In this document: one piece after another, positions 1 through 64,000 of the stretch
Layout: each line of letters begins with the position of its first letter
Position numbering within the stretch: the first letter of the stretch is position 1
Source: Pseudomonadota bacterium
Lineage (GTDB): Bacteria; Pseudomonadota; Gammaproteobacteria; QQUJ01
Assembly: GCA_008501635.1 (NCBI GenBank)
Contig: QQUJ01000018.1
Coordinates: forward strand, 152,001 to 216,000
Length of the DNA: 64,000 bases
Direction of reading: 5' to 3'
Notes under the pieces: generated by a model
The model's database searches: none
The model's input: the letters and a program-made list of their open reading frames with translations, nothing else
What the model was told of the DNA's origin: nothing
Position numbers and translations under genes: made by a program

Positions 1-1
1 G

Positions 2-58
2 GAGACCGGCGAGGCCGGTTTGGAAGCCGTCTACTTCACCAGTTTCGTGATGCAATAA
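2..58 (+). CDS. fliL: FliL C-terminus (partial, 5' end outside window)
   Basis: Only the last 18 codons are visible, reading to a TAA at 56-58. The tail ends in a VYFTSFVMQ-like strand, the usual C-terminal signature of FliL, the inner-membrane protein that sits around the stator next to the MS ring. It lies 2 bases before the fliM start, which matches the standard fliL-fliM order. Assignment rests on this short tail plus context. Confidence 0.8.
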   Translation, partial: ETGEAGLEAVYFTSFVMQ

Positions 59-60
59 CC

Positions 61-1041
61 ATGTCCACCGACCTGCTCAGCCAAGACGAAATCGACGCCC
101 TGTTGCACGGGGTGTCGGATGGCGATGTCGAGACCGAAGGCGACCAGGGCCTGGCCCCGGGCGAAGCACGGGCCTACGACTTCACCAGCCAGGACCGCAT
201 CGTGCGTGGACGCATGCCGACGCTGGAGATGATCAATGAGCGCTTCGCCCGTCATTTCCGCGTGAGCCTGTTCAACATGCTGCGGCGTACTCCGGAGATC
301 TCTGTGGGTGGGGTGCAGATGCTGAAGTTCAGCGAGTATGTACACAGCCTCTACGTGCCCACCAGCCTCAATCTGCACCATATCAAACCGCTGCGCGGGA
401 CGGCCCTTTGCGTGGTCGATCCCAAGCTGGTCTTCACGGTGGTCGACAACTTCTTCGGCGGAAGCGGTCAGTTTCACACCAAGATCGAAGGTCGTGAGTT
501 CACCTCGACGGAGATGCGCGTGGTGCGCATGCTGTTGGAAGATGTGTTCAAGGATCTCAAAGAGGCGTGGTCACCGGTGATGCCGGTGACCTTCGAGTAT
601 CTCAACTCCGAGGTCAATCCCCACTTCGCCAATATCGTCAGCCCCACCGAGGTGGTGGTGGTCAACACCTTTCACATCGAGCTGGAGGGCGGCGGTGGCG
701 ATCTCCATCTCACCATGCCCTATTCGATGATCGAACCCATTCGGGATGTGCTCGACGCGGGTATCCAGAGCGATCGCTCCGATATCGATGAGCGCTGGAT
801 ACGCGCGATGCGTGAGCAGACCAAGGAGGCCAATGTGCATCTGAGCAGCGTTCTGGCCACGACGACGGTCAGCCTGCGTGAACTGGTGGAGGCTAAACCC
901 GGTGACGTTATTCCGATCGAGTTGCCGGAACACGTAGTGCTCTATGCCGAAGATACCCCGGTGTTTCTCGGACGCTACGGTGTCCACAACGGTTCACACG
1001 CGATCCAGATTGATCGACGTGTGGAACGCCCCGATGGGTGA
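61..1041 (+). CDS. fliM: Flagellar motor switch protein FliM
   Basis: 326 residues, the usual FliM length. The N-terminus (residues about 5-16, LSQDEIDALLHG) is the conserved EIDALL helix that binds phospho-CheY. The middle is the CheC-like domain that contacts FliG, and the C-terminal third is a SpoA domain that joins FliN. FliM forms the C ring at the cytoplasmic base of the motor and, with FliG and FliN, sets rotation direction. It is the first whole gene of the fliMNOPQR-flhBA run. No missing key segment is seen. Confidence 0.97.
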   Translation: MSTDLLSQDEIDALLHGVSDGDVETEGDQGLAPGEARAYDFTSQDRIVRGRMPTLEMINERFARHFRVSLFNMLRRTPEISVGGVQMLKFSEYVHSLYVPTSLNLHHIKPLRGTALCVVDPKLVFTVVDNFFGGSGQFHTKIEGREFTSTEMRVVRMLLEDVFKDLKEAWSPVMPVTFEYLNSEVNPHFANIVSPTEVVVVNTFHIELEGGGGDLHLTMPYSMIEPIRDVLDAGIQSDRSDIDERWIRAMREQTKEANVHLSSVLATTTVSLRELVEAKPGDVIPIELPEHVVLYAEDTPVFLGRYGVHNGSHAIQIDRRVERPDG

Positions 1042-1066
1042 TCGTTGATTTGCCTGGAGAGTAACG

Positions 1067-1492
1067 ATGAGTGACGACGCGACTGAAGAATCTGGCAACG
1101 CGACGGATGAGTGGGCCGAGGCGATGGCGGAGCAGGCCATCGAGGACGCAGCGCCGGCCGCCGGCAAGAAGTCGGTCGAGCGTGCCCAATTTCAAGACCT
1201 GCAACCCGCGCTGAAAGGGCCGGGAGGCAAGGAGGTCAATCTGGACGTGGTGATGGATATTCCGGTGACGTTGGCGATGGAGATCGGGCGCACCAAGATC
1301 AGTATCCGCAATTTGTTGCAACTCAATCAGGGATCCGTCGTGGAGCTCGATCGCCTGGCCGGTGAACCCATGGACGTGCTGGTCAACGGGACTCTGATAG
1401 CTCACGGAGAGGTGGTGGTGGTGAACGAAAAGTTTGGCATCCGACTGACCGACGTGGTGAGTCCATCCGAGCGCGTCAAGCGCCTTACTTAA
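1067..1492 (+). CDS. fliN: Flagellar motor switch protein FliN
   Basis: 141 residues. The first ~60 residues are acidic and alanine-rich, a variable extension. The C-terminal ~80 residues are a SpoA domain (from about VNLDVVMDIPVTLAMEIG to the VSPSERVKRL end), the core of FliN. FliN tetramers form the lower C ring with FliM and act as a docking site for export substrates with FliH. It lies 25 bases after fliM with a plausible ribosome site (GGAGAG) before the ATG. Confidence 0.96.
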   Translation: MSDDATEESGNATDEWAEAMAEQAIEDAAPAAGKKSVERAQFQDLQPALKGPGGKEVNLDVVMDIPVTLAMEIGRTKISIRNLLQLNQGSVVELDRLAGEPMDVLVNGTLIAHGEVVVVNEKFGIRLTDVVSPSERVKRLT

Positions 1493-1510
1493 CACACTAG
1501 GTTCAAGCTG

Positions 1511-1996
1511 ATGATGAGTCAGTCCCAGGTACTGAGGGATCTGTTTGTGCCCAAAAAATGGACGGTGCGGCTGGCGGCGCTCACGGCGGCGGTGACGCAC
1601 AACCTGTTTGCGGCCGAGTCCACAACCGGACGCGGTGCCGGTTTGCCCAGCGATCCACTGGCGACCACCAGTCTGGTGCAATTGATGGCGGGGTTGATTC
1701 TGGTGCTGGCGCTGATTGGCGTCAGTGCGTGGTTGTTGCGTCGTTTCAATCGCTTTCAGAGCGCGGCGGGCGGGCAGATGAAAATCCTCGGCGGCCTGTC
1801 GATGGGCACCCGCGAGCGGGTGGTGCTGTTGCAGGTGGGCAAGCAGCAACTATTGCTCGGTGTGGCGCCTGGACGGGTGCAGACCCTCCACGTGCTCGAT
1901 GATCCGGTCGAGGTGTCTCCGGTCGGCGGTGCGGAGGGCGGCGGCGGTTTCGCGCAACGCCTGCAGACCGCAATGCGCCAAAGGAGCGGTTCATGA
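1511..1996 (+). CDS. fliO: Flagellar biosynthesis protein FliO
   Basis: 161 residues. An N-terminal hydrophobic stretch (about residues 18-35) could be a signal segment, and a clear transmembrane helix follows at about 58-78, then a short cytoplasmic domain (FliO/MopB type, [27 protein letters not shown]). FliO assists assembly of the FliP ring of the flagellar export gate and is poorly conserved, so context matters. Two adjacent ATGs (1511 and 1514) make the exact start ambiguous. Its end overlaps the fliP start by 4 bases, implying translational coupling. Confidence 0.9.
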
Positions 1997-2730
1997 TGCG
2001 CGCGTTCTGCCTGCTGCTTCTATTGTTGTCGAGCACTGAGGTTGCCGCTGCTCCCGCATTCCCTGCTTTCGTTGTGACGCCTGGCGAGGGCGGGCAGCAG
2101 ACTTACGGTGTCAGTATTCAGGTGCTGATGTTGATGACCGCGCTGACGCTACTGCCAGCGGCGGTGCTGATGATGACGTCATTTACTCGCATCATCATTG
2201 TGCTGTCGATTCTGCGCCAGGCGTTGGGCACCATGCAGACGCCGTCCAACCAGATTCTGATCGGCCTCTCGCTGTTTCTCAGTTTTTTCGTGATGGTGCC
2301 GGTGTTCGATCGTGCCTACAACGACGCGCTGGGACCCTATCTCAACGAAGAGATTGCCCCACAAGAGGCGTTGCAGCGTGCGGCCAAACCGTTTCGCGAG
2401 TTTATGTTCGGCCAAACACGCGAGAGTGACATTGCACTGTTCACGCGCATCTCGGGGCGTGAAGAGTTCGCCAGCCAGGATGACGTGCCCTTCAGCCTGT
2501 TAGTGCCTTCGTTCGTCACCAGTGAATTGAAGACCGCGTTTCAGATCGGATTTCTGATTTTCATTCCGTTTTTGATTATTGACCTGGTAGTGGCAAGCGT
2601 TTTGATGTCCATGGGCATGATGATGCTCTCGCCGATGCTCGTCTCGCTGCCGTTCAAGATCATGTTGTTTGTGGTGGTGGACGGCTGGGCACTGGTGATG
2701 GGCACCCTGGCATCGAGCTTTTTTGTCTGA
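1993..2730 (+). CDS. fliP: Flagellar export gate protein FliP
   Basis: 245 residues with a cleavable-looking N-terminal signal (residues about 1-20, ending AAA), then the FliP core: a first membrane helix pair containing [18 protein letters not shown], a periplasmic loop and two C-terminal helices ending LASSFFV. These match FliP, five copies of which form the pore of the flagellar type III export gate. It overlaps fliO by ATGA. Confidence 0.97.
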
Positions 2731-2753
2731 CCTGACGACGGCAGGAGCAAACA

Positions 2754-3023
2754 GTGGATGCGGATCTGGTTATTACGATAGGACAACAGGCGATGAAGGT
2801 GATGGTGCTGCTCGCTGCACCGTTGCTGCTTTCCGCGCTGCTTGTCGGATTGCTCGTCGGCATGTTGCAGGCAGCGACACAGATCAATGAGATGACACTC
2901 AGCTTCATTCCCAAACTGATGGTATTGGTGGCGGTGCTTGCGATTGCAGGACCGTGGATGTTGGGGGTGATCGTCGATTACACCCAGGATCTGATCGAGA
3001 GTTTACCGGTGTTGGTGGGTTAG
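2754..3023 (+). CDS. fliQ: Flagellar export gate protein FliQ
   Basis: 89 residues, standard size, two transmembrane helices (about 15-40 and 52-75) and the conserved LLVGLLVGMLQAATQINEMTLSF stretch between them. It starts with GTG, preceded by GGCAGGAG. FliQ wraps around the FliP/FliR ring in the export gate. It lies between fliP and fliR as in most bacteria. Confidence 0.96.
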   Translation: MDADLVITIGQQAMKVMVLLAAPLLLSALLVGLLVGMLQAATQINEMTLSFIPKLMVLVAVLAIAGPWMLGVIVDYTQDLIESLPVLVG

Positions 3024-3036
3024 GAAGCCGAAGCCG

Positions 3037-3816
3037 ATGGTAATTTCAACCGACGAATTCGCAGGTTTTGTCACATTTGCATTGTGGCCGTTCCTGCGTG
3101 TGGCCGCGTTGATTGGAACGGCACCGGTATTCAGTTCCGACATGGTGCCGATGCGCATCCGTGTGGTGATGGCCCTGGCGGTGACCGCGATGGTGCTGCC
3201 GGTGTTGCCGCAAACGCCAAGCGCTGATCCCCTCAGCGCACAGGGGGTGCTGATCTCGGCGCAGCAAATCCTGATCGGTGTCGCCATGGGATTTGCACTG
3301 CGTCTGGTGTTCAGTGCACTCACGGTCGCCGGGCAGACGGTGGCCACCAGTATGGGTCTCGGGTTTGCCTCTACTATCGATCCGCAAAACGGTGTGCAAG
3401 TGCCGGTCGTGAGTCAACTCTACGTCATTCTCGCCACGCTGTTGTTTCTGGTGTTCAACGGCCATCTGATGTTGATCGAAATGGTGGCGCGGAGTTTTCA
3501 GTCGCTGCCGGTGGCGGTGGATGGCCTGACCCGCAACGGTCTTTGGGCACTGGTCAGCTGGGGCAGTGACATGTTCGCCGGCGCCATGCTGATCGCGATG
3601 CCGGTGGTGGCGTCGATTCTGTTGCTCAACATCTCGTTCGGCGTGATCACCCGAGCGGCGCCGCAGCTCAACATCTTTGCGGTCGGTTTCCCGCTCACGA
3701 TCATGATGGGATTCATCATTCTGTGGTTGACACTGCCAGGGATCGTCCCGCAGTTCGAACGGCTGCTGATGGATGGACTCGATATGACCGCGCGACTCGT
3801 GGGACCCGGAGAGTAG
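3037..3816 (+). CDS. fliR: Flagellar export gate protein FliR
   Basis: 259 residues with five to six hydrophobic helices. Typical FliR features include the early R(I/V)AALIGTAPVFS segment and the GLGFASTIDPQNGVQVPVVSQ loop. FliR completes the FliP5-FliQ4-FliR1 gate through which flagellar proteins are exported. It ends 3 bases before the flhB start. Confidence 0.96.
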   Translation: MVISTDEFAGFVTFALWPFLRVAALIGTAPVFSSDMVPMRIRVVMALAVTAMVLPVLPQTPSADPLSAQGVLISAQQILIGVAMGFALRLVFSALTVAGQTVATSMGLGFASTIDPQNGVQVPVVSQLYVILATLLFLVFNGHLMLIEMVARSFQSLPVAVDGLTRNGLWALVSWGSDMFAGAMLIAMPVVASILLLNISFGVITRAAPQLNIFAVGFPLTIMMGFIILWLTLPGIVPQFERLLMDGLDMTARLVGPGE

Positions 3817-3819
3817 ACC

Positions 3820-4947
3820 ATGGCCGACGAAGACAACAGTCAGGAAAAAACCGAACAACCTACTCCCAAACGCCTGAAAGAGGCGCGGGACAAAGGGCAG
3901 ATCGCGCGCTCGCGGGAACTCAACACCATGGCCATGATGCTGGTCTCGGCCGCTGCGCTGTTGCTGTTGGGCCCCAATCTGGTAGGGCAACTGGGTGAGC
4001 TGATGAGCGATGGTCTGCGCATCGAGCGTGCTCAGGCGTTCGATCTCGCGGCGATGCTGGAGGTGCCGGCCGAGATGGTGGGCCGGGCTCTGGAGCTGCT
4101 GATGCCGCTGTTTCTCTTCCTGGTGGTCGTCGCAATCCTGGCGCCTTTGGCGCTCGGTGGCTGGGCGTTCAGCCCGCAGTCGATTGCACCGAAACTTGAG
4201 CGCATCAGCCCGCTGAAAGGGATCAAGCGGGTCTTCTCCTCGCGCGGTCTGATGGAGATGATCAAGGCACTCGCCAAATTCGCCCTGGTGGCCAGTGTCG
4301 CCGTGGGATTGCTCTGGAACCTGGCCGACGATTTCCTCGGTCTCGGGCAGGAGCCGCTGCGTCAGGGCATGGCCCACATGGGCAGCCTGTTAGGCTGGTC
4401 GTTCTTGTTGTTGTCCGCGACCACGATTCTGATCGCGGCGATCGATGTGCCGTTTCAGCTCTGGTATCACCACAAACAGCTGCGCATGACCCGCCAGGAA
4501 ATCAAGGACGAGATGAAAGAGACCGAGGGGCGTCCCGAGGTCAAAGGCAAGATCCGCAACCTGCAGCGCGAAATCGCCCAGCGGCGCATGATGGCCGAAG
4601 TGCCCAAGGCCGATGTGGTGATCACCAATCCCACGCATTTCGCCGTGGCGCTGCGTTACGACCAGGATCGGATGCGCGCCCCGCGGGTGGTGGCCAAGGG
4701 CCGGGATCTCATTGCGCAGCAGATCCGTACCATCGCGCTCGATTCCGGTGTCTACATCCTGTCGGCACCGCCGCTGGCGCGTGCCCTCTACCACACCACC
4801 GAAATCGATCAGGAGGTTCCCTCCGAGCTCTATCTGGCGGTGGCGCAGGTGCTGGCCTATGTCTATCAGCTGCGCATCGTGCGCCGCGAGGGCGGCAAAG
4901 CGCCCGATCAGCCGACGGACCTGCCGGTTCCCGATCAATACCACTAG
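3820..4947 (+). CDS. flhB: Flagellar export switch protein FlhB
   Basis: 375 residues. The N-terminus (EKTEQPTPKRLKEARDKGQ) is the family hallmark. Four transmembrane helices follow, then a cytoplasmic domain with the self-cleaving NPTH motif at residues 270-273 (DVVITNPTHFAVAL), which cleaves between N and P to switch export from rod/hook proteins to filament proteins. It is placed between fliR and flhA, as expected. Confidence 0.97.
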   Translation: MADEDNSQEKTEQPTPKRLKEARDKGQIARSRELNTMAMMLVSAAALLLLGPNLVGQLGELMSDGLRIERAQAFDLAAMLEVPAEMVGRALELLMPLFLFLVVVAILAPLALGGWAFSPQSIAPKLERISPLKGIKRVFSSRGLMEMIKALAKFALVASVAVGLLWNLADDFLGLGQEPLRQGMAHMGSLLGWSFLLLSATTILIAAIDVPFQLWYHHKQLRMTRQEIKDEMKETEGRPEVKGKIRNLQREIAQRRMMAEVPKADVVITNPTHFAVALRYDQDRMRAPRVVAKGRDLIAQQIRTIALDSGVYILSAPPLARALYHTTEIDQEVPSELYLAVAQVLAYVYQLRIVRREGGKAPDQPTDLPVPDQYH

Positions 4948-4971
4948 GAATGCGAGAAGAGGAAGAACGAG

Positions 4972-7074
4972 ATGGCCGCAGTTCCCAGTAATCTCAACCT
5001 TCGTGGCCTGCTGAGCACGGGTCTTGGGGCACCGCTGCTGCTGGTGATGATGCTGGCGATGGTGGTGCTGCCACTGCCGCCAATCGCCCTCGACATACTT
5101 TTTACTTTTAACATCTCCTTCGCACTGGTGGTGCTGCTGGTCGGTATCTATGCGCAGCGCCCGCTCGACTTTCCCATCTTTCCCACTGTGCTGCTGATTG
5201 CCACGCTGCTGCGATTGGCGTTGAACGTCGCTTCCACCCGCGTGGTTCTGTTGCGCGGGCACACCGGCACTGACGCCGCGGGCCGTGTGATCGAGGCCTT
5301 CGGAGAATTCGTGGTGGGTGGCAACTACGCGGTGGGCCTTGTGGTCTTTGTCATCCTGGTCATCATCAATTTTGTGGTCGTGACCAAAGGTGCCGGCCGT
5401 GTTTCAGAAGTAAGTGCCCGGTTTACCCTGGATGCGATGCCGGGCAAGCAGATGGCGATCGATGCCGATCTCAACGCCGGTCTGATCACCCAGGATGAGG
5501 CGCGCACGCGACGCTCCGAAGTCGCTCAGGAGGCGGATTTCTACGGCGCCATGGACGGTGCTTCCAAATTCGTGCGCGGTGATGCTGTCGCCGGTATTCT
5601 GATTCTCTTCATCAACATTATTGGCGGGCTGGCTATTGGTATCGTCCAGCACGGCTTGCCCTTCAGTGATGCGCTGCGTGTCTATACGCTGCTCACCATC
5701 GGCGATGGCCTGGTGGCGCAGATACCCTCCCTGGTGCTTTCAACCTCCGCGGCGATCATGGTGACCCGTGTTTCTACCGCGCAGGACATGGGGCAGCAGT
5801 TCATCAACCAGCTGTTCGGCAATCCCCGTGCCCTGACGGTGACGGCTGGCGTGATCGGACTGCTGGGACTGATCCCCGGCATGCCCAACGTGGCCTTTCT
5901 GGTGCTCGCCGGGATCTCCGGTGGCATGGCCTATTACATTGCGCAGCGCAACCGGTTGGCGCCAGAGGCAGGGGAAGAGGAAGAGGAGGTGGCCCCTGTC
6001 GAGACCGCACCGCGTGAGCTCTCCTGGGAAGATGTGCAACCGGTCGACCCTGTCGGGCTGGAAGTGGGCTATCGCCTGATCCCCTTGGTGGATCGCAACC
6101 AGGGCGGGGAGCTCATGAACCGCATCAAGGGGGTGCGCAAGAAGCTTACGCAGGAGCTGGGGTTTCTGGTCCAGCCGGTTCACATCCGCGACAACCTGGA
6201 CTTGGCGCCCAACGGCTACCGTCTCTCGATCAACGGTGTGACCGCCGGTATGGGAGAGGTTTATACCGATCGTGAGTTGGCCATCAATCCTGGTCAGGTG
6301 TTTGGCTCGGTACCAGGGCTGGCTACCAAGGACCCCGCATTCGGGCTCGAAGCGGTGTGGATTGAGCCGGCCCATCGCGAGCAGGCGCAAACCGCCGGCT
6401 ACACGGTGGTCGATGCATCGACGGTCGTCGCGACGCACCTCAGCGAATTGGTAAAACAGCATGCGCAGGAGTTGCTCGGCCATGAAGAGGTCCAGCAGTT
6501 GCTCGATATCCTGGCGCGTGCCGCGCCCAAACTGGTGGAGGATTTGACACCCAAGACCCTGTCATTGGGCGCGGTGCTCAAGGTGTTGCAGAACCTGCTG
6601 GCCGAGGGGGTCGCCATCCGTGATATTCGCACCATCGCCGAAACTTTGGCGGCGACCGGTGCCAGGAGTCAGGACCCCGACGTTTTGACGGCCCATGTGC
6701 GTACCTCGCTGGGTCGTTCAATCGTTCAGCAACTCGTTGGTCCAACAGGAGAAATTCCCGTTATCACGCTGGATCCTCAGCTGGAACGCTTATTGCACCA
6801 GTCTTTGCAGTCCCCCGAAGAGGGGGGAATCGGGTTGGAGCCGAGCTTGGCTGAACGCTTGCACAACAGTCTTCGGGAAGCGGTGGAGCGCCAGGAGATG
6901 GCCGGTCATCCGGCACTCCTGCTGGTCGCCGCACCGATCCGCCTCTGGCTGGCGCGTTTCCTGCGGCCGACGATACCGGGGCTTGCGGTGCTCGCTTATA
7001 CCGAGCTGCCGGATAACCGGCAGATCCGGGTAGTCGCGAACGTCGGGCAACCCGCGGCATTGGAACGGGCGTAG
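4972..7074 (+). CDS. flhA: Flagellar export protein FlhA
   Basis: 700 residues, the normal length. The first ~330 residues hold eight predicted membrane helices with the conserved FHIPEP-type cytoplasmic loop (VVTKGAGRVSEVSARFTLDAMPGKQMAIDADL). An acidic linker (EAGEEEEEV, about residue 330) leads to the soluble domain that forms the nonameric ring and docks chaperone-substrate complexes. FlhA also couples export to the proton gradient. It is followed after 36 bases by flhF. Confidence 0.97.
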   Translation: MAAVPSNLNLRGLLSTGLGAPLLLVMMLAMVVLPLPPIALDILFTFNISFALVVLLVGIYAQRPLDFPIFPTVLLIATLLRLALNVASTRVVLLRGHTGTDAAGRVIEAFGEFVVGGNYAVGLVVFVILVIINFVVVTKGAGRVSEVSARFTLDAMPGKQMAIDADLNAGLITQDEARTRRSEVAQEADFYGAMDGASKFVRGDAVAGILILFINIIGGLAIGIVQHGLPFSDALRVYTLLTIGDGLVAQIPSLVLSTSAAIMVTRVSTAQDMGQQFINQLFGNPRALTVTAGVIGLLGLIPGMPNVAFLVLAGISGGMAYYIAQRNRLAPEAGEEEEEVAPVETAPRELSWEDVQPVDPVGLEVGYRLIPLVDRNQGGELMNRIKGVRKKLTQELGFLVQPVHIRDNLDLAPNGYRLSINGVTAGMGEVYTDRELAINPGQVFGSVPGLATKDPAFGLEAVWIEPAHREQAQTAGYTVVDASTVVATHLSELVKQHAQELLGHEEVQQLLDILARAAPKLVEDLTPKTLSLGAVLKVLQNLLAEGVAIRDIRTIAETLAATGARSQDPDVLTAHVRTSLGRSIVQQLVGPTGEIPVITLDPQLERLLHQSLQSPEEGGIGLEPSLAERLHNSLREAVERQEMAGHPALLLVAAPIRLWLARFLRPTIPGLAVLAYTELPDNRQIRVVANVGQPAALERA

Positions 7075-7110
7075 TGGGTGATTGGGAATAAATACCAATA
7101 GGGTCCATAC

Positions 7111-8322
7111 ATGAAGATCAAACGTTATTTCGCACCGGACATACGCACCGCTATTCGGCAGGTGCGCGAGCAACAGGGGCCGGATGCCGTGATTCTCTCC
7201 AACAAGGCCGTGGAAGGCGGGGTGGAGATCGTCGCCGCAGTTGATTACGACGAACAGACCGTGCTGCAACAGGCGCGTTCCGTGGAAGTCGACAGGGTGC
7301 GGCGGCAGGACGAGCCGGTTGCGGAAAAGTCCTTCGAGGAGTTGCCGGAGCGGCCCAGGCCCGCCGAGAGCATCTGGTCGCAGGAACCAGTGCTGACCGA
7401 GATGCGGCGCGAACTCAATTCGATGCGCGATCTGCTGGAGAATCAACTCTCGGGATTGGCGTGGGGCGACATGGTTCGCAATCAGCCGCTGCGCGCCACG
7501 CTGCTGCGACGCCTGGTCAATATGGGTGTGAGTTCACGACTCGCAAAAAGCATCGCGGACAAGACCGGATCGGCGGGTGATCAGGATCAACTGTGGCGCA
7601 AGGCGTTGGGGCTGCTGGCGCATGCCGTGCCGGTCGCCGAAGACGATATCCTCGCGCAAGGCGGCATCGTCGCTTTGGTGGGACCGACCGGTGTCGGCAA
7701 AACCACTATGGTCGCCAAATTGGCGGCACGCTTTTGTCTGCGCCACGGGCGCCGACAGGTCGCCTTGATTACCACCGACAACTATCGGGTCGGCGCCCAC
7801 GAGCAGTTGCGCACCTACGGGCGTATTCTCGATGTGCCGGTGCGTGTGATCGAGGAGGGCGAGAATCTGGGGTCGGTGCTGGAGCACTACGCCGATCGCC
7901 GGCTGATACTGATCGACACGGCGGGGATGGGGCAGCGCGATGCCCGGTTGAACCAGCATCTGGCGCAGCTGCAGGACGAATTTCTGCCGATCAGGCGCTA
8001 CCTGGTTCTTTCGGCCACTACCCATCGCACCGGTCTGGCGGAGATCGTGCGCCGCTTCGGCAAGATGCCATTGCACGGTTGCATGCTGACCAAGGTCGAC
8101 GAGGCCACCCGTCTCGGGGGTGCGCTATCGGTTCTGATAGAGCAGCAATTGCCGGTAGCCTATGTGGGAGATGGCCAGCGTGTACCGGAGGATCTGGCGC
8201 CCGCAAGGGCCCATAATTTGGTTAGTATGGCGGTCTCCATGGCATTGCAGGGGGATAGCGTACCGGCAGAGACGGCCTCGGCCCCCGGCTTAGGGAGTGC
8301 GGTAGCCAATGGCGAGCGGTAA
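7111..8322 (+). CDS. flhF: Flagellar SRP-family GTPase FlhF
   Basis: 403 residues. The N-terminal ~90 residues are the basic B region seen in FlhF; an N domain and the SRP-type GTPase domain follow. Walker A GPTGVGKTT starts at residue 191, with later DTAG and TKVDEATR motifs. FlhF places the flagellum at the cell pole and helps recruit early FliF. It overlaps flhG by 14 bases. Possession of flhF and flhG together is diagnostic for polar flagellation. Confidence 0.96.
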   Translation: MKIKRYFAPDIRTAIRQVREQQGPDAVILSNKAVEGGVEIVAAVDYDEQTVLQQARSVEVDRVRRQDEPVAEKSFEELPERPRPAESIWSQEPVLTEMRRELNSMRDLLENQLSGLAWGDMVRNQPLRATLLRRLVNMGVSSRLAKSIADKTGSAGDQDQLWRKALGLLAHAVPVAEDDILAQGGIVALVGPTGVGKTTMVAKLAARFCLRHGRRQVALITTDNYRVGAHEQLRTYGRILDVPVRVIEEGENLGSVLEHYADRRLILIDTAGMGQRDARLNQHLAQLQDEFLPIRRYLVLSATTHRTGLAEIVRRFGKMPLHGCMLTKVDEATRLGGALSVLIEQQLPVAYVGDGQRVPEDLAPARAHNLVSMAVSMALQGDSVPAETASAPGLGSAVANGER

Positions 8323-9193
8323 GGACAACAATGATCAGGCCGCGGGCCTGCGGCGCATGAAAAATCCTGGCCCGGTGCAGGTCATCGCGGTGACCAGCGG
8401 CAAAGGCGGTGTGGGCAAGACCAACGTCTCGGTGAATCTGGCCATATCTCTGGCGCAGTTGGGGCGGCAGGTGATGCTGCTGGATGCCGATCTAGGCCTC
8501 GCCAATGTCGATGTGTTGCTGGGGCTGCATCCGAAGCTCAACTTATCGCATGTGATGAAGGGTGAGTGTTCGCTGGATGAGGTTATCCTGGAGGGCCCCC
8601 ACGGGGTGCGCATTGTGCCGGCTTCGTCGGGGATCAAGGGTATGGCCGAAATGAGTCCGGCGGAACACGCCGGGGTGGTAAGAGCGTTCAGCGAGGTCGG
8701 CGGCCATATCGATACGTTGATTGTCGATACCGCCGCGGGAATCTCCGATTCGGTGATCTCTTTCAGCCGTGCCTCGCAGGAGGTGTTGGTGGTGGTGTGT
8801 GATGAACCGGCCTCGATCACCGATGCCTATGCCTTGATCAAGCTGTTGAGCCGCGAACATGGGCAGCATCGGTTCCGGGTATTGGCTAATATGACGCACT
8901 CGCCCAGTGAGGGTAAGGAATTGTTCACAAAAATCACCCGTGTCACCGACCGTTTTCTTGAAGTGACGCTTGATTATATGGGTGCGATACCCCATGACAG
9001 CTATGTGCGCAAGGCGGTCCAGCGCCAGCGTGCGGTGGTCGACGCCTATCCGGCCTGCAAGGCATCGCAGGCATTCAAGCAAATGGCCCAGGTGGCCGAT
9101 AAGTGGCCGAAGACCAAAGCCGCAGACGGCCACCTGCGGTTCTTTTTTGAGCGCATGCTGCAAGTGGGCGCGACCGAATGGCAGGCAGTCTGA
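8309..9193 (+). CDS. flhG: Flagellar number regulator FlhG (FleN), MinD-like ATPase
   Basis: 294 residues with a deviant Walker A (SGKGGVGKTNVSVNLA, about residues 30-45), a MinD/ParA-type switch region (DTAAG) and a C-terminal amphipathic stretch. It limits flagellar number, acting with FlhF and, in Pseudomonas and Vibrio, by restraining the FleQ/FlrA activator. It starts inside the end of flhF and its TGA is shared with the downstream fliA ATG. Confidence 0.95.
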   Translation: MASGKDNNDQAAGLRRMKNPGPVQVIAVTSGKGGVGKTNVSVNLAISLAQLGRQVMLLDADLGLANVDVLLGLHPKLNLSHVMKGECSLDEVILEGPHGVRIVPASSGIKGMAEMSPAEHAGVVRAFSEVGGHIDTLIVDTAAGISDSVISFSRASQEVLVVVCDEPASITDAYALIKLLSREHGQHRFRVLANMTHSPSEGKELFTKITRVTDRFLEVTLDYMGAIPHDSYVRKAVQRQRAVVDAYPACKASQAFKQMAQVADKWPKTKAADGHLRFFFERMLQVGATEWQAV

Positions 9194-9927
9194 TGAAGGG
9201 CGTGGCCGGATACACCGCACAACAGGAACAGTCGCGTGCCGAACTGGTCGAGCGCCACGCATCGCTGGTAAAGCGGATCGCCTGTCACCTGCACAGCCGA
9301 CTGCCGCCCAGCGTGCAACTGGAAGATCTGGTTCAGGCGGGCGTGATCGGTTTGCTGGAGGCGGCACGCAACTACGACGCCACGCAGGGTGCGAGTTTCG
9401 CAACCTACGCGGGCATTCGCATTCGCGGTGCGATGCTCGATGAGATACGGCGCTTGGATTGGACGCCGCGCTCGGTGCACCGTAAGGTGCGCATGGTCGC
9501 CGAAGCCGTCCATCGTATTGAGAATGAAAACGGACGCGATGCGCGCGATGGCGAAGTCGCCGAGCTGCTGGGGATTTCGCTCGACGAATACCATCAGATT
9601 CTGCAGGATGCCAGCTCCGCGCGCATCTTCAGCGTCGAAGATGTGGGGATTGATGGCGAATTGCCTTTTGCGGAGGGCGCCGGGCAGGGTCTGGATCCAC
9701 TGGCGAATCTGCAGAACGATGATTTCCGGCAGGGATTGGCGGAGGCGATCAGCGAATTGCCGGAGCGTGAACGGCTGGTGGTTTCACTTTATTATGACGA
9801 AGAGTTGAATTTGCGTGAGATAGGGGAAGTGCTGGGTGTCACGGAATCACGCGTCTGCCAGATTCATGGCCGAGCCATGGTTCGATTGCGCGCCCGGATG
9901 CGCGATTGGTTGGACGGGGAGGAGTGA
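9193..9927 (+). CDS. fliA: Flagellar sigma factor FliA (sigma-28)
   Basis: About 244 residues from the ATG at 9193, which overlaps the flhG stop as TGATG; an ATG at 9178 would add five residues and cannot be excluded. Regions 2 (VKRIACHLHSRLPPSVQLEDLVQAG), 3 and 4 (ELPERERLVVSLYYDEELNLREIGEVLGVTESRV) of a type-3 sigma-70 factor are intact. It should direct late flagellar and chemotaxis genes. A close match to its promoter consensus lies inside this same cluster upstream of cheA (11,174-11,200). No flgM gene is seen in the window. Confidence 0.96.
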   Translation: MKGVAGYTAQQEQSRAELVERHASLVKRIACHLHSRLPPSVQLEDLVQAGVIGLLEAARNYDATQGASFATYAGIRIRGAMLDEIRRLDWTPRSVHRKVRMVAEAVHRIENENGRDARDGEVAELLGISLDEYHQILQDASSARIFSVEDVGIDGELPFAEGAGQGLDPLANLQNDDFRQGLAEAISELPERERLVVSLYYDEELNLREIGEVLGVTESRVCQIHGRAMVRLRARMRDWLDGEE

Positions 9928-9944
9928 TTTTGGCGGCGAGGGAG

Positions 9945-9971
9945 TAATGCTGCAGCTGACCGAGCCGATCA
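9945..9971 (+). promoter_or_regulatory. Weak sigma-28-type promoter candidate before cheY
   Basis: TAATGCTG, an 11-base spacer, then GCCGATCA, compared with the sigma-28 consensus TAAAGTTT-N11-GCCGATAA. The -10 half is good (6 of 8) and the -35 half is partial (5 of 8). It sits 23 bases before the cheY start. Could be chance. Confidence 0.35.
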
Positions 9972-9993
9972 GAACTGTGCACCGGAGGTTGTT

Positions 9994-10386
9994 TTGGATA
10001 AGAACATGAAGATTCTCATCGTGGACGATTTTTCCACGATGCGCCGCATCATCAAAAATCTGCTGCGCGACCTGGGCTTCAACAACACAGCTGAGGCCGA
10101 CGATGGCGCGACGGCCTTACCCATTCTGCAGGCCGGTAATTTCGATTTTCTGGTGACCGACTGGAATATGCCCAACATGACCGGTATCCAGCTGCTGGAG
10201 GCGGTACGCACCGATCCCAAGCTGCAGAAACTCCCGGTGCTGATGGTGACTGCGGAGGCCAAGCGCGAACAGATCGTCATGGCGGCGCAGGCCGGGGTCA
10301 ACGGTTATATCGTCAAACCCTTCACGGCGGCGACTCTCAAGGAGAAGATCGAGAAGATATTCGAGCGTCTCGAAGGCGGCGGCTGA
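9994..10386 (+). CDS. cheY: Chemotaxis response regulator CheY
   Basis: 130 residues, a single receiver domain. The acidic pair is D11-D12, the phospho-acceptor is D56 ([12 protein letters not shown]), followed by the conserved T (VTAEAKRE) and K (VKPFTA). Start: the TTG at 9994 lies 5 bases after GGAGG (9984-9988) and gives [18 protein letters not shown]; the ATG at 10,006 would be 17 bases from that site, so TTG is preferred. Phospho-CheY binds the FliM N-terminus encoded in the same cluster and changes rotation direction. Confidence 0.96.
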
Positions 10387-10400
10387 ATCGGGGCAAGATC

Positions 10401-11150
10401 ATGGCAATACGCCCTGAGAATACCAAGGCCCTGCCTGACGTCGAGGCCGTGCGCGCACTGCTGAAGCATCTCGAGTCCGATAACCGCGCTGGTGCCGAGG
10501 CGTTGTTCGACGAACTGCTCGCGTTGCGCGAATCCCAGATGTTCCAGCAGCTGGGCAGGTTGACGCGTGATATTCACGATGCACTGAGAAATTTCCACCT
10601 CGACGAGCGCCTCTCGAAGTTGGCCGACGAGGAGATTCCGGACGCCAAGCAGCGGCTCAACTACGTTATCGAGATGACCGGTCAGTCGGCCCACCGCACC
10701 TTGAACGCGGTCGAGGCCTGTCTCCCACTGTCGGAGCAGATCGAGATTCAGGGCGGTGAACTGCTGGCGGACTGGGAGCGGTTTCGCAACCGCGAACTGA
10801 CGATGGAGGAGTTCAAAGGACTGTCCAGCCGGATCAGCGACTATTTTTCGACGGCCGCCCAGTGTGCAGCCAGCATGCGCGGCGAACTCTCCGACGTCAT
10901 GATGGCACAGGATTTTCAGGATCTGACCGGCCAGGTCATCCGGCGGGTCATTACTCTGGTACAGGAGGTAGAGGACAAATTGGTCGATCTGGTACGGGCC
11001 GCCGGCGGACGGATCAAATCGGGTGCGCCGGAAGTTAAAGAGGCGTCGCTGTCTCAGGGTGAGGGGCCGACGCCGCCCGCCCTGTTGACCGACGATCGAG
11101 TTGCGAACCAGGACGATGTGGACGACCTGCTCTCGAGCCTGGGTTTCTGA
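10401..11150 (+). CDS. cheZ: CheY-P phosphatase CheZ
   Basis: 249 residues, mainly helical. The long hairpin includes the catalytic segment MMAQDFQDLTGQVIRR with the Gln that attacks CheY-P. The last residues, DDVDDLLSSLGF, form the C-terminal CheY-P-binding helix shared with enteric CheZ. It dephosphorylates CheY-P at the receptor array or in the cytoplasm. It directly follows cheY, the usual arrangement in polar-flagellated gammaproteobacteria. Confidence 0.95.
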   Translation: MAIRPENTKALPDVEAVRALLKHLESDNRAGAEALFDELLALRESQMFQQLGRLTRDIHDALRNFHLDERLSKLADEEIPDAKQRLNYVIEMTGQSAHRTLNAVEACLPLSEQIEIQGGELLADWERFRNRELTMEEFKGLSSRISDYFSTAAQCAASMRGELSDVMMAQDFQDLTGQVIRRVITLVQEVEDKLVDLVRAAGGRIKSGAPEVKEASLSQGEGPTPPALLTDDRVANQDDVDDLLSSLGF

Positions 11151-11173
11151 CGACGTCGTGTTGTCGACCGGTA

Positions 11174-11200
11174 AAAAGTTTTCAGGCAAATGGCCGATGT
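11174..11200 (+). promoter_or_regulatory. Strong sigma-28 (FliA) promoter upstream of cheA
   Basis: AAAAGTTT, an 11-base spacer and GCCGATGT closely match the FliA consensus TAAAGTTT-N11-GCCGATAA, with exact spacing. It lies in the unusually long 170-base gap between cheZ and cheA, about 120 bases before the cheA start. This gap holds no other gene. It implies that cheA and the genes after it have their own late-class promoter, besides read-through from upstream. Confidence 0.8.
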
Positions 11201-11320
11201 ATAACGAAGCAATGGTGAAGTCCGTTGAGTTACCGCACCCGGATGTTCGGAGGGCGGTGTTTGTCGCCCGGCGCGAGCCGGCGAGTTCCAGTGGGTGCCA
11301 AGGCTAAAAGGGCGGGGATT

Positions 11321-13510
11321 ATGGCCATCGATGGCGATGACGAGATCCTTCAGGATTTTCTGATCGAAGCAGGGGAAATTCTCGAACTGCTGGGTGAGCA
11401 GTTGGTCGATCTGGAGCGCAAGCCTCAGGATTCCGAGTTGCTCAACGCCATCTTCCGCGGCTTTCATACCGTCAAGGGCGGCGCCGGATTCCTGGGTATC
11501 ACCTCGCTGGTCGAGATCTGCCACTGCACCGAAGACGTTTTCAATCTGCTGCGCCAGGGAAGCGTTGTCGTCGATGCCGGCATCATGGACATCGTGCTGA
11601 GATCGCTCGATTCGGTCAATGAAATGTTCGACGGGGTGCGCGGCGGTCAGGAGCCGGCGGCAGCCGATACCGAACTGCTCCAGCAGCTGCGCTATATCGC
11701 CGATCACGGGCTTGCGCCCGGCGGCAATGCTGCCCCCGCTGTCAGTCAAGCCGCCGTCGCCGAAGCGGCGTCACCCGCGGCGGTGGAGGCGGAAGCGAAG
11801 AACGCACCAGCCCCCGACGACGATTTTACCGATCTCGAGTTTCAGGCACTGCTCGATGCGGCAGCGAACAGCAAGGAAGCCACGGCAGCTGAGTCCGCCC
11901 CACCCCCAAGCGAAGCAGGCGAAGGGGATATCACCGAGGACGAATTCGAAGCCCTGCTCGACGAACTCCATGGCAAGGGGAAGTTCAGTGCCGCGGGTAT
12001 CGAGGCAGCACCGGAACCCCAACCCGTCCCGGGCGCACCGACGCCACCACCAGCCGCGGCTGACGACGACGAGATTACCGATGATGAGTTCGAGGCATTG
12101 CTTGACGAGTTGCACGGTCAGGGGAAGTTCGGCGCAGATCTTGTTGCAGCCATCCCAAACAGGGCCGTGGCAGACAAAAAAACGTCCGCCAAGGCACAGG
12201 GGAAACCCGCGCCGAAGGTGGCGGCGGGATCCAAGCCAACCGCGAAGCCGGCATCCCAACCGGCGCCTCGGCCGGCCACGCCACGCGCTGATACCACCGC
12301 GCAGTCGGATTCGACGATACGCGTCGATACCAAGCGCCTCGACGAGATCATGAACATGGTGGGTGAGCTGGTGCTGGTACGCAACCGACTCGCCACACTG
12401 CGCAGCAAAATCAACGATGAACAGGTTGCCAAGGCGATCGCCAATCTGGATCTGGTCACCTCGGATCTTCAATTGGCCGCCATGAAGACCCGCATGCAAC
12501 CGATCAAAAAGGTCTTTGGGCGCTTCCCACGGGTGGTGCGCGATCTCGCCCGCCACCTCAATAAGGAGATCGACCTGGAGATGCAGGGCGAGGAGACCGA
12601 TCTCGATAAAAACCTTGTCGAGGCGTTGGCCGATCCGTTGGTGCATCTGGTGCGTAACTCGGTCGACCACGGGATCGAGCTGCCCGAGGTGCGTGTCAAG
12701 GCAGGCAAGTCGCCCAAGGGTACCGTGGTATTGGCCGCCGAGCAGGCGGGTGATCACATCCTCCTCTCCATCGAAGACGACGGCGCGGGCATGGACCCCG
12801 AGCGGCTGCGCGCCAAAGTGGTGGAGAAGGGTTTGATGGACGAAGAGGCGGCCAAACGGCTGACCGATCGCGAGTGCTACAACCTGATCTTTCTGCCGGG
12901 ATTCTCGACCAAATCCGAAATCTCCGACGTCTCCGGTCGCGGTGTGGGTATGGACGTGGTCAAGACGCGTATCGGTCAGTTGAACGGCACGGTGGAGATC
13001 GATTCCGAACTGGGTCGCGGTAGCCGTATCTCGATCAAAGTACCTTTGACCCTGGCCATCCTGCCGACGCTGATGGTCAGACTCCAGGACCAGGCTTTTG
13101 CCATACCCTTGAGCAACGTCAACGAGATTTTCGATCTCGATCTGTCACGTACCAAGATGATCGATGGTCAAGAGGTGGTGATGCTGCGGGGGAAAGCACT
13201 GCCGGTTTTTTATCTCAAGGAGTGGTTGATCCGTGCGAAAGGAACGCCCTCCGAGCGACCCAGTTCCGGACATGTCGTGGTGGTGCAGGTGAGCGGACGC
13301 CTGGTGGGGTTCGTGGTCGATCATCTGCTTGGCCAGGAGGAGGTGGTGATCAAACCTTTGGGGGCCTTTCTCCAGAAAATTTCCGGGCTTGCCGGTGCCA
13401 CGATAACCGGTGACGGACGTATGGCGCTCATCCTGGATGTGCCCAGTCTGCTGAAAGCCTATGCGGGTCGACGTGGTGCCGGGCACGCGCGGGCAAAGGA
13501 TCAACGGTGA
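11321..13510 (+). CDS. cheA: Chemotaxis histidine kinase CheA with a repeat-bearing linker
   Basis: 729 residues from the ATG at 11,321, which begins the Hpt domain directly; the reading frame is open further upstream, but that extension resembles no CheA. P1/Hpt has the phospho-accepting His49 (FRGFHTVKGGAGFLG). No folded P2 domain is visible: residues ~130-345 are an Ala/Pro/acid-rich linker with three similar motifs (about 166-179, 203-219 and 248-270; core DEFEALLDELHG). P3 dimerisation, P4 kinase (N, G1, G2 boxes) and P5 CheW-like regulatory domains follow in order. It phosphorylates CheY and CheB. The linker motifs probably correspond to the LID region described for CheA proteins that pair with ParP. 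Confidence 0.96.
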   Translation: MAIDGDDEILQDFLIEAGEILELLGEQLVDLERKPQDSELLNAIFRGFHTVKGGAGFLGITSLVEICHCTEDVFNLLRQGSVVVDAGIMDIVLRSLDSVNEMFDGVRGGQEPAAADTELLQQLRYIADHGLAPGGNAAPAVSQAAVAEAASPAAVEAEAKNAPAPDDDFTDLEFQALLDAAANSKEATAAESAPPPSEAGEGDITEDEFEALLDELHGKGKFSAAGIEAAPEPQPVPGAPTPPPAAADDDEITDDEFEALLDELHGQGKFGADLVAAIPNRAVADKKTSAKAQGKPAPKVAAGSKPTAKPASQPAPRPATPRADTTAQSDSTIRVDTKRLDEIMNMVGELVLVRNRLATLRSKINDEQVAKAIANLDLVTSDLQLAAMKTRMQPIKKVFGRFPRVVRDLARHLNKEIDLEMQGEETDLDKNLVEALADPLVHLVRNSVDHGIELPEVRVKAGKSPKGTVVLAAEQAGDHILLSIEDDGAGMDPERLRAKVVEKGLMDEEAAKRLTDRECYNLIFLPGFSTKSEISDVSGRGVGMDVVKTRIGQLNGTVEIDSELGRGSRISIKVPLTLAILPTLMVRLQDQAFAIPLSNVNEIFDLDLSRTKMIDGQEVVMLRGKALPVFYLKEWLIRAKGTPSERPSSGHVVVVQVSGRLVGFVVDHLLGQEEVVIKPLGAFLQKISGLAGATITGDGRMALILDVPSLLKAYAGRRGAGHARAKDQR

Positions 13511-13559
13511 AGCGGCTTTCAGAGTTCAAGAATCATGGCTTGCAGTGCGAGGAACGCCG

Positions 13560-14639
13560 ATGAGCGTGCGTGTCCTCGTGGTCGATGATTCAGGTTTCTT
13601 TCGCCGCCGTATCGCCGAGATCATCTCCTCCGATGCGCGATTGGAGGTGGTGGGGAGCGCGGAGAACGGGATGGAGGCGGTGCGGCAGGTGAAGAGTCTG
13701 AAGCCCGACGTGGTTACCATGGATATCGAGATGCCGGTCATGGATGGCATAGCGGCTGTGCGCCGCATCATGGCGGAGCATCCCACGCCGGTATTGATGT
13801 TCTCAACGCTTACCTACGAGGGCGGCAAGGCCACCCTCGACGCTCTGGAAGCAGGTGCGGTGGATTTTCTCCCGAAGCGCTTCGAGGATATGGCGAAGGA
13901 TCGGGAGAGCGGTGCTCGCGTCCTGTGTGCCAGGGTCTATCAGTTGGGATCGCGGCGCTCAGTGGCAAAACCGAGTGCCGCCCCGTCAGCGACCAAACGC
14001 GCATCAGAGTTCGGCGCCGTAAATCGACCCGTGGTTGCCACGGCGCGGCCGGCATCCGTCATCCGCCCCGGCAGCGTCAAACTGCTGGCGATCGGCGCAT
14101 CGACCGGAGGGCCAGTGGCGCTGCAGCAGGTCCTGGCCAAACTGTCTGCCGATTTTCCCGTGCCGATCGTCCTGATCCAGCACATGCCCGCCAACTTTAC
14201 CAGGGCTTTTGCCGAGCGCCTCGATCAACAGTGTGCGATCTCTGTCAAAGAGGCGGCGGACAAGGATGAGTTGAAACCGGGAATGGCGTTGCTCGCCCCG
14301 GGGGGCAAGCAGATGCTGGTGGAACGCAGCGGCGCGCGTTTGCTGGTCTCGGTGCAGGATGGCAAGCAGGAACTCACTTATCGGCCGAGTGTCGACGTCA
14401 CCTTCGGCTCCGCCGCGCGCGCGATGGGCTGCGAAGTGCTGGCGTTGGTGCTGACCGGTATGGGTGCTGACGGGCGCGAAGGTGCCCGGCTGCTCAAGCA
14501 GGGCGGATCTCTCGTCTGGGCTCAGGATGAGGCAAGTTGCGTGATTTATGGCATGCCAGCGGCCGTTATCCAGGCGCATCTGGCGGACCGTGTACTGGCG
14601 CTGGATGAGATTGGCGCAGCGCTGACGGCCAGTATCTGA
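13560..14639 (+). CDS. cheB: Receptor methylesterase CheB
   Basis: 359 residues from the ATG at 13,560. The N-terminal receiver domain has the phospho-acceptor in VTMDIEMPVMDG. A variable linker (about 140-175) leads to the CheB esterase/deamidase domain with the catalytic Ser in GASTGGP, His in IQHMP and Asp in LTGMGADG. It removes methyl groups from chemoreceptors for adaptation. No cheR is present in the window, so the partner methyltransferase must be elsewhere. Confidence 0.96.
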   Translation: MSVRVLVVDDSGFFRRRIAEIISSDARLEVVGSAENGMEAVRQVKSLKPDVVTMDIEMPVMDGIAAVRRIMAEHPTPVLMFSTLTYEGGKATLDALEAGAVDFLPKRFEDMAKDRESGARVLCARVYQLGSRRSVAKPSAAPSATKRASEFGAVNRPVVATARPASVIRPGSVKLLAIGASTGGPVALQQVLAKLSADFPVPIVLIQHMPANFTRAFAERLDQQCAISVKEAADKDELKPGMALLAPGGKQMLVERSGARLLVSVQDGKQELTYRPSVDVTFGSAARAMGCEVLALVLTGMGADGREGARLLKQGGSLVWAQDEASCVIYGMPAAVIQAHLADRVLALDEIGAALTASI

Positions 14640-14654
14640 AGGGAGGTATGAGCC

Positions 14655-15395
14655 ATGGACATCCTCAGCATAATCGGCATCCTCCTGGCGTTGGGCGCGA
14701 TCGTCGGCGGCAATATCCTCGAAGGCGGTCACACCGATTCGTTGGTACAGCTCACAGCCTTCATCATCGTTATCGGCGGTACCCTGGGCGCGGTGATGCT
14801 GCAGACGCCGCTCAACTCCTTCCTCCATGCCATAAAGATGTTTGGCTGGATCATTCTGCCTCCCAAGCAGGAGGCTGAAGTCGCAATCGAGAAGATCGTC
14901 GAATGGAGCAATGTGGCGCGCAAGGAGGGGTTGTTGGGATTGGAGGCGGTGTCCGAGGGTGAGCCGGATCTCTTTGTGCGTAAAGGACTGCAGCTGCTGG
15001 TCGACGGCAGCGAACCCGATGCGATTCGCAGCATCATGGAGGTCGAACTCTCCGCCAAGGAACACCATGGAATTCAGGCGGCAAAGGTTTACGAAGCGGG
15101 CGGCGGCTATTCACCCACCATCGGCATCATCGGCGCGGTCATGGGGTTGATACACGTGATGCAGAATCTCTCCGATCCCAGCAAATTGGGCAGCGGTATA
15201 GCCGTGGCATTTGTAGCAACCATCTACGGTGTGGGTGCTGCCAATCTGTTTTTGCTGCCCATTGCCAATAAGCTCAAAAGCATCGTTCACCATCAAACGC
15301 AGTATCGCGAAATGGTGGTCGAAGGCATCATCTCTATTGCCGAGGGAGAGAATCCGCGCAATATCGAAGCAAAACTGCGGGGCTACCTGACGTGA
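14655..15395 (+). CDS. motC: Flagellar stator protein MotC (MotA/PomA family)
   Basis: 246 residues with four transmembrane helices and the MotA/TolQ/ExbB core. A cytoplasmic loop follows helix 2 (about residues 65-145), then TIGIIGAVMGLIHVM and an ATIYGVGAANLFLLP helix. Placement with motD after cheB matches the motCD stator of Pseudomonas. MotC4-MotD2 or 5:2 complexes conduct ions and turn the rotor. Coupling ion (H+ or Na+) cannot be settled here. A second stator set, common in such bacteria, is not in this window. Confidence 0.93.
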   Translation: MDILSIIGILLALGAIVGGNILEGGHTDSLVQLTAFIIVIGGTLGAVMLQTPLNSFLHAIKMFGWIILPPKQEAEVAIEKIVEWSNVARKEGLLGLEAVSEGEPDLFVRKGLQLLVDGSEPDAIRSIMEVELSAKEHHGIQAAKVYEAGGGYSPTIGIIGAVMGLIHVMQNLSDPSKLGSGIAVAFVATIYGVGAANLFLLPIANKLKSIVHHQTQYREMVVEGIISIAEGENPRNIEAKLRGYLT

Positions 15396-15485
15396 CAACA
15401 GGAGGCAGGGAAAAGTGTAAAGCGTGCCGGGAGGGAGCAGTTCGCCCCTTTGCGCTTTTATTGTTCGCCTTTGACCTGATTCGCC

Positions 15486-16400
15486 ATGGCGCGTAAAAAA
15501 CGACCTGAAGAACACGAGAATCACGAGCGTTGGCTGGTTTCCTATGCCGATTTCATCACGCTCTTGTTCGCGTTCTTCGTGGTCATGTACTCCATCTCCT
15601 CGATCAACGAGGGCAAGTACCGTGTTCTCTCCGACGCCATAGTGGCGGCCTTTCGTTCACCAGCCAAGAGTCTTGATCCGGTTCAGATCGGCCAGCTGGC
15701 GAAGAGCCCGAACAGTTCCCCGGTCAATCTTCCCTACGAGTATCGGCGCAAACTGGAAGAGGCGTTGGGCGGTCAGCAGCGCAGTATCGAACGTGAGCCT
15801 GGGGGACGCACCAGCGATGCGGCTTCCACCGCCTTGAAGAGTATCAGCGGTGAAATTCAACAGGCGGTTCAGTCACTGATTGACCAGGACCTGGTGAAGG
15901 TACGCCAGGGCAAGGGTTGGCTGGAGATCGAGCTCAAGGCGAGCATTCTCTACCCAAGCGGCAGCGCTGCCCTGACGGAAGAGGCGCTCCCGGTGCTGCG
16001 CAAACTGGCGGAAGTGTTGAACAAACATCCGAACCCCGTGCAGGTGGAGGGGCACACCGACAACCTGCCGATCCGGTCGCTGGTCTATCCATCGAACTGG
16101 GAGTTGTCAGCGGCGCGCGCCGCCAGCGTGGTCCAGTTCTTCGTTCAGGTGGGAATGGATCCAAAGCGCATGGCCGCCATCGGCTATGGTGAGCATCGCC
16201 CGGTATCCGACAATACCAGTGTGGATGGCAGGCGCGAGAATCGTCGCGTGGCACTGGTGGTTTTGGCCACGGAGACGGCGACACCGGCGCTGTCGGCTCC
16301 CACACCTGAGGTCCCTACGCCCAAAGCGCCGGGGCAGCTTTCGCCAATCTCGGGTATCCCGGTGCAACCGCCGCTTGGTGCCGGTGGAGCTCCGCAGTGA
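15486..16400 (+). CDS. motD: Flagellar stator protein MotD (MotB family)
   Basis: 304 residues. One N-terminal transmembrane helix contains the ion-binding Asp22 (VSYADFITLLFAFFVVMYS). A plug/linker region follows, then an OmpA-like peptidoglycan-binding domain (about 155-255; EGHTDNLPI, SAARAASVVQFF, NRRVALVV) and a Pro/Ala-rich tail. It anchors the MotC ring to the cell wall. It sits 90 bases after motC, and overlaps parC by GTGA. Confidence 0.94.
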   Translation: MARKKRPEEHENHERWLVSYADFITLLFAFFVVMYSISSINEGKYRVLSDAIVAAFRSPAKSLDPVQIGQLAKSPNSSPVNLPYEYRRKLEEALGGQQRSIEREPGGRTSDAASTALKSISGEIQQAVQSLIDQDLVKVRQGKGWLEIELKASILYPSGSAALTEEALPVLRKLAEVLNKHPNPVQVEGHTDNLPIRSLVYPSNWELSAARAASVVQFFVQVGMDPKRMAAIGYGEHRPVSDNTSVDGRRENRRVALVVLATETATPALSAPTPEVPTPKAPGQLSPISGIPVQPPLGAGGAPQ

Positions 16401-17194
16401 AGGTCTGGGCCATCGCCAATCAGAAAGGTGGTGTGGGCAAGACCACCACGGCCATTACCCTGGCGGGACTCCTGACGGACGAGGGCCATGGGGTGTTGCT
16501 GATCGATCTCGATCCGCACGGTTCGGCGACCTCTTACCTGGGGTTCGACCCCGAAACCGTGCAGAACAGCGTTTATACGCTGTTCAAGCAGACCGCCGAC
16601 GGCGTGCAGCCCAACGTTGCGGCTGCGGTTCAGCCAACCAGGATCGAGCGCCTCCATCTGCTGGCTGCCTCGACTGCTCTCGCTACGCTCGACCGTCAAC
16701 TCGGAAGCCGCGAAGGCATGGGTCTGGTGGTGGGGCGCGCGCTGAAGCGACTTGAAGGGAAATTCGATCATGTCTTTATCGATTGCCCCCCGGTCTTGGG
16801 CGTACTGATGATCAATGCCTTGGCCGCAAGCGATTTTCTGCTGATACCTACACAAACCGAGTACCTGGCGCTTAAAGGTCTGGACCGCATGCTCCGAACC
16901 CTGGAGATGGTGCGGCGCTCCCGCCCCCAGCCGTTGCCCTACCTGATCGTGCCAGCCTTTTTTGATCGGCGCACGCGCGCCTCCATCGACACCCTGCGGG
17001 TACTGCGCGAACGCTACAGCGAGCACCTCTGGGGTGGAGTGATCCCCATCGATACACAGTTTCGCGAAGCCAGTCAGGCGGGTGTGCCGCTCTCCTCGAT
17101 GAGTGCGCATACCAGGGGCCTCGATGCCTATCGGCAACTGCTGGGTGATCTGAACGACGACGTACACCAGGTCGGTAAGGCGGCGGCTCTGTGA
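16397..17194 (+). CDS. parC: ParC, ParA/MinD-like ATPase for polar chemotaxis arrays
   Basis: 265 residues, GTG start overlapping motD. It has a ParA-type Walker A (NQKGGVGKTTTAITLAG, residues about 8-24), Walker A' (LLIDLDPHGSATSYLG) and switch II (FIDCPPVLG). In Vibrio and Pseudomonas the gene at this exact place, just before a CheW-like gene, is ParC, which brings chemotaxis arrays to the cell poles and ensures inheritance at division. No ParB or parS is nearby, so plasmid or chromosome partition is unlikely. Confidence 0.88.
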   Translation: MKVWAIANQKGGVGKTTTAITLAGLLTDEGHGVLLIDLDPHGSATSYLGFDPETVQNSVYTLFKQTADGVQPNVAAAVQPTRIERLHLLAASTALATLDRQLGSREGMGLVVGRALKRLEGKFDHVFIDCPPVLGVLMINALAASDFLLIPTQTEYLALKGLDRMLRTLEMVRRSRPQPLPYLIVPAFFDRRTRASIDTLRVLRERYSEHLWGGVIPIDTQFREASQAGVPLSSMSAHTRGLDAYRQLLGDLNDDVHQVGKAAAL

Positions 17195-17847
17195 GTGGTA
17201 AGTTGGAACGCCCGGTGCTGGTGGATCAGCAGGTCGCGCTGAGCGCCTACCTGGATTCCCTGCTGCGCGAGGTGCCGATCGAGTTCGAAGCAGGAGCCGA
17301 AAAACCAGCGGCTGTTCATCTCTTGCGTCAGCCCGCGGCGGTTGAGGAGGAGAGTGTCGCGGCGCCTGCAGAGGTAGGCGCCCGGCTTGCGGTGGAATCG
17401 CCGCTGCCGGACTGGGTGGAAACACGCTTCCAGTGTCTGCTTTTTGACGTTCGCGGGCTGACCTTGGCAGTGCCTTTGGAAAAGCTCTGCGGGATCACGG
17501 AATGGGCCGATGGCGTGACAAAACTGCCCGAGCGCCCGGCCTGGTTCCTGGGGGTGATGACCTACCGTGAGCGACAGGCCGGCATCGTCGATACCGCAGG
17601 CGTGGTTATGCCCGAACGCCTGGATGGCACCACCACCCCTACCGCTTACGCCCATATCATCTTCTTCGACGAGGGTCGCTGGGGGCTCGCCTGTGAGCGG
17701 GTGGATCAGGTGATCACGCTTGGCAAGGATCAGGTTCGCTGGCGCACATCGCGAACCAAGCGGCCCTGGCTGGCGGGCACGGTCGTCGATCATATGTGCG
17801 CGCTTCTGGATATCGACGCATTGGCGGATATGATCAAGGCACTATGA
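17191..17847 (+). CDS. parP: ParP, CheW-like array-anchoring protein
   Basis: 218 residues, GTG start overlapping the parC stop. The first ~80 residues are a variable, Ala/Glu-rich N-terminus. The C-terminal ~135 residues are a CheW-like fold (FQCLLFDVRGLTLAVPLEKLCGI ... WFLGVMTYRERQAGIVDTAG). In Vibrio this domain (AIF) binds CheA and receptors, and the N-terminus binds ParC. Together with the unusual CheA linker it forms the expected polar-tethering set. Confidence 0.87.
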   Translation: MSGKLERPVLVDQQVALSAYLDSLLREVPIEFEAGAEKPAAVHLLRQPAAVEEESVAAPAEVGARLAVESPLPDWVETRFQCLLFDVRGLTLAVPLEKLCGITEWADGVTKLPERPAWFLGVMTYRERQAGIVDTAGVVMPERLDGTTTPTAYAHIIFFDEGRWGLACERVDQVITLGKDQVRWRTSRTKRPWLAGTVVDHMCALLDIDALADMIKAL

Positions 17848-17899
17848 GGCGGTGGGGAATCGCGCCACTGCTTTCACGGCAGCGTGGGGCGATTTATGC

Positions 17900-17916
17900 T
17901 GGCATGGATCATGCTT
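17900..17916 (+). promoter_or_regulatory. Sigma-54-type promoter candidate upstream of cheW
   Basis: TGGCATGGATCATGCTT has the -24 GG and -12 GC with the required 10-base separation, and closely follows the consensus TGGCACG-N4-TTGCW (two mismatches). It lies in the 164-base gap between parP and cheW, about 100 bases before the cheW start. Polar flagellar systems use sigma-54 with FleQ/FlrA-type activators. Activator sites were not identified. Confidence 0.55.
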
Positions 17917-18011
17917 AAACTGGAATAGGGTTGCAGTAGTGTCGGAATCCCGTCGCGCCACGCGACGTTGCAGCAATGATGCCCGACGGTGGCTGGACTC
18001 AGGGTGAAACG

Positions 18012-18488
18012 ATGAACCAAATGACAGAGAACGGCAAGGATCCTGTGGTGCAGTGGGTGACCTTCCACCTGGAGGAAGAGACCTTCGGTATCAATGTGAT
18101 GCAGGTACAGGAGGTATTGCGGGTCAGTGAAATCGCCCCGGTCCCGGGTGCGCCCGACTATGTGCTCGGAATCATCAATCTGCGGGGCAATGTGGTAACG
18201 GTGATCGATACGCGCAAACGCTTTGGCATGCCGCCCGGAGAGGTCGATGACAATTCGCGAGTGGTCATCATTGAAAGTCAGGGACAGATCTTCGGGATTC
18301 TGGTCGACAGCGTGGCGGAGGTTGTCGAGCTACGCCGTTCCGAGATCGATATGGCGCCGAATGTCGGCAACGAAGAGAACGCCCGCTACATCCAGGGAGT
18401 GGCTACAGTGGACTCTGATCTGTTGATTCTGGTCGATCTCAACAAGCTGCTCACGGAAGAGGAGTGGGAGGAGATGACGAGCCTTTGA
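18012..18488 (+). CDS. cheW: Chemotaxis coupling protein CheW
   Basis: 158 residues from the ATG at 18,012 (MNQMTENGKDPVVQWVTF); the frame is open further upstream, but that extension is not CheW-like. The whole protein is a CheW SH3-like fold with the strongly conserved GINVMQVQEVLR and VLGIINLRGNVVTVIDTR segments. It links chemoreceptors to CheA. It follows the sigma-54-like site at 17,900. Confidence 0.96.
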   Translation: MNQMTENGKDPVVQWVTFHLEEETFGINVMQVQEVLRVSEIAPVPGAPDYVLGIINLRGNVVTVIDTRKRFGMPPGEVDDNSRVVIIESQGQIFGILVDSVAEVVELRRSEIDMAPNVGNEENARYIQGVATVDSDLLILVDLNKLLTEEEWEEMTSL

Positions 18489-18679
18489 GCTCGTCCGCAG
18501 TGGCCATGGCCAAACTGCCCGAAGTCTCTCCCTTAAGCCCGATCTGGCCGGTTGGGTCCAACGAAAAATCGGACAGGCGCAAACCAAAAGATGAGGAATC
18601 GCCGCGCGAACTTCCATCCAAATCCCGCAAGGAAAAAAGAGATGAGGGTGAAGGTGGACACATCGACGAGTACGCATGA
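18464..18679 (+). CDS. Small charged protein ending HIDEYA, between cheW and DUF2802
   Basis: 71 residues if started at the GTG at 18,464, which overlaps the cheW end; TTG at 18,485, GTG at 18,500 or ATG at 18,506 are alternatives and none has a clear ribosome site. The sequence is hydrophilic: a short VSPLSPIWPV segment, then a stretch rich in Lys, Arg, Glu and Pro, then an acidic tail HIDEYA. No membrane segment or known fold. Its TGA overlaps the next ATG (ATGA), which supports real translation within the operon. Function unknown; I infer a flagellar or chemotaxis accessory role from position only. Confidence 0.6.
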   Translation: MGGDDEPLSSSAVAMAKLPEVSPLSPIWPVGSNEKSDRRKPKDEESPRELPSKSRKEKRDEGEGGHIDEYA

Positions 18680-19080
18680 TGACTGAATGGCATGAAGGGC
18701 TCTACCCGCTGGTAACGATCGTCGCGTTGCTGATCGCCTTGTCGGCAGTGCGTCTTGCGCGACGAAGTGGCGAAGCTGTTCTCGGGATGCGCGATGCCCA
18801 GGGTGCAGAGATGAACCGTGTTCGGCAGGACCTGCGAGCGCTTTGTGCGGGTGCGGTGGGGCTCGGTGATCGCCTGCGGCAACTGGAGCGCGAGCAGCGC
18901 GCATTGGCTGATCGGCACGAGCGGCTTGAGTTGAAAGATCCTGGCGAGCGCCCCTACGCACAGGCGATTCGTCTGGTGCACAACGGCGCGCCGGTCAGGG
19001 AGATCGCCGAAACCTGCGGTTTGACGCGCAGCGAGGCGGAGCTGCTGACGATGCTGCATAGCGTGGATAAGGCAAGCTGA
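18676..19080 (+). CDS. DUF2802 membrane-anchored protein of the chemotaxis cluster
   Basis: 134 residues. One N-terminal transmembrane helix (about 9-27), a predicted coiled coil (about 30-85, rich in Arg/Glu/Leu), and the C-terminal DUF2802 domain with RPYAQAIRLVHNGAPVREIAETCGLTRSEAELL, which looks like a small helix-turn-helix fold. It closes the cheW operon in many Pseudomonas-like genomes. Molecular role is not established. The operon ends 20 bases later at a strong terminator. Confidence 0.85.
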   Translation: MMTEWHEGLYPLVTIVALLIALSAVRLARRSGEAVLGMRDAQGAEMNRVRQDLRALCAGAVGLGDRLRQLEREQRALADRHERLELKDPGERPYAQAIRLVHNGAPVREIAETCGLTRSEAELLTMLHSVDKAS

Positions 19081-19100
19081 TCACCTTCAAATCCTAAGGA

Positions 19101-19133
19101 ATAAAAAAGCCGGCTGGCCGCCGGCTTTTTTAT
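19101..19133. terminator. Bidirectional rho-independent terminator
   Basis: Perfect 14-bp inverted repeat with a 5-base loop; the arms are GCCGGC flanked by A-run and T-run, so both strands give a stem followed by U residues. It ends the flagellar/chemotaxis run on the plus strand and the tRNA-Pro transcript on the minus strand. Confidence 0.92.
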
Positions 19134-19134
19134 T

Positions 19135-19211
19135 TGGTCGGGGTGACAGGATTTGAACCTACGACCCCTGCCTCCCGAAGGCAGTGCTCTACCAGGCTGA
19201 GCTACACCCCG
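19135..19211 (-). tRNA. tRNA-Pro(CGG)
   Basis: Minus-strand 77-nt cloverleaf with encoded CCA. The acceptor stem is CGGGGTG paired to CACCCCG. The anticodon loop TTCGGGA sits in a CTGCC/GGCAG stem, giving anticodon CGG. The T loop contains GTTCAAATC. Confidence 0.96.
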
Positions 19212-19214
19212 AAA

Positions 19215-20183
19215 CTAGTAATTCCTGGTGATGGAGAATACCGCTAGACTCGCTAAGGCTTCTTTGTATGGCGTCTCCGGCAACCCTTCGAGCTGGGCCA
19301 CAGCGAGTTCTGCCTCGGCCTTTGCGAGCTCGGCAGTGTACTCGATAGCCTTGGTCGATTCAATGGCGCTCAGGACCTCATCGATGCACTCGCGTCCCCC
19401 GTTCTCTATGGCTCTGCGCAGGATGCGGATTTGCTCCGACGTGCCTTTGCGCATGGCATAAATCAGCGGAAGTGTGGGTTTGCCTTCGGCCAGGTCATCA
19501 CCGATATTCTTGCCTGTTTCGGCAGCGGATGCGCTGTAGTCCAAGGCGTCATCCACCAGCTGAAAGGCGGTTCCCAGGTGCATGCCGAAATCGCCAATGG
19601 CGCTCTCCGTATCCCCGCCTTGGCCACCGAGGATGGCGCCCAGACGGGTAGCGGCTTCGAACAGTTTTGCGGTTTTGCAACGGATGACCTCGAGATACTT
19701 GAGCTCCGTCGTGTCGGGGTCGTTGCAGTTCATCAACTGCATCACCTCGCCCTCGGCGATGATGTTGGTGGCATCGGCGAGAATGGTCATGACACGCATG
19801 CTATCGGCGTCCACCATCATCTGAAAGGCGCGGGAGTAGAGAAAGTCACCGACCAGGACACTGGCTTCGTTGCCCCATAGGGCATTGGCAGTCTCCTGTC
19901 CGCGGCGCAGCTCCGAGGCGTCTACCACGTCATCGTGCAAGAGTGTCGCGGTGTGAATGAATTCCACCACTGCCGCGAGGTTGACGTGCTGGTCGCCGGA
20001 GTACCCAAATGCACGCGCCGCGAGCAGTACCAGCATCGGGCGCAGGCGTTTTCCACCGCTGTTGATGATGTACTGGCTGAGCTGGTTGATGAGGACGACA
20101 TCCGAACTGAGGCGATCGTGGATGATTTGGTCGACCGCTCTCATGTCGTCCGCGATCAGTTCGCGGATTTGATCGATTTCCAT
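19215..20183 (-). CDS. ispB: Octaprenyl diphosphate synthase
   Basis: 322 residues from the ATG at 20,183, which aligns with the usual IspB N-terminus (MEIDQIRELIADDM); a TTG at 20,201 would add six residues. Neither has a good ribosome site. The two aspartate-rich motifs are LLHDDVVDAS and LVDDALDYS, and GGKRLRPMLVLLAA precedes the first. It makes the polyprenyl side chain of ubiquinone (or menaquinone). Divergent from rplU, as in E. coli. Confidence 0.94.
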   Translation of the reverse strand: MEIDQIRELIADDMRAVDQIIHDRLSSDVVLINQLSQYIINSGGKRLRPMLVLLAARAFGYSGDQHVNLAAVVEFIHTATLLHDDVVDASELRRGQETANALWGNEASVLVGDFLYSRAFQMMVDADSMRVMTILADATNIIAEGEVMQLMNCNDPDTTELKYLEVIRCKTAKLFEAATRLGAILGGQGGDTESAIGDFGMHLGTAFQLVDDALDYSASAAETGKNIGDDLAEGKPTLPLIYAMRKGTSEQIRILRRAIENGGRECIDEVLSAIESTKAIEYTAELAKAEAELAVAQLEGLPETPYKEALASLAVFSITRNY

Positions 20184-20297
20184 TGGATAAACAGTACTCA
20201 ACGGAGGGCCTGCTCATGCTAGGGAGGGGGCCTGGGGGTGTCAAGAGCCGCTTCCCGTGGCACCTGGCTACAGGACTGATTTTGCGGGAATTCCCGA

Positions 20298-20326
20298 TTG
20301 ACCCACTGCAGATCAATCAGTAGAAT
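20298..20326 (+). promoter_or_regulatory. Sigma-70 promoter for rplU-rpmA
   Basis: TTGACC (20,298-20,303) and TAGAAT (20,321-20,326) separated by 17 bases. The leader that follows contains a GGGCGG/CCGCCC stem (20,343-20,363), a possible site for ribosomal-protein feedback, before the GGAGAG ribosome site of rplU. Confidence 0.8.
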
Positions 20327-20385
20327 TGCCCATTTCCTTTTGGGGCGGCTATTGCGTCCGCCCGATTCTGCGGAGAGTTCTGAGC

Positions 20386-20700
20386 ATGTACGCGGTTATC
20401 AAAACCGGGGGTAAACAGTACCGGGTGAGCGAGGGCGATCGCCTGCGCGTTGAAAAACTCCCCGTCGAAGCGGGTGAGAATGTGGAATTTGATCAGGTGC
20501 TGCTCATCTCAAACGGCGACGAGACGACGGTCGGCACGCCGCTAGTGAACGGGTCCAAGGTGACCGCCTCCGTGAAAGAACACGGTCGCGGTAAAAAAGT
20601 AAAGATCATCAAGTTCAAGCGCCGTAAGCACCATATGAAACGCATGGGCCATCGGCAGGCGTATACTGAAGTGCAGATCACTGGCATTCAGGCCGGCTGA
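20386..20700 (+). CDS. rplU: 50S ribosomal protein L21
   Basis: 104 residues from the ATG at 20,386. [18 protein letters not shown] is the standard start and [21 protein letters not shown] the conserved 23S rRNA-binding tail. Followed closely by rpmA, the universal rplU-rpmA pairing. Confidence 0.98.
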
Positions 20701-20723
20701 TCGGCGATAGGAGAGAGTAGTCC

Positions 20724-20981
20724 ATGGCTCATAAAAAGGCAGGCGGCAGTACCCGTAACGGCCGCGATTCTGAGTCCAAACGATTGGGCGTGAAGATGTT
20801 CGGTGGCCAGGCTATCCGGGCCGGCAGCATCATCGTCCGTCAGCGCGGCACCAAGGTGCATCCCGGCGTCAACGTGGGTTGCGGTCGCGATTTCACGCTT
20901 TTTGCCAAGGCTGACGGTGTGGTCAAGTTTGAGATCAAAGGCCCGAAAAACCGCCAGTATGTGAGTGTTGTCACGGACTAG
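20724..20981 (+). CDS. rpmA: 50S ribosomal protein L27
   Basis: 85 residues, [24 protein letters not shown], the normal gammaproteobacterial form with an N-terminus that reaches the peptidyl transferase centre. No cleavable extension as in Firmicutes. A terminator follows at 21,009. Confidence 0.98.
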
Positions 20982-21008
20982 GTTTCCGCGCAAACCAGTA
21001 TTCAGGAG

Positions 21009-21036
21009 AAGCCCCGTGACACAGCGGGGCTTTTTT
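21009..21036 (+). terminator. Rho-independent terminator after rpmA
   Basis: GCCCCG stem (plus AA) with CGGGGC, an 8-base loop, followed by six T. Separates rplU-rpmA from obgE. Confidence 0.88.
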
Positions 21037-21053
21037 GTTGCGGTCCAAACCGC

Positions 21054-23274
<2,221 letters not shown>

Positions 23275-23305
23275 CACTACCTGAGTGGCGCGCGAGCAAC
23301 CAAAT

Positions 23306-23334
23306 AAAAAGGCCGGTCCAAGACCGGCCTTTTT
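23306..23334. terminator. Bidirectional terminator between proB and rpsT
   Basis: AAAAAGGCCGGT, 5-base loop, ACCGGCCTTTTT. Serves both convergent genes. Confidence 0.92.
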
Positions 23335-23360
23335 CATGTTCTGAGATGCAGCGATCTAAA

Positions 23361-23627
23361 TCAGGCGCCCATTGCCTTGATTCTTGCATTCAAGCGGCTC
23401 TTGTGACGCGTTGCCTTGTTGCGATGAATCAGCCCCTTGTGGGCCATACGATCGATGATCGGCGTGGCGGCGGTGTAGGCGGCAGTAGCGGCATCCTTGT
23501 CCCCGGCCTCAATGGCTTTAACTACCCTTTTGATATGAGTGCGCATCATGGAGCGCGCGCTGGTATTGCGCTGACGGTGTTGCTCCGCCTGGCGGGCGCG
23601 CTTGGCTGCTTGCGGCGAGTTGGCCAA
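23361..23627 (-). CDS. rpsT: 30S ribosomal protein S20
   Basis: 88 residues starting at a TTG ([22 protein letters not shown]), 6 bases after AGGAG. A TTG start is also used by E. coli rpsT, where it takes part in autoregulation. The protein is basic and helical, [26 protein letters not shown] at the end. Start at ATGs further upstream would add residues foreign to S20 and run across the promoter. Confidence 0.95.
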
Positions 23628-23667
23628 TTGAATACTCCTACTGGTTCCAGGGTCCGAAAGGCCGCAT

Positions 23668-23696
23668 ACTATGCGGATTTTCGGGTCCATTGTCAA
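23668..23696 (-). promoter_or_regulatory. Sigma-70 promoter for rpsT
   Basis: On the minus strand, a perfect TTGACA (23,696-23,691) and CATAGT (23,673-23,668) with 17 bases between. About 40 bases upstream of the TTG start. Confidence 0.82.
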
Positions 23697-23776
23697 TGGG
23701 ATAACCGCTCGCCGGCCACAGGGCCAGAGAGGGATTCAGGTCGACGCCAACCGCGTCGATTGCCCTCCGAGGCACT

Positions 23777-25354
23777 GTGGCTATTTTGCGTGTGAGGGAG
23801 GCGGAACTGAGCAAGCGGCTGGTCAAATCGACGGCGACGGTAGGGCTGAATACGCTGGCGTCGCGTGTTCTGGGGTTTGTGCGCGATGTGGTGATTGCAC
23901 GCTATTTTGGCGCCAGTCTGGGTACCGACGCCTTCTTTGTCGCCTTCAAGATTCCCAACTTTTTGCGCCGCCTCTTTGCTGAGGGGGCGTTCTCGCAGGC
24001 CTTTGTACCGGTGCTTGCGGAATACAAAACCCAGCGTTCGCACGATGAGGTCCGCGATCTGGTCGGTAGTGTCAGCGGTTCGCTGGGTGTGGTGCTCTTC
24101 GGGGTAACGGTACTCGGCGTGTTGGCCGCGCCGGTCCTGATTCTGATCTTTGCGCCCGGATTTCCGGCTGATGGACCGCAGCGTGCGCTGGCAGTGGAGA
24201 TGCTGCGGGTCACCTTCCCCTACCTGCTCTTTATTTCGCTGACCGCTTTGGCAGGTGGTGTGCTCAACACATTCGGACGTTTTGGGGTGCCGGCGTTTAC
24301 GCCGGTATTTCTCAATCTATCGCTGATCGGGGCGGCGGTATGGTTGGCACCTCTGATGGACAAGCCGATCACTGCATTGGCGTGGGGGGTGCTGATCGCC
24401 GGGTTGACCCAATTGTTGTTTCAGCTTCCCTTCCTGGTACGTCTGCGCGTGCTGAGTATCCCCAAGCCGCGGTTTCAGGATCCCGGGGTGCGGCGCATCC
24501 TGCGGCTGATGTTGCCCGCGATCTTTGGTGTGTCCGTCACCCAGATCAACCTGCTCATCGATACACTGATCGCCTCGTTCCTTGCCACCGGCAGCATCTC
24601 CTGGCTCTATTACTCGGATCGTCTGGTGGAATTCCCTCTCGGGATATTTGGAATCGCGATGGCGACGGTCATTCTGCCGCATCTGTCGCGCGAACATGCC
24701 AGCGAGAATCCCACGGCATTCTCCGATTCCATCGATTGGGCGCTACGCTGGGTACTATTGATTGGTGTGCCCGCATCGTTGGGCCTGGCGGTTCTGGCCG
24801 GTCCATTACTGGCGACGCTGTTTCAGTACGAGGCCTTCAGCGGTGACGATGTGGTGATGGCAGCGCGCAGCCTGATGGCCTACTCGGTGGGCTTGTGCGG
24901 ATTCATTCTGATCAAAGTGCTGGCGCCGGGCTACTACTCGCGACAGGACATGCGAACACCGGTGCGCATAGGTGTTATCGCGATGCTGGGTAACATCACT
25001 CTGAATCTGATGCTGGTCTGGTCATTGGCCCATGCAGGGCTGGCGCTGGCCACATCACTGGCCGCCTTTATCAACGCGGGATTGCTGTATCGCGGTTTGC
25101 GTAAAGAGGCGGTCTACCGGCCCCGAAGCGGTTGGGGCGTGCTGTTTTTGCGATCGATGATCGCCGGTGGCGTGATGGCGGCGGTGTTATGGTGGGGGAC
25201 CGGTGGCATTGAGGAGTGGTTGGCAGCAGGAGTCCTGGAGAGAGCCGTGCGTTTGTGTCTTTGGCTGATCGTCGCGGTGCTGGTCTATTTTGGTTCGCTG
25301 GCACTGCTGGGTGTGAGACCCGCGCATCTGCGAGCTGCGAGTAGCGTACGCTAG
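23777..25354 (+). CDS. murJ: Lipid II flippase MurJ
   Basis: Up to 525 residues with 13-14 predicted transmembrane helices. The family start (SKRLVKSTATVGLNTLASRVLGFVRDVVIARYFG) and the GASLGTDAFFVAFKIPNFLRRLFAEGAFSQAFVPVL loop are clear. It moves lipid II across the inner membrane for peptidoglycan synthesis. Start: a GTG at 23,777 adds ten residues lacking in relatives, while a CTG at 23,807 lies at the expected place just after GGGAGGCGG. Divergent from rpsT and upstream of ribF, the usual arrangement. Confidence 0.95.
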   Translation: MAILRVREAELSKRLVKSTATVGLNTLASRVLGFVRDVVIARYFGASLGTDAFFVAFKIPNFLRRLFAEGAFSQAFVPVLAEYKTQRSHDEVRDLVGSVSGSLGVVLFGVTVLGVLAAPVLILIFAPGFPADGPQRALAVEMLRVTFPYLLFISLTALAGGVLNTFGRFGVPAFTPVFLNLSLIGAAVWLAPLMDKPITALAWGVLIAGLTQLLFQLPFLVRLRVLSIPKPRFQDPGVRRILRLMLPAIFGVSVTQINLLIDTLIASFLATGSISWLYYSDRLVEFPLGIFGIAMATVILPHLSREHASENPTAFSDSIDWALRWVLLIGVPASLGLAVLAGPLLATLFQYEAFSGDDVVMAARSLMAYSVGLCGFILIKVLAPGYYSRQDMRTPVRIGVIAMLGNITLNLMLVWSLAHAGLALATSLAAFINAGLLYRGLRKEAVYRPRSGWGVLFLRSMIAGGVMAAVLWWGTGGIEEWLAAGVLERAVRLCLWLIVAVLVYFGSLALLGVRPAHLRAASSVR

Positions 25355-25479
25355 ATGTTTTTCTGCGTCCCGGTTTGCTGCAGCAGGCACTGTGCCTTTT
25401 TGTTTATAATCGCCGCTTTACTGAGACAATCGGTGGTGGCGATGCCCATCGGCAATGAGTCGTCACCGAGGTCGGGATC

Positions 25480-26406
25480 ATGGAGCTGATACGCGGTCAT
25501 TACAGCCTGAAGCGCGAGCACCGAGGCTGCGTGGCAACCATTGGCAAGTTCGACGGCGTTCATCTCGGTCACCAGGCGGTGTTGGGCCAGGTGGCGGAGA
25601 AGGCGTCGGAGCTCAATCTGCCGGCTGTGATCATCACTTTCGAGCCTCAACCCGAGGAGTTTTTTGCGCCGGGTTCAGCACCGGCACGTCTGACGAGGTT
25701 GCGTGAGAAGCTGAAAGCGCTCGGGCGTTTCGCCGTGGATCGGGTGGTCTGTCTGCGTTTCAATCGGCGCCTGGCGGCAATGGCGGCCGAGCAGTTCATC
25801 GAACAGATCCTGATCGCCGATTTGGGCGTGCGCTATCTGGTAGTCGGCGACGACTTTCGATTTGGCAGCAACCGCAGGGGTGACTTCGCCATGCTGGAGG
25901 CGGTGGGTGAGGCGCGCGGGTTTGCCGTGGCGCGCATGCACACCGTCAATATCGATGGTAATCGTGTCAGCAGCACCCGGGTGCGCGATGCATTGGAAGT
26001 GGGCGATTTGGCGATGGCGCAAAAACTTCTGGGGCGACCTTACCGCATCTCGGGGCGGGTGGCCCACGGTGACAAACGGGGGCGCACCCTCGGTTTCCCG
26101 ACGGCCAACATCCGGCTGCACCACAAGGCACTGCCGCTATCGGGCGTCTACGCCGTCGAAGTGTTTGGTCTGGAGCATGAACCGCGTATCGGCGTGGCCA
26201 ACGTCGGGATACGTCCTACCGTCGATGGACGGCAGGCGTTGCTTGAAGTGCACCTTTTCGATTTTGCGGAGGATATTTATCGGCGCTACATCCACGTCGA
26301 TTTCCTCCATAAGCTGCGCGAGGAGCGGCGTTTCGAGTCGCTGGATGCGTTGCAAGCGCAGATCGCGGCGGACGTAAAGGCAGCACGGCATTTTTTTACA
26401 GCGTAA
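25480..26406 (+). CDS. ribF: Bifunctional riboflavin kinase / FAD synthetase
   Basis: 308 residues. The N-terminal FAD synthetase nucleotidyltransferase domain has GKFDGVHLGH; the C-terminal kinase domain (from about 185) has GDKRGRTLGFPTANI and GVANVGIRPTV. It makes FMN and FAD. The 125-base gap after murJ has a small hairpin followed by Ts (25,385-25,400) and a TATAAT without a convincing -35. Confidence 0.95.
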   Translation: MELIRGHYSLKREHRGCVATIGKFDGVHLGHQAVLGQVAEKASELNLPAVIITFEPQPEEFFAPGSAPARLTRLREKLKALGRFAVDRVVCLRFNRRLAAMAAEQFIEQILIADLGVRYLVVGDDFRFGSNRRGDFAMLEAVGEARGFAVARMHTVNIDGNRVSSTRVRDALEVGDLAMAQKLLGRPYRISGRVAHGDKRGRTLGFPTANIRLHHKALPLSGVYAVEVFGLEHEPRIGVANVGIRPTVDGRQALLEVHLFDFAEDIYRRYIHVDFLHKLREERRFESLDALQAQIAADVKAARHFFTA

Positions 26407-26436
26407 TTTATGAAAAGCTGAACGACTGAAAAGATC

Positions 26437-29259
26437 ATGGCGGACTATAAGCAGACTCTCAATCTTCCTCAAACCGATTTCCCGATGCGCGGCAATCTGC
26501 CGCAGCGTGAACCTGAAATGCTCAGGCGTTGGGAGCAGATCGATCTCTATCGTAAGGCACGTCAAGCGCGCACGGGGCAGGAACAGTTCATCCTTCACGA
26601 TGGCCCGCCCTATGCCAATGGTGAAATTCATATCGGGCATGCCGTCAATAAGGTGCTCAAGGACATCATCAACAAATCCCGACTGGTGGCGGGGCGCGAT
26701 GTCCCCTATGTGCCGGGGTGGGACTGCCACGGTCTGCCCATCGAGTTGCAGGTGGAAAAGAGCATCGGCAAGGCGGGCGACAAGGTCGATGCCAAGACCT
26801 TCCGCAAAGCGTGTCGTGATTACGCGGCTACGCAGATCGACAAGCAGCGCGCCGATTTCAAACGGTTGGGTGTCATGGGAGATTGGGAGCACCCCTATCT
26901 CACCATGAGCTTCAAGAACGAGGCCGATATCATCCGCGCTTTGGGCAGGATCATCGCCAATGGCCACCTGCTTCGCGGCGCCAAACCCGTGCACTGGTGC
27001 GCCGATTGCGGTTCGGCGCTGGCCGAGGCGGAAGTCGAGTACGAGGAAAAGACCTCGCCGGCGATCGACGTGCGCTTTCGTGTGGTGGACGAAGCGGAGT
27101 TTGTCGCCCAATGTTCGCCGGTTGGCGAGGTGGGCGAGGGTGCAGTTTCGATTCCCATCTGGACGACCACACCTTGGACATTACCCGCCAACCAGGCTGT
27201 TGCGCTCAATCCTGAGTACCACTATGTGCTGGCGCAGGTCGATACCGCGGCTGGCACTGAGCGTTTACTGCTGGCCGAGGATCTGCATGAGGCAGCGATC
27301 AAACGCTATGGCGGATTCAATACCCGCATCATTGCCCGCTGCACAGGCAGCGTGCTGGAAGGTCTGAAGCTTCATCATCCCTTTTATCAACGCGTGGTCC
27401 CTGTCATCGTTGGCGAGCATGTGACGCTGGAGGCCGGTACCGGCGCGGTACATACCGCACCGGGACATGGTCAGGAGGATTTCGAGATCGGTCAGCACTA
27501 CGGCCTGGAGGTGGACAACCCGGTCGGCGATAACGGCTGCTTCCTGCCGGGTACGGAGCTCTTCGCGGGCGAGTTCGTGTTCAAGTCCAACGACCATGTC
27601 ATTGAGGTACTCAAGGAGCGCGGGGCGCTGTTGCACGTGGAGAAGATCCGCCACAGTTACCCGCATTGCTGGCGGCACAAAACTCCGATCATCTTCCGCG
27701 CCACAGCGCAGTGGTTTATCAGCATGGAGCAGAAGGCGTTGCGCGAGATGTCGCTGCATGAAATCGACCGCGTACGCTGGATTCCCGACTGGGGGCAGGC
27801 ACGCATTCGCGGCATGATCGAAAACCGTCCCGACTGGTGCATCTCGCGCCAACGTTCGTGGGGTATTCCGATCTGCCTTCTGGTGCATCGTGAAAGCGGC
27901 GCGCTGCATCCCGATACGCCGCGCCTGATCGAGGAGGTGGCGCTGCGCGTCGAGCGCACAGGGATCGACGCCTGGTTCGATGTCGCGGTCGAAGACCTTC
28001 TCGGTGACGAAGCCGCGCATTACGAAAAGGTGGGTGATACGCTGGATGTCTGGTTCGATTCGGGGACCACACATTACACGGTGCTGGAACAACGCCCCGA
28101 GCTGCGCTTTCCCGCCGATATGTATCTGGAGGGATCCGATCAGCATCGCGGTTGGTTTCACTCGTCGCTGCTGACCTCGGTGGCGATGAATGGTGTGGCG
28201 CCCTACAAATCGGTGTTGACCCACGGCTTCACCGTTGATGCCGAGGGACGCAAGATGTCCAAGTCGATGGGCAACGTCGTCGCACCGCAGCAGGTGGTCA
28301 ACAGCCTGGGCGCCGATGTACTGCGTTTGTGGGTGGCGGCCACCGACTATCGCGGCGAAATGCATGTCTCCGATGAAATTCTCAAGCGTACCGCTGATGC
28401 CTATCGACGCATTCGCAATACGACGCGTTTCCTGCTCGGCAACCTGACGGGTTTCGATCCCGTGCAGCATCAGTTGCCGCTGCAGGAACTGCTCGCTCTT
28501 GATCGCTGGGCGGTGGAGCAGGCTCGCCAATTGCAGAATGAGGTCATGCGTGCCTACGAGGATTTCGATTTTCACCACATCTATCAGAAGGCGCATAATT
28601 TCTGCAGCGTGGATCTGGGTAGCTTCTATCTCGACATTATCAAAGATCGCCAATACACCACGCCGACCGACAGCCGCGCGCGCCGTTCCGCGCAGACGGC
28701 CCTGTATCACATCGCCGAGGCGCTGGTGCGGTGGCTGGCGCCCATCCTCAGCTTTACGGCCGAAGAGGTCTGGCAGTACCTGCCGGGTCCGCGCGGTGAG
28801 TCGGTGTTCCTGGAGACCTACTACGCTTTTCCCGAGGCCGCGGAGATGGGCGAGTTGAATATGGCTTACTGGCAGGAGGTACTTGCAGTACGCGAGGCGG
28901 TGAGCAAGGAACTGGAGCGGGTTCGCGTTGAGGGCAAGATCGGTTCTTCGCTGGAAGCGGAGCTCGACCTCTACTGCGACAAAAACTTACAGAATCTGCT
29001 CAGTAAACTTGGTGATGAACTGCGTTTCGTGCTGATCACCTCGACGGCGGTCGTGCACCCGCTCGATGCCGCACCTGCCGAGACGGTGGAGACTGCCCGT
29101 GCGGGACTGCGTCTTAAAGTGATCCCAAGCAGTCATGGTAAATGCGTACGTTGTTGGCACCGGCGCGAGGATGTCGGCAAGCACGCGGACCACCCTGAGC
29201 TGTGCGGTCGGTGCGTGGAGAACGTAGCGGGGAGCGGTGAACAACGCCTTTACGCATGA
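26437..29259 (+). CDS. ileS: Isoleucyl-tRNA synthetase
   Basis: 940 residues, type I IleRS. Class I motifs are HIGH at residues 65-68 and KMSKS at 606-610, with the editing domain between. The C-terminal zinc finger ([12 protein letters not shown] ... CGRCVENV) is present. Overlaps lspA by ATGA. ribF-ileS-lspA is the standard gammaproteobacterial order. Confidence 0.97.
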
Positions 29260-29792
29260 AGACGGAACAGGTACCAGAGAGTATGGAACAAGCAGCAGCC
29301 ACTGCCGAACGCCCTGCGGCGCTGGCTCGTTGGCTGGGCGTCGCCGGTGGTGTGGTGGTGTTGGATCAGATCACCAAGCAGTTGGCCGAGTCGATGCTCA
29401 ATTACAACGAGCCGCTGGTGCTGTTGCCGGTATTCAATCTCACGCTGCGCTACAACACAGGTGCCGCGTTCAGCTTTCTCGCCGACGAGGGAGGCTGGCA
29501 GCGCTGGTTCTTTGTCGTCCTGGCCTTGGCGGTGAGTGTGTTTCTCGTGTTCTGGTTGCGTCGCCTGCCGCGCGCGGTGGTTTGGGAGGCGTTGGGGATT
29601 ACGCTAATTTTGGGGGGTGCGGTAGGCAACGTCATCGACCGTTTATTGTTTGGTCATGTCATCGATTTCATCGAAGTGCACTATCAACATTGGTACTGGC
29701 CGGCGTTCAATGTGGCGGATTCCGCCATTACCGTGGGGGTGACGCTGCTGATTCTCGACTCGTTGCTCAATCGTGCTTCCAGGTCGCCCTGA
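29256..29792 (+). CDS. lspA: Lipoprotein signal peptidase LspA
   Basis: 178 residues (169 if the second ATG at 29,283 is used). Four transmembrane helices and the two catalytic aspartates in GNVIDR and FNVADSAI. It cleaves prolipoprotein signal peptides. Ends 3 bases from the convergent ampD stop. Confidence 0.95.
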
Positions 29793-29795
29793 CCG

Positions 29796-30377
29796 TCAGC
29801 CCACTGATGGCCCCTGGTCCAGTGCGGCATAAAGACGGGGCCAGTCGAACGCGGGACCCGGATCGCTTTTACGCCCGGGCGCCACGTCGCAATGACCCAC
29901 TACGCGTTCAGCGGTGATGCGGGGATAGCTGACCGAGAGCGCGCGAACCGCGCGTTCCAGTTGCCGGTACTGCACTTCTGCGTACGGTGTATCGTCAGTG
30001 CCCTCCAGTTCGATGCCAATGGCGTAGTCGTTGCAATTTGCGCGCTGGAGGTAGCGCGATGCGCCGGCATGCCAGGCGCGTCGATGGAACGGCACGAATT
30101 GAACCAACTCGCCGTCCCGCCGTATCAGCAGGTGTGCGGAGACACGCAGGGTATGGACCTCGGCAAAGTAGGGATGTATGTCGGGGTTTAGCGTGTTGGT
30201 GAACAGGGCTTCTATCCAGGGCCCACCAAACTCGCCCGGTGGCAGACTGATGCCGTGGATGATCACCAGATCGATCTCACAACCGAGCGGGCGGTCATCG
30301 CAATTGGGTGACGCCACCCAGCGGGCATCGACCAGACGGCCGCACTGCGTATCGATAGTCAGGGGGTCCGCGGCCAT
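29796..30377 (-). CDS. ampD: 1,6-anhydro-N-acetylmuramyl-L-alanine amidase AmpD
   Basis: 193 residues, amidase_2 family. Zinc ligands are the His in LVIIHGISLPPGEFGG, the His in ERVVGHCDVAPGRKSDPG and the Asp in the same motif. It recycles cytoplasmic muropeptides and so affects AmpC induction where ampR/ampC exist. No signal peptide, consistent with AmpD and not AmiD. The 139-base gap upstream to the CBS gene holds nothing I recognise. Confidence 0.93.
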   Translation of the reverse strand: MAADPLTIDTQCGRLVDARWVASPNCDDRPLGCEIDLVIIHGISLPPGEFGGPWIEALFTNTLNPDIHPYFAEVHTLRVSAHLLIRRDGELVQFVPFHRRAWHAGASRYLQRANCNDYAIGIELEGTDDTPYAEVQYRQLERAVRALSVSYPRITAERVVGHCDVAPGRKSDPGPAFDWPRLYAALDQGPSVG

Positions 30378-30516
30378 AGGTGGTTGGATTCTCCTAGCAC
30401 AGATTCACGAAGGCTGCCCAACTGCGCATGGTTCGATTTTTCCGGGCACAGCGCCTGCGACAGCGGAACGGTGAGACCGGTCATTGGCGTTGCCGTTTCG
30501 CACGGTGCAATCGGAC

Positions 30517-30921
30517 CTACACGCTGCGGCACAGTCCCTGCAACACCAGATCGGCGAAACTGACGACACCCACGACGTTACCGCGCTGGTCCACAACGGG
30601 GGCGCGAGTCAGTCGGAAATTGTCGAACAGGCGCGCACAGTAGCGGATGTTCATCTCTGGTTCCACGCAGATGGTCGGTTTGGCCATCACCTCGTAGACA
30701 TTCACCCGCTCCGGGGCGCGGTTGGGTGCCAGCACTTTGCGCGCGATGTCCGAAAGCAGCAGGAAACCGTGTTCGTCATCGTCATGGCGCTTGTTCACCA
30801 CCAGGCAGCGCGCGTTTATCGCTTTCATCCGCGATAGCGCCTCGCTGATGGTGGCCATCCCATCGATGCGATCGAAATCTTGGGTCATGACATCGCGAAC
30901 GCGAACGATCTCCTCTTTCAT
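30517..30921 (-). CDS. CBS-domain regulatory protein
   Basis: 134 residues composed of two CBS motifs in tandem (VRDVMTQDFDRIDGMATISEALSRMK ... VYEVMAKPTICVEPEMNIRYCARLFDNFRLTRAPVVDQRGNVVGVVSFADLV). Such pairs bind adenosine nucleotides and regulate transporters or channels. It overlaps the PII-like gene by ATGA and is the last gene of the DUF1538 operon. The ligand cannot be deduced. Confidence 0.88.
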   Translation of the reverse strand: MKEEIVRVRDVMTQDFDRIDGMATISEALSRMKAINARCLVVNKRHDDDEHGFLLLSDIARKVLAPNRAPERVNVYEVMAKPTICVEPEMNIRYCARLFDNFRLTRAPVVDQRGNVVGVVSFADLVLQGLCRSV

Positions 30922-31268
30922 AGCTTGTCCTCCACCAGGGGGGTCAGATTGCGTATCTGCTCGGTGACGCCGACGGCGTCCTCCACGTCGATCTGGAAGG
31001 CGATGCCGGTGCCGGGTTTTTCCTCGAACTCACCAACCTTTGCGATAGTCTCCAGTATGGCGCGGCAGAGGTGCTCCTCGACGAGAAACAGCACCATGTC
31101 GCGCTGGGTTTCGAGGTTGAGACCGAAAAAGGTCTTGGGTTTCTGCATGCCCTCGCCGCGTGCCTGGTTGAGAACGGTGGCGCCGGTGGCTCCTGCCGTA
31201 CGCGCGGCATCGACGACCGCATCCGTCTTGTGATCTTCGATAAGCGTGATGATCAGTTTGAAATGCAT
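30918..31268 (-). CDS. PII-like signalling protein
   Basis: 116 residues from the ATG at 31,268, which has a perfect AAGGAGG 7 bases upstream. MHFKLIITLIEDHKTDAVVDAARTAGATGATVLNQARG and the FEEKPGTGIAFQIDVEDAVGV tail follow the ferredoxin-like PII fold. The T-loop (GMQKPKTFFGLNLETQRD) lacks the uridylylated Tyr motif of GlnB/GlnK. It probably senses a nucleotide or small metabolite and regulates the two membrane proteins upstream. Confidence 0.85.
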   Translation of the reverse strand: MHFKLIITLIEDHKTDAVVDAARTAGATGATVLNQARGEGMQKPKTFFGLNLETQRDMVLFLVEEHLCRAILETIAKVGEFEEKPGTGIAFQIDVEDAVGVTEQIRNLTPLVEDKL

Positions 31269-31279
31269 GTTGCGCCTCC

Positions 31280-32068
31280 TTATTTCCGCGTGCCTCGGGA
31301 TCGGCGCGCGCCGAACCATTCACTCAACTGGGCGTAACCCATGACCGACATGATGGGAAAAAGACTGGCGAAGGCGATCAGGCCGAAGCCATCCATCAGT
31401 GGACTGCGTCCGGGAACCGTGCTGGCCAGTCCGAGCCCCAAGGCGGTTACCAGAGGCACGGTGACGGTTGAAGTGGTGACACCGCCTGAGTCATAGGCCA
31501 AAGCGATAATCAGTCGCGGGGCGTAGACGGTCTGGATGATGACGACGATATAACCGGCAATGATGTACCAGTGCAACGGTGTGCCGGTGATGATGCGAAA
31601 TGAGCCGAGGGCAATGCCCACGGCGACACCGATGGCCACTGCTATCCGCAGTCCCCGGGCGCTGATGGCGCCGCCCGATACCTGATTGGCTTTGATGGCC
31701 ACCGCGATGAGCGAGGGTTCGGCAATGGTCGTCGAAAAGCCGATCGCTGCGGCAAAGCAGTAGACCCAGAAATAGTGCCGCCAGTTGAGTATTGTGGTGT
31801 CGGAGAGCGCTGCGCCTTCCAGCAGAAAACGGGGATCGGTAAGTTGCTGGGCCATCAGCTTGCCGAGCGGGAAAAGCGCCTCCTCGAGGCCGATCAGAAA
31901 CAGCGACAAACCGATCAACACGTAGGCGAAGCCGACCAGCACCTTCTTCAGATTGGGTAGGGCTCTGCGGATCACCAGGAACTGAAAACCGAAGATGATG
32001 GCCGCGATGGGGAGTACATCCCTCAGCGTGGTCAGGGTGGTGGTCCAAACCAGCATCAAGACCTCCAT
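31280..32068 (-). CDS. DUF1538 membrane protein, second subunit (UmpB-like)
   Basis: 262 residues, starting at the ATG that overlaps the upstream stop (TGATG). Six or more hydrophobic helices. DUF1538 signatures are GFSTTIAEPSLIAVAIKA and [27 protein letters not shown] related pair in Halomonas, UmpA and UmpB, has been reported to act together as a Na+(Li+,K+)/H+ antiporter. By analogy I infer cation/proton exchange, but specificity is unproven here. The reading frame stays open upstream of 32,068, but that part is a shadow of the first subunit gene. Confidence 0.87.
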   Translation of the reverse strand: MEVLMLVWTTTLTTLRDVLPIAAIIFGFQFLVIRRALPNLKKVLVGFAYVLIGLSLFLIGLEEALFPLGKLMAQQLTDPRFLLEGAALSDTTILNWRHYFWVYCFAAAIGFSTTIAEPSLIAVAIKANQVSGGAISARGLRIAVAIGVAVGIALGSFRIITGTPLHWYIIAGYIVVIIQTVYAPRLIIALAYDSGGVTTSTVTVPLVTALGLGLASTVPGRSPLMDGFGLIAFASLFPIMSVMGYAQLSEWFGARRSRGTRK

Positions 32069-32802
32069 CACACCGCCATCCCGTAGGCCATGACGAAGAT
32101 CATCGGTGTGAGCGACGCGAACGCGATCAGGCCAAAGCCGTCGATCATTGGATTGCGGCCGCGGATACTGGAGGCGAGACCCACTCCCAGGGCCGTTACC
32201 AATGGCACCGTGATGGTCGAGGTAGTGACGCCGCCGGAGTCGTAGGCGATACCGATGATTTCGGCGGGGGCGAAGAAGGTCATTATCACGACGCTGATGT
32301 AGCCGGTGATAATAAGGTACTGGATAGGCCAGCCCTTGAGTATGCGCAGCACACCGATCACGATGGCGATGCCGACCGAAAAGGCGACCGTGATGCGCAG
32401 ACCCAGCGCGTAGCGGTGCTTTTCGGAATCGGCGTTTTCGATCATGCCGCCTTCGGCGGCGACTACCGAGGCCTCGCTGGCGACCGCGATCAAAGCGGGT
32501 TCGGCGATGGTAGTGCCGAATCCCAGGGCAAAGGAAAACACCAGCAACCACGCGAGGCTGCCTTTGCGGGCAAAGTCGAACGCCAGCGATTCGCCCACCG
32601 GGAACAGCCCCATCTCCAGACCCTGAATGAACAGGGTGAGTCCCAGTATTACCGCCAACAACCCCCCCAGCAGACGACCGAACTCCGGCAAGGGTTGCTG
32701 CAGGACGCCGATCTGAAAAAACGCTACGACCAGCACGATCGGCAGCAGATCGCGCACGCTGCCTGCGGCAAACCTCAAAAAAGAAAAAAGTTGTTGTCTC
32801 AC
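32068..32802 (-). CDS. DUF1538 membrane protein, first subunit (UmpA-like)
   Basis: 244 residues with repeated membrane helices. Same family motifs as its neighbour, [18 protein letters not shown] and [28 protein letters not shown], so the two are paralogues. Shared [11 protein letters not shown] near both C-termini supports duplication. First gene of a four-gene minus-strand operon (DUF1538, DUF1538, PII-like, CBS). Divergent from nadC with about 97 bases between. Confidence 0.87.
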
Positions 32803-32899
32803 GCCATGGATTGGTTTTGGTATGCCCGTACATTACCTGAATCGGGTCAGGGCTGCTAAGATGGCGGCCCCCTGAAACCGAGTCGCTTGGGAGGAGACG

Positions 32900-33754
32900 T
32901 TGAGTTTGGCCGATGAAAGACCTGTGTCAGACGAGGTGATCCGCGCAGCCGTGCGGCAGGCGCTTGCCGAGGATATCGGCAGCGGTGACCGGACCGCGCG
33001 GCTGGTGCCCGCAACGGCGCGGCTGGAGGCGACAGTCATCGCCCGGGAGGAGGCGGTGCTGTGCGGGCAGGCATGGTTCAATGCCGTGTTCGCCGAACTT
33101 GACCCCGCAATCCGCGTGACATGGCAGGCGGATGACGGTCAGCGCGTGCAGTCGGATCAAATACTTTGCCTTGTGGCAGGCCCGGCCCGCAGCATACTGA
33201 CCGGTGAGCGCACGGCACTGAATTTCCTGCAAACCCTCTCCGGAACAGCCACCCAGGCGCGACGCTATGCCGATGCAGCCGCAGGCACCGGGGCCACGGT
33301 GCTCGACACGCGCAAGACCTTGCCGGGTCTGCGCCTGGCGCAGAAGTACGCCGTTCGCTGCGGCGGTTGCCGCAACCACCGGCTCGGTCTCTATGACGGC
33401 ATACTGATCAAGGAAAATCACATCCACGCCGCCGGCTCGATCGCGGCCGCTGTCCGGGCGGCGCGGCGCGAAGCCCCGGGGATGCCGGTCGAAGTGGAGG
33501 TGGAGAATCTCGGCGAGGTCAAAGAGGCGCTCTCCGCGGGGGCCGATATCCTGCTGCTGGACAACTTCAGCCTGGACGAGATGCGGGCTTCGGTGGTGCT
33601 CAACGAAGGCCGTGCGCGCCTGGAAGCCTCCGGCAATGTCTCGTTGCAAACCCTGCGCGAGATTGCACTCACAGGGGTTGATTACATATCAGTTGGTGCA
33701 CTGACCAAGGATTTGAAGGCCGTCGACCTCTCCCTGCGCTACGCCACCTCCTAG
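32900..33754 (+). CDS. nadC: Nicotinate-nucleotide diphosphorylase (carboxylating)
   Basis: 284 residues, TTG start with GGAGGAG upstream. Quinolinate phosphoribosyltransferase motifs: [48 protein letters not shown], and VEVEVENL. It makes nicotinate mononucleotide in NAD synthesis. The hairpin at 33,809 probably ends its transcript. Confidence 0.95.
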
Positions 33755-33808
33755 CCGCCCTCGGTTTCTATTCCCAATGCAGGGTTGAGTATTCTCCCGC
33801 CTGGAAAC

Positions 33809-33840
33809 AGACAAGGCCCGCGCAGTGGCGGGCCTTGTCT
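33809..33840. terminator. Long hairpin between nadC and tRNA-Thr
   Basis: Perfect 13-bp inverted repeat (AGACAAGGCCCGC and its complement) with a 6-base loop. It lacks a clear T run on the plus strand and has only a weak one on the minus strand, so intrinsic termination is likely but not certain. Confidence 0.6.
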
Positions 33841-33853
33841 GGGGTGGATGGCT

Positions 33854-33929
33854 TGGTGCCGGAAAGAGGAGTCGAACCTCCGACCTACCGATTACGAATC
33901 GGTTGCTCTACCAACTGAGCTATTCCGGC
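33854..33929 (-). tRNA. tRNA-Thr(CGT)
   Basis: Minus-strand 76-nt cloverleaf with encoded CCA. Acceptor stem GCCGGAA paired to TTCCGGC; anticodon stem ACCGA/TCGGT around loop TTCGTAA, anticodon CGT; T loop GTTCGACTC. Confidence 0.96.
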
Positions 33930-33987
33930 GAAGGCCGCCGAGTATATCGGATCTGTCCATTTTCGGACAACCGGCCAGCGGCAGCGG

Positions 33988-34410
33988 TCAGCAGTTGCGA
34001 AGCCGGATGACGACGTCGACGCCCTCGGCACGCGTACCGGCAGGTGCCCGGGGGAGGCGGCCGATGGCGAGGTCCCCGCTTTCGATATCCACGAGTTCCC
34101 CGGTATCCACGTTGTAGAAGTGGTGGTGGGCATGGGTATTGGGGTCGTAGAACACCTTTGTGGGGTCCACAATCACTTCGCGGATCAGGCCTTGGCGTAC
34201 GAACAGATTCAAGGTGTTGTAGACGGTAGCTTTCGAGGGGCGTGTCGGTCTGTCGTTTACGATTGCGAGTATCTGATCGGCGGAAAGGTGTTTCGGATGA
34301 GCAAATAAGACCGCCGCAATCTCAAGGCGCTGTTGGGTTGGCAGGATGCCGTGGGACTGCATCAATTCGCGCAGATCCTGAGACAAACCGTTGGAGGGCA
34401 AGTTTTTCAT
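33988..34410 (-). CDS. Fur-family transcriptional regulator, Irr-like, lacking the Cys pairs
   Basis: 140 residues from the ATG at 34,410 (AGAGG upstream). An N-terminal winged helix (LPTQQRLEIAAVLFAHPKHLSADQILAIVN ... SKATVYNTLNLFVRQGLI) is followed by the dimer domain with THAHHHFYNVDTGELVDI. The His-rich metal site is kept, but the CxxC pairs typical of Fur, Zur and PerR are absent; a single Cys is the last residue. This pattern resembles Irr-type regulators. Iron or haem-linked control is likely; targets are unknown. Confidence 0.85.
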   Translation of the reverse strand: MKNLPSNGLSQDLRELMQSHGILPTQQRLEIAAVLFAHPKHLSADQILAIVNDRPTRPSKATVYNTLNLFVRQGLIREVIVDPTKVFYDPNTHAHHHFYNVDTGELVDIESGDLAIGRLPRAPAGTRAEGVDVVIRLRNC

Positions 34411-34620
34411 GCCCTCTGAGTATAGACAGCGTTTAGACAAAATCCACGTTAACCGGTTGGGTAATGAACGATCATCCCTCTAAGGGCGTCCGCCATACCG
34501 TGGTCAATGATTCTCCTCCCGATGGGTGCTCAGCACTGTTGCCTCCGCTGGTCGGCAGTGGTTGACCGCTTATCGTGTGGGACTTGGATTTACCGGCTGG
34601 GTTCTGCTAAGAAACGCTAC

Positions 34621-35124
34621 ATGAAAGAGAACAGACTGAAATCAGTGCGTGGCTTTACCTTGATTGAATTGATGATCACTCTCGTCATAGCGGCGATTGT
34701 GCTTACCTTTGCCATACCTTCCTTTCAGACGGTATTTCAGAATAATCGCCTTGCTACGCAGGCCAACGAGTTGGTAACGGCCATGAACCTTGCCCGTAGC
34801 GAGGCAATCAAAACGGGCCAACCGGTATCCGTGTGCGCCAGTTCAAATGGCACTGCGTGCGTTGGTACTTGGGTCCAAGGCTGGCGGGTATTTAACGCGG
34901 CGGGAACCATCCGGGTATTTACGGCGATGAATGACATGGCTGCGAACTCGGGAGGTGTGACCACTCTGGTTTTTAGTGGACAGGGTGCAAAGGCTATTCC
35001 CAATGGGGTGGTTAGCTTCGTACTCACACCACAAGGCTGCATATCGGGTACCGTTAATCGCATGCGCACAATCAGCATCTCCAACACCGGCCGCGCCAAT
35101 GTCTCTACGGGAAACTGCCCATGA
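34621..35124 (+). CDS. fimT: Minor pseudopilin FimT/FimU (GspH family)
   Basis: 167 residues from the ATG at 34,621. Class III signal [12 protein letters not shown] with Glu5, followed by a long hydrophobic helix and a GspH-type globular domain (ATQANELVTAMNLARSEAIKTGQPVSVC). First of a minor pilin operon that primes type IV pilus assembly. The 180 bases upstream, shared with the Fur-like gene, contain a TTGACC but no convincing -10. Confidence 0.9.
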   Translation: MKENRLKSVRGFTLIELMITLVIAAIVLTFAIPSFQTVFQNNRLATQANELVTAMNLARSEAIKTGQPVSVCASSNGTACVGTWVQGWRVFNAAGTIRVFTAMNDMAANSGGVTTLVFSGQGAKAIPNGVVSFVLTPQGCISGTVNRMRTISISNTGRANVSTGNCP

Positions 35125-35582
35125 AGATCACGCAATCATCCAATACAAGGCTGGGGTCTCCGTTATACAGGGTGCGCGCGTGCCGCGGCTTTTCAATGAT
35201 GGAGGTGCTGGTTACCGTGCTGATCCTGGCAATAGGATTGCTCGGACTAGCGGGATTGCAGGGTGTCTCAGTGCGCAACAATCACAGTGCCTATCTGCGC
35301 ACACAGGCGACACATCTTGCCTATGAGATTGTTGATGCTATGCGTGCCAATCGCGTTGTAGCGCAGGCGGGCGGATACGATCTTGCATATAGCACAGCGC
35401 CTGCTACTGCTGGCGTTGCGCAAGCCGATCTGACGGGATGGCGCCAGCGTGTCTCGACGAATCTTCCCGTCGGTGACAGCCGTATCCAGAGGGTGGGCAC
35501 TAGTTTCACAATTAGTGTGCGCTGGGATGACAGCCGTGGTGCTGCCGGTTTCCAGGAATTCAATGTGGCGACGCAGCTATGA
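35121..35582 (+). CDS. pilV: Minor pilin PilV
   Basis: 153 residues. Prepilin leader of 23 residues with cleavage RG|FSMMEVLVTVLILAIGLLGLAGLQ, then a PilV-type C-domain. Overlaps both neighbours by ATGA. Minor pilin at the pilus tip complex. Confidence 0.9.
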   Translation: MKITQSSNTRLGSPLYRVRACRGFSMMEVLVTVLILAIGLLGLAGLQGVSVRNNHSAYLRTQATHLAYEIVDAMRANRVVAQAGGYDLAYSTAPATAGVAQADLTGWRQRVSTNLPVGDSRIQRVGTSFTISVRWDDSRGAAGFQEFNVATQL

Positions 35583-36682
35583 GAAGGCGAAACTTGAAAT
35601 ATGACGGTAGGCCGCAATTTCAGGCGGGGCTTTCCCTGATCGAGATCATGGTGGCGTTGGTTATTGGCCTTATATTGACGGCTGGCATCATTCAACTCTT
35701 CGTGGGTAGCAAACAGACCTACCGTTTTCAAGAGGCACTTTCCCGGGTGCAGGAGAACGGGCGATTCGCCATCGAAGCACTCAATCGTGATTTGCGCATG
35801 GCCGGTAATATGGGGTGTGCGGTAAATCTGCAGCGTGAGAATCCTGCTGGAGCAGGCCTTCTCGCTCCCGGTTTCTTTCGGGTGAGGCTCAATAATCCCA
35901 ACGATTATGAGTGGTCCTTCGAAACCGGGCTGCAAGGCTACCAATGGAATGGTGCCAGTTGGACACCGGCATTGCCCGCGTCGTTGGCTGCAGCGTTGAA
36001 TGAAAGCGATATCCTGACGCTGCGCGGGGTAGAGAGGCTGCCGACAACGGTGACTTCCCATCCGGCTGGTGCGTTTCCTGGGTCGGAAGCTTTGGGTGTG
36101 CCTGCATCCAACGGATTCAGCCAGTTTGATGTCGTAGTGGTAAGCGATTGCACTTCCGCGGCAGTGTTTCAGATCTCCAACAGTGATCCAGACACCAGCG
36201 GTTCTCTCGCACACCTCACTGGCGTGGGATCCCCCGGAAACTCCAATACAGCACTAGGGCGCGAGTTTCTCGGGGCAGACGTGACGCGCATCTCCACACG
36301 CTCCTACTTCATTGGCACCGGCGCGGGTGGCGGACCGGCACTTTTTCAACGCGTCAACCAGGATGCCGCCCAAGAGCTGGTCGAGGGTATCGAGCGAATG
36401 CGCTTCTCCTATGGAGTAGACACCAATGGTGATCGCATGGCCGATCCACACGCACTCGGCAACGCGTATTGGACGGGTGCCCAGGTTGACGCCGCCAATC
36501 GCTGGAACAGTGTGGTGAGCGTTCAAATGCGTTTGCTGGCGCGCAGCGTGGAAAACGGGGTAACGGACGGTCCGCAGGCAATCAGCTTCGATGGCGCGGT
36601 TTTCAACTCTGGAGTCGGCGCCGACACACGATTGCGACAGGTGTTTACGACCACGGTCGGCTTGCGGAACCGGCTACCATGA
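35579..36682 (+). CDS. pilW: Minor pilin PilW
   Basis: 367 residues. Leader cleaved at AG|LSLIEIMVALVIGLILTAGIIQLF, then a large C-domain typical of PilW. Conserved QENGRFAIEALNRDLRMAGNMGC segment after the helix. Works with PilV, PilX, FimU and PilE to support PilY1 display. Confidence 0.9.
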   Translation: MRRRNLKYDGRPQFQAGLSLIEIMVALVIGLILTAGIIQLFVGSKQTYRFQEALSRVQENGRFAIEALNRDLRMAGNMGCAVNLQRENPAGAGLLAPGFFRVRLNNPNDYEWSFETGLQGYQWNGASWTPALPASLAAALNESDILTLRGVERLPTTVTSHPAGAFPGSEALGVPASNGFSQFDVVVVSDCTSAAVFQISNSDPDTSGSLAHLTGVGSPGNSNTALGREFLGADVTRISTRSYFIGTGAGGGPALFQRVNQDAAQELVEGIERMRFSYGVDTNGDRMADPHALGNAYWTGAQVDAANRWNSVVSVQMRLLARSVENGVTDGPQAISFDGAVFNSGVGADTRLRQVFTTTVGLRNRLP

Positions 36683-37176
36683 GGAGCCTTGCTATGGTCA
36701 CAGGTCACAGGTATTCGCGGCAGAAGGGCGCGGTTTTACTTGTCAGTCTGATCTTTCTCATTCTGCTGACAATCATTGGTGTTACAGCCATGCAGACCAC
36801 GACCTTGCAGGAGCGCATGGCCGGCAATACGCGCGACCTCAATCTGGCTTTCCAGGCTTCCGAAGCGGCGTTGCGCGGGGGTGAGGCATGGTTGCCTGCC
36901 AATACTGCAACCGCGGAGGCGGCGGGGACACTACCCGATCCCACATGGGATGGTGCCGCAAGTCCCGCCCCCCAAGGTTCGCTGGCGGGATTCAATATAG
37001 TAAACGGTGTACAGATCTACGCCGGGGATCCGGTTTTTCACGCCGGATCACCTCAGCGTGTACGTATCGGCATTGGCCTACCCGCACAGTACCGTTTTAT
37101 CTATCCCGTAACTGCGCGCGGAGTAGGTGGTACGGGCACGGCCGTGACGATCGTTCAGTCCATGTTTGAGCCATGA
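36679..37176 (+). CDS. pilX: Minor pilin PilX
   Basis: 165 residues. Leader ends KG|AVLLVSLIFLILLTIIGVTAMQTT; like other PilX proteins it lacks Glu at position 5. Then ERMAGNTRDLNLAFQASEAALRGGEAWL, a highly conserved PilX segment. Followed 61 bases later by pilY1. Confidence 0.9.
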   Translation: MRSLAMVTGHRYSRQKGAVLLVSLIFLILLTIIGVTAMQTTTLQERMAGNTRDLNLAFQASEAALRGGEAWLPANTATAEAAGTLPDPTWDGAASPAPQGSLAGFNIVNGVQIYAGDPVFHAGSPQRVRIGIGLPAQYRFIYPVTARGVGGTGTAVTIVQSMFEP

Positions 37177-37237
37177 GGCAAATCATGTCTTTCACTGCTG
37201 GTGAAAAGTCGTCGAAGGGATTTTAGGGAGAGGTAGT

Positions 37238-40200
37238 ATGAACACTAGCCGCACTCTGCATATTGGTCGAATCGATTCGGTTGTTCGCCGCCGTCTGCGC
37301 GCGCTCGGATTGGGATTGGCACTCTCCATGGCAGTGGTCGCACCTGCTCGAGCGGCTGTCGATATAGCCAATGTTCCGCTTTTCACTACGAGCAACGTGC
37401 CGGGTAACTTGCTATTTGTACCCTCCGTGGAATGGCCGACTATCACCAGCGTGGCATCGCTGGGTGATTACGATGTCAGTCGCATCTACATCGGCTATTT
37501 CTCCGCCGGCAAGTGCTATCAGTATTCCTACAGCGCCACGGAGGCGAATCGCCATTTCTATCCGGTCCGCAATACGGCTGACCGTACCTGCACGGGCGCC
37601 AATGAGTGGAGTGGCAACTTCCTCAATTGGGCCGCGACCCAGACCATCGATCCCTTTCGCATGGTATTGACGGGTGGGTACCGGGTGAGAGACACGCCTA
37701 CTGAGACGTGGCTAGAAAAGGCAAACCACACCGGTCAGGGTGGAACCGGCATCTACCCCAATCGTCGTATTCCAGCATCCGGAAACAATTCAACCATGCT
37801 GCAGGGCGCAACGCCTTTCAGTCACAACTGGATGCGCATGCGCATCCAGGGACTCGGTAACAAGATGCGCTTCCGACTCAACGACGATGACGTGGATGCC
37901 AGTGTGACCGCCTACAATCCCGGTGCGGCAGTGCTGACAACGCGGGCGTACGAAGTCAGCATTCGTGTCAAGGTATGCGACAGCGCCGCCTCGGGGGGCG
38001 TCGAATCCAACTGCCGTCCCTACTCGCAGGGTTGGAAGCCGGAGGGGACCATACAACAATATTGGCGGAATCTGCGTTATGGGGTGTTCGGCTACCTCAA
38101 TGAGGGCCAGACCTCGCGTGATGGTGGTGTGTTGCGGTCGCGGATAAAGACCGTAGGACCGGTGATTCCCGGCGGTGTTGTCGAAGCGAATAACCCCAAC
38201 AAAGAGTGGGATCCGGTGACGGGTGTGCTGGTTCGCAATCCCAATCCCGCAGATGCTACCGACACCTCCTCGGCGCACGGTATCTCCATTCTGGACAGTG
38301 GGGTTATCAACTATTTAAACAAGTTTGGACAGATGACGAGCCAGAATCACAAGAGCTACGATCCGGTCAGCGAGCTCTATTACGCAGCCATTCGCTATCT
38401 CAAGAATCAGGGTAATGTGGCGGAGTATACGAATATGACCGGCACCGCCGTCGACCGGTCAAACATGGCGGATGGATTCCCCGTCATCACCAATTGGGGT
38501 GATCCGATCCAGGCCTGGTGTCAACCCAATGTGATTCTCGGAATTGGGGATATCTATACGTGGACCGACAAAAATTTACCGGGTAACGGCGTTATGACTA
38601 ACGAGCCCGCTACACCGGGCGCGGTGTCGTCGGATGCGACGGTCAACGTTGTCACTCGCACGCAGGACGTTGCCACCATCGAAGGTATTGCCATCAACAC
38701 GCCGTTTACGGGCCGAGATAACTCCGCTTACATGGCCGGCCTGGCCTATGATGCGCACACCCGGGATATCAGGCCCGATCTCACCGGGGGCAAAACCACG
38801 GTCTCCACCTATTGGGTCGATGTGCTTGAAGCTCAATCACTGGAAGGCATGGAACGCAATCAGTTCGCCCTGGCGGCCAAATATGGCGGCTTCAGAGTTC
38901 CGGATGGTTTCGACCCCGACACGCACGCCGGTCCGTTGCCCGATGCTTGGTGGCATTCCAATGGTGAGACGCTGACACCCTTCGGTAGCCGTGGTGCCGG
39001 CCAAGCAGCGTTCTTGCGGCCCGATAACTTCTTCACCGCCGGTGAAGCCGATGCGATGGTGCTGGGGCTTACCCAGGCCTTTGAGAGCATTATCAATGAG
39101 GTCGAAAGCTCATCTACCTCAGCCGCTACCAGTGCCGCGATACTGCAAACCAACACGCTGCTCTTCGTGGCCGGATTTCGCAGCGGCGATTGGACAGGTA
39201 TGTTGACAGCCAACGACATTGATCAGTCCAGCGGGGCGTTGACCGGCGTGGCATGGGATGCCGAAGCGGTGCTGCGCGTTCGACTGCCTTCATCACGGAA
39301 TTTCTACACCCGAGCCAGTGATACTGGCAGCGGTACCCTCAGCGGTATAGCACTCAATCCGACAACCGATTGGCTTAGTCTCAGCAACGCGCAGCGGGAT
39401 GCCCTGAACCGCCGTCCCGACGGCACCATCGACGGGCTGGGTCAGAGCCGTATCAACTGGTTGCGTGGCGTCGAGGGTGGCGATCCTTCGTTCCGCAGCC
39501 GCACGGACTCGGTAACAAGCGAGGTGCGTTTACTGGGCGATATCGTGAACTCCAATCCGCAATTCGCGGGCAAGAGGGACTTTGGCTACAGCCTCTTAAG
39601 CGGCCTGGGGGCGAGTTACACAACTTTTCGCACAACTCCCGGATCTGACTATCAGAATCGACCGGATGTGATCTATGTCGGCGCCAACGATGGTTTACTG
39701 CATGCTTTCCGTTCCACGGATGGCACCGAGATCTTTGCCTACATGCCCAGCGAATTGCTGTTACCGGAGAGCGGCAATACCTCCGCGCGTATCACTACAT
39801 TGATGAGCACAAACTACAGTCACCGCTACTTCATGGACGGAACCGTAGCGGTGGGCGATGCCCACGCCGCGAGTTGGGTTGGTGGCACCAGTGGTTGGAA
39901 GACGGTGCTGGTGGGCTCTATGGGATCAGGGGGACGTACGGTATTCGCCCTGGATGTCACTGCCCCGCAGAACTTCGGCACCGGCAGCGTGCTGTGGGAG
40001 TTCAAGGATCCCGATCTGGGCTATGGTGTTGGTCAACCCACTATCGCGCGTATGCGCAACGGGGAGTGGGCTGCGGTGTTCGGCAACGGCTATAACAGCG
40101 ATAACCATCGCGCGATGCTGTTCATCGTGCGATTGAGCGATGGACAATTACTGGCCAAGATCGACACTGGCGTGGGCGATGCCGTGACATCAAACGGATT

Positions 40201-41065
40201 GGCCACGCCGAAGGTGACGGATTGGCCTGGGCTCGATCTGTCGGCCCGTTATATCTACGCTGGCGATCTGCAAGGCAATATGTGGCGGTTTGATGTTTCC
40301 TCCATCGATCCCAATCAGTGGGACAGTGCCGCCAATCGGGGGGTTCTGTTCCAGGCGCTGGATAGTGGTGGTGTTCCCCAATCCATCACTGCACGGCCCG
40401 AAGTGGCCCTAAATCCCAACGACCCCAATAGCCTGATGGTGTTATTCGGTACGGGAAGCTATTTCCGGAATCTGGACGGAGGTAACAACCAAGTGCAGAG
40501 CCTGTACGGGATTATCGATGCCAACGGCGTCGCTGTGACTGGACGCAACCAGCTGGTGCAGCAAACCATCACCTATCAAGGCATCCAAACTTTTGGTACC
40601 GAAACGCATACTGTGCGAGAGATGTCCGCCAACGCAATCGGAGCAGATAAAGGCTGGTACTTGGATCTGATCTACGCGGGTAACGCCATGGGCGAACGGG
40701 TGATCAGTAGCCCAACTTTCCCTTCAGGGCAGATCCAGGATCGTATTCGCTTCTCCACGCTGATCCCCGATCCGGACCCATGCGGTACCGGACGTACGGG
40801 TTTCATCATGGATATCATGCTAGGTTCGGGTGGGCAGGCGAGCTTTCCGGTTTTCGATCTCAACAACGATGGTCAATTTGACGCGGGCGATACGTCCAGC
40901 GGCACAAACTACGGTGGTTTTGGCGGCGGTGGCGGTGAGCAGATTATCGATATTAGAGACCGAAATCAGAATGTCGATCACTTGTACGGAGGACAGGATC
41001 GTCTAGGGGCTGGGCGAAACAATGCGGGCCCTGCAAACCGGCAGTCGTGGCGGCAGCTGCGCTAA
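37238..41065 (+). CDS. pilY1: Type IV pilus tip protein PilY1 without a VWA MIDAS motif
   Basis: 1,275 residues. Signal peptide of about 40 residues (LSMAVVAPARA|AVD). The N-terminal part starts with NLLFVPSVEWPT where VWA-containing PilY1 proteins have the DxSxS metal site, so no functional MIDAS is visible. The C-terminal beta-propeller begins near residue 805 (DVIYVGANDGLLHAF), and an EF-hand-like calcium site, DLNNDGQFDAGD, lies near residue 1,207. PilY1 controls pilus extension/retraction, adhesion and surface sensing. Ribosome site AGGGAGAGG before the ATG. Confidence 0.93.
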   Translation: MNTSRTLHIGRIDSVVRRRLRALGLGLALSMAVVAPARAAVDIANVPLFTTSNVPGNLLFVPSVEWPTITSVASLGDYDVSRIYIGYFSAGKCYQYSYSATEANRHFYPVRNTADRTCTGANEWSGNFLNWAATQTIDPFRMVLTGGYRVRDTPTETWLEKANHTGQGGTGIYPNRRIPASGNNSTMLQGATPFSHNWMRMRIQGLGNKMRFRLNDDDVDASVTAYNPGAAVLTTRAYEVSIRVKVCDSAASGGVESNCRPYSQGWKPEGTIQQYWRNLRYGVFGYLNEGQTSRDGGVLRSRIKTVGPVIPGGVVEANNPNKEWDPVTGVLVRNPNPADATDTSSAHGISILDSGVINYLNKFGQMTSQNHKSYDPVSELYYAAIRYLKNQGNVAEYTNMTGTAVDRSNMADGFPVITNWGDPIQAWCQPNVILGIGDIYTWTDKNLPGNGVMTNEPATPGAVSSDATVNVVTRTQDVATIEGIAINTPFTGRDNSAYMAGLAYDAHTRDIRPDLTGGKTTVSTYWVDVLEAQSLEGMERNQFALAAKYGGFRVPDGFDPDTHAGPLPDAWWHSNGETLTPFGSRGAGQAAFLRPDNFFTAGEADAMVLGLTQAFESIINEVESSSTSAATSAAILQTNTLLFVAGFRSGDWTGMLTANDIDQSSGALTGVAWDAEAVLRVRLPSSRNFYTRASDTGSGTLSGIALNPTTDWLSLSNAQRDALNRRPDGTIDGLGQSRINWLRGVEGGDPSFRSRTDSVTSEVRLLGDIVNSNPQFAGKRDFGYSLLSGLGASYTTFRTTPGSDYQNRPDVIYVGANDGLLHAFRSTDGTEIFAYMPSELLLPESGNTSARITTLMSTNYSHRYFMDGTVAVGDAHAASWVGGTSGWKTVLVGSMGSGGRTVFALDVTAPQNFGTGSVLWEFKDPDLGYGVGQPTIARMRNGEWAAVFGNGYNSDNHRAMLFIVRLSDGQLLAKIDTGVGDAVTSNGLATPKVTDWPGLDLSARYIYAGDLQGNMWRFDVSSIDPNQWDSAANRGVLFQALDSGGVPQSITARPEVALNPNDPNSLMVLFGTGSYFRNLDGGNNQVQSLYGIIDANGVAVTGRNQLVQQTITYQGIQTFGTETHTVREMSANAIGADKGWYLDLIYAGNAMGERVISSPTFPSGQIQDRIRFSTLIPDPDPCGTGRTGFIMDIMLGSGGQASFPVFDLNNDGQFDAGDTSSGTNYGGFGGGGGEQIIDIRDRNQNVDHLYGGQDRLGAGRNNAGPANRQSWRQLR

Positions 41066-41233
41066 AGGCAGCCGTTGTGCTGGCCCACGCATTACGGAAT
41101 ATTCTAACTGTGTGGGTTGATTATCGAAATCGCCACCCCAGTGGTAGTGGAATTGGAAAGGCTGTGTGCAATCCTGTCGGGGTTCAAGGCCGTTGATCTC
41201 GAACCGGGGTTCTACTGAGAGGCGCTGTTTGCT

Positions 41234-41662
41234 ATGAATAGAGTGAAGGCGGGATTTACCCTTATCGAGTTGATGATCGTGGTGGCGATTGTCGGTATTC
41301 TCGCGGCCATCGCGTTTCCTGCCTATCAGGAGCAGGTACGCCAGTCACGACGAGCTGATGCTCAAGCGGTGTTGCTGGAAGCGGCACAGTTCATGGAGCG
41401 CTTCTTTACGCAAAACAGCCAGTATCATCAGACTCGCGATGCTGTACCCGTCGCGGTCGCTCTGCCGGCAGGTTTGACACAGTCACCCAAGGATGGGGGT
41501 ACCGCCCGATACGCCATTACAATCGCAGCTGTTGCTGCAAATACCTTTACTCTCCAGGCAACGCCGGTTAGTGATCCGGCATGCGGGAATTTGACCGTGA
41601 ATCAGGCGGGCACAAAAGCGGCATCGGGACCTCTCGGAACCAATCAGTGTTGGCGGCGCTAG
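41234..41662 (+). CDS. pilE: Minor pilin PilE
   Basis: 142 residues. Very short leader, [57 protein letters not shown], typical of PilE rather than the major pilin PilA. The C-terminal Cys pair may form a disulfide loop. Separated from pilY1 by 168 bases in which I see no clear gene or promoter. Confidence 0.9.
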
Positions 41663-41685
41663 CCTGGTAGCGGACAGATCGATCT

Positions 41686-42615
41686 TCAGCGTAGTTCCGC
41701 AGGCAGCGGAAAATGGATGTCCTCGCTAAATTTCCTAGGTGACGGAACGAGCGTGGCGCCCAAGCTCTGCAGTTTTTCAACCACCGATTCGACGATCTCC
41801 TCTGGCGCGGAGGCCCCCGCGGTGACACCCACAAGTTGCCGATTCCTGATCCAGCTTGCATCCAATGCATCGGGGCCGTCAATCAGATAGGCTTCGACGC
41901 GGTGTTTTTCCGCCAGCTCTCGCAGGCGGTTGGAGTTCGAGCTATTGGCCGATCCGACTACGATGATCAGGTCGCATCCGGAGCTCAGCGCCTTGACAGC
42001 ATCTTGCCGATTCTGGGTGGCGTAACAGATATCATCATTTTTTGGTCCCAGAATGGACGGGAATCGCTTTTGCAGTGCGGCGATAATCTCCGCTGTATCG
42101 TCTACCGAAAGTGTCGTCTGGGTGACATAGGCAAGATTGTCCGGACTGTCAACACACAGGGCCTCAACTTCAGCAATGGAACCCACCGTGTAAATACTGC
42201 CGTTGGGATTGTCATACCGACCCTTCGTGCCTTCTACTTCCGGATGGCCCTGGTGCCCGATCAGAACGACCTCGCGACCTGCTTTGGCATGCCGAGCGAC
42301 TTCCATATGAACTTTGGTCACTAGCGGGCAGGTGGCATCGAATACTTTAAGACCGCGCCGCGCAGCCTCTTCCTCAACCGCGCGTGATACTCCGTGCGCA
42401 CTGAAGATAACCGTGGATCCGTCGGGTATTTCATCTAGCTCTTCAACGAAAACGGCTCCTCTTTCACGGAGATTCTCGACGACATGACGATTGTGCACAA
42501 CTTCATGACGGACGTAGATAGGCGAGCCGAAGAGTTCCAGCGCACGCTCGACGATGGCAATGGCACGATCAACCCCGGCGCAGAATCCGCGGGGGTTGGC
42601 GAGGACGATTTCCAT
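41686..42615 (-). CDS. ispH: 4-hydroxy-3-methylbut-2-enyl diphosphate reductase
   Basis: 309 residues from the ATG at 42,615 ([19 protein letters not shown]). The iron-sulfur cysteines lie in [15 protein letters not shown] and [20 protein letters not shown] and [12 protein letters not shown] are conserved. Last step of the non-mevalonate isoprenoid pathway. In Pseudomonas the same gene also neighbours the minor pilin genes. Confidence 0.96.
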
Positions 42616-42728
42616 GTTATCTCCGGGTGTTTGCAGCGCTTTCCAAGGCAGACATTCTAACAAATAGAAACAAAGACGGCTTGGCGGGACAATGGGCAGT
42701 CCGTGGGCATGATGCGTGTCAGTCGCGA

Positions 42729-43289
42729 TCAGTTGTTATCGCGTTTTTGCCGTGATTGCCAAAGAACTTCATCGCTGCCCTCGCTGCGCACAAGGACTCG
42801 CGCGGTCACGAAAAGCAAATCCGATAGACGATTCAGGTAGCGCGGAAGGTTATCACTGACGCGCTCTTGCTGCGCTAAAGTAACGAGTCGTCGTTCGGCG
42901 CGTCGGCACACCGCTCTCGCGAGATGGCACGCTGCACCGGATGAGGTGCCTCCGGGAAGAATAAACTCTTTCAACGGGGGCAGTTCCGCATTGAGTTTGT
43001 CGAGATCAGATTCGAGTTGACGAATGCTCTCTGCGTCGATAGCGACGAATTCCGGAAGTGCCAGTTCACCGCCGAGATCGAACAGTTCGTGCTGAACGCG
43101 TGTCAGCACTTCTGTGACCGGGTCTGGCAGGGCGTGGCACAACACGATCCCTACGTGGCAGTTGGTTTCATCCACAGCACCGATAGCTTCGATTCGAGCA
43201 CTGTCCTTCGCGACCCGATCGCCTCTGCCAAGTCCAGTGGTGCCATCATCGCCGGTGCGGGTGTAGATTTTCGAAAGCCTGTGGCCCAT
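42729..43289 (-). CDS. pduO: ATP:cob(I)alamin adenosyltransferase, PduO type
   Basis: 186 residues. Start of the family signature [21 protein letters not shown] near residue 10, with later [25 protein letters not shown]. It transfers adenosine to the cobalt of cobalamin or cobinamide. Lies divergent from the cobU operon, fitting the corrinoid pathway around it. Confidence 0.92.
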
Positions 43290-43383
43290 GGGGTATTCCG
43301 CTAGTCAACTCAATGCATAACCTTAGCAGAGCCCTATAGGGATCGGATAGGGTAGAATGCGCGCTTTGCGGAGGTGATCAGCG

Positions 43384-43911
43384 GTGGCGGAACTGATACT
43401 TGGAGGGATGCGCTCGGGTAAAAGTCGCGAGGCACAACAGCGGGCCTTATCCAGCGAGATGGAGGTGGTGTACGTTGCGACGGCCGCCGCGGGGGATGAA
43501 GAGATGGCGCAACGGATAGCGCGGCATCGTGCCGAGCGCCCTGCGGGTTGGATAACCGTTGAAGAACCGCTCCAACTAGCCGATACCCTTCAGAATCTGG
43601 CGGCGCCCTCACGCTGCCTGGTGGTGGACTGTCTGACGCTGTGGCTTTCCAATTGGTTGTCTTTGGAGGGGGAGTCAGCATCTGGATTCAATCAAGCCTA
43701 CAACCAATTGCTGGAGATCATCCCGGTGGTTGCTGGGCGCATTATTCTGGTCGGCAATGAGACCAATCAGGGTGTGATCCCCGTGAACGCCTTGGCTCGT
43801 CGTTTTTGTGATGAGTCGGGAAGGTTGCATCAGGAACTGGCGCAGATCTGCGATCGCGTTACGCTGATGGTCGCGGGGTTGCCCATTGAGTTGAAGAAGG
43901 AACAGGCATGA
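43384..43911 (+). CDS. cobU: Adenosylcobinamide kinase / guanylyltransferase
   Basis: 175 residues, GTG start after GGAGG. P-loop GGMRSGKS at residues 7-14; conserved [26 protein letters not shown] and [12 protein letters not shown]. Phosphorylates adenosylcobinamide and attaches GMP. No cobalamin riboswitch is apparent in the 94 bases upstream. Overlaps cobT by ATGA. Confidence 0.94.
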
Positions 43912-44963
43912 AACCGGGGTGGATCGATGAGTGTGTATGCGAGATCAACGTCGATTGCCAAGCGGCGGCCACCGCGAGGCAGCTTCAATTGACCAAACCG
44001 GCGGGATCGCTGGGGAGACTTGAGGGCTTTGCTATCCGCTTGGCTGGATTGCAGAGCACTGAAAGGCCGACTCTGGAGCGGGTGGGTATAGTGGTGTTTG
44101 CTGCCGACCATGGTATCGCTGCCGAAGGCGTATCGCTGTTCCCGCAATCGGTGACCGTGGAGATGATACGCAACTTTGCCGGCGGCGGTGCGGCAATCAG
44201 CGTGGCGGCGCGACAATTGGGCGCTTCGTTAGAAGTTGTGGATGTGGGTGCGGTATCGGACCCTGGCCCGCTGGTGGGCGTTGTTAGCACGCGCATTGGC
44301 TGCGGGACGGCCAATTTTCTTCGCCATCCGGCCATGGATGAAGCTCAGTTGACGACCGCGATGGACGTTGGTCGGGATGCTGTGCTGCGCGCTGTAGAAA
44401 AAAAAATACAGCTTTTCATCGGCGGCGAAATGGGAATTGCCAACACCACCGCGGCGACGGCGCTGGCCTGCGCTCTACTCGATGCCCAGCCCGAGGAAAT
44501 TGCGGGTCCCGGAACCGGACTCGATTCAGCGGGTGTGATCCACAAGGTGAGCGTAATACGTCAAGCATTGCAGCACCATCGATCCGCCTTTGTAGATCCC
44601 TGGCACGTATTGCGCTGCGTAGGCGGATTCGAGATTGCCGCGTTGGCGGGTGCGTACATCGCCTGTGCTCAGTCTGGGGTGCCGGCATTGGTTGACGGAT
44701 TCATCACTTCTGCTGCCGCGCTGGCAGCGTTACGACTGCGTCCGGACATTGCTCCGTGGCTTATCTATTCGCATACCTCCGCCGAACCCGGACATGCGCG
44801 GATTCTTCGAGTCCTGGATGCCGAACCGTTACTGAATCTGGGTCTGCGGCTGGGTGAAGGAAGCGGTGCTGCGGTCGCCGTACCGATTCTGCGAATGGCT
44901 TGTGCGTTACATAACGAAATGACGACGTTTACCGAGGCCGGAGTCACTGAATCTCATGAATAA
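43908..44963 (+). CDS. cobT: Nicotinate-nucleotide--DMB phosphoribosyltransferase
   Basis: 351 residues. Typical motifs: [47 protein letters not shown] and [12 protein letters not shown]. It makes alpha-ribazole phosphate, the activated lower ligand of cobalamin. Overlaps cobC by 8 bases. Confidence 0.95.
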
Positions 44964-45558
44964 GCATTCAACGATCATCGATTTGATACGTCATGGCGAG
45001 CCGGAAGGTGGTCGAATGTATCGAGGTCACAAAGATGATCCACTGAGTGAACTCGGTTGGCGGCAGATGCGCGAGGCAACGGCTCACTGCAACGGATGGG
45101 AGAAAATCGTTTCGTCGCCGTTGCAACGTTGTGCAAAGTTTGCGGACGAGCTTGCCAATGAAAGAAATGTACCTCTCAGCATCGACGAAGGCTTTCGCGA
45201 AATCTGTTTCGGTATTTGGGAGGGGCGTGCCCCGGCGGATCTGGAAGCCGAGAACCCCGAACGCATGTTAGCCTTTTGGAACGATCCCATTGCCAATTGG
45301 CCTCAAGGCGGCGAACCCTTCGACCAGTTTCAGATCCGGGTGGCCAAAGCATGGGAGAAGTTGCTGCGTGAGCATACGGGACAGCATCTGTTGTTGGTTG
45401 CGCACGGCGGGGTGATTCGCGCCATACTGTTTCATGTGCTCGGTATACCGCCGCGTAATTTCTTCCGTCTGCAGGTGCCTTATGCGGCCATCACCCGCCT
45501 GCGTGCGGACGGTAACGGTAAATACCCCCATCTGGTTTTCCATAGTGGGCGGCCCTGA
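44956..45558 (+). CDS. cobC: Alpha-ribazole phosphatase, histidine phosphatase family
   Basis: 200 residues with the catalytic RHGEPEGG motif near the start and a second His in [14 protein letters not shown]. Removes the phosphate from alpha-ribazole 5'-phosphate or cobalamin phosphate. Assignment relies on position between cobT and cobS, as the fold is shared with other phosphatases. TGATG overlap with cobS. Confidence 0.88.
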
Positions 45559-46292
45559 TGCTACAGCCCTTTTTACTGGCACTGCAATTTCTGACTCGTC
45601 TGCCAATCCCTCTCCCGGGCAATATTGAACCTGAAGTGCAAGGTCGATCGGTGATCGCCTATCCCTTGGTGGGGTTGGTTATCGGTCTGCTGGTGGCCAT
45701 TCCGGCGTATGTGGCATCGGCAAGCGATCCAATGGTGATTGCCGCGCTGATGCTCACTGTCTGGGTACTGGTTACCGGGGGATTGCATTTCGATGGTTTG
45801 GCGGATAGCGCGGACGCTTGGTTGGGCGGGCAGGGCAATACAACACGTACGCTGGAAATTATGAAGGATCCGCGGTCCGGTCCGGCGGCTATCGTGCTGG
45901 TAGCGCTAGTGCTGTTGCTCAAACTCGCCGCGCTTACTGCCTTGGTCCGTGCGGGAGAGCTAGTGGCTGTGCTGCTGATTCCGATGTTGGGGCGGGCGGC
46001 AATCGTTGGGCTTTTTCTTACCACGGTTTATGTGCGTGTCGGCGGTCTTGGCGCGTCATTGGCACGCTCGCTGCCGCGCCAAGCGGGGATGGTGGTAATA
46101 GGTATCGTAGCGCTGCTGTTCCTGACGGGTGGCGCGGCAGGGTTGCAGTCGTTGGTCTGCGCGGGATTGACCGTAGTCGGGCTTCGCGCCCTGATGATCG
46201 CGCGCATCGGCGGTGCGACGGGAGATACGCTTGGCGCAACGGTAGAGATCAGTGAGGCGGCTGCGTTGCTCGGTTGGGTGTTGGCGCTGTAA
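45558..46292 (+). CDS. cobS: Cobalamin synthase CobS
   Basis: 244 residues with five to seven membrane helices. Conserved LQFLTRLPIP near the start, HFDGLADSADAWLGG and MKDPRSGPAAIVLV. Joins adenosylcobinamide-GDP to alpha-ribazole at the inner membrane. Stop overlaps the btuF start (TAATG). Confidence 0.94.
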   Translation: MLQPFLLALQFLTRLPIPLPGNIEPEVQGRSVIAYPLVGLVIGLLVAIPAYVASASDPMVIAALMLTVWVLVTGGLHFDGLADSADAWLGGQGNTTRTLEIMKDPRSGPAAIVLVALVLLLKLAALTALVRAGELVAVLLIPMLGRAAIVGLFLTTVYVRVGGLGASLARSLPRQAGMVVIGIVALLFLTGGAAGLQSLVCAGLTVVGLRALMIARIGGATGDTLGATVEISEAAALLGWVLAL

Positions 46293-47215
46293 TGGAAATC
46301 ATCCGCTATCATGGTTTGGTGCTGCAAACCCTGCTCCTTATTTGCAGCATGGCGATACCGGCTGGCGTTGCTGCCGATCCGGTGAGCATCGCCGATGCCT
46401 CCGGCAGGGCCGTGGAACTAGCGCATCCTGCGCGGAGGATCGTCAGCCTCGCGCCGCACGTCAGTGAGCTGCTATTCGAGATCGGCGCCAACGATTTGCT
46501 GATCGGCGCTGTGGAGTTCAGCGATTATCCGCCTGCCGCAGTCGAGATTCTGCGCATCGGCGATTACAAGAACTTTGACATGGAGTCCTTGCTTGAGTTG
46601 AAGCCCGACTTGGTTATCGGTTGGTGGTCGGGAAATCGTTCGCAGCATATCGAACAGATCCGTGCGTTAGGAATACCAGTCTATCTTTCCGAGCCGCGGC
46701 GATTGGATCAGATACCGACTTTGATGCGCGATCTCGGCAGGCTAAGCGGCCGCAGAATGCAATCCGATGCTGTCGCAGAACGGTTCGAAAGACACCTCAA
46801 CCGATTGCGGAGTCAGTATGCCGATCAGAAACCGGTTTCGGTCTTCTTCCAGGCCTGGGATCAACCGCTGATGACCTTGAATGGAGAGCATTTGGTGAGC
46901 GATGCAATCGCTATCTGTGGCGGGACCAACGTCTTTGCCCATCTCAGCCTGCTTGCGCCGACAGTTACGGTTGAGGCCGTACTGGTAGCAGATCCAATGG
47001 TTATCGTCACCGGTGGTATTGGCAGAGCTCGTAGCGAATGGTTGGAGCGTTGGCAACGCTGGCCGCAGCTTCGCGCTGTCAAACACGGTCACCTACGCCG
47101 CATCGATCCGGATCTTCTGCAAAGGCCGACAAGTCGGATTCTGCAGGGGTTGACGCAGTTGTGCGAGATATTGGCGCAAGCGCGTGCAAGCCTGTCGAAG
47201 TCAGCCCCGGAGTAG
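46292..47215 (+). CDS. btuF: Periplasmic cobalamin-binding protein BtuF-like
   Basis: 307 residues from the ATG overlapping cobS. Signal peptide of about 30 residues ending GVAA|DP. Helical-backbone substrate-binding protein: RIVSLAPHVSELLFEIGANDLLIGAVEFSDYPPAA is typical of BtuF. Should deliver vitamin B12 to BtuCD. Its gene is on the opposite strand from btuCD and converges with the tonB-like gene, overlapping it by 15 bases. Confidence 0.88.
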   Translation: MEIIRYHGLVLQTLLLICSMAIPAGVAADPVSIADASGRAVELAHPARRIVSLAPHVSELLFEIGANDLLIGAVEFSDYPPAAVEILRIGDYKNFDMESLLELKPDLVIGWWSGNRSQHIEQIRALGIPVYLSEPRRLDQIPTLMRDLGRLSGRRMQSDAVAERFERHLNRLRSQYADQKPVSVFFQAWDQPLMTLNGEHLVSDAIAICGGTNVFAHLSLLAPTVTVEAVLVADPMVIVTGGIGRARSEWLERWQRWPQLRAVKHGHLRRIDPDLLQRPTSRILQGLTQLCEILAQARASLSKSAPE

Positions 47216-47995
47216 AAATCGCACAGGGATTTCCACCCGTAATGGCGTAACGGAAATTGTGTCCTCCAACGCTAACGGAATCTCCTGAATCTGCGCAGCA
47301 TTGTGCAATGCACTGTTGTCGAGCAGCTTATAACCGGAGCTGCTCACCAATTCAACGCCGATAATCTGGCCGCGGTTGGTCACAACAAAGCGTAATCGGA
47401 CAACACCCTGCCAGCCGCTGCGTCGCGCCAGCAACGGATAGCGAAACCGGCTTTGCATGTGTTCGGTCAATTGTGCCTGAAGATGCGACCGCCATTGAGC
47501 AATCTGCTCGTCGCTGGCCTTTTGCGATGCAGTGATTGTCTCGGGAGCCGCGTACAACGTAGTTGTTTCCACCTTGCCGGCTGTTCTTGCCGTTTCCCTT
47601 TTTACCACCTTACCTGATGGTAAAGTTTCTGTGGCCTTGGTCTGCAGAAACCGGTTCTTCGGTTGTTTCGGCGGTTTCGCTGCGAGCGTTCGGTCCGACC
47701 GCAAGGGTTGTACTTGCAGGGTACCGCGGGTTTCAGCGACAAAGGCTTTTGTTGGCACCGAGCTTGATTCAGACGGACGCACCGATTCAGTGCTTGGGTA
47801 GACAGCGTCGGATTCAATCGGCGATGCGCGCACGACGGAGGGTGTCGTGGGCAGCAGGGTTGCACGCAAACTGATACCGACCCGATGGTGTATCGGCTCC
47901 GTCGGAGTGGTCGATAATACACCAGCAACCAGCAGCGATAAATGAACCCCGCCAGAGATCAGCAGGAACTGCATCAGGGGCGGCCATCGAGTCAC
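47201..47995 (-). CDS. tonB: TonB-like energy transducer next to btuB
   Basis: About 264 residues if started at the GTG at 47,995, which has AAGGAG upstream; an ATG at 47,974 is possible. An N-terminal transmembrane helix (about 8-25), a long Ser/Thr/Lys-rich linker with little of the usual Pro-Lys repetition, and a C-terminal TonB domain (YPLLARRSGWQGVVRLRFVVTNRGQIIGVELVSSSGYKLLDNSA). Couples the proton gradient to outer-membrane receptors. Likely dedicated to BtuB; no exbB/exbD nearby. Confidence 0.82.
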   Translation of the reverse strand: MTRWPPLMQFLLISGGVHLSLLVAGVLSTTPTEPIHHRVGISLRATLLPTTPSVVRASPIESDAVYPSTESVRPSESSSVPTKAFVAETRGTLQVQPLRSDRTLAAKPPKQPKNRFLQTKATETLPSGKVVKRETARTAGKVETTTLYAAPETITASQKASDEQIAQWRSHLQAQLTEHMQSRFRYPLLARRSGWQGVVRLRFVVTNRGQIIGVELVSSSGYKLLDNSALHNAAQIQEIPLALEDTISVTPLRVEIPVRFLLRG

Positions 47996-48011
47996 TGTCG
48001 GGTATTCTCCT

Positions 48012-49856
48012 TCAGCGCAGTGGCGCGTAACGCAGCGCAAGAAACAGGGAGCGCTCGGGCGTGTTATAGCCGCGAGCCAGTTCGTAGGATTTGTTGAACG
48101 TGTTGTCGAGGCGGAGTTCAAGCGCCAGCTCACGGCTCAATGAGTAGTTGGCAAAGAGGTTGAGTAAGCCGTAGCCGGGGAGCTGAATGCGTGTTGCCGG
48201 AAAGGTGTTGAAGTCCAGTTCATCGCGTTCCGAACTAAGTAGAATCTCCCCGCCATAATTCCAGCGCTCGTTGTGATGGGTGGCGCGGAGCGAGGCTTTT
48301 TGGTCGGGGCGACGCAGCAGTCTGGTATTGTTGTCCTTATCGCGTGCATCCTGCAGGGTCAGGTTGCCGGAGATATCCCAAGCGCCGGTCTTGACAGTGT
48401 ACTCAAACTCAATCCCCTCCAGCGAGGAACGATTGATATTGATCGCCTGGGCGTTGGTTCCCTCAAAGGCAATAAGATTGTCGATTGCTGTTTGGTAGAG
48501 GGTGGCGCGTACCTGACTGGCCTTGTTGGGTTGCCACCGCAGCCCCACCTCGGCGGTTTCGGAATCCTCGGGACGAAGATTGGAATTGCCTGAATAAAGA
48601 AAGGTGCCGCCACCAAAAAAATCGAAGCCGGGGTGATAGAGATCGTTGATGTTGGGAGCGCGAAACGCGGTGCCGTACGAGGCGATCAGTCGTGTGCGCT
48701 GGGTTAGGCGATAACCCCAAGCGAGCTGCCCCGTCGTCTCTCCGCCATAGGCGCTGTGCTCGTCATGGCGCACGGCAAGCTGCAGATCGTGCGCGGTACC
48801 GTTGTGCTGGAACTGTGCGAACAACGCCGTATTGTCGGCGCTGCGGTCGAACACGGTGCTGTTGGTTGCGAGATCGATGTTAAGGGCATCGTCCTCGTGG
48901 AAACTCACTCCCAGGGTTAGCAGCTGATCCGGGCTCAATGCGATGTCGTTTTGCCAATCGAAACTGATGCGCCGGGTCTCTGCAGCTGACGGGGAACTCG
49001 ATCGGGTCTCCAGTTCGTCGACCGTATGTCCCAGGGTAAGGGTCTGGATCCACAGGTCATTGACCGAGTGAATCAGGCGTGTCTGAAAGGTCTGATTGAT
49101 GCTTTCCTGAGTGCCGCTATCGAACTCCACGTCACTCGCGCTGCGCCAAATCACGAGCGACAGCTGCGTGGCTGCACTCACGTCGATATTCATTCCGGCA
49201 TTGAAACTGATGTTCTCGGCGCCGTCGTCGTCGGGATCGTAGCTGCCGCCGTTGCTGTTCTGCGCAGAAAATCCGTCGGTCTCGCGCTGCTCGGCATTGA
49301 TGTGGAAACGCACGCGATCGCCACCACCGATGCCAGCCTGCAGGCTGCGCGTGCCGAAGCTGCCCGCCTCAAGCCGCACGAATGGCGAACTGACCTTGCG
49401 CGTGAAGATCTGAATCACCCCGCCGATGGCATCGGAGCCATAGAGCGCAGCGCGTGGCCCGCGCACGACTTCGATGCGTTCGATCAATGCCGGTTGCAGA
49501 TGCTGCCAACTAAACGCACCGGTGGTTGCCGAGCTGGCACGCACGCCGTCGATCAGCACCAGCACATGATTGGAGTTGCTGCCACGCAGGAAGATGCTGG
49601 TGTCGCTGCCGGGTCCGCCGGTACGTGCGATATCGATGCCCGGTACCATGCGTAGCACCTCGGCCATATCCTTGGGCTGGCTGCGATCGAGCGTGGCGCG
49701 GTCGATAACGGTGACCGAGGCAAGCGATTCGTCGGTGGTTTCGGCGACGCGGGTTGCGGTAACGATGACTTCGTTTTCCGCCGGAGGCTCCGCATGGAGC
49801 GATGCCGAACCGATGATGATGCTGGCGGCAGTAAGAAAACCAAGGTGTGAGTTCAT
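48012..49856 (-). CDS. btuB: TonB-dependent outer-membrane cobalamin receptor
   Basis: 614 residues from the ATG at 49,856 (GGGAGG upstream). Signal peptide ends SLHA|EPP; a TonB box-like NEVIVTATRVAET follows; plug domain about 45-150 (VLVLIDGVRA, RGPRAALYGSDAIGGVI); the rest is a 22-strand barrel ending LALRYAPLR, without the usual terminal Phe. Its leader carries a cobalamin riboswitch, which strongly supports B12 as the substrate. Confidence 0.93.
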   Translation of the reverse strand: MNSHLGFLTAASIIIGSASLHAEPPAENEVIVTATRVAETTDESLASVTVIDRATLDRSQPKDMAEVLRMVPGIDIARTGGPGSDTSIFLRGSNSNHVLVLIDGVRASSATTGAFSWQHLQPALIERIEVVRGPRAALYGSDAIGGVIQIFTRKVSSPFVRLEAGSFGTRSLQAGIGGGDRVRFHINAEQRETDGFSAQNSNGGSYDPDDDGAENISFNAGMNIDVSAATQLSLVIWRSASDVEFDSGTQESINQTFQTRLIHSVNDLWIQTLTLGHTVDELETRSSSPSAAETRRISFDWQNDIALSPDQLLTLGVSFHEDDALNIDLATNSTVFDRSADNTALFAQFQHNGTAHDLQLAVRHDEHSAYGGETTGQLAWGYRLTQRTRLIASYGTAFRAPNINDLYHPGFDFFGGGTFLYSGNSNLRPEDSETAEVGLRWQPNKASQVRATLYQTAIDNLIAFEGTNAQAININRSSLEGIEFEYTVKTGAWDISGNLTLQDARDKDNNTRLLRRPDQKASLRATHHNERWNYGGEILLSSERDELDFNTFPATRIQLPGYGLLNLFANYSLSRELALELRLDNTFNKSYELARGYNTPERSLFLALRYAPLR

Positions 49857-49974
49857 GTGTCCTCCCGGCATGCGCCCACCCGCGCATGTGTACACTAGGC
49901 AGAGATTGACAAGGGAGGGTTGTTCGAGGGAGGTTTTTAAGAAACCGCCACAGCCCGCCGCTGTCTATTGCGTG

Positions 49975-50208
49975 CGCTTCGGGCCGGTCTCCGGGCTCGC
50001 GAGTCAAGGCCGATCGCCTATGGGTGGACCGCCTTCCCATGCAGTGCTCTGCACAGTGGCCGGTTGATCCACCACAACTCGCCTACCGTTGCGGGGGCAG
50101 CGCCGGAATTATGAAAAATGGGGTCGGTGAAAACTCGACTTCGACACAATTCTTCATGCACCGGCTTCCCGTTTCACCCTTCGGAGGGAAGTCCCAAGGG
50201 CACCTGAA
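49975..50208 (-). ncRNA. Cobalamin (AdoCbl) riboswitch in the btuB leader
   Basis: Read on the minus strand, the leader shows the family's conserved pieces in order: GGTGCC, GGGAAGCCGGTG, the core GCTGCCCCCGCAACGGTA, a CACTG element, GGGAAGGC and the final GAGCCCGGAGACCGGCC B12-box segment. It ends about 120 bases before btuB. Binding of cobalamin should reduce btuB expression. Ends are approximate. Confidence 0.94.
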
Positions 50209-50244
50209 GCGGTGGAGCAACTGTAGGGATTTGACGCGGCGATG

Positions 50245-51012
50245 TCAACGCGGCAACCAGATATCTCGCCCTTCGTGGTGAAGTTTCGCGATGGGATGTT
50301 GGTAGAGCGTTTCGAGCGTGGTGACGTCGATTGTCTGCGCAGCAGGGCCCGCGACGGTTGTTCCTCCGCCGAGCAGCAGGAGCAGATGATCGCAAAAGCG
50401 CGTTGCGAGGTTGATGTCATGTAAGATCACCAGGAGTGCTTTACCGCTTTCGGTGGCCAGCTTTTTGAGGTGACTGAGCACTTGGATCTGGTGATGCAGA
50501 TCCAGGTGGTTGGTGGGCTCGTCGAGTAGCAGGATGTCCGGGTCCTGGGTGAGCAGAGTCGCCAACGCCAGTCGGCGCCGTTCGCCACCGGAGAGGGTCG
50601 AGACCAGCCGTGTCGCCAGATCGTCGATTCCCATCAGATGCAGTGACTGTATGGCGCGTCCGACATCTTTATCGTCTTCCCATGCCCAGCGGCCGAGGTA
50701 AGGGTGACGACCGATCAAAGCCGTTTCCAGCGCCGTGGCGGGGAAGGCGTCGGCCTCCTCCTGAAACAGTACGCCTAGCTGTTGGGCCACTTTGCGCCGC
50801 GGCAACTCGCTTAGGGCCCGATTCCCCAGGATCACCTTACCGGCCAGCGGTGCGCGCAGTCCGGCCAGTGTGTGAAGCAGGGTCGTTTTACCGGCCCCGT
50901 TGCGACCCAGTAGCCCCCAGCATTGACCGGGGGCTACTTCGAGGTCGAGATCGGCACAGATCGCGACGTTACCGATTTTGACGGAGAGTTTCTGGGTTGC
51001 CAGTGTTGCCAT
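50245..51012 (-). CDS. btuD: Cobalamin ABC transporter ATPase BtuD
   Basis: 255 residues. Walker A GRNGAGKTT, signature LSGGERRRLALA, Walker B DILLLDEPTNHLD and switch His in LVILHDINLA. FecE/BtuD subfamily. Follows btuC with 3 bases between. Siderophore import cannot be excluded from the ATPase alone, but the setting favours B12. Confidence 0.9.
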   Translation of the reverse strand: MATLATQKLSVKIGNVAICADLDLEVAPGQCWGLLGRNGAGKTTLLHTLAGLRAPLAGKVILGNRALSELPRRKVAQQLGVLFQEEADAFPATALETALIGRHPYLGRWAWEDDKDVGRAIQSLHLMGIDDLATRLVSTLSGGERRRLALATLLTQDPDILLLDEPTNHLDLHHQIQVLSHLKKLATESGKALLVILHDINLATRFCDHLLLLLGGGTTVAGPAAQTIDVTTLETLYQHPIAKLHHEGRDIWLPR

Positions 51013-51015
51013 CGT

Positions 51016-52011
51016 TCAGCGTATCGTGGCCAGTAATCGTTCCGAGCCCCGATTGAGCAGGAACAGAAACAGCGGTACCCCGAGCAATGCGGTGATCACC
51101 CCCACGGGCAGCTGCGCCGGGGCGATGACCGTGCGGGCGCCGGTGTCGGCGACGATCAGCAACGTCCCGCCCAAGAGCACGCTTGCGGGTAGTAACACGC
51201 GGTGATCATGCGCGCCCACCAAGCGCAGCATATGGGGAACCACCAGCCCGACAAAACCGACGCTGCCTGCCAGCGTGACTGCCGCAGCAGTGAGCAGCGA
51301 GGCAAGGAAAAAGACCTGGTAGCGCAGCCTGCCCACCGCGATGCCCAGCGACCCGGCCAGCATTTCACCGCGGGCGAGTACATTGAGATCGCGCGCCAGA
51401 GGCAGGCTCGCCGCGAGCCCCAGTGCCAACACGCCGAGTCCTAGCCAGGGCGAGTGGGCGTAACCGAGATCGCCCATCAGCCAAAAGAGCATGCCGCGCA
51501 GTGCCCCTTGAGGGGAAATGGCGAGCAGCAGGCTGATCAGCGCCCCCCAGCCGGCGGCGACCACCACGCCGGTCAACAACAGTCGGGTTGGCGTCCACCC
51601 ACCGCGACCATGGGCCAGTCCGAATACCAGCAACAGCGAAAGCAGCGCCCCGGCGAAGGCCGCGATCGGCAGCCAGAAACCCGCTAACCCCAACATCATT
51701 ACTACCAGCGCTGCCGCCGATGCTCCCCCCGAGACCCCCAGGATGTAAGGATCGGCAAGAGGATTGCGCAGCAGCACCTGCATCAATGCGCCGCCCAGGG
51801 CCAGCAAGCCCCCGGTGGCGAAGGCGCTGAGGGCCCGGGGTAAGCGAATTTCCCACACCACCGTTTGATGCAGCGATTCCCCTTGACGGGCGATGATCGC
51901 CCACAACTCCTGAGCCTTCAGTTCCACACTGCCGCTGGCCAGCGCCAGCAGCAGGCTGGCGATGACGGTTAGACTCAAAACAGCCAGAAGCCAGCCGGCG
52001 TTACGCATCAT
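51016..52011 (-). CDS. btuC: Cobalamin ABC transporter permease BtuC
   Basis: 331 residues from the ATG at 52,011 (a second ATG at 52,008). FecCD family with about ten helices; conserved LRLPRALSAFATGGLLALGGALMQ (here IRLPRAL) and GFVGLVVPHMLRLVGAHDHRVLLPAS. Overlaps the upstream HAD gene stop, so it is probably translated from the same mRNA. Confidence 0.9.
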   Translation of the reverse strand: MMRNAGWLLAVLSLTVIASLLLALASGSVELKAQELWAIIARQGESLHQTVVWEIRLPRALSAFATGGLLALGGALMQVLLRNPLADPYILGVSGGASAAALVVMMLGLAGFWLPIAAFAGALLSLLLVFGLAHGRGGWTPTRLLLTGVVVAAGWGALISLLLAISPQGALRGMLFWLMGDLGYAHSPWLGLGVLALGLAASLPLARDLNVLARGEMLAGSLGIAVGRLRYQVFFLASLLTAAAVTLAGSVGFVGLVVPHMLRLVGAHDHRVLLPASVLLGGTLLIVADTGARTVIAPAQLPVGVITALLGVPLFLFLLNRGSERLLATIR

Positions 52012-52688
52012 GCGAGATCGGGTGCCAAGTCGCGATCGCGCAGGGTGACCACCGGCCAATGGTGGTGGCGAGCGTGACGCGTGAGCGGCTCGTCGGGATC
52101 AACGGCCACGGGATGATCGACTAGTTCCAATAGCGGCAAATCGTTGTGCGAATCGCTGTAGAACCAGCTGTCGTCAAGGTCATGGCCGGTTGCGGTGAGC
52201 CATTTCTGAAGCTGCGTGATCTTGCCGTGCTGAAAGCAGGGAGGACCGACCACGTTGCCGGTGTAGCGGCCGTCGATGAGTTCTGGTTCGGTGGCAAGTA
52301 GATGGGGTATTCCTAACAGCTGGGCGATTGGTTCGGTAACAAAGCGGTTGGTGGCGGTGATGATGATCAACGTATCACCGGCGCCGCGGTGGCGTTCGAT
52401 CAGCGCCTGGGCGGCGGGCAGTTGAATGGGGCGGATCATCTGATCGACAAACTCGTTCCGCCAGCGTTCCAGGCACTCGGGTTCGTTCTCCGCCAGCGGG
52501 CGCAGCGAAAAGCGCAGAAACTCGAGTATATCCAGCTTGCCCGCTTGATACTCTTCGTAAAAGCGCAGGTTCTCGCGCTCGTATGCCTCGCCGTCCACGA
52601 TTCCGCGCTCAGCGAGGAACCGCCCCCATAGATAATCGCTGTCGCCGCCGATGAGTGTGTTGTCGAGATCGAAGATTGCCAGTGCCAA
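52008..52688 (-). CDS. HAD-superfamily IB phosphatase (SerB-like)
   Basis: 226 residues. Motif [14 protein letters not shown] at residues 5-17, motif II in [11 protein letters not shown], and motif IV in [12 protein letters not shown]. Subfamily IB (TIGR01490-type) that includes SerB-like enzymes; the substrate is unknown. The same gene lies beside rppH and ptsP in Pseudomonas. Here it also overlaps btuC. Confidence 0.88.
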
Positions 52689-52804
52689 TGCGGGTGACTC
52701 CTACGGTTTACCAGGTAACTTGGAGGCAACATTGTAACAGCGCCGTTTGCCCAAGACGGGCGGATGTGGAAAAATGTCGATTAACGAATTGCCCGCGGTT
52801 GGCT

Positions 52805-53341
52805 ATGCAACTTATTGATTCAGATGGATATCGACTGAATGTCGGCATTATCCTGTGTAATGGAGAGGGGCGCGTCCTTTGGGCCCGCCGCTCCGGGCAG
52901 GATGCGTGGCAGTTTCCGCAGGGGGGCATCAAGTCGAACGAGACGCCAGAGCAGGCGATGTTCCGCGAGCTTCAGGAAGAGGTGGGCCTGCTGCCCGACC
53001 ATGTCGAGATCATGGGACAAACGCGCCGGTGGCTGCGCTACCGATTGCCGAGCCGGTATATCCGCCGGCACAGCAAACCGGTTTGCATCGGTCAGAAACA
53101 AGTGTGGTTCATGTTGCGTCTGGTTGGCGACGATGAGGCGGTCAAGCTGGATTGCTGCGATCGACCGGAGTTCGACTGCTGGCGTTGGGTGAACTATTGG
53201 CATCCGCTGCGCGAGGTGGTCTCCTTCAAACGCGGTGTCTACCATCGGGCACTCAACGAGTTTGCCCACTTGCTGTTTCCCGAGGGACGGCAACGGCGCT
53301 ACGATCAGCGGGGACCGATACCGCGTCGTGCACGCAGCTGA
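52805..53341 (+). CDS. rppH: RNA pyrophosphohydrolase RppH
   Basis: 178 residues from the ATG at 52,805 ([17 protein letters not shown]); open frame further upstream does not look like RppH. Nudix box [23 protein letters not shown] at about residues 39-61. Removes pyrophosphate from mRNA 5' ends and starts decay. Precedes ptsP as in many gammaproteobacteria. Confidence 0.95.
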
Positions 53342-53407
53342 TCCGCTAGCTGGAGCGGTGTAAGCTCTGCTCTTTGGTGTTCGTCAACGCCACCCATAGA
53401 TACGTAT

Positions 53408-55672
53408 ATGCTCGAAGTCCTGCGTAAGATCGTCCAGGAGGTCAACGATGCCCGCGATCTGGGCCAGGTGCTGGATATCATTCTGCGCCGGGTACAGGAG
53501 ACGCTGTCGGTAGACGTCTGTTCGGTCTATCTCTCCAATCACCAAACCCGCCAGAACATGCTCATGGCCACGGTAGGCCTCAATCCCGAGGCGGTCGGCA
53601 AGGTGCGCCTTTCGTTTGACGAAGGTATCGTCGGCCGCGTCACGATGCGCGCCGAACCCATCAATCTCGACGATGCGCCGCAACACCCGAATTACAAATA
53701 CATACCGGAGAGCGGCGAAGATCCCTACCATGCGTTTGTCGGCGTCCCCATCATCCACCAGCGCGACGTCATGGGCGTACTCGTTGTTCAGCAGCGGGCG
53801 CGGCGGCGCTTCGATGACAACGATGTCTCGTTCCTGGTGACGCTGGCGGCTCATATCGCCGGCGCTATCGGCCACGCGGCAGCGAGTGGCCAGCTGCCCA
53901 GCCACTCCGATACGGAACGCCGGGGTGGAGGCTGGTGCGAGGGGCAGTCGGGCGCGCCCGGTGTGGGGGTGGGCTGGGCGGTGGAGATCGTCAGCGCCGC
54001 CGATCTGCGCTCGGTACCGGATCGGACCACCGACAGTCCCGAGGCCGAGGTTGGTCAGTTTTTGCGGGCGTTGTCCGCGGTCCGTGAAGAGATCAAACGC
54101 TTGCGCGTCGGTTTGGGCGAGAAGGCCACCGAGGCACAGGCGCTCTTCGACGCCTATCTCATGCTGTTGAGCGGAGAGGGTATCGAGGACGATACTGTCG
54201 CCCGCATCCGCGCGGGCAGCTGGGCGCCGGGTGCGCTGCGCGCCGTGATCGACGAACACGCCCGGGTCTTTGCCGCCATGGATGATCCCTATCTGCGCGA
54301 ACGCGCAGAGGATATTCGAGATCTGGGTGCGCGAATTCTCCTTCGGTTGCGTTCCCCCATCAGCGAGAAAGCGCGTGACTATCCGGCGCAGACGGTATTG
54401 ATCGGCGGCGAGATTACCGCGGCCCAACTGATCGAGGTTCCCCACGAAAAGCTGGTGGCCGTGGTTTCCGGGCGCGGTTCGACGGCTTCACACATCGCCA
54501 TACTGGCGCGGGCGCTGGGTGTGCCCGCTGTGATGGGTACGGCCGACCTGCCGACGGGCCGCCTGCATGGCGAGGAGATCATCGTCGATGGCTATCTGGG
54601 CCGCGTCTATGTGCGACCCCAGGCTACGCTGCGGCGCGAGTATGTGCGCCTGGCCCGTGAGGAGCAGGAGCTGGTCAGTGATCTGCAGGGCTTGCGCGAT
54701 CAGCCCTCGGTCACCAGTGACGGCGTGCACCTGCCGCTGTTCGTCAACACCAGTCTGCTCTCGGAGATCGAGCCGGCGTTGCGCAGCGGAACCGGGGGGG
54801 TCGGGCTTTACCGTACCGAGATACCCTTTCTGGTCCGCGACCGGTTTCCGGCCGAGGAGGAACAGCTGAAGAGCTATCGGCACATCCTCGAGGTATTTCA
54901 TCCGCGCCCCGTCACGCTGCGCACGCTGGATATTGGCGGCGATAAACCGCTCCCCTACTTCTCCTGGGAGGAGGAAAATCCGTTCCTCGGTTGGCGCGGT
55001 ATCCGCGTCACGCTCGATCATCCGGAGATCTTTCGTGTCCAGCTGCGCGCCATGCTGCGTGCCGATATCGGTCTCGGCAACATGCGCGTGATGTTCCCGA
55101 TGATCAGCACGGTCGAGGAGTTGGAAGAGGCGGTCCACCTGATCGACGAAACGATTGCCGAGCTTCGCGTGGGTGGACTCGACGCCACCCGGCCGCCGAT
55201 CGGCGCCATGATCGAAGTGCCTTCAACGCTCTATATGATCGAGGAGCTTGCCAGGCTGGTCGATTTCTTCTCCGTCGGCACCAACGATCTCACGCAGTAT
55301 CTGCTTGCAGTCGACCGCAATAATCCTCGTGTCGCCAAGATGTTCAAGTCGCTGCATCCGGCAGTGCTGCGCGCGCTTGCGCAATTGATCGACGCCGCGC
55401 ATCGGGCGGGAAAACCGATCTCCGTTTGCGGCGAGATCGCCGGAGACCCGGCCGGTGCCCTGCTGCTGCTGGGGCTGGGAATCGACGGCCTGAGCATGAA
55501 CGTCGCGAGTCTGCCACGCATCAAATGGCTGGTACGCAGCTTCAGTCGCGCGGAGGCCGAGCAGCTCGCGCAACGGGCATTGCGGATGGGCGATGTCGGC
55601 GAAGTGCATCTCCAGCTCAATACCGCCATCGAGATGCGCGGACTGGGCGGGTTGATCAGAGCGGGCAGGTGA
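53408..55672 (+). CDS. ptsP: PTS-Ntr enzyme I (PtsP, EI-Ntr)
   Basis: 754 residues. N-terminal GAF domain (1-165), then PTS enzyme I: the phospho-His in GRGSTASHIAILARALGVPAVMG (about residues 356-378) and the PEP-binding barrel with RTEIPFL, FLGWRGIR and SVGTNDLTQYLLAVDRNN. First phosphotransferase of the nitrogen PTS, feeding NPr and EIIA-Ntr, which are not in this window. Followed by a strong terminator. Confidence 0.95.
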   Translation: MLEVLRKIVQEVNDARDLGQVLDIILRRVQETLSVDVCSVYLSNHQTRQNMLMATVGLNPEAVGKVRLSFDEGIVGRVTMRAEPINLDDAPQHPNYKYIPESGEDPYHAFVGVPIIHQRDVMGVLVVQQRARRRFDDNDVSFLVTLAAHIAGAIGHAAASGQLPSHSDTERRGGGWCEGQSGAPGVGVGWAVEIVSAADLRSVPDRTTDSPEAEVGQFLRALSAVREEIKRLRVGLGEKATEAQALFDAYLMLLSGEGIEDDTVARIRAGSWAPGALRAVIDEHARVFAAMDDPYLRERAEDIRDLGARILLRLRSPISEKARDYPAQTVLIGGEITAAQLIEVPHEKLVAVVSGRGSTASHIAILARALGVPAVMGTADLPTGRLHGEEIIVDGYLGRVYVRPQATLRREYVRLAREEQELVSDLQGLRDQPSVTSDGVHLPLFVNTSLLSEIEPALRSGTGGVGLYRTEIPFLVRDRFPAEEEQLKSYRHILEVFHPRPVTLRTLDIGGDKPLPYFSWEEENPFLGWRGIRVTLDHPEIFRVQLRAMLRADIGLGNMRVMFPMISTVEELEEAVHLIDETIAELRVGGLDATRPPIGAMIEVPSTLYMIEELARLVDFFSVGTNDLTQYLLAVDRNNPRVAKMFKSLHPAVLRALAQLIDAAHRAGKPISVCGEIAGDPAGALLLLGLGIDGLSMNVASLPRIKWLVRSFSRAEAEQLAQRALRMGDVGEVHLQLNTAIEMRGLGGLIRAGR

Positions 55673-55690
55673 ACCCCCTGGCAAGGGACG

Positions 55691-55723
55691 AAAAAAGAGC
55701 CGGCCTCAGGCCGGCTCTTTTTT
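55691..55723. terminator. Bidirectional terminator after ptsP
   Basis: 15-bp perfect inverted repeat with a 3-base TCA loop, A run on the left and T run on the right. Ends ptsP and the convergent outer-membrane gene. Confidence 0.93.
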
Positions 55724-55743
55724 ATCAGATTCCAACCGGCGAA

Positions 55744-56244
55744 TCAGAAACGAAGACTCAAGCCCAGCGAGAACAGATCAACGTCGCCGCCACTGACGTC
55801 GTCGTAGGTTTCCCACTCGGCACGTATAGCCAGCTGGTTGCTGACGCGAACCTCGCCGCCAAAGCCGTAGCTGATGTCGGTGCCGGTATCAGTAAGTCCC
55901 GATGCGCGCACTTCCCAGTTGAAGAAGCCGACCTTGCCGAACAGATCGAAACTCTGGGAGACAGGCAGGTAACCCAATAAATGAACCGACAGGCCATCCT
56001 GTTCCAGGTTGCCGCTGCTGAACTCGCCCAGATCCACAAACGCGAGCTCTACCCCCAGATTGGGGCTGAGCGTATAGCCGCCGAACAGCTTGAAGCCGCT
56101 GTCGGTTTCGTTGAGGATGTCGTCGTCGGATTCGCCCAAAGCGAAGCCGAGGTAGGGACCCTGTTCCGCTGCAACGGCGGGGCCGGTCGCCAGTGCCGTG
56201 AGCAGAGTGCCCAGCAGTACCTTTCGGATGATTTCCATATTCAC
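55744..56244 (-). CDS. Small outer-membrane beta-barrel protein
   Basis: About 166 residues from a GTG at 56,244 (GGAG upstream), or 164 from the ATG two codons later. Signal peptide ends PAVAA|EQ. The mature part has alternating strands (GPYLGFALGES, FKLFGGYTLSPNLGVELAFVDLGEF, SLGLSLRF) and ends in Phe, the outer-membrane assembly signal, suggesting an eight-stranded OmpA/OmpW-size barrel. Role unknown. Confidence 0.8.
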   Translation of the reverse strand: MNMEIIRKVLLGTLLTALATGPAVAAEQGPYLGFALGESDDDILNETDSGFKLFGGYTLSPNLGVELAFVDLGEFSSGNLEQDGLSVHLLGYLPVSQSFDLFGKVGFFNWEVRASGLTDTGTDISYGFGGEVRVSNQLAIRAEWETYDDVSGGDVDLFSLGLSLRF

Positions 56245-56454
56245 GAGTTTTCTCCAAGGCAAGGTGTGCAAGCGATCTTAGACGTCAAAACACTAGCGGT
56301 GTGGAACTTGGTTGGCAATATCCAGGAATGGATTCCGCAACGGTCCAATCCACTCACTCGTAGATCCCGTTCACGAGGACACCTTATTCTGGGTAGCAGG
56401 CACGGCATCAGGAGCGCCCGCGCAGCGAACGGGAGGCTAGGCTGCACGTGTTGG

Positions 56455-56880
56455 TCAGGGGGTCTGGCCGGGTGGTACCCAGGTGTCTGGAGCTCTTTCA
56501 TCGAACTGCGGGAGATCATCCTGGATTTCGTACCACCGCGCCTTGGAACCGACGAAGATATGTGACTCCGGCTTGATGCCGGGATCTCCCTCAACCGTAC
56601 CCAACGTTATCGAGGTTACCTTGCCTTTTACGGTTCCCGCCAATGACGAACCGCATTCACAACAAAAACACCAGCCGGTACCCGTTGCCGTTTCGAACAC
56701 CTTTACAAGCGCTTCCCCTGCGGTCCATTTGAAGTCGTCAGGATTGAAATCAGCATAAGTGGCAAATGCTGCACCATGCTGTCGCCGGCACATGGAGCAA
56801 TGGCAGTGATCTGCGCTTAGCAGCCGCCCGGTGATTTCGTAGCGGACTCTGCCGCACAAACAGCCACCGCTGATCGTCAT
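56455..56880 (-). CDS. GFA-family zinc protein (Gfa/CENP-V fold)
   Basis: 141 residues. Zinc-binding cysteines in GGCLCGRVRYE, CHCSMCRRQHGAAF and CFCCECGSSL are all present. Family named after glutathione-dependent formaldehyde-activating enzyme, but most members have no proven reaction. Encoded alone. The 210 bases between this gene and the outer-membrane barrel hold no gene that I recognise. Confidence 0.87.
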   Translation of the reverse strand: MTISGGCLCGRVRYEITGRLLSADHCHCSMCRRQHGAAFATYADFNPDDFKWTAGEALVKVFETATGTGWCFCCECGSSLAGTVKGKVTSITLGTVEGDPGIKPESHIFVGSKARWYEIQDDLPQFDERAPDTWVPPGQTP

Positions 56881-56925
56881 TTTGGTTACTCCTTTGTGCT
56901 CCCTGCGTCCGGGTTAACGGGTGGG

Positions 56926-57008
56926 TGGTGAAGCGGAACGTCACTTGATAATCCTGGATCAGCGTGAAAATAAATCCGTCCCCTTTTCCATTTTAAATGG
57001 TGAAGCGG
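56926..57008. repeat. 11-bp direct repeat around a short insertion-like segment
   Basis: TGGTGAAGCGG occurs at 56,926-56,936 and again at 56,998-57,008. The 61 bases between contain the first dispersed repeat copy (56,963-56,989) and the palindrome CCATTTTAAATGG (56,988-57,000). The pattern could be a target duplication around a small REP/MITE-like element. Confidence 0.5.
56963..56989 (+). repeat. Dispersed repeat, copy 1 (AAAATAAATCCGTCCCC)
   Basis: 27-bp sequence almost identical (two mismatches) to copy 2 at 57,937-57,963. The AAAATAAATYYGTCCCC core is a sequence I recall near REP-associated tyrosine transposases in proteobacteria; that link is from memory and unverified. The two copies bracket the gene at 57,012-57,731. 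Confidence 0.7.
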
Positions 57009-57011
57009 TTG

Positions 57012-57731
57012 TTATGTGTGTTTAGCACTGTTCCCATCTAGCATCTGAGTGTGTATCTCGCTAATTACAGCGGGGAACATTACGTCAATGCGATGGATCA
57101 TCGACTCAAGAAACGGGACTGTGAAACGTTGCGAGGTGTAGGTAAATTGAAAAGACCTCGGGTCTTCCCGGTGCACAGGAAATCGATCTGGCAGAAAAAT
57201 ATGAAGCTCGTTCCCGACCTGGGATAATCTTCCGACACTTTGGCTTAGAAGCCCACCGAGAGGTTCCGTGTACTCTATGTACTTGCGGAAGTCCATCATG
57301 TATTTTCCCCACGAATCCCATTCGTTCTCAATGAGTTTGTAGGTTACTGATGTCTCCCCCGATTTTCTCAAGTAATTGACGGCACTCGACATGTATTTCT
57401 GGTTTCTTACCTCAGCTATCTCCGAAAGCACCGGGCTATTCGATACCACCGTCCGCCAAAAGAAGTCCAGAAACGACCTCGACGTACGAACAGTGTTTTC
57501 GATCTCAAACCACATCGCCATGAACCTATACAGGTGTCTGACTTCTTTCTTTGTGACCCGGATGCCTGGCTCGAAGCTCTTTGGCATGTCAATCTCCCTG
57601 TGCGATAAATTGCGCAGCGCGCCTATGCCGTAGCGTAGTGTCTCCACATAATGGATGTTCTGCAGTATTTGATCTCGGGAGACAAGGCTATTCTCTATCA
57701 ACGGCAAATGTTTACTAATGACGGTAATCAT
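57012..57731 (-). CDS. Unrecognised protein in the accessory pocket
   Basis: 239 residues, predicted mostly helical, no signal peptide or membrane segment. Aromatic- and charge-rich (RHLYRFMAMWFEIENTVRTSRSFLDFFWRTVV). I recognise no domain. Codon use is visibly more AT-rich than the core genes, which suggests acquisition. It is bracketed by two copies of a 27-bp repeat. Its stop lies in ACATAACAACCGC and a near-complementary ACATTATGTG lies 12 bases before its start, slightly reminiscent of integron cassette ends. Same strand as the SIR2-like gene, 285 bases downstream of it. Confidence 0.65.
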   Translation of the reverse strand: MITVISKHLPLIENSLVSRDQILQNIHYVETLRYGIGALRNLSHREIDMPKSFEPGIRVTKKEVRHLYRFMAMWFEIENTVRTSRSFLDFFWRTVVSNSPVLSEIAEVRNQKYMSSAVNYLRKSGETSVTYKLIENEWDSWGKYMMDFRKYIEYTEPLGGLLSQSVGRLSQVGNELHIFLPDRFPVHREDPRSFQFTYTSQRFTVPFLESMIHRIDVMFPAVISEIHTQMLDGNSAKHT

Positions 57732-57936
57732 TGGCTTTCACATAATGTTCGAGTTAACTTGACGGAGGGTTTGCTGACCGAAAAGGAGGCAGACTAATTT
57801 TCCAAGAAAACGACTTGCCTGTTGTTTCCCCGCTGCACTACGTGGCGTTGATAATTCGATATCACCATGCGCCCCATCCTTGGCATCGCATAAATGCTTG
57901 GTACAGCCTATATCATCGATAGCCTGCCAACTGATT

Positions 57937-57963
57937 CGTGAAAATAAATTCGTCCCCTATTCC
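57937..57963 (+). repeat. Dispersed repeat, copy 2 (AAAATAAATTCGTCCCC)
   Basis: Second copy of the repeat at 56,963-56,989, same orientation. It lies in the 285-base gap between the unknown gene and the SIR2-like gene. The rest of that gap has no convincing gene; a short open stretch on the minus strand lacks a start codon. Confidence 0.7.
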
Positions 57964-58016
57964 TGCGATAAGGGACTCCAAATTACGAGCCAGTAGTGCT
58001 GAGCACAAAGCGGTCA

Positions 58017-59201
58017 TTAGTCTCCCCAATTCAGCCAATCAATGGCACCCTCACTGAATCCGTCGCGCCAGATTCGCGTGCGTTCCGGGTCTAAAAATGG
58101 TATGCCCTCCAATACTTCGCAAGTCGAATTCGCCAGAGTCACTATTTGTAGAGGGGTCCTAGGCTGACGCCAATAATTCTTATCTCCTCCAGCTTGATAA
58201 TCGAGAATGAGTTTCCCAAGCGCCTCATACGCGTAGCTGTCGTATGAAGGCATTGAGTACCCGATTACCATAATCACCGAAAATGAGTCCATCGTTCTAT
58301 GCATATTGCTCCAAAGTTCACGAATCGGGTCATGTCCGAGAATTTTGTCGTATGCCGGAGGTAACAGGAAGGGGACTTCAGAAAATGAACTTGACCGAAA
58401 CGGAAGATGCTCCCGGTGATTCGGAACGCGGAACACGCGCGAGAGTAGTTCTTGGCCGTATTCGCCCTTTGTTGCGCCTCGATTTAGGGGCTCTATGGGC
58501 ACCCAAGCATTTGCCCCAAATAACGGATCCTTATCAGGTACATCTACTCCGGTAGATCTGTAGTAGGCTCGGTTCTCATCGTAGTACCATCTGTCGTACC
58601 AATCGATTGACCCATGGAGCTTCAATATATCGACAAATTCTGCCTTGTGGTCATGCGTCGCCTTGCCGCGTTTTTCATCATCTAACCACCATTCGGGCGA
58701 CAATGAGTAAGCAATACCAAGTCGATCCAGGGTGTCTTCTAGGACTGTGTCGTAATTAAAAGTTAGAACAAGGTCGTAGGGTGTTAGGGCAGAGCAAAAT
58801 CGCTCATATAGCTCCCTAGAAATTGCTTCTACATCCTTCGAGAGTATTTCTTGGATAATCGGTCTCACGGACGCGATTGTTCGGCTTCCATGTTCGAAAT
58901 ACTCGTCGGACCCAATCAATTTCAGAAAGTGCTTTCTGTGACTGTATGCAAGAACGGATTCCAGAGTTACCTCGCTATTCGGATAGAGAGCCATCCACTC
59001 AGATATCTCTTGTTCTAGCGGTCCATCCCAGTCGTATGCGCGGAAATGCTCGCGCATTCGGGCGCGCACCATTTGGAGCAGCTCGAATCCTAATGGGTGG
59101 CCAGCAGGTTTCGAAAACCCAGAACCAAGAATGAATAAGCGACATCTCGGAAGGGAGGTCGCCAGATTACCGCCAGTGATTTCGGAAGTGTCAGCGTTCA
59201 A
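58017..59201 (-). CDS. SIR2-like NAD-binding protein, defence-associated type
   Basis: 394 residues. SIR2 motifs in order: GSGFS at 26-30, TFNYD at 147-151 (putative catalytic Asn149), KLHGSIDW at 194-201 (putative catalytic His196), and GYSMP at 314-318. No zinc-finger cysteines as in protein deacetylases. This layout is seen in SIR2 domains of phage-defence systems that degrade NAD+. No fused effector or sensor domain is seen and no known partner (HerA, Argonaute, ThsB) is adjacent. Lower GC than the core. Active-site roles are inferred from family knowledge. Confidence 0.82.
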   Translation of the reverse strand: MNADTSEITGGNLATSLPRCRLFILGSGFSKPAGHPLGFELLQMVRARMREHFRAYDWDGPLEQEISEWMALYPNSEVTLESVLAYSHRKHFLKLIGSDEYFEHGSRTIASVRPIIQEILSKDVEAISRELYERFCSALTPYDLVLTFNYDTVLEDTLDRLGIAYSLSPEWWLDDEKRGKATHDHKAEFVDILKLHGSIDWYDRWYYDENRAYYRSTGVDVPDKDPLFGANAWVPIEPLNRGATKGEYGQELLSRVFRVPNHREHLPFRSSSFSEVPFLLPPAYDKILGHDPIRELWSNMHRTMDSFSVIMVIGYSMPSYDSYAYEALGKLILDYQAGGDKNYWRQPRTPLQIVTLANSTCEVLEGIPFLDPERTRIWRDGFSEGAIDWLNWGD

Positions 59202-59227
59202 AGCGACCTATCTATTATTCCACGACA

Positions 59228-59293
59228 CAATCGACGTGTTTTAACACGTCGATTGCGACGAATAAAATTCCGTCAATCGCGCAATCGATTGAC
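59228..59293. repeat. Clustered inverted repeats upstream of the SIR2-like gene
   Basis: A perfect 13-bp inverted repeat (CAATCGACGTGTT, 2-base centre, complement; 59,228-59,255) is followed by GTCAATCG-N6-CGATTGAC (59,272-59,293). The hexamer CAATCG, in either orientation, occurs five times in about 65 bases. It lies 27 bases before the SIR2-like start codon and could be an operator, a terminator remnant or an element end. The rest of the 258-base gap to the MocR gene shows no gene. Confidence 0.65.
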
Positions 59294-59459
59294 TCGCTCA
59301 AAAACGATCTGAGTAAACGTGCAGACGACCGCGTTGTGAAGTGCATACAGATTCAGTTCCCTTTTGTTGGTCCGCGATCCCTCTTAGATGCTGAGACGAG
59401 TATATGCCCAACAGGGGGAATTCAGGCAACGAGACCGAACGGGCGGTCATTCTGGTCCG

Positions 59460-60947
59460 TCATCCTCCCGCCGCATCGGCGGTTTCCGAGATCCGGATTG
59501 ATGCCAAGTGCTCAATCGCTTTCTGGATCTCCTCCGGGGCAAGGGTTGCGTACCCCATCAGCAGACACGGCGGCGCTTCATGGGGAGCGAGGTAGAGCGG
59601 TGCGGCGGAGTAGAGGCCGATTCCTTTTTCACGCGCCGCGTCTATCAGCCGTTTCAGCCCACCCGATGAATAGTCCTTCAAGCGCACCATGAGGTGCAGC
59701 CCGGCCTGGGTGCCGGTGATTTCGGCCTTCTCTCCGAAGTGCCGGCGCAGGGCATCGATGAGGGCAGTACGGCGAAGGGCGTAACGCTTGCGCATGCGGC
59801 GCAGGTGGCGCTCGAATTCGCCGTCGTCGAGAAAATCGGCGAGGACGCGCTGTTCCAACACCGGTGTGTGGCGGTCGGTCCACCACTTGGCCGCGGCGAA
59901 GGTATCGAGCATGGATTCCGGCAGGATGACGTAGCCGAGCCGCGCCGCGGGGAAGAGCACCTTGGAGAAAGTGCCGACGTAGAGGGTGCGGCCGGGACGA
60001 TCGAGGCCCTGCACCGCCTCCACCGGGCGGCCCTCGTAGCGGTATTCGCCGTCGTAGTCGTCCTCGACGATCCACGCCTCTCGGTTCTGTGCCCACTCCA
60101 GCAGCGCCAGTCGCCGGCGCAGGGATAGCACCGCGCCGGTGGGAAACTGGTGCGAGGGCGTGGTGTAGACCAGCCTGGCCGTGGCGGGAAGCTGATCGAC
60201 GATCAGACCCTCCGTATCGACCCCCGCCGGCATCAGTTCGGCACCGGCATTGAGAAAGGCGTTACGCGCGCCGAGGTAGCCCGGATTCTCGATCGCGACC
60301 CGGTCGCCCGCGTCGAGCAGCAGTCGGGCGATGAGATCCAGCGCCTGCTGCGAGCCGCTGGTGACGACGATTTGTCCGGCTGTGCAGTGACAGCCCCGGC
60401 TGCGGCTGACGTAACGGGCGATGGCGGCGCGCAGACCCGGATCGCCGCGCGGATCGGCGTAATCGACGGGATAGTGCTGCGCGGCGCGGCCGAGGCGCTT
60501 GCGCCACTCGTCGAGCAGACGCGGTTCGGCATCAATGGCGCCGTAACGGAAATCGTAACGTGGCGCGGCTGTACTCCGTGGCGCCGCGGGCGGGTAGCGG
60601 CGGATGCAATGGGCGAAGCGTGACCAGCGGGGTTCGGCGGTGGCCGCCGGTGGCGCGTCGCGGAGTGCCTCGGGGGCGAGCATCGCCTCCGGCAGGGGCG
60701 AGGCGACGTAGGTGCCCGAACCGGTCCTGCCGGCCAGGTAACCCTCGGCGGTCAGCTGTTCGAAGACCAGCAGCACGGTGTTGCGGGAGAGGCGCAGATC
60801 CCTGGCCAGCGCGCGGGTGGCGGGGAGGCGGCTGCCTTCGGAGAGATGACCGGCGAGGATGGCGTGGCGCAGCGCCCGGTAGAGTTGACGATGCAGCGCG
60901 CCTTCGCCGTCCAGGCGCAGGCCCAGGTAGTCGGTGACGGTCTCCAA
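59460..60947 (-). CDS. MocR/PdxR-type regulator (GntR helix-turn-helix plus aminotransferase)
   Basis: About 495 residues from a TTG at 60,947 with GAGGG 5 bases upstream; an ATG at 61,001 would add 18 residues and has no ribosome site. A GntR winged helix (LHRQLYRALRHAILAGHLSEGSRLPATRALARDLRLSRNTVLLVFEQL) is joined to a fold-type I aminotransferase domain with the PLP Lys region GTFSKVLFPAARLGYV. It senses PLP or an amino-acid adduct. Divergent from the flavoprotein gene, its probable target. Confidence 0.9.
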   Translation of the reverse strand: METVTDYLGLRLDGEGALHRQLYRALRHAILAGHLSEGSRLPATRALARDLRLSRNTVLLVFEQLTAEGYLAGRTGSGTYVASPLPEAMLAPEALRDAPPAATAEPRWSRFAHCIRRYPPAAPRSTAAPRYDFRYGAIDAEPRLLDEWRKRLGRAAQHYPVDYADPRGDPGLRAAIARYVSRSRGCHCTAGQIVVTSGSQQALDLIARLLLDAGDRVAIENPGYLGARNAFLNAGAELMPAGVDTEGLIVDQLPATARLVYTTPSHQFPTGAVLSLRRRLALLEWAQNREAWIVEDDYDGEYRYEGRPVEAVQGLDRPGRTLYVGTFSKVLFPAARLGYVILPESMLDTFAAAKWWTDRHTPVLEQRVLADFLDDGEFERHLRRMRKRYALRRTALIDALRRHFGEKAEITGTQAGLHLMVRLKDYSSGGLKRLIDAAREKGIGLYSAAPLYLAPHEAPPCLLMGYATLAPEEIQKAIEHLASIRISETADAAGG

Positions 60948-60980
60948 ATTGGCCCTCGGTATATGGTAGAAATTGGCTCT
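60946..60980. promoter_or_regulatory. Direct-repeat operator candidate between mocR and the flavoprotein gene
   Basis: AAATTGGCYCT occurs at 60,946-60,956 and 60,970-60,980, 24 bases apart, in the same orientation. MocR dimers typically bind direct repeats at divergent promoters. A TGGCTC/GAGCCA inverted pair overlaps the second copy. Confidence 0.5.
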
Positions 60981-61043
60981 TATGAGGGAGCCATTTTGCA
61001 TCTATTCTGCGCTGCCATAAACCCGCTGTTGAGGAGAACTGCC

Positions 61044-61694
61044 ATGTCGGATTCCCGCTACCCGGTGACGGCGCGGAGCCGGGTCGAACGTCTGCCCAAG
61101 CGTGGCAGCTACGACCGTGAGGCGATCTACCCGATTCTGGACGAGGCGCTGGTGTGCCACGTGGGATTCGCCACAGACGGGCAGCCCTGCGTGATACCCT
61201 GTTTCTACGCGCGCGACGGTGACCGCCTGCTGCTGCACGGCGCCGTGGCCAGCCGGTTGATGCAGACCCTGGGGAGCGGGGCCCCGAGCTGCATCACGGT
61301 GACGCTGCTGGACGGGTTGGTGCTGGCGCGATCGGCGTTTCGCCATTCGATGAACTATCGCTCGGTGGTCTGCTTCGGGCGTGCGCAACCCATTATCGAC
61401 GACCTGGCCAAGAAGCAGGCGCTGGCACTCCTGGTGGACAAGGTGGTGGCCGGTCGCAATGCTGACGTCCGGCCACCCAATGCGAGTGAGCTGAAGGCCA
61501 CGACGGTGGTGGCATTCACCATCGAGGAGGCATCGGCAAAGGTACGGCGCGGGCCGCCGGTCGATGACCCGCGCGATCTGGAACTGCCGGTGTGGGCGGG
61601 TGAGGTACCGCTGGCCATTCAATGGGGCGATGTGGTTCCCGCACCCGAGCTGGCTGCGGAGACACCACTACCCGATTACCTGCGGTCCCTGTAG
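61044..61694 (+). CDS. PNPOx-like / NimA-family flavin-binding protein
   Basis: 216 residues from the ATG at 61,044 (GAGGAG upstream). FMN-binding split-barrel fold: EALVCHVGFATDGQPCVIPCFYARDGDRLLLHGAVASRLMQTL, then ITVTLLDGLVLARSAFRHSMNYRSVVCFG. Related to nitroimidazole resistance protein NimA and to pyridoxamine 5'-phosphate oxidase-like proteins. Substrate unknown. Divergent placement from a MocR regulator suggests a vitamin B6 or amino-sugar link. Confidence 0.88.
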   Translation: MSDSRYPVTARSRVERLPKRGSYDREAIYPILDEALVCHVGFATDGQPCVIPCFYARDGDRLLLHGAVASRLMQTLGSGAPSCITVTLLDGLVLARSAFRHSMNYRSVVCFGRAQPIIDDLAKKQALALLVDKVVAGRNADVRPPNASELKATTVVAFTIEEASAKVRRGPPVDDPRDLELPVWAGEVPLAIQWGDVVPAPELAAETPLPDYLRSL

Positions 61695-61737
61695 GGCGCA
61701 ATAACCGGAGGGCATTGCACCGGATGTCTGGCGCTGG

Positions 61738-63258
61738 TTACCCCGCAACCGGGATCTTGCCGATCTTCACGCGCCACTCCCTGGGACCGGTCTCGTGGAC
61801 CGACTCGCCGTGGCTGTCCACCGCCACCGTGACCGGCATGTCCTCGACCTCGAACTCGCGGATCGCCTCCATGCCCAGCTCTTCGAAAGCCACCAGGCGC
61901 GAACTTTTGATGGCCTTGGAGACCAGGTAGGCGGCGCCGCCCACGGCAATCAGGTAGACCGCCTTGTGACGCTTGATGGTTTCGATGGCCACCGGTCCGC
62001 GTTCGGCCTTGCCGACCATGCCGAGCAGGCCGGTCTGCTCCAGCATCATGTCAGTGAACTTGTCCATGCGCGTGGCGGTGGTGGGACCGGCGGGACCAAC
62101 CGCTTCGTCGCCTACGGGATCGACCGGGCCGACGTAATAGATGAAGCGGTTGGCGAAGTCGACCCCTGGGGGCAGCGATTCGCCGCTGGCGAAGAGATCG
62201 GCGATGCGCTTGTGGGCCGCGTCGCGCCCGGTAAGCAGCTTGCCGGAGATGAGCAGGTTCTCGCCCGGCTTCCAGCTCTGCACCGCTTCCGGAGTGACGG
62301 TGTCGAGGTTGACGCGGCGTGCCCCTTCGGTGGGGTCGTAGTCGAGCTGCGGCCAGTCGTCGAGACTGGGGCGTTTCAACTCCGCGGGTCCTGATCCGTC
62401 GAGCACGAAGTGGGCGTGGCGCGTGGCGGCGCAGTTCGGCACCATCGCCACCGGCAGCGAAGCGGCGTGGGTCGGATAGTCGAGCACCTTCACATCCAGC
62501 ACGGTGGTGAGCCCGCCCAAACCCTGGGCGCCGATGCCCAGCGCGTTGACCTTCTCGTAGAGTTCAAGGCGCAACTCCTCGGGGCGGTTGCTGGGGCCGC
62601 GTGCCTGCAGCTCCTGGATGTTGATCGGCTCCATCAGCGACTTCTTGGCGAGGTAGACCGCCTTCTCGGGCGTGCCGCCGATGCCCAGACCGAGGATACC
62701 GGGCGGGCACCAGCCGGCGCCCATGGTGGGCACGGTCTTCAACACCCAGTCGACGATGGAGTCGCTGGGATTGAGCATCACCATCTTGGTCTTGTTCTCC
62801 GAGCCGCCACCCTTGGCGGCGACGATCACGTCCACAGTGTCGCCGGGAACGATCTCGTAGTGGATCACCGCCGGGGTGTTGTCGCGGGTGTTGGTGCGTT
62901 TGCCCGCCGGGTCGGCCAGCACCGAATAACGCAGCGTGTTGTCCACGTTCTGGTAAGCACGGCGTACCCCCTCGTTGACCATGTCGTCGACGCTCATGGT
63001 CGCATCCCACTGCACGTTCATGCCGACCTTGAGAAAGACCACGGCGATGCCCGTGTCCTGGCAGATGGGACGATGACCCTCGGCGCACATGCGCGAGTTG
63101 ACCAGGATCTGCGCCATGGCGTTCCTGGCCGCCGGGCTCTCCTCGCGCTCGTAAGCGGCAGCCAGCGCCTGGATGTAATCCTCGGGGTGGTAATAGGAGA
63201 TGAACTGGAAGGCGTCGGCGACGCTGTCGATGAAATCGTCCTGGCGGATGACGGTCAT
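61738..63258 (-). CDS. fumA: Fumarate hydratase, class I (iron-sulfur)
   Basis: 506 residues, single-chain class I fumarase. The alpha part contains RPICQDTGIAVVF and GAGWCPPGILGLGIGG; the beta part VGPVDPVGDEAVGPAGPTTATRMDKF. Cysteines for the [4Fe-4S] cluster are present in ICQDT, WCPPG and NCAATRHAHF. Interconverts fumarate and malate in the TCA cycle. The exact paralogue (A, B or other) is not resolved. Confidence 0.93.
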   Translation of the reverse strand: MTVIRQDDFIDSVADAFQFISYYHPEDYIQALAAAYEREESPAARNAMAQILVNSRMCAEGHRPICQDTGIAVVFLKVGMNVQWDATMSVDDMVNEGVRRAYQNVDNTLRYSVLADPAGKRTNTRDNTPAVIHYEIVPGDTVDVIVAAKGGGSENKTKMVMLNPSDSIVDWVLKTVPTMGAGWCPPGILGLGIGGTPEKAVYLAKKSLMEPINIQELQARGPSNRPEELRLELYEKVNALGIGAQGLGGLTTVLDVKVLDYPTHAASLPVAMVPNCAATRHAHFVLDGSGPAELKRPSLDDWPQLDYDPTEGARRVNLDTVTPEAVQSWKPGENLLISGKLLTGRDAAHKRIADLFASGESLPPGVDFANRFIYYVGPVDPVGDEAVGPAGPTTATRMDKFTDMMLEQTGLLGMVGKAERGPVAIETIKRHKAVYLIAVGGAAYLVSKAIKSSRLVAFEELGMEAIREFEVEDMPVTVAVDSHGESVHETGPREWRVKIGKIPVAG

Positions 63259-63293
63259 GGCAGTGGTCCTGCTGGGAACGGAGAAAGGATCTC

Positions 63294-63385
63294 AACGCAA
63301 AGACGCGAAGACGCAAAGGGCGCCAAGAAAACAAAATTTATCACTTCCTTGCTTTGCGATCTCTGCGCCTTGGCGTCTTTGCGTT
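63294..63385. repeat. Long imperfect inverted repeat (AACGCAAAGACGC type)
   Basis: AACGCAAAGACGC at 63,294-63,306 is the perfect complement of GCGTCTTTGCGTT at 63,373-63,385, with more imperfect pairing inside (GCGCCAAG and CTTGGCG). This family of non-coding repeats is widespread in bacteria. It fills the fumarase-lpdA gap. Confidence 0.8.
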
Positions 63386-63392
63386 AAAAGGG

Positions 63393-64000
63393 TTAATTCG
63401 ACTTGTGCAAAGCGCGCTTGTCCACGGCCAAGGCAGCTTCGTGTATGGCCTCCGCCAGGCTCGGATGGCTGTGGATGGTGCGCGCGAGATCTTCGGCACT
63501 GGCCTGGAATTCGATGGCGACCACCGCCTCCTGCAACAGCTCGGAGACCATGTGGCCGATCATGTGCACGCCGAGGATACGATCGGTTTCGGCATCCGCC
63601 AATATCTTCACCAGGCCGATGCCCTGGTTCATCGCCAACGCGCGACCGTTGGCCGCGAAGGGGAAGGCGCCGGTCTTGTAAGCGATGCCCGCGGTCTTCA
63701 GCTGCTCTTCGGTGCGGCCGACCCAGGCGATCTCGGGTGCGGTGTAGATGACCAGTGGAATGGCGTTGTAATTTACGTGCCCGTGGCCGCCGGCGATGAT
63801 CTCGGCTACCGCGACACCCTCTTCGGATCCCTTGTGGGCCAGCATCGGCCCGCCGATGACGTCGCCGATGGCATAGACACCTGGCTGATTGGCGCGCCAC
63901 TCCTTATCGACATGGACGAAGCCCGCCTCGTCCAGGAGTACGCCCGCTTCCGGTGCAATCAGGTTGTCGGTGTAGGGGCGGCGCCCGACCGCTACGATGA
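63393..64000 (-). CDS. lpdA: Dihydrolipoamide dehydrogenase, C-terminal part (5' end outside window)
   Basis: About 201 residues run to the window edge. The NAD/FAD domain end has [11 protein letters not shown] and [19 protein letters not shown]; the interface domain has [13 protein letters not shown] and the active-site [15 protein letters not shown] (His that activates the redox disulfide, and its Glu). E3 subunit of 2-oxoacid dehydrogenases. Next to fumarase. Confidence 0.94.

Follow-up and report, generated by a model that had tools for sequence, protein, structure and literature searches.

The CheA kinase encoded at this locus carries no P2 domain, the module that lies between P1 and P3 and docks CheY, and its P1-P3 linker instead holds three similar short segments. 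How CheY might reach such a kinase is the question addressed here. Over half of known CheAs are without a P2 domain, and the linkers of P2-less CheAs have been described as extended unstructured regions (Berry et al., PMC10782961). The window, as the whole analysed stretch of 64,000 nucleotides is called below, contains the gene order fliM-fliN-...-fliA-cheY-cheZ-cheA-cheB-motC-motD-parC-parP-cheW-DUF2802, as read from open reading frames and Pfam matches, and every feature discussed lies on its forward strand. The part from cheY to cheW (cheY-cheZ-cheA-cheB-motC-motD-parC-parP-cheW) is the F6-type order, which is also seen in relatives. Two candidate partners of the linker are encoded in this operon: cheY (9994..10386; Pfam Response_reg, 8e-31), the partner proposed here, and parP (17191..17847), the rival partner, whose product has a CheW-like AIF domain with the invariant tryptophan of RPWLAG (Pfam and a ParP profile). 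The latter follows parC, which encodes a ParA-like ATPase (16397..17194; AAA_31, 7e-45).

A linker with three motifs and no P2 domain

The best start of cheA is the ATG at 11321 (MAIDGDDE...), and the frame ends at 13510. Pfam recognises Hpt, H-kinase_dim, HATPase_c and CheW domains in the order P1, P3, P4, P5, and we take the kinase to belong to the F6 class, a name assigned from general knowledge rather than by a class model. P1 occupies 11342..11611 (PF01627, residues 8-97), the P3 dimerisation domain 12311..12490 (PF02895, residues 331-390), and P4 together with the CheW-like P5 12632..13459 (residues 438-577 and 584-713). The disordered linker that houses the motifs extends over 11708..12310 (approximately residues 130-330).

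The original prediction that P2 is missing, which was to be abandoned if a recognisable P2 fold appeared in the linker, is borne out by both Pfam and AlphaFold2. No Pfam match to P2 or to a CheY-binding domain was obtained in the window CheA even at E<=10, nor in 39 relatives, and nothing P2-like was found by Pfam in residues 98 to 330; as a positive control, E. coli CheA gave its CheY-binding domain at 8e-17. In the AlphaFold2 model, built from a 40-sequence alignment (mean pLDDT 74, overall pTM 0.41), residues ~130-336 mostly have pLDDT below 50, with the exception of three helices of moderate confidence at residues 171-187, 206-217 and 254-265, and no P2-like alpha/beta fold occurs. A Foldseek search with this model returned only known CheA and histidine kinase domains. 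An hhalign comparison of the linker with P2 gave no match, but it also failed to match E. coli P2 to further P2 domains, its positive control, and carries no weight here.

The three predicted helices coincide with the three motifs, all in frame within cheA, so the description of three similar segments in this linker holds. Copy 1, DFTDLEFQALLD (11822..11857), falls on helix 171-187; copy 2, DITEDEFEALLDELHGKGKF (11927..11986), on helix 206-217; and copy 3, EITDDEFEALLDELHGQGKF (12071..12130), on helix 254-265. The common pattern is [ST][DE]xEF[ED]xLLD, which in most copies continues as (Q/E)LHGxGK. A 21-position motif profile, run on the whole genome, found copies 2 and 3 only, and it had no match among PDB sequences. 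Copy 1 is of a distinct, shorter type without the HG tail that recurs in relatives, in many of which the N-proximal copy is often of the form DITDxEFExLLDAL; this suggests two motif classes inside one linker. Copies 2 and 3 are identical at 17 of 20 residues while sharing only 45 of 60 bases, and 11 of their 14 changed codons are synonymous. Since the protein has been kept while the bases diverged, these copies are old, selected repeats rather than a fresh duplication.

Conservation, spread and exclusion of P2

Aligned over 40 CheAs, copies 2 and 3 have a mean conservation of 3.4-3.5 bits per column, against 3.5 for P3-P5; copy 1 has 2.7 bits and the remaining linker 1.3 bits. The motifs are thus the only conserved element of the linker. 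Across 213 distinct full copies, the phenylalanine is invariant and LLD nearly so. The copies could in principle be a chance product or a low-complexity repeat of recent expansion, without any role in binding, as their number varies from 1 to 5 per CheA and correlates with linker length (r = 0.67). With conservation equal to that of the catalytic core, the invariant phenylalanine and the mainly synonymous changes between copies 2 and 3, this explanation is hardly credible.

The motif belongs to a Gammaproteobacterial kinase class and is not peculiar to the window genome. A named survey and a sample of relatives found it in nearly every CheA of the F6 type, including those of Pseudomonas, Stutzerimonas, Aliivibrio, Pseudoalteromonas, Methylomonas, Marinospirillum, Sedimenticola and others. 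In 370 genomes of the class, it was detected in 146, and an independent survey by P3-P5 alone found an F6-type CheA in 149, the two lists mostly overlapping. All of the motif matches listed lie in CheA-sized frames or in fragments of such frames. Phylum-wide, the motif is confined to Gammaproteobacteria, with single and weak matches elsewhere.

A survey of motif copy number against P2 and against parC/parP, proposed together with the original prediction, was carried out, and its first part concerns P2. Of the 220 distinct CheA sequences compared, 200 carry only the motif and 15 only P2; five (at least two of them fragments) carry neither, and no sequence combines the two. The P2-only proteins include paralogs from genomes whose first CheA bears the motif (L113 versus L055, and the paired CheAs in L155 and L165). 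A search with PF07194 found no P2 in 232 genomes of the class, which indicates that the P2 domains of this class are of another type; the P2-type CheAs were then taken from second cheA loci. The P2 set is small and partly gathered as second loci, and its P2 profile was started from six of its own sequences; because the motif, the absence of P2 and the CheA class are inherited together, the exclusivity may reflect few events. Compared with the known P2 and CheY-binding domains (PF07194, PF09078), the motif region has the same place between P1 and P3 and is proposed to do the same job, but it has isolated helices in place of an alpha/beta fold.

Likeness to the CheY-binding peptides of FliM and CheZ

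The 21-position profile is too short and too dominated by the tail for the detection of FliM or CheZ, and a 13-position matrix built from CheA motifs only was used in its place, scanning 236 proteins (~190 kb of E. coli and the window). Among 70,922 non-CheA 13-mers, the C-terminal CheY-binding helix of E. coli CheZ ranked 1st and the N-terminal helix of E. coli FliM 4th. The N-terminal peptide of the window FliM, LSQDEIDALLHGV (76..114), which is of the known CheY-binding helix type, came 6th and is the best 13-mer of its protein, so the predicted resemblance of the motif core to the FliM peptide of the same operon was confirmed. The C-terminal peptide of the window CheZ, ANQDDVDDLLSSLGF (11103..11147), also of a known CheY-binding helix type, was 53rd. 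None of 2000 column-shuffled matrices matched the joint rank of E. coli CheZ, E. coli FliM and window FliM.

The same holds in relatives, where the top 13-mer falls on the N-terminal CheY-binding helix in 28 of 29 FliM proteins (the 29th being the same peptide in a mis-started frame) and on the C-terminal CheY-binding helix in 74 of 133 CheZ proteins; FliM and CheZ have the top mean scores with the CheA-motif matrix among operon families, CheA aside. In the reverse test, with a FliM matrix and 71,665 13-mers, the window CheZ peptide ranked 4th, copy 2 16th, copy 3 24th and copy 1 only 302nd. By these scans, the CheA motifs have the sequence pattern of a FliM/CheZ-type CheY-binding helix, and the likeness stands far above background in both directions. 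What is shared is a short acidic amphipathic helix with an S/T/N cap, acidic residues, one hydrophobe and then [DE]xLL. Unlike the FliM and CheZ peptides, the motif is arranged in tandem inside a kinase linker, has an LHGxGK tail, carries an invariant phenylalanine where FliM and CheZ have I or V, and its binding to CheY is putative.

Another resemblance bears on a different explanation, namely that the helices bind a partner other than CheY or ParP, or CheA itself: the CheB receiver, CheW or P5, a receiver-domain adaptor, or one another in a SHOCT-like self-association that tunes kinase activity. CheB, too, docks on the P2 domain of classical CheA. For P. aeruginosa, an adaptor with a receiver domain has been suggested to sit on CheA (PMC3861689), and 39 of 40 CheAs give weak Pfam matches to SHOCT (PF09851), whose ITxEEFE helix resembles the motif core. 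The window CheA, at 18 bits, misses the curated cut-off of 27 bits, which, among the CheAs tabulated singly, only that of L158 exceeds (32.6 bits). Moreover, the motif is not C-terminal, its match covers just the last half of the SHOCT profile, and the likeness ends at ITEEEFE, whereas the motif runs on as LLDxLHG, leaving LLD-L unexplained. The AlphaFold2 model, with its pTM of 0.41, gives no hint of a stable place for the helices on the rest of CheA, which speaks against self-binding, and cheB is absent beside cheA in several motif-bearing operons (L151, L158, L168). We regard such a partner as unlikely.

ParP, the LID and the case for CheY docking

The linker between P2 and P3 of CheA is also where the literature places the LID, a segment found only together with ParC and ParP that binds the AIF domain of ParP (PMC5706961; PMC7534058). 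The motifs could accordingly act as this LID, tethering the array to ParC at the pole through the CheW-like domain of ParP, with no CheY docking. They stand in the LID position, and since they are the sole conserved part of the linker there, the LID and the motif probably overlap. The motif shares with the Vibrio CheA LID both its linker position and an operon type with parC and parP; it differs in being kept also where parP is absent.

The second part of the survey concerns this dependence on ParP. With one representative per family and CheAs found by P3-P5, the mean number of copies is 2.9 with ParP (n=49 families) and 1.9 without (n=12; p = 0.0004, phylogeny ignored), and the HGxG tail occurs in 41 of 49 families with ParP and 6 of 12 without (p = 0.02, phylogeny ignored). 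A much stronger tie of the tail to ParP (70/70 versus 6/13) came from a sample partly retrieved by the motif itself and was set aside in favour of the count by family. More copies in ParP-bearing operons mean that ParP may use some of them; the idea of a core for CheY and a tail for ParP is at best a weak lead, and some ParP-bearing families (L229, L258) have no HG tail.

The core motif is, however, retained in about 12 families without an operon parP, with parP absence judged by a ParP profile and operon reading, by which a very divergent ParP could be missed. These include f22 (with neither parC nor cheZ), f26, f53, f91, f168, f11 and f25 (no parC found in the operon), as well as f99, f143, f56 and one member each of f128 and f141. 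Every parP-less family examined keeps at least one core helix, the weakest case being f25 with an atypical core (DDELDFEALLDAAHG). The core is kept in operons with neither parC nor parP (L150, L156, L157, L158, L161, L168), and also in the complete genome of L055, which has nine CheW domains with no recognised ParP among them. In f53, the linker holds the core in two or three repeats that lack the HG tail (ITDDEFEALLNQRD). Two further loci, L153 and L167, were considered ParP-less and rejected, as both have divergent ParPs. If the motif is the LID, its persistence counts against the restriction to ParC/ParP systems, and ParP binding cannot be the core motif's only role. On the LID explanation, the FliM/CheZ likeness would also be a coincidence, and we consider that explanation doubtful.

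Several loci are of interest for their own arrangement. In L055:14802-16400, as in L152, L154, L160, L164 and L151, parC is directly followed by cheW and parP is gone, which makes these operons natural examples of parC in the absence of parP; one of them lies in the complete genome CP037918. The f53 loci L158:2474-4612, L161:10533-12728 and L280 have two or three near-identical linker repeats such as LPEGVDPDGEITDDEFEALLNQRD, with neither the LHG tail nor parC/parP. At L150:6566-8290, a 575-aa MotD frame, whose C-terminus is prolonged by a long Pro/Ala-rich stretch, stands directly before cheW, in the usual place of parC and parP. In L163:10480-12230 (G286), parC and parP appear to be fragmented by frame changes, and in the same genome cheA (L162) is divided between two frames; either assembly error or decay may be responsible. 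In Pseudomonas (L034, L038, L062, L067 and other loci), parC and parP homologues lie ~5 kb downstream of the cheA start, which contrasts with the statement that P. aeruginosa has no genes related to parC/parP (PMC12410967).

A partner of the core must be present in all parP-less systems and make up for the missing P2, which makes CheY the obvious candidate, and cheY is present in those operons of parP-less families that were read through. The likeness to FliM and CheZ points to CheY independently. At the pole of P. aeruginosa cells, the CheY-EYFP signal overlaps that of CheA-CFP (PMC12410967), and all Pseudomonas CheAs scanned are without P2 by Pfam; taken together, these observations imply that CheY docks there by a non-P2 site. 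Our main reading, to which we give a probability of roughly 0.6, is that the tandem FliM/CheZ-like linear motifs dock CheY in place of P2. The original prediction had offered CheY docking and a ParP-binding LID as two hypotheses: the former is better supported, by the exclusivity with P2, the FliM/CheZ likeness and the persistence without parP, while the latter retains the linker position and the higher copy number with ParP.

We infer CheY binding, the face involved and the effect on phosphotransfer as follows. Each motif would lack order when free and fold into a single short amphipathic helix upon meeting its partner, most likely CheY, where it would sit on the alpha4-beta5-alpha5 face used by the N-terminal helix of FliM and the C-terminal helix of CheZ. 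The motifs would thereby do the job of the missing P2, enriching CheY locally around the phosphorylated histidine of P1, and two to four copies per subunit may offset weak single-site binding and hold CheY at the polar array. Where ParC and ParP exist, some copies or the LHGxGK tail may double as the ParP-binding LID.

Several points weigh against CheY docking. The FliM and CheZ peptides favour phosphorylated CheY, whereas a docking site would be expected to bind the unphosphorylated form and let go of CheY-P. P2 is not strictly essential for phosphotransfer. The phenylalanine in place of I or V, the modest ranks of the window CheZ peptide and of copy 1, the possibly few events behind the exclusivity and the SHOCT resemblance count in the same direction, as does the higher copy number with ParP, which would not be expected from CheY docking by itself. 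Many CheAs elsewhere are also without any P2 (PMC10782961).

The literature searched contains no account of FliM-like motifs in a CheA, although part of the motif may already be drawn as the LID in Ringgaard 2014. A broader scenario, to which we give slightly less than even odds, is that this kinase class swapped a folded P2 for tandem motifs mimicking FliM and CheZ, leaving kinase, phosphatase and motor to compete for CheY via one helical code, with copy number setting retention at the array and ParP later recruiting some copies for polar anchoring. If the motifs dock CheY, they would explain how it is delivered to the P2-less CheAs of Pseudomonas, Vibrionaceae and many other Gammaproteobacteria. 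Schemes that draw a P2 domain into such CheAs, as in a study of P. putida (PMC11978298), would then need correction, and the finding would suggest that kinase, phosphatase and motor recognise CheY through related helices.
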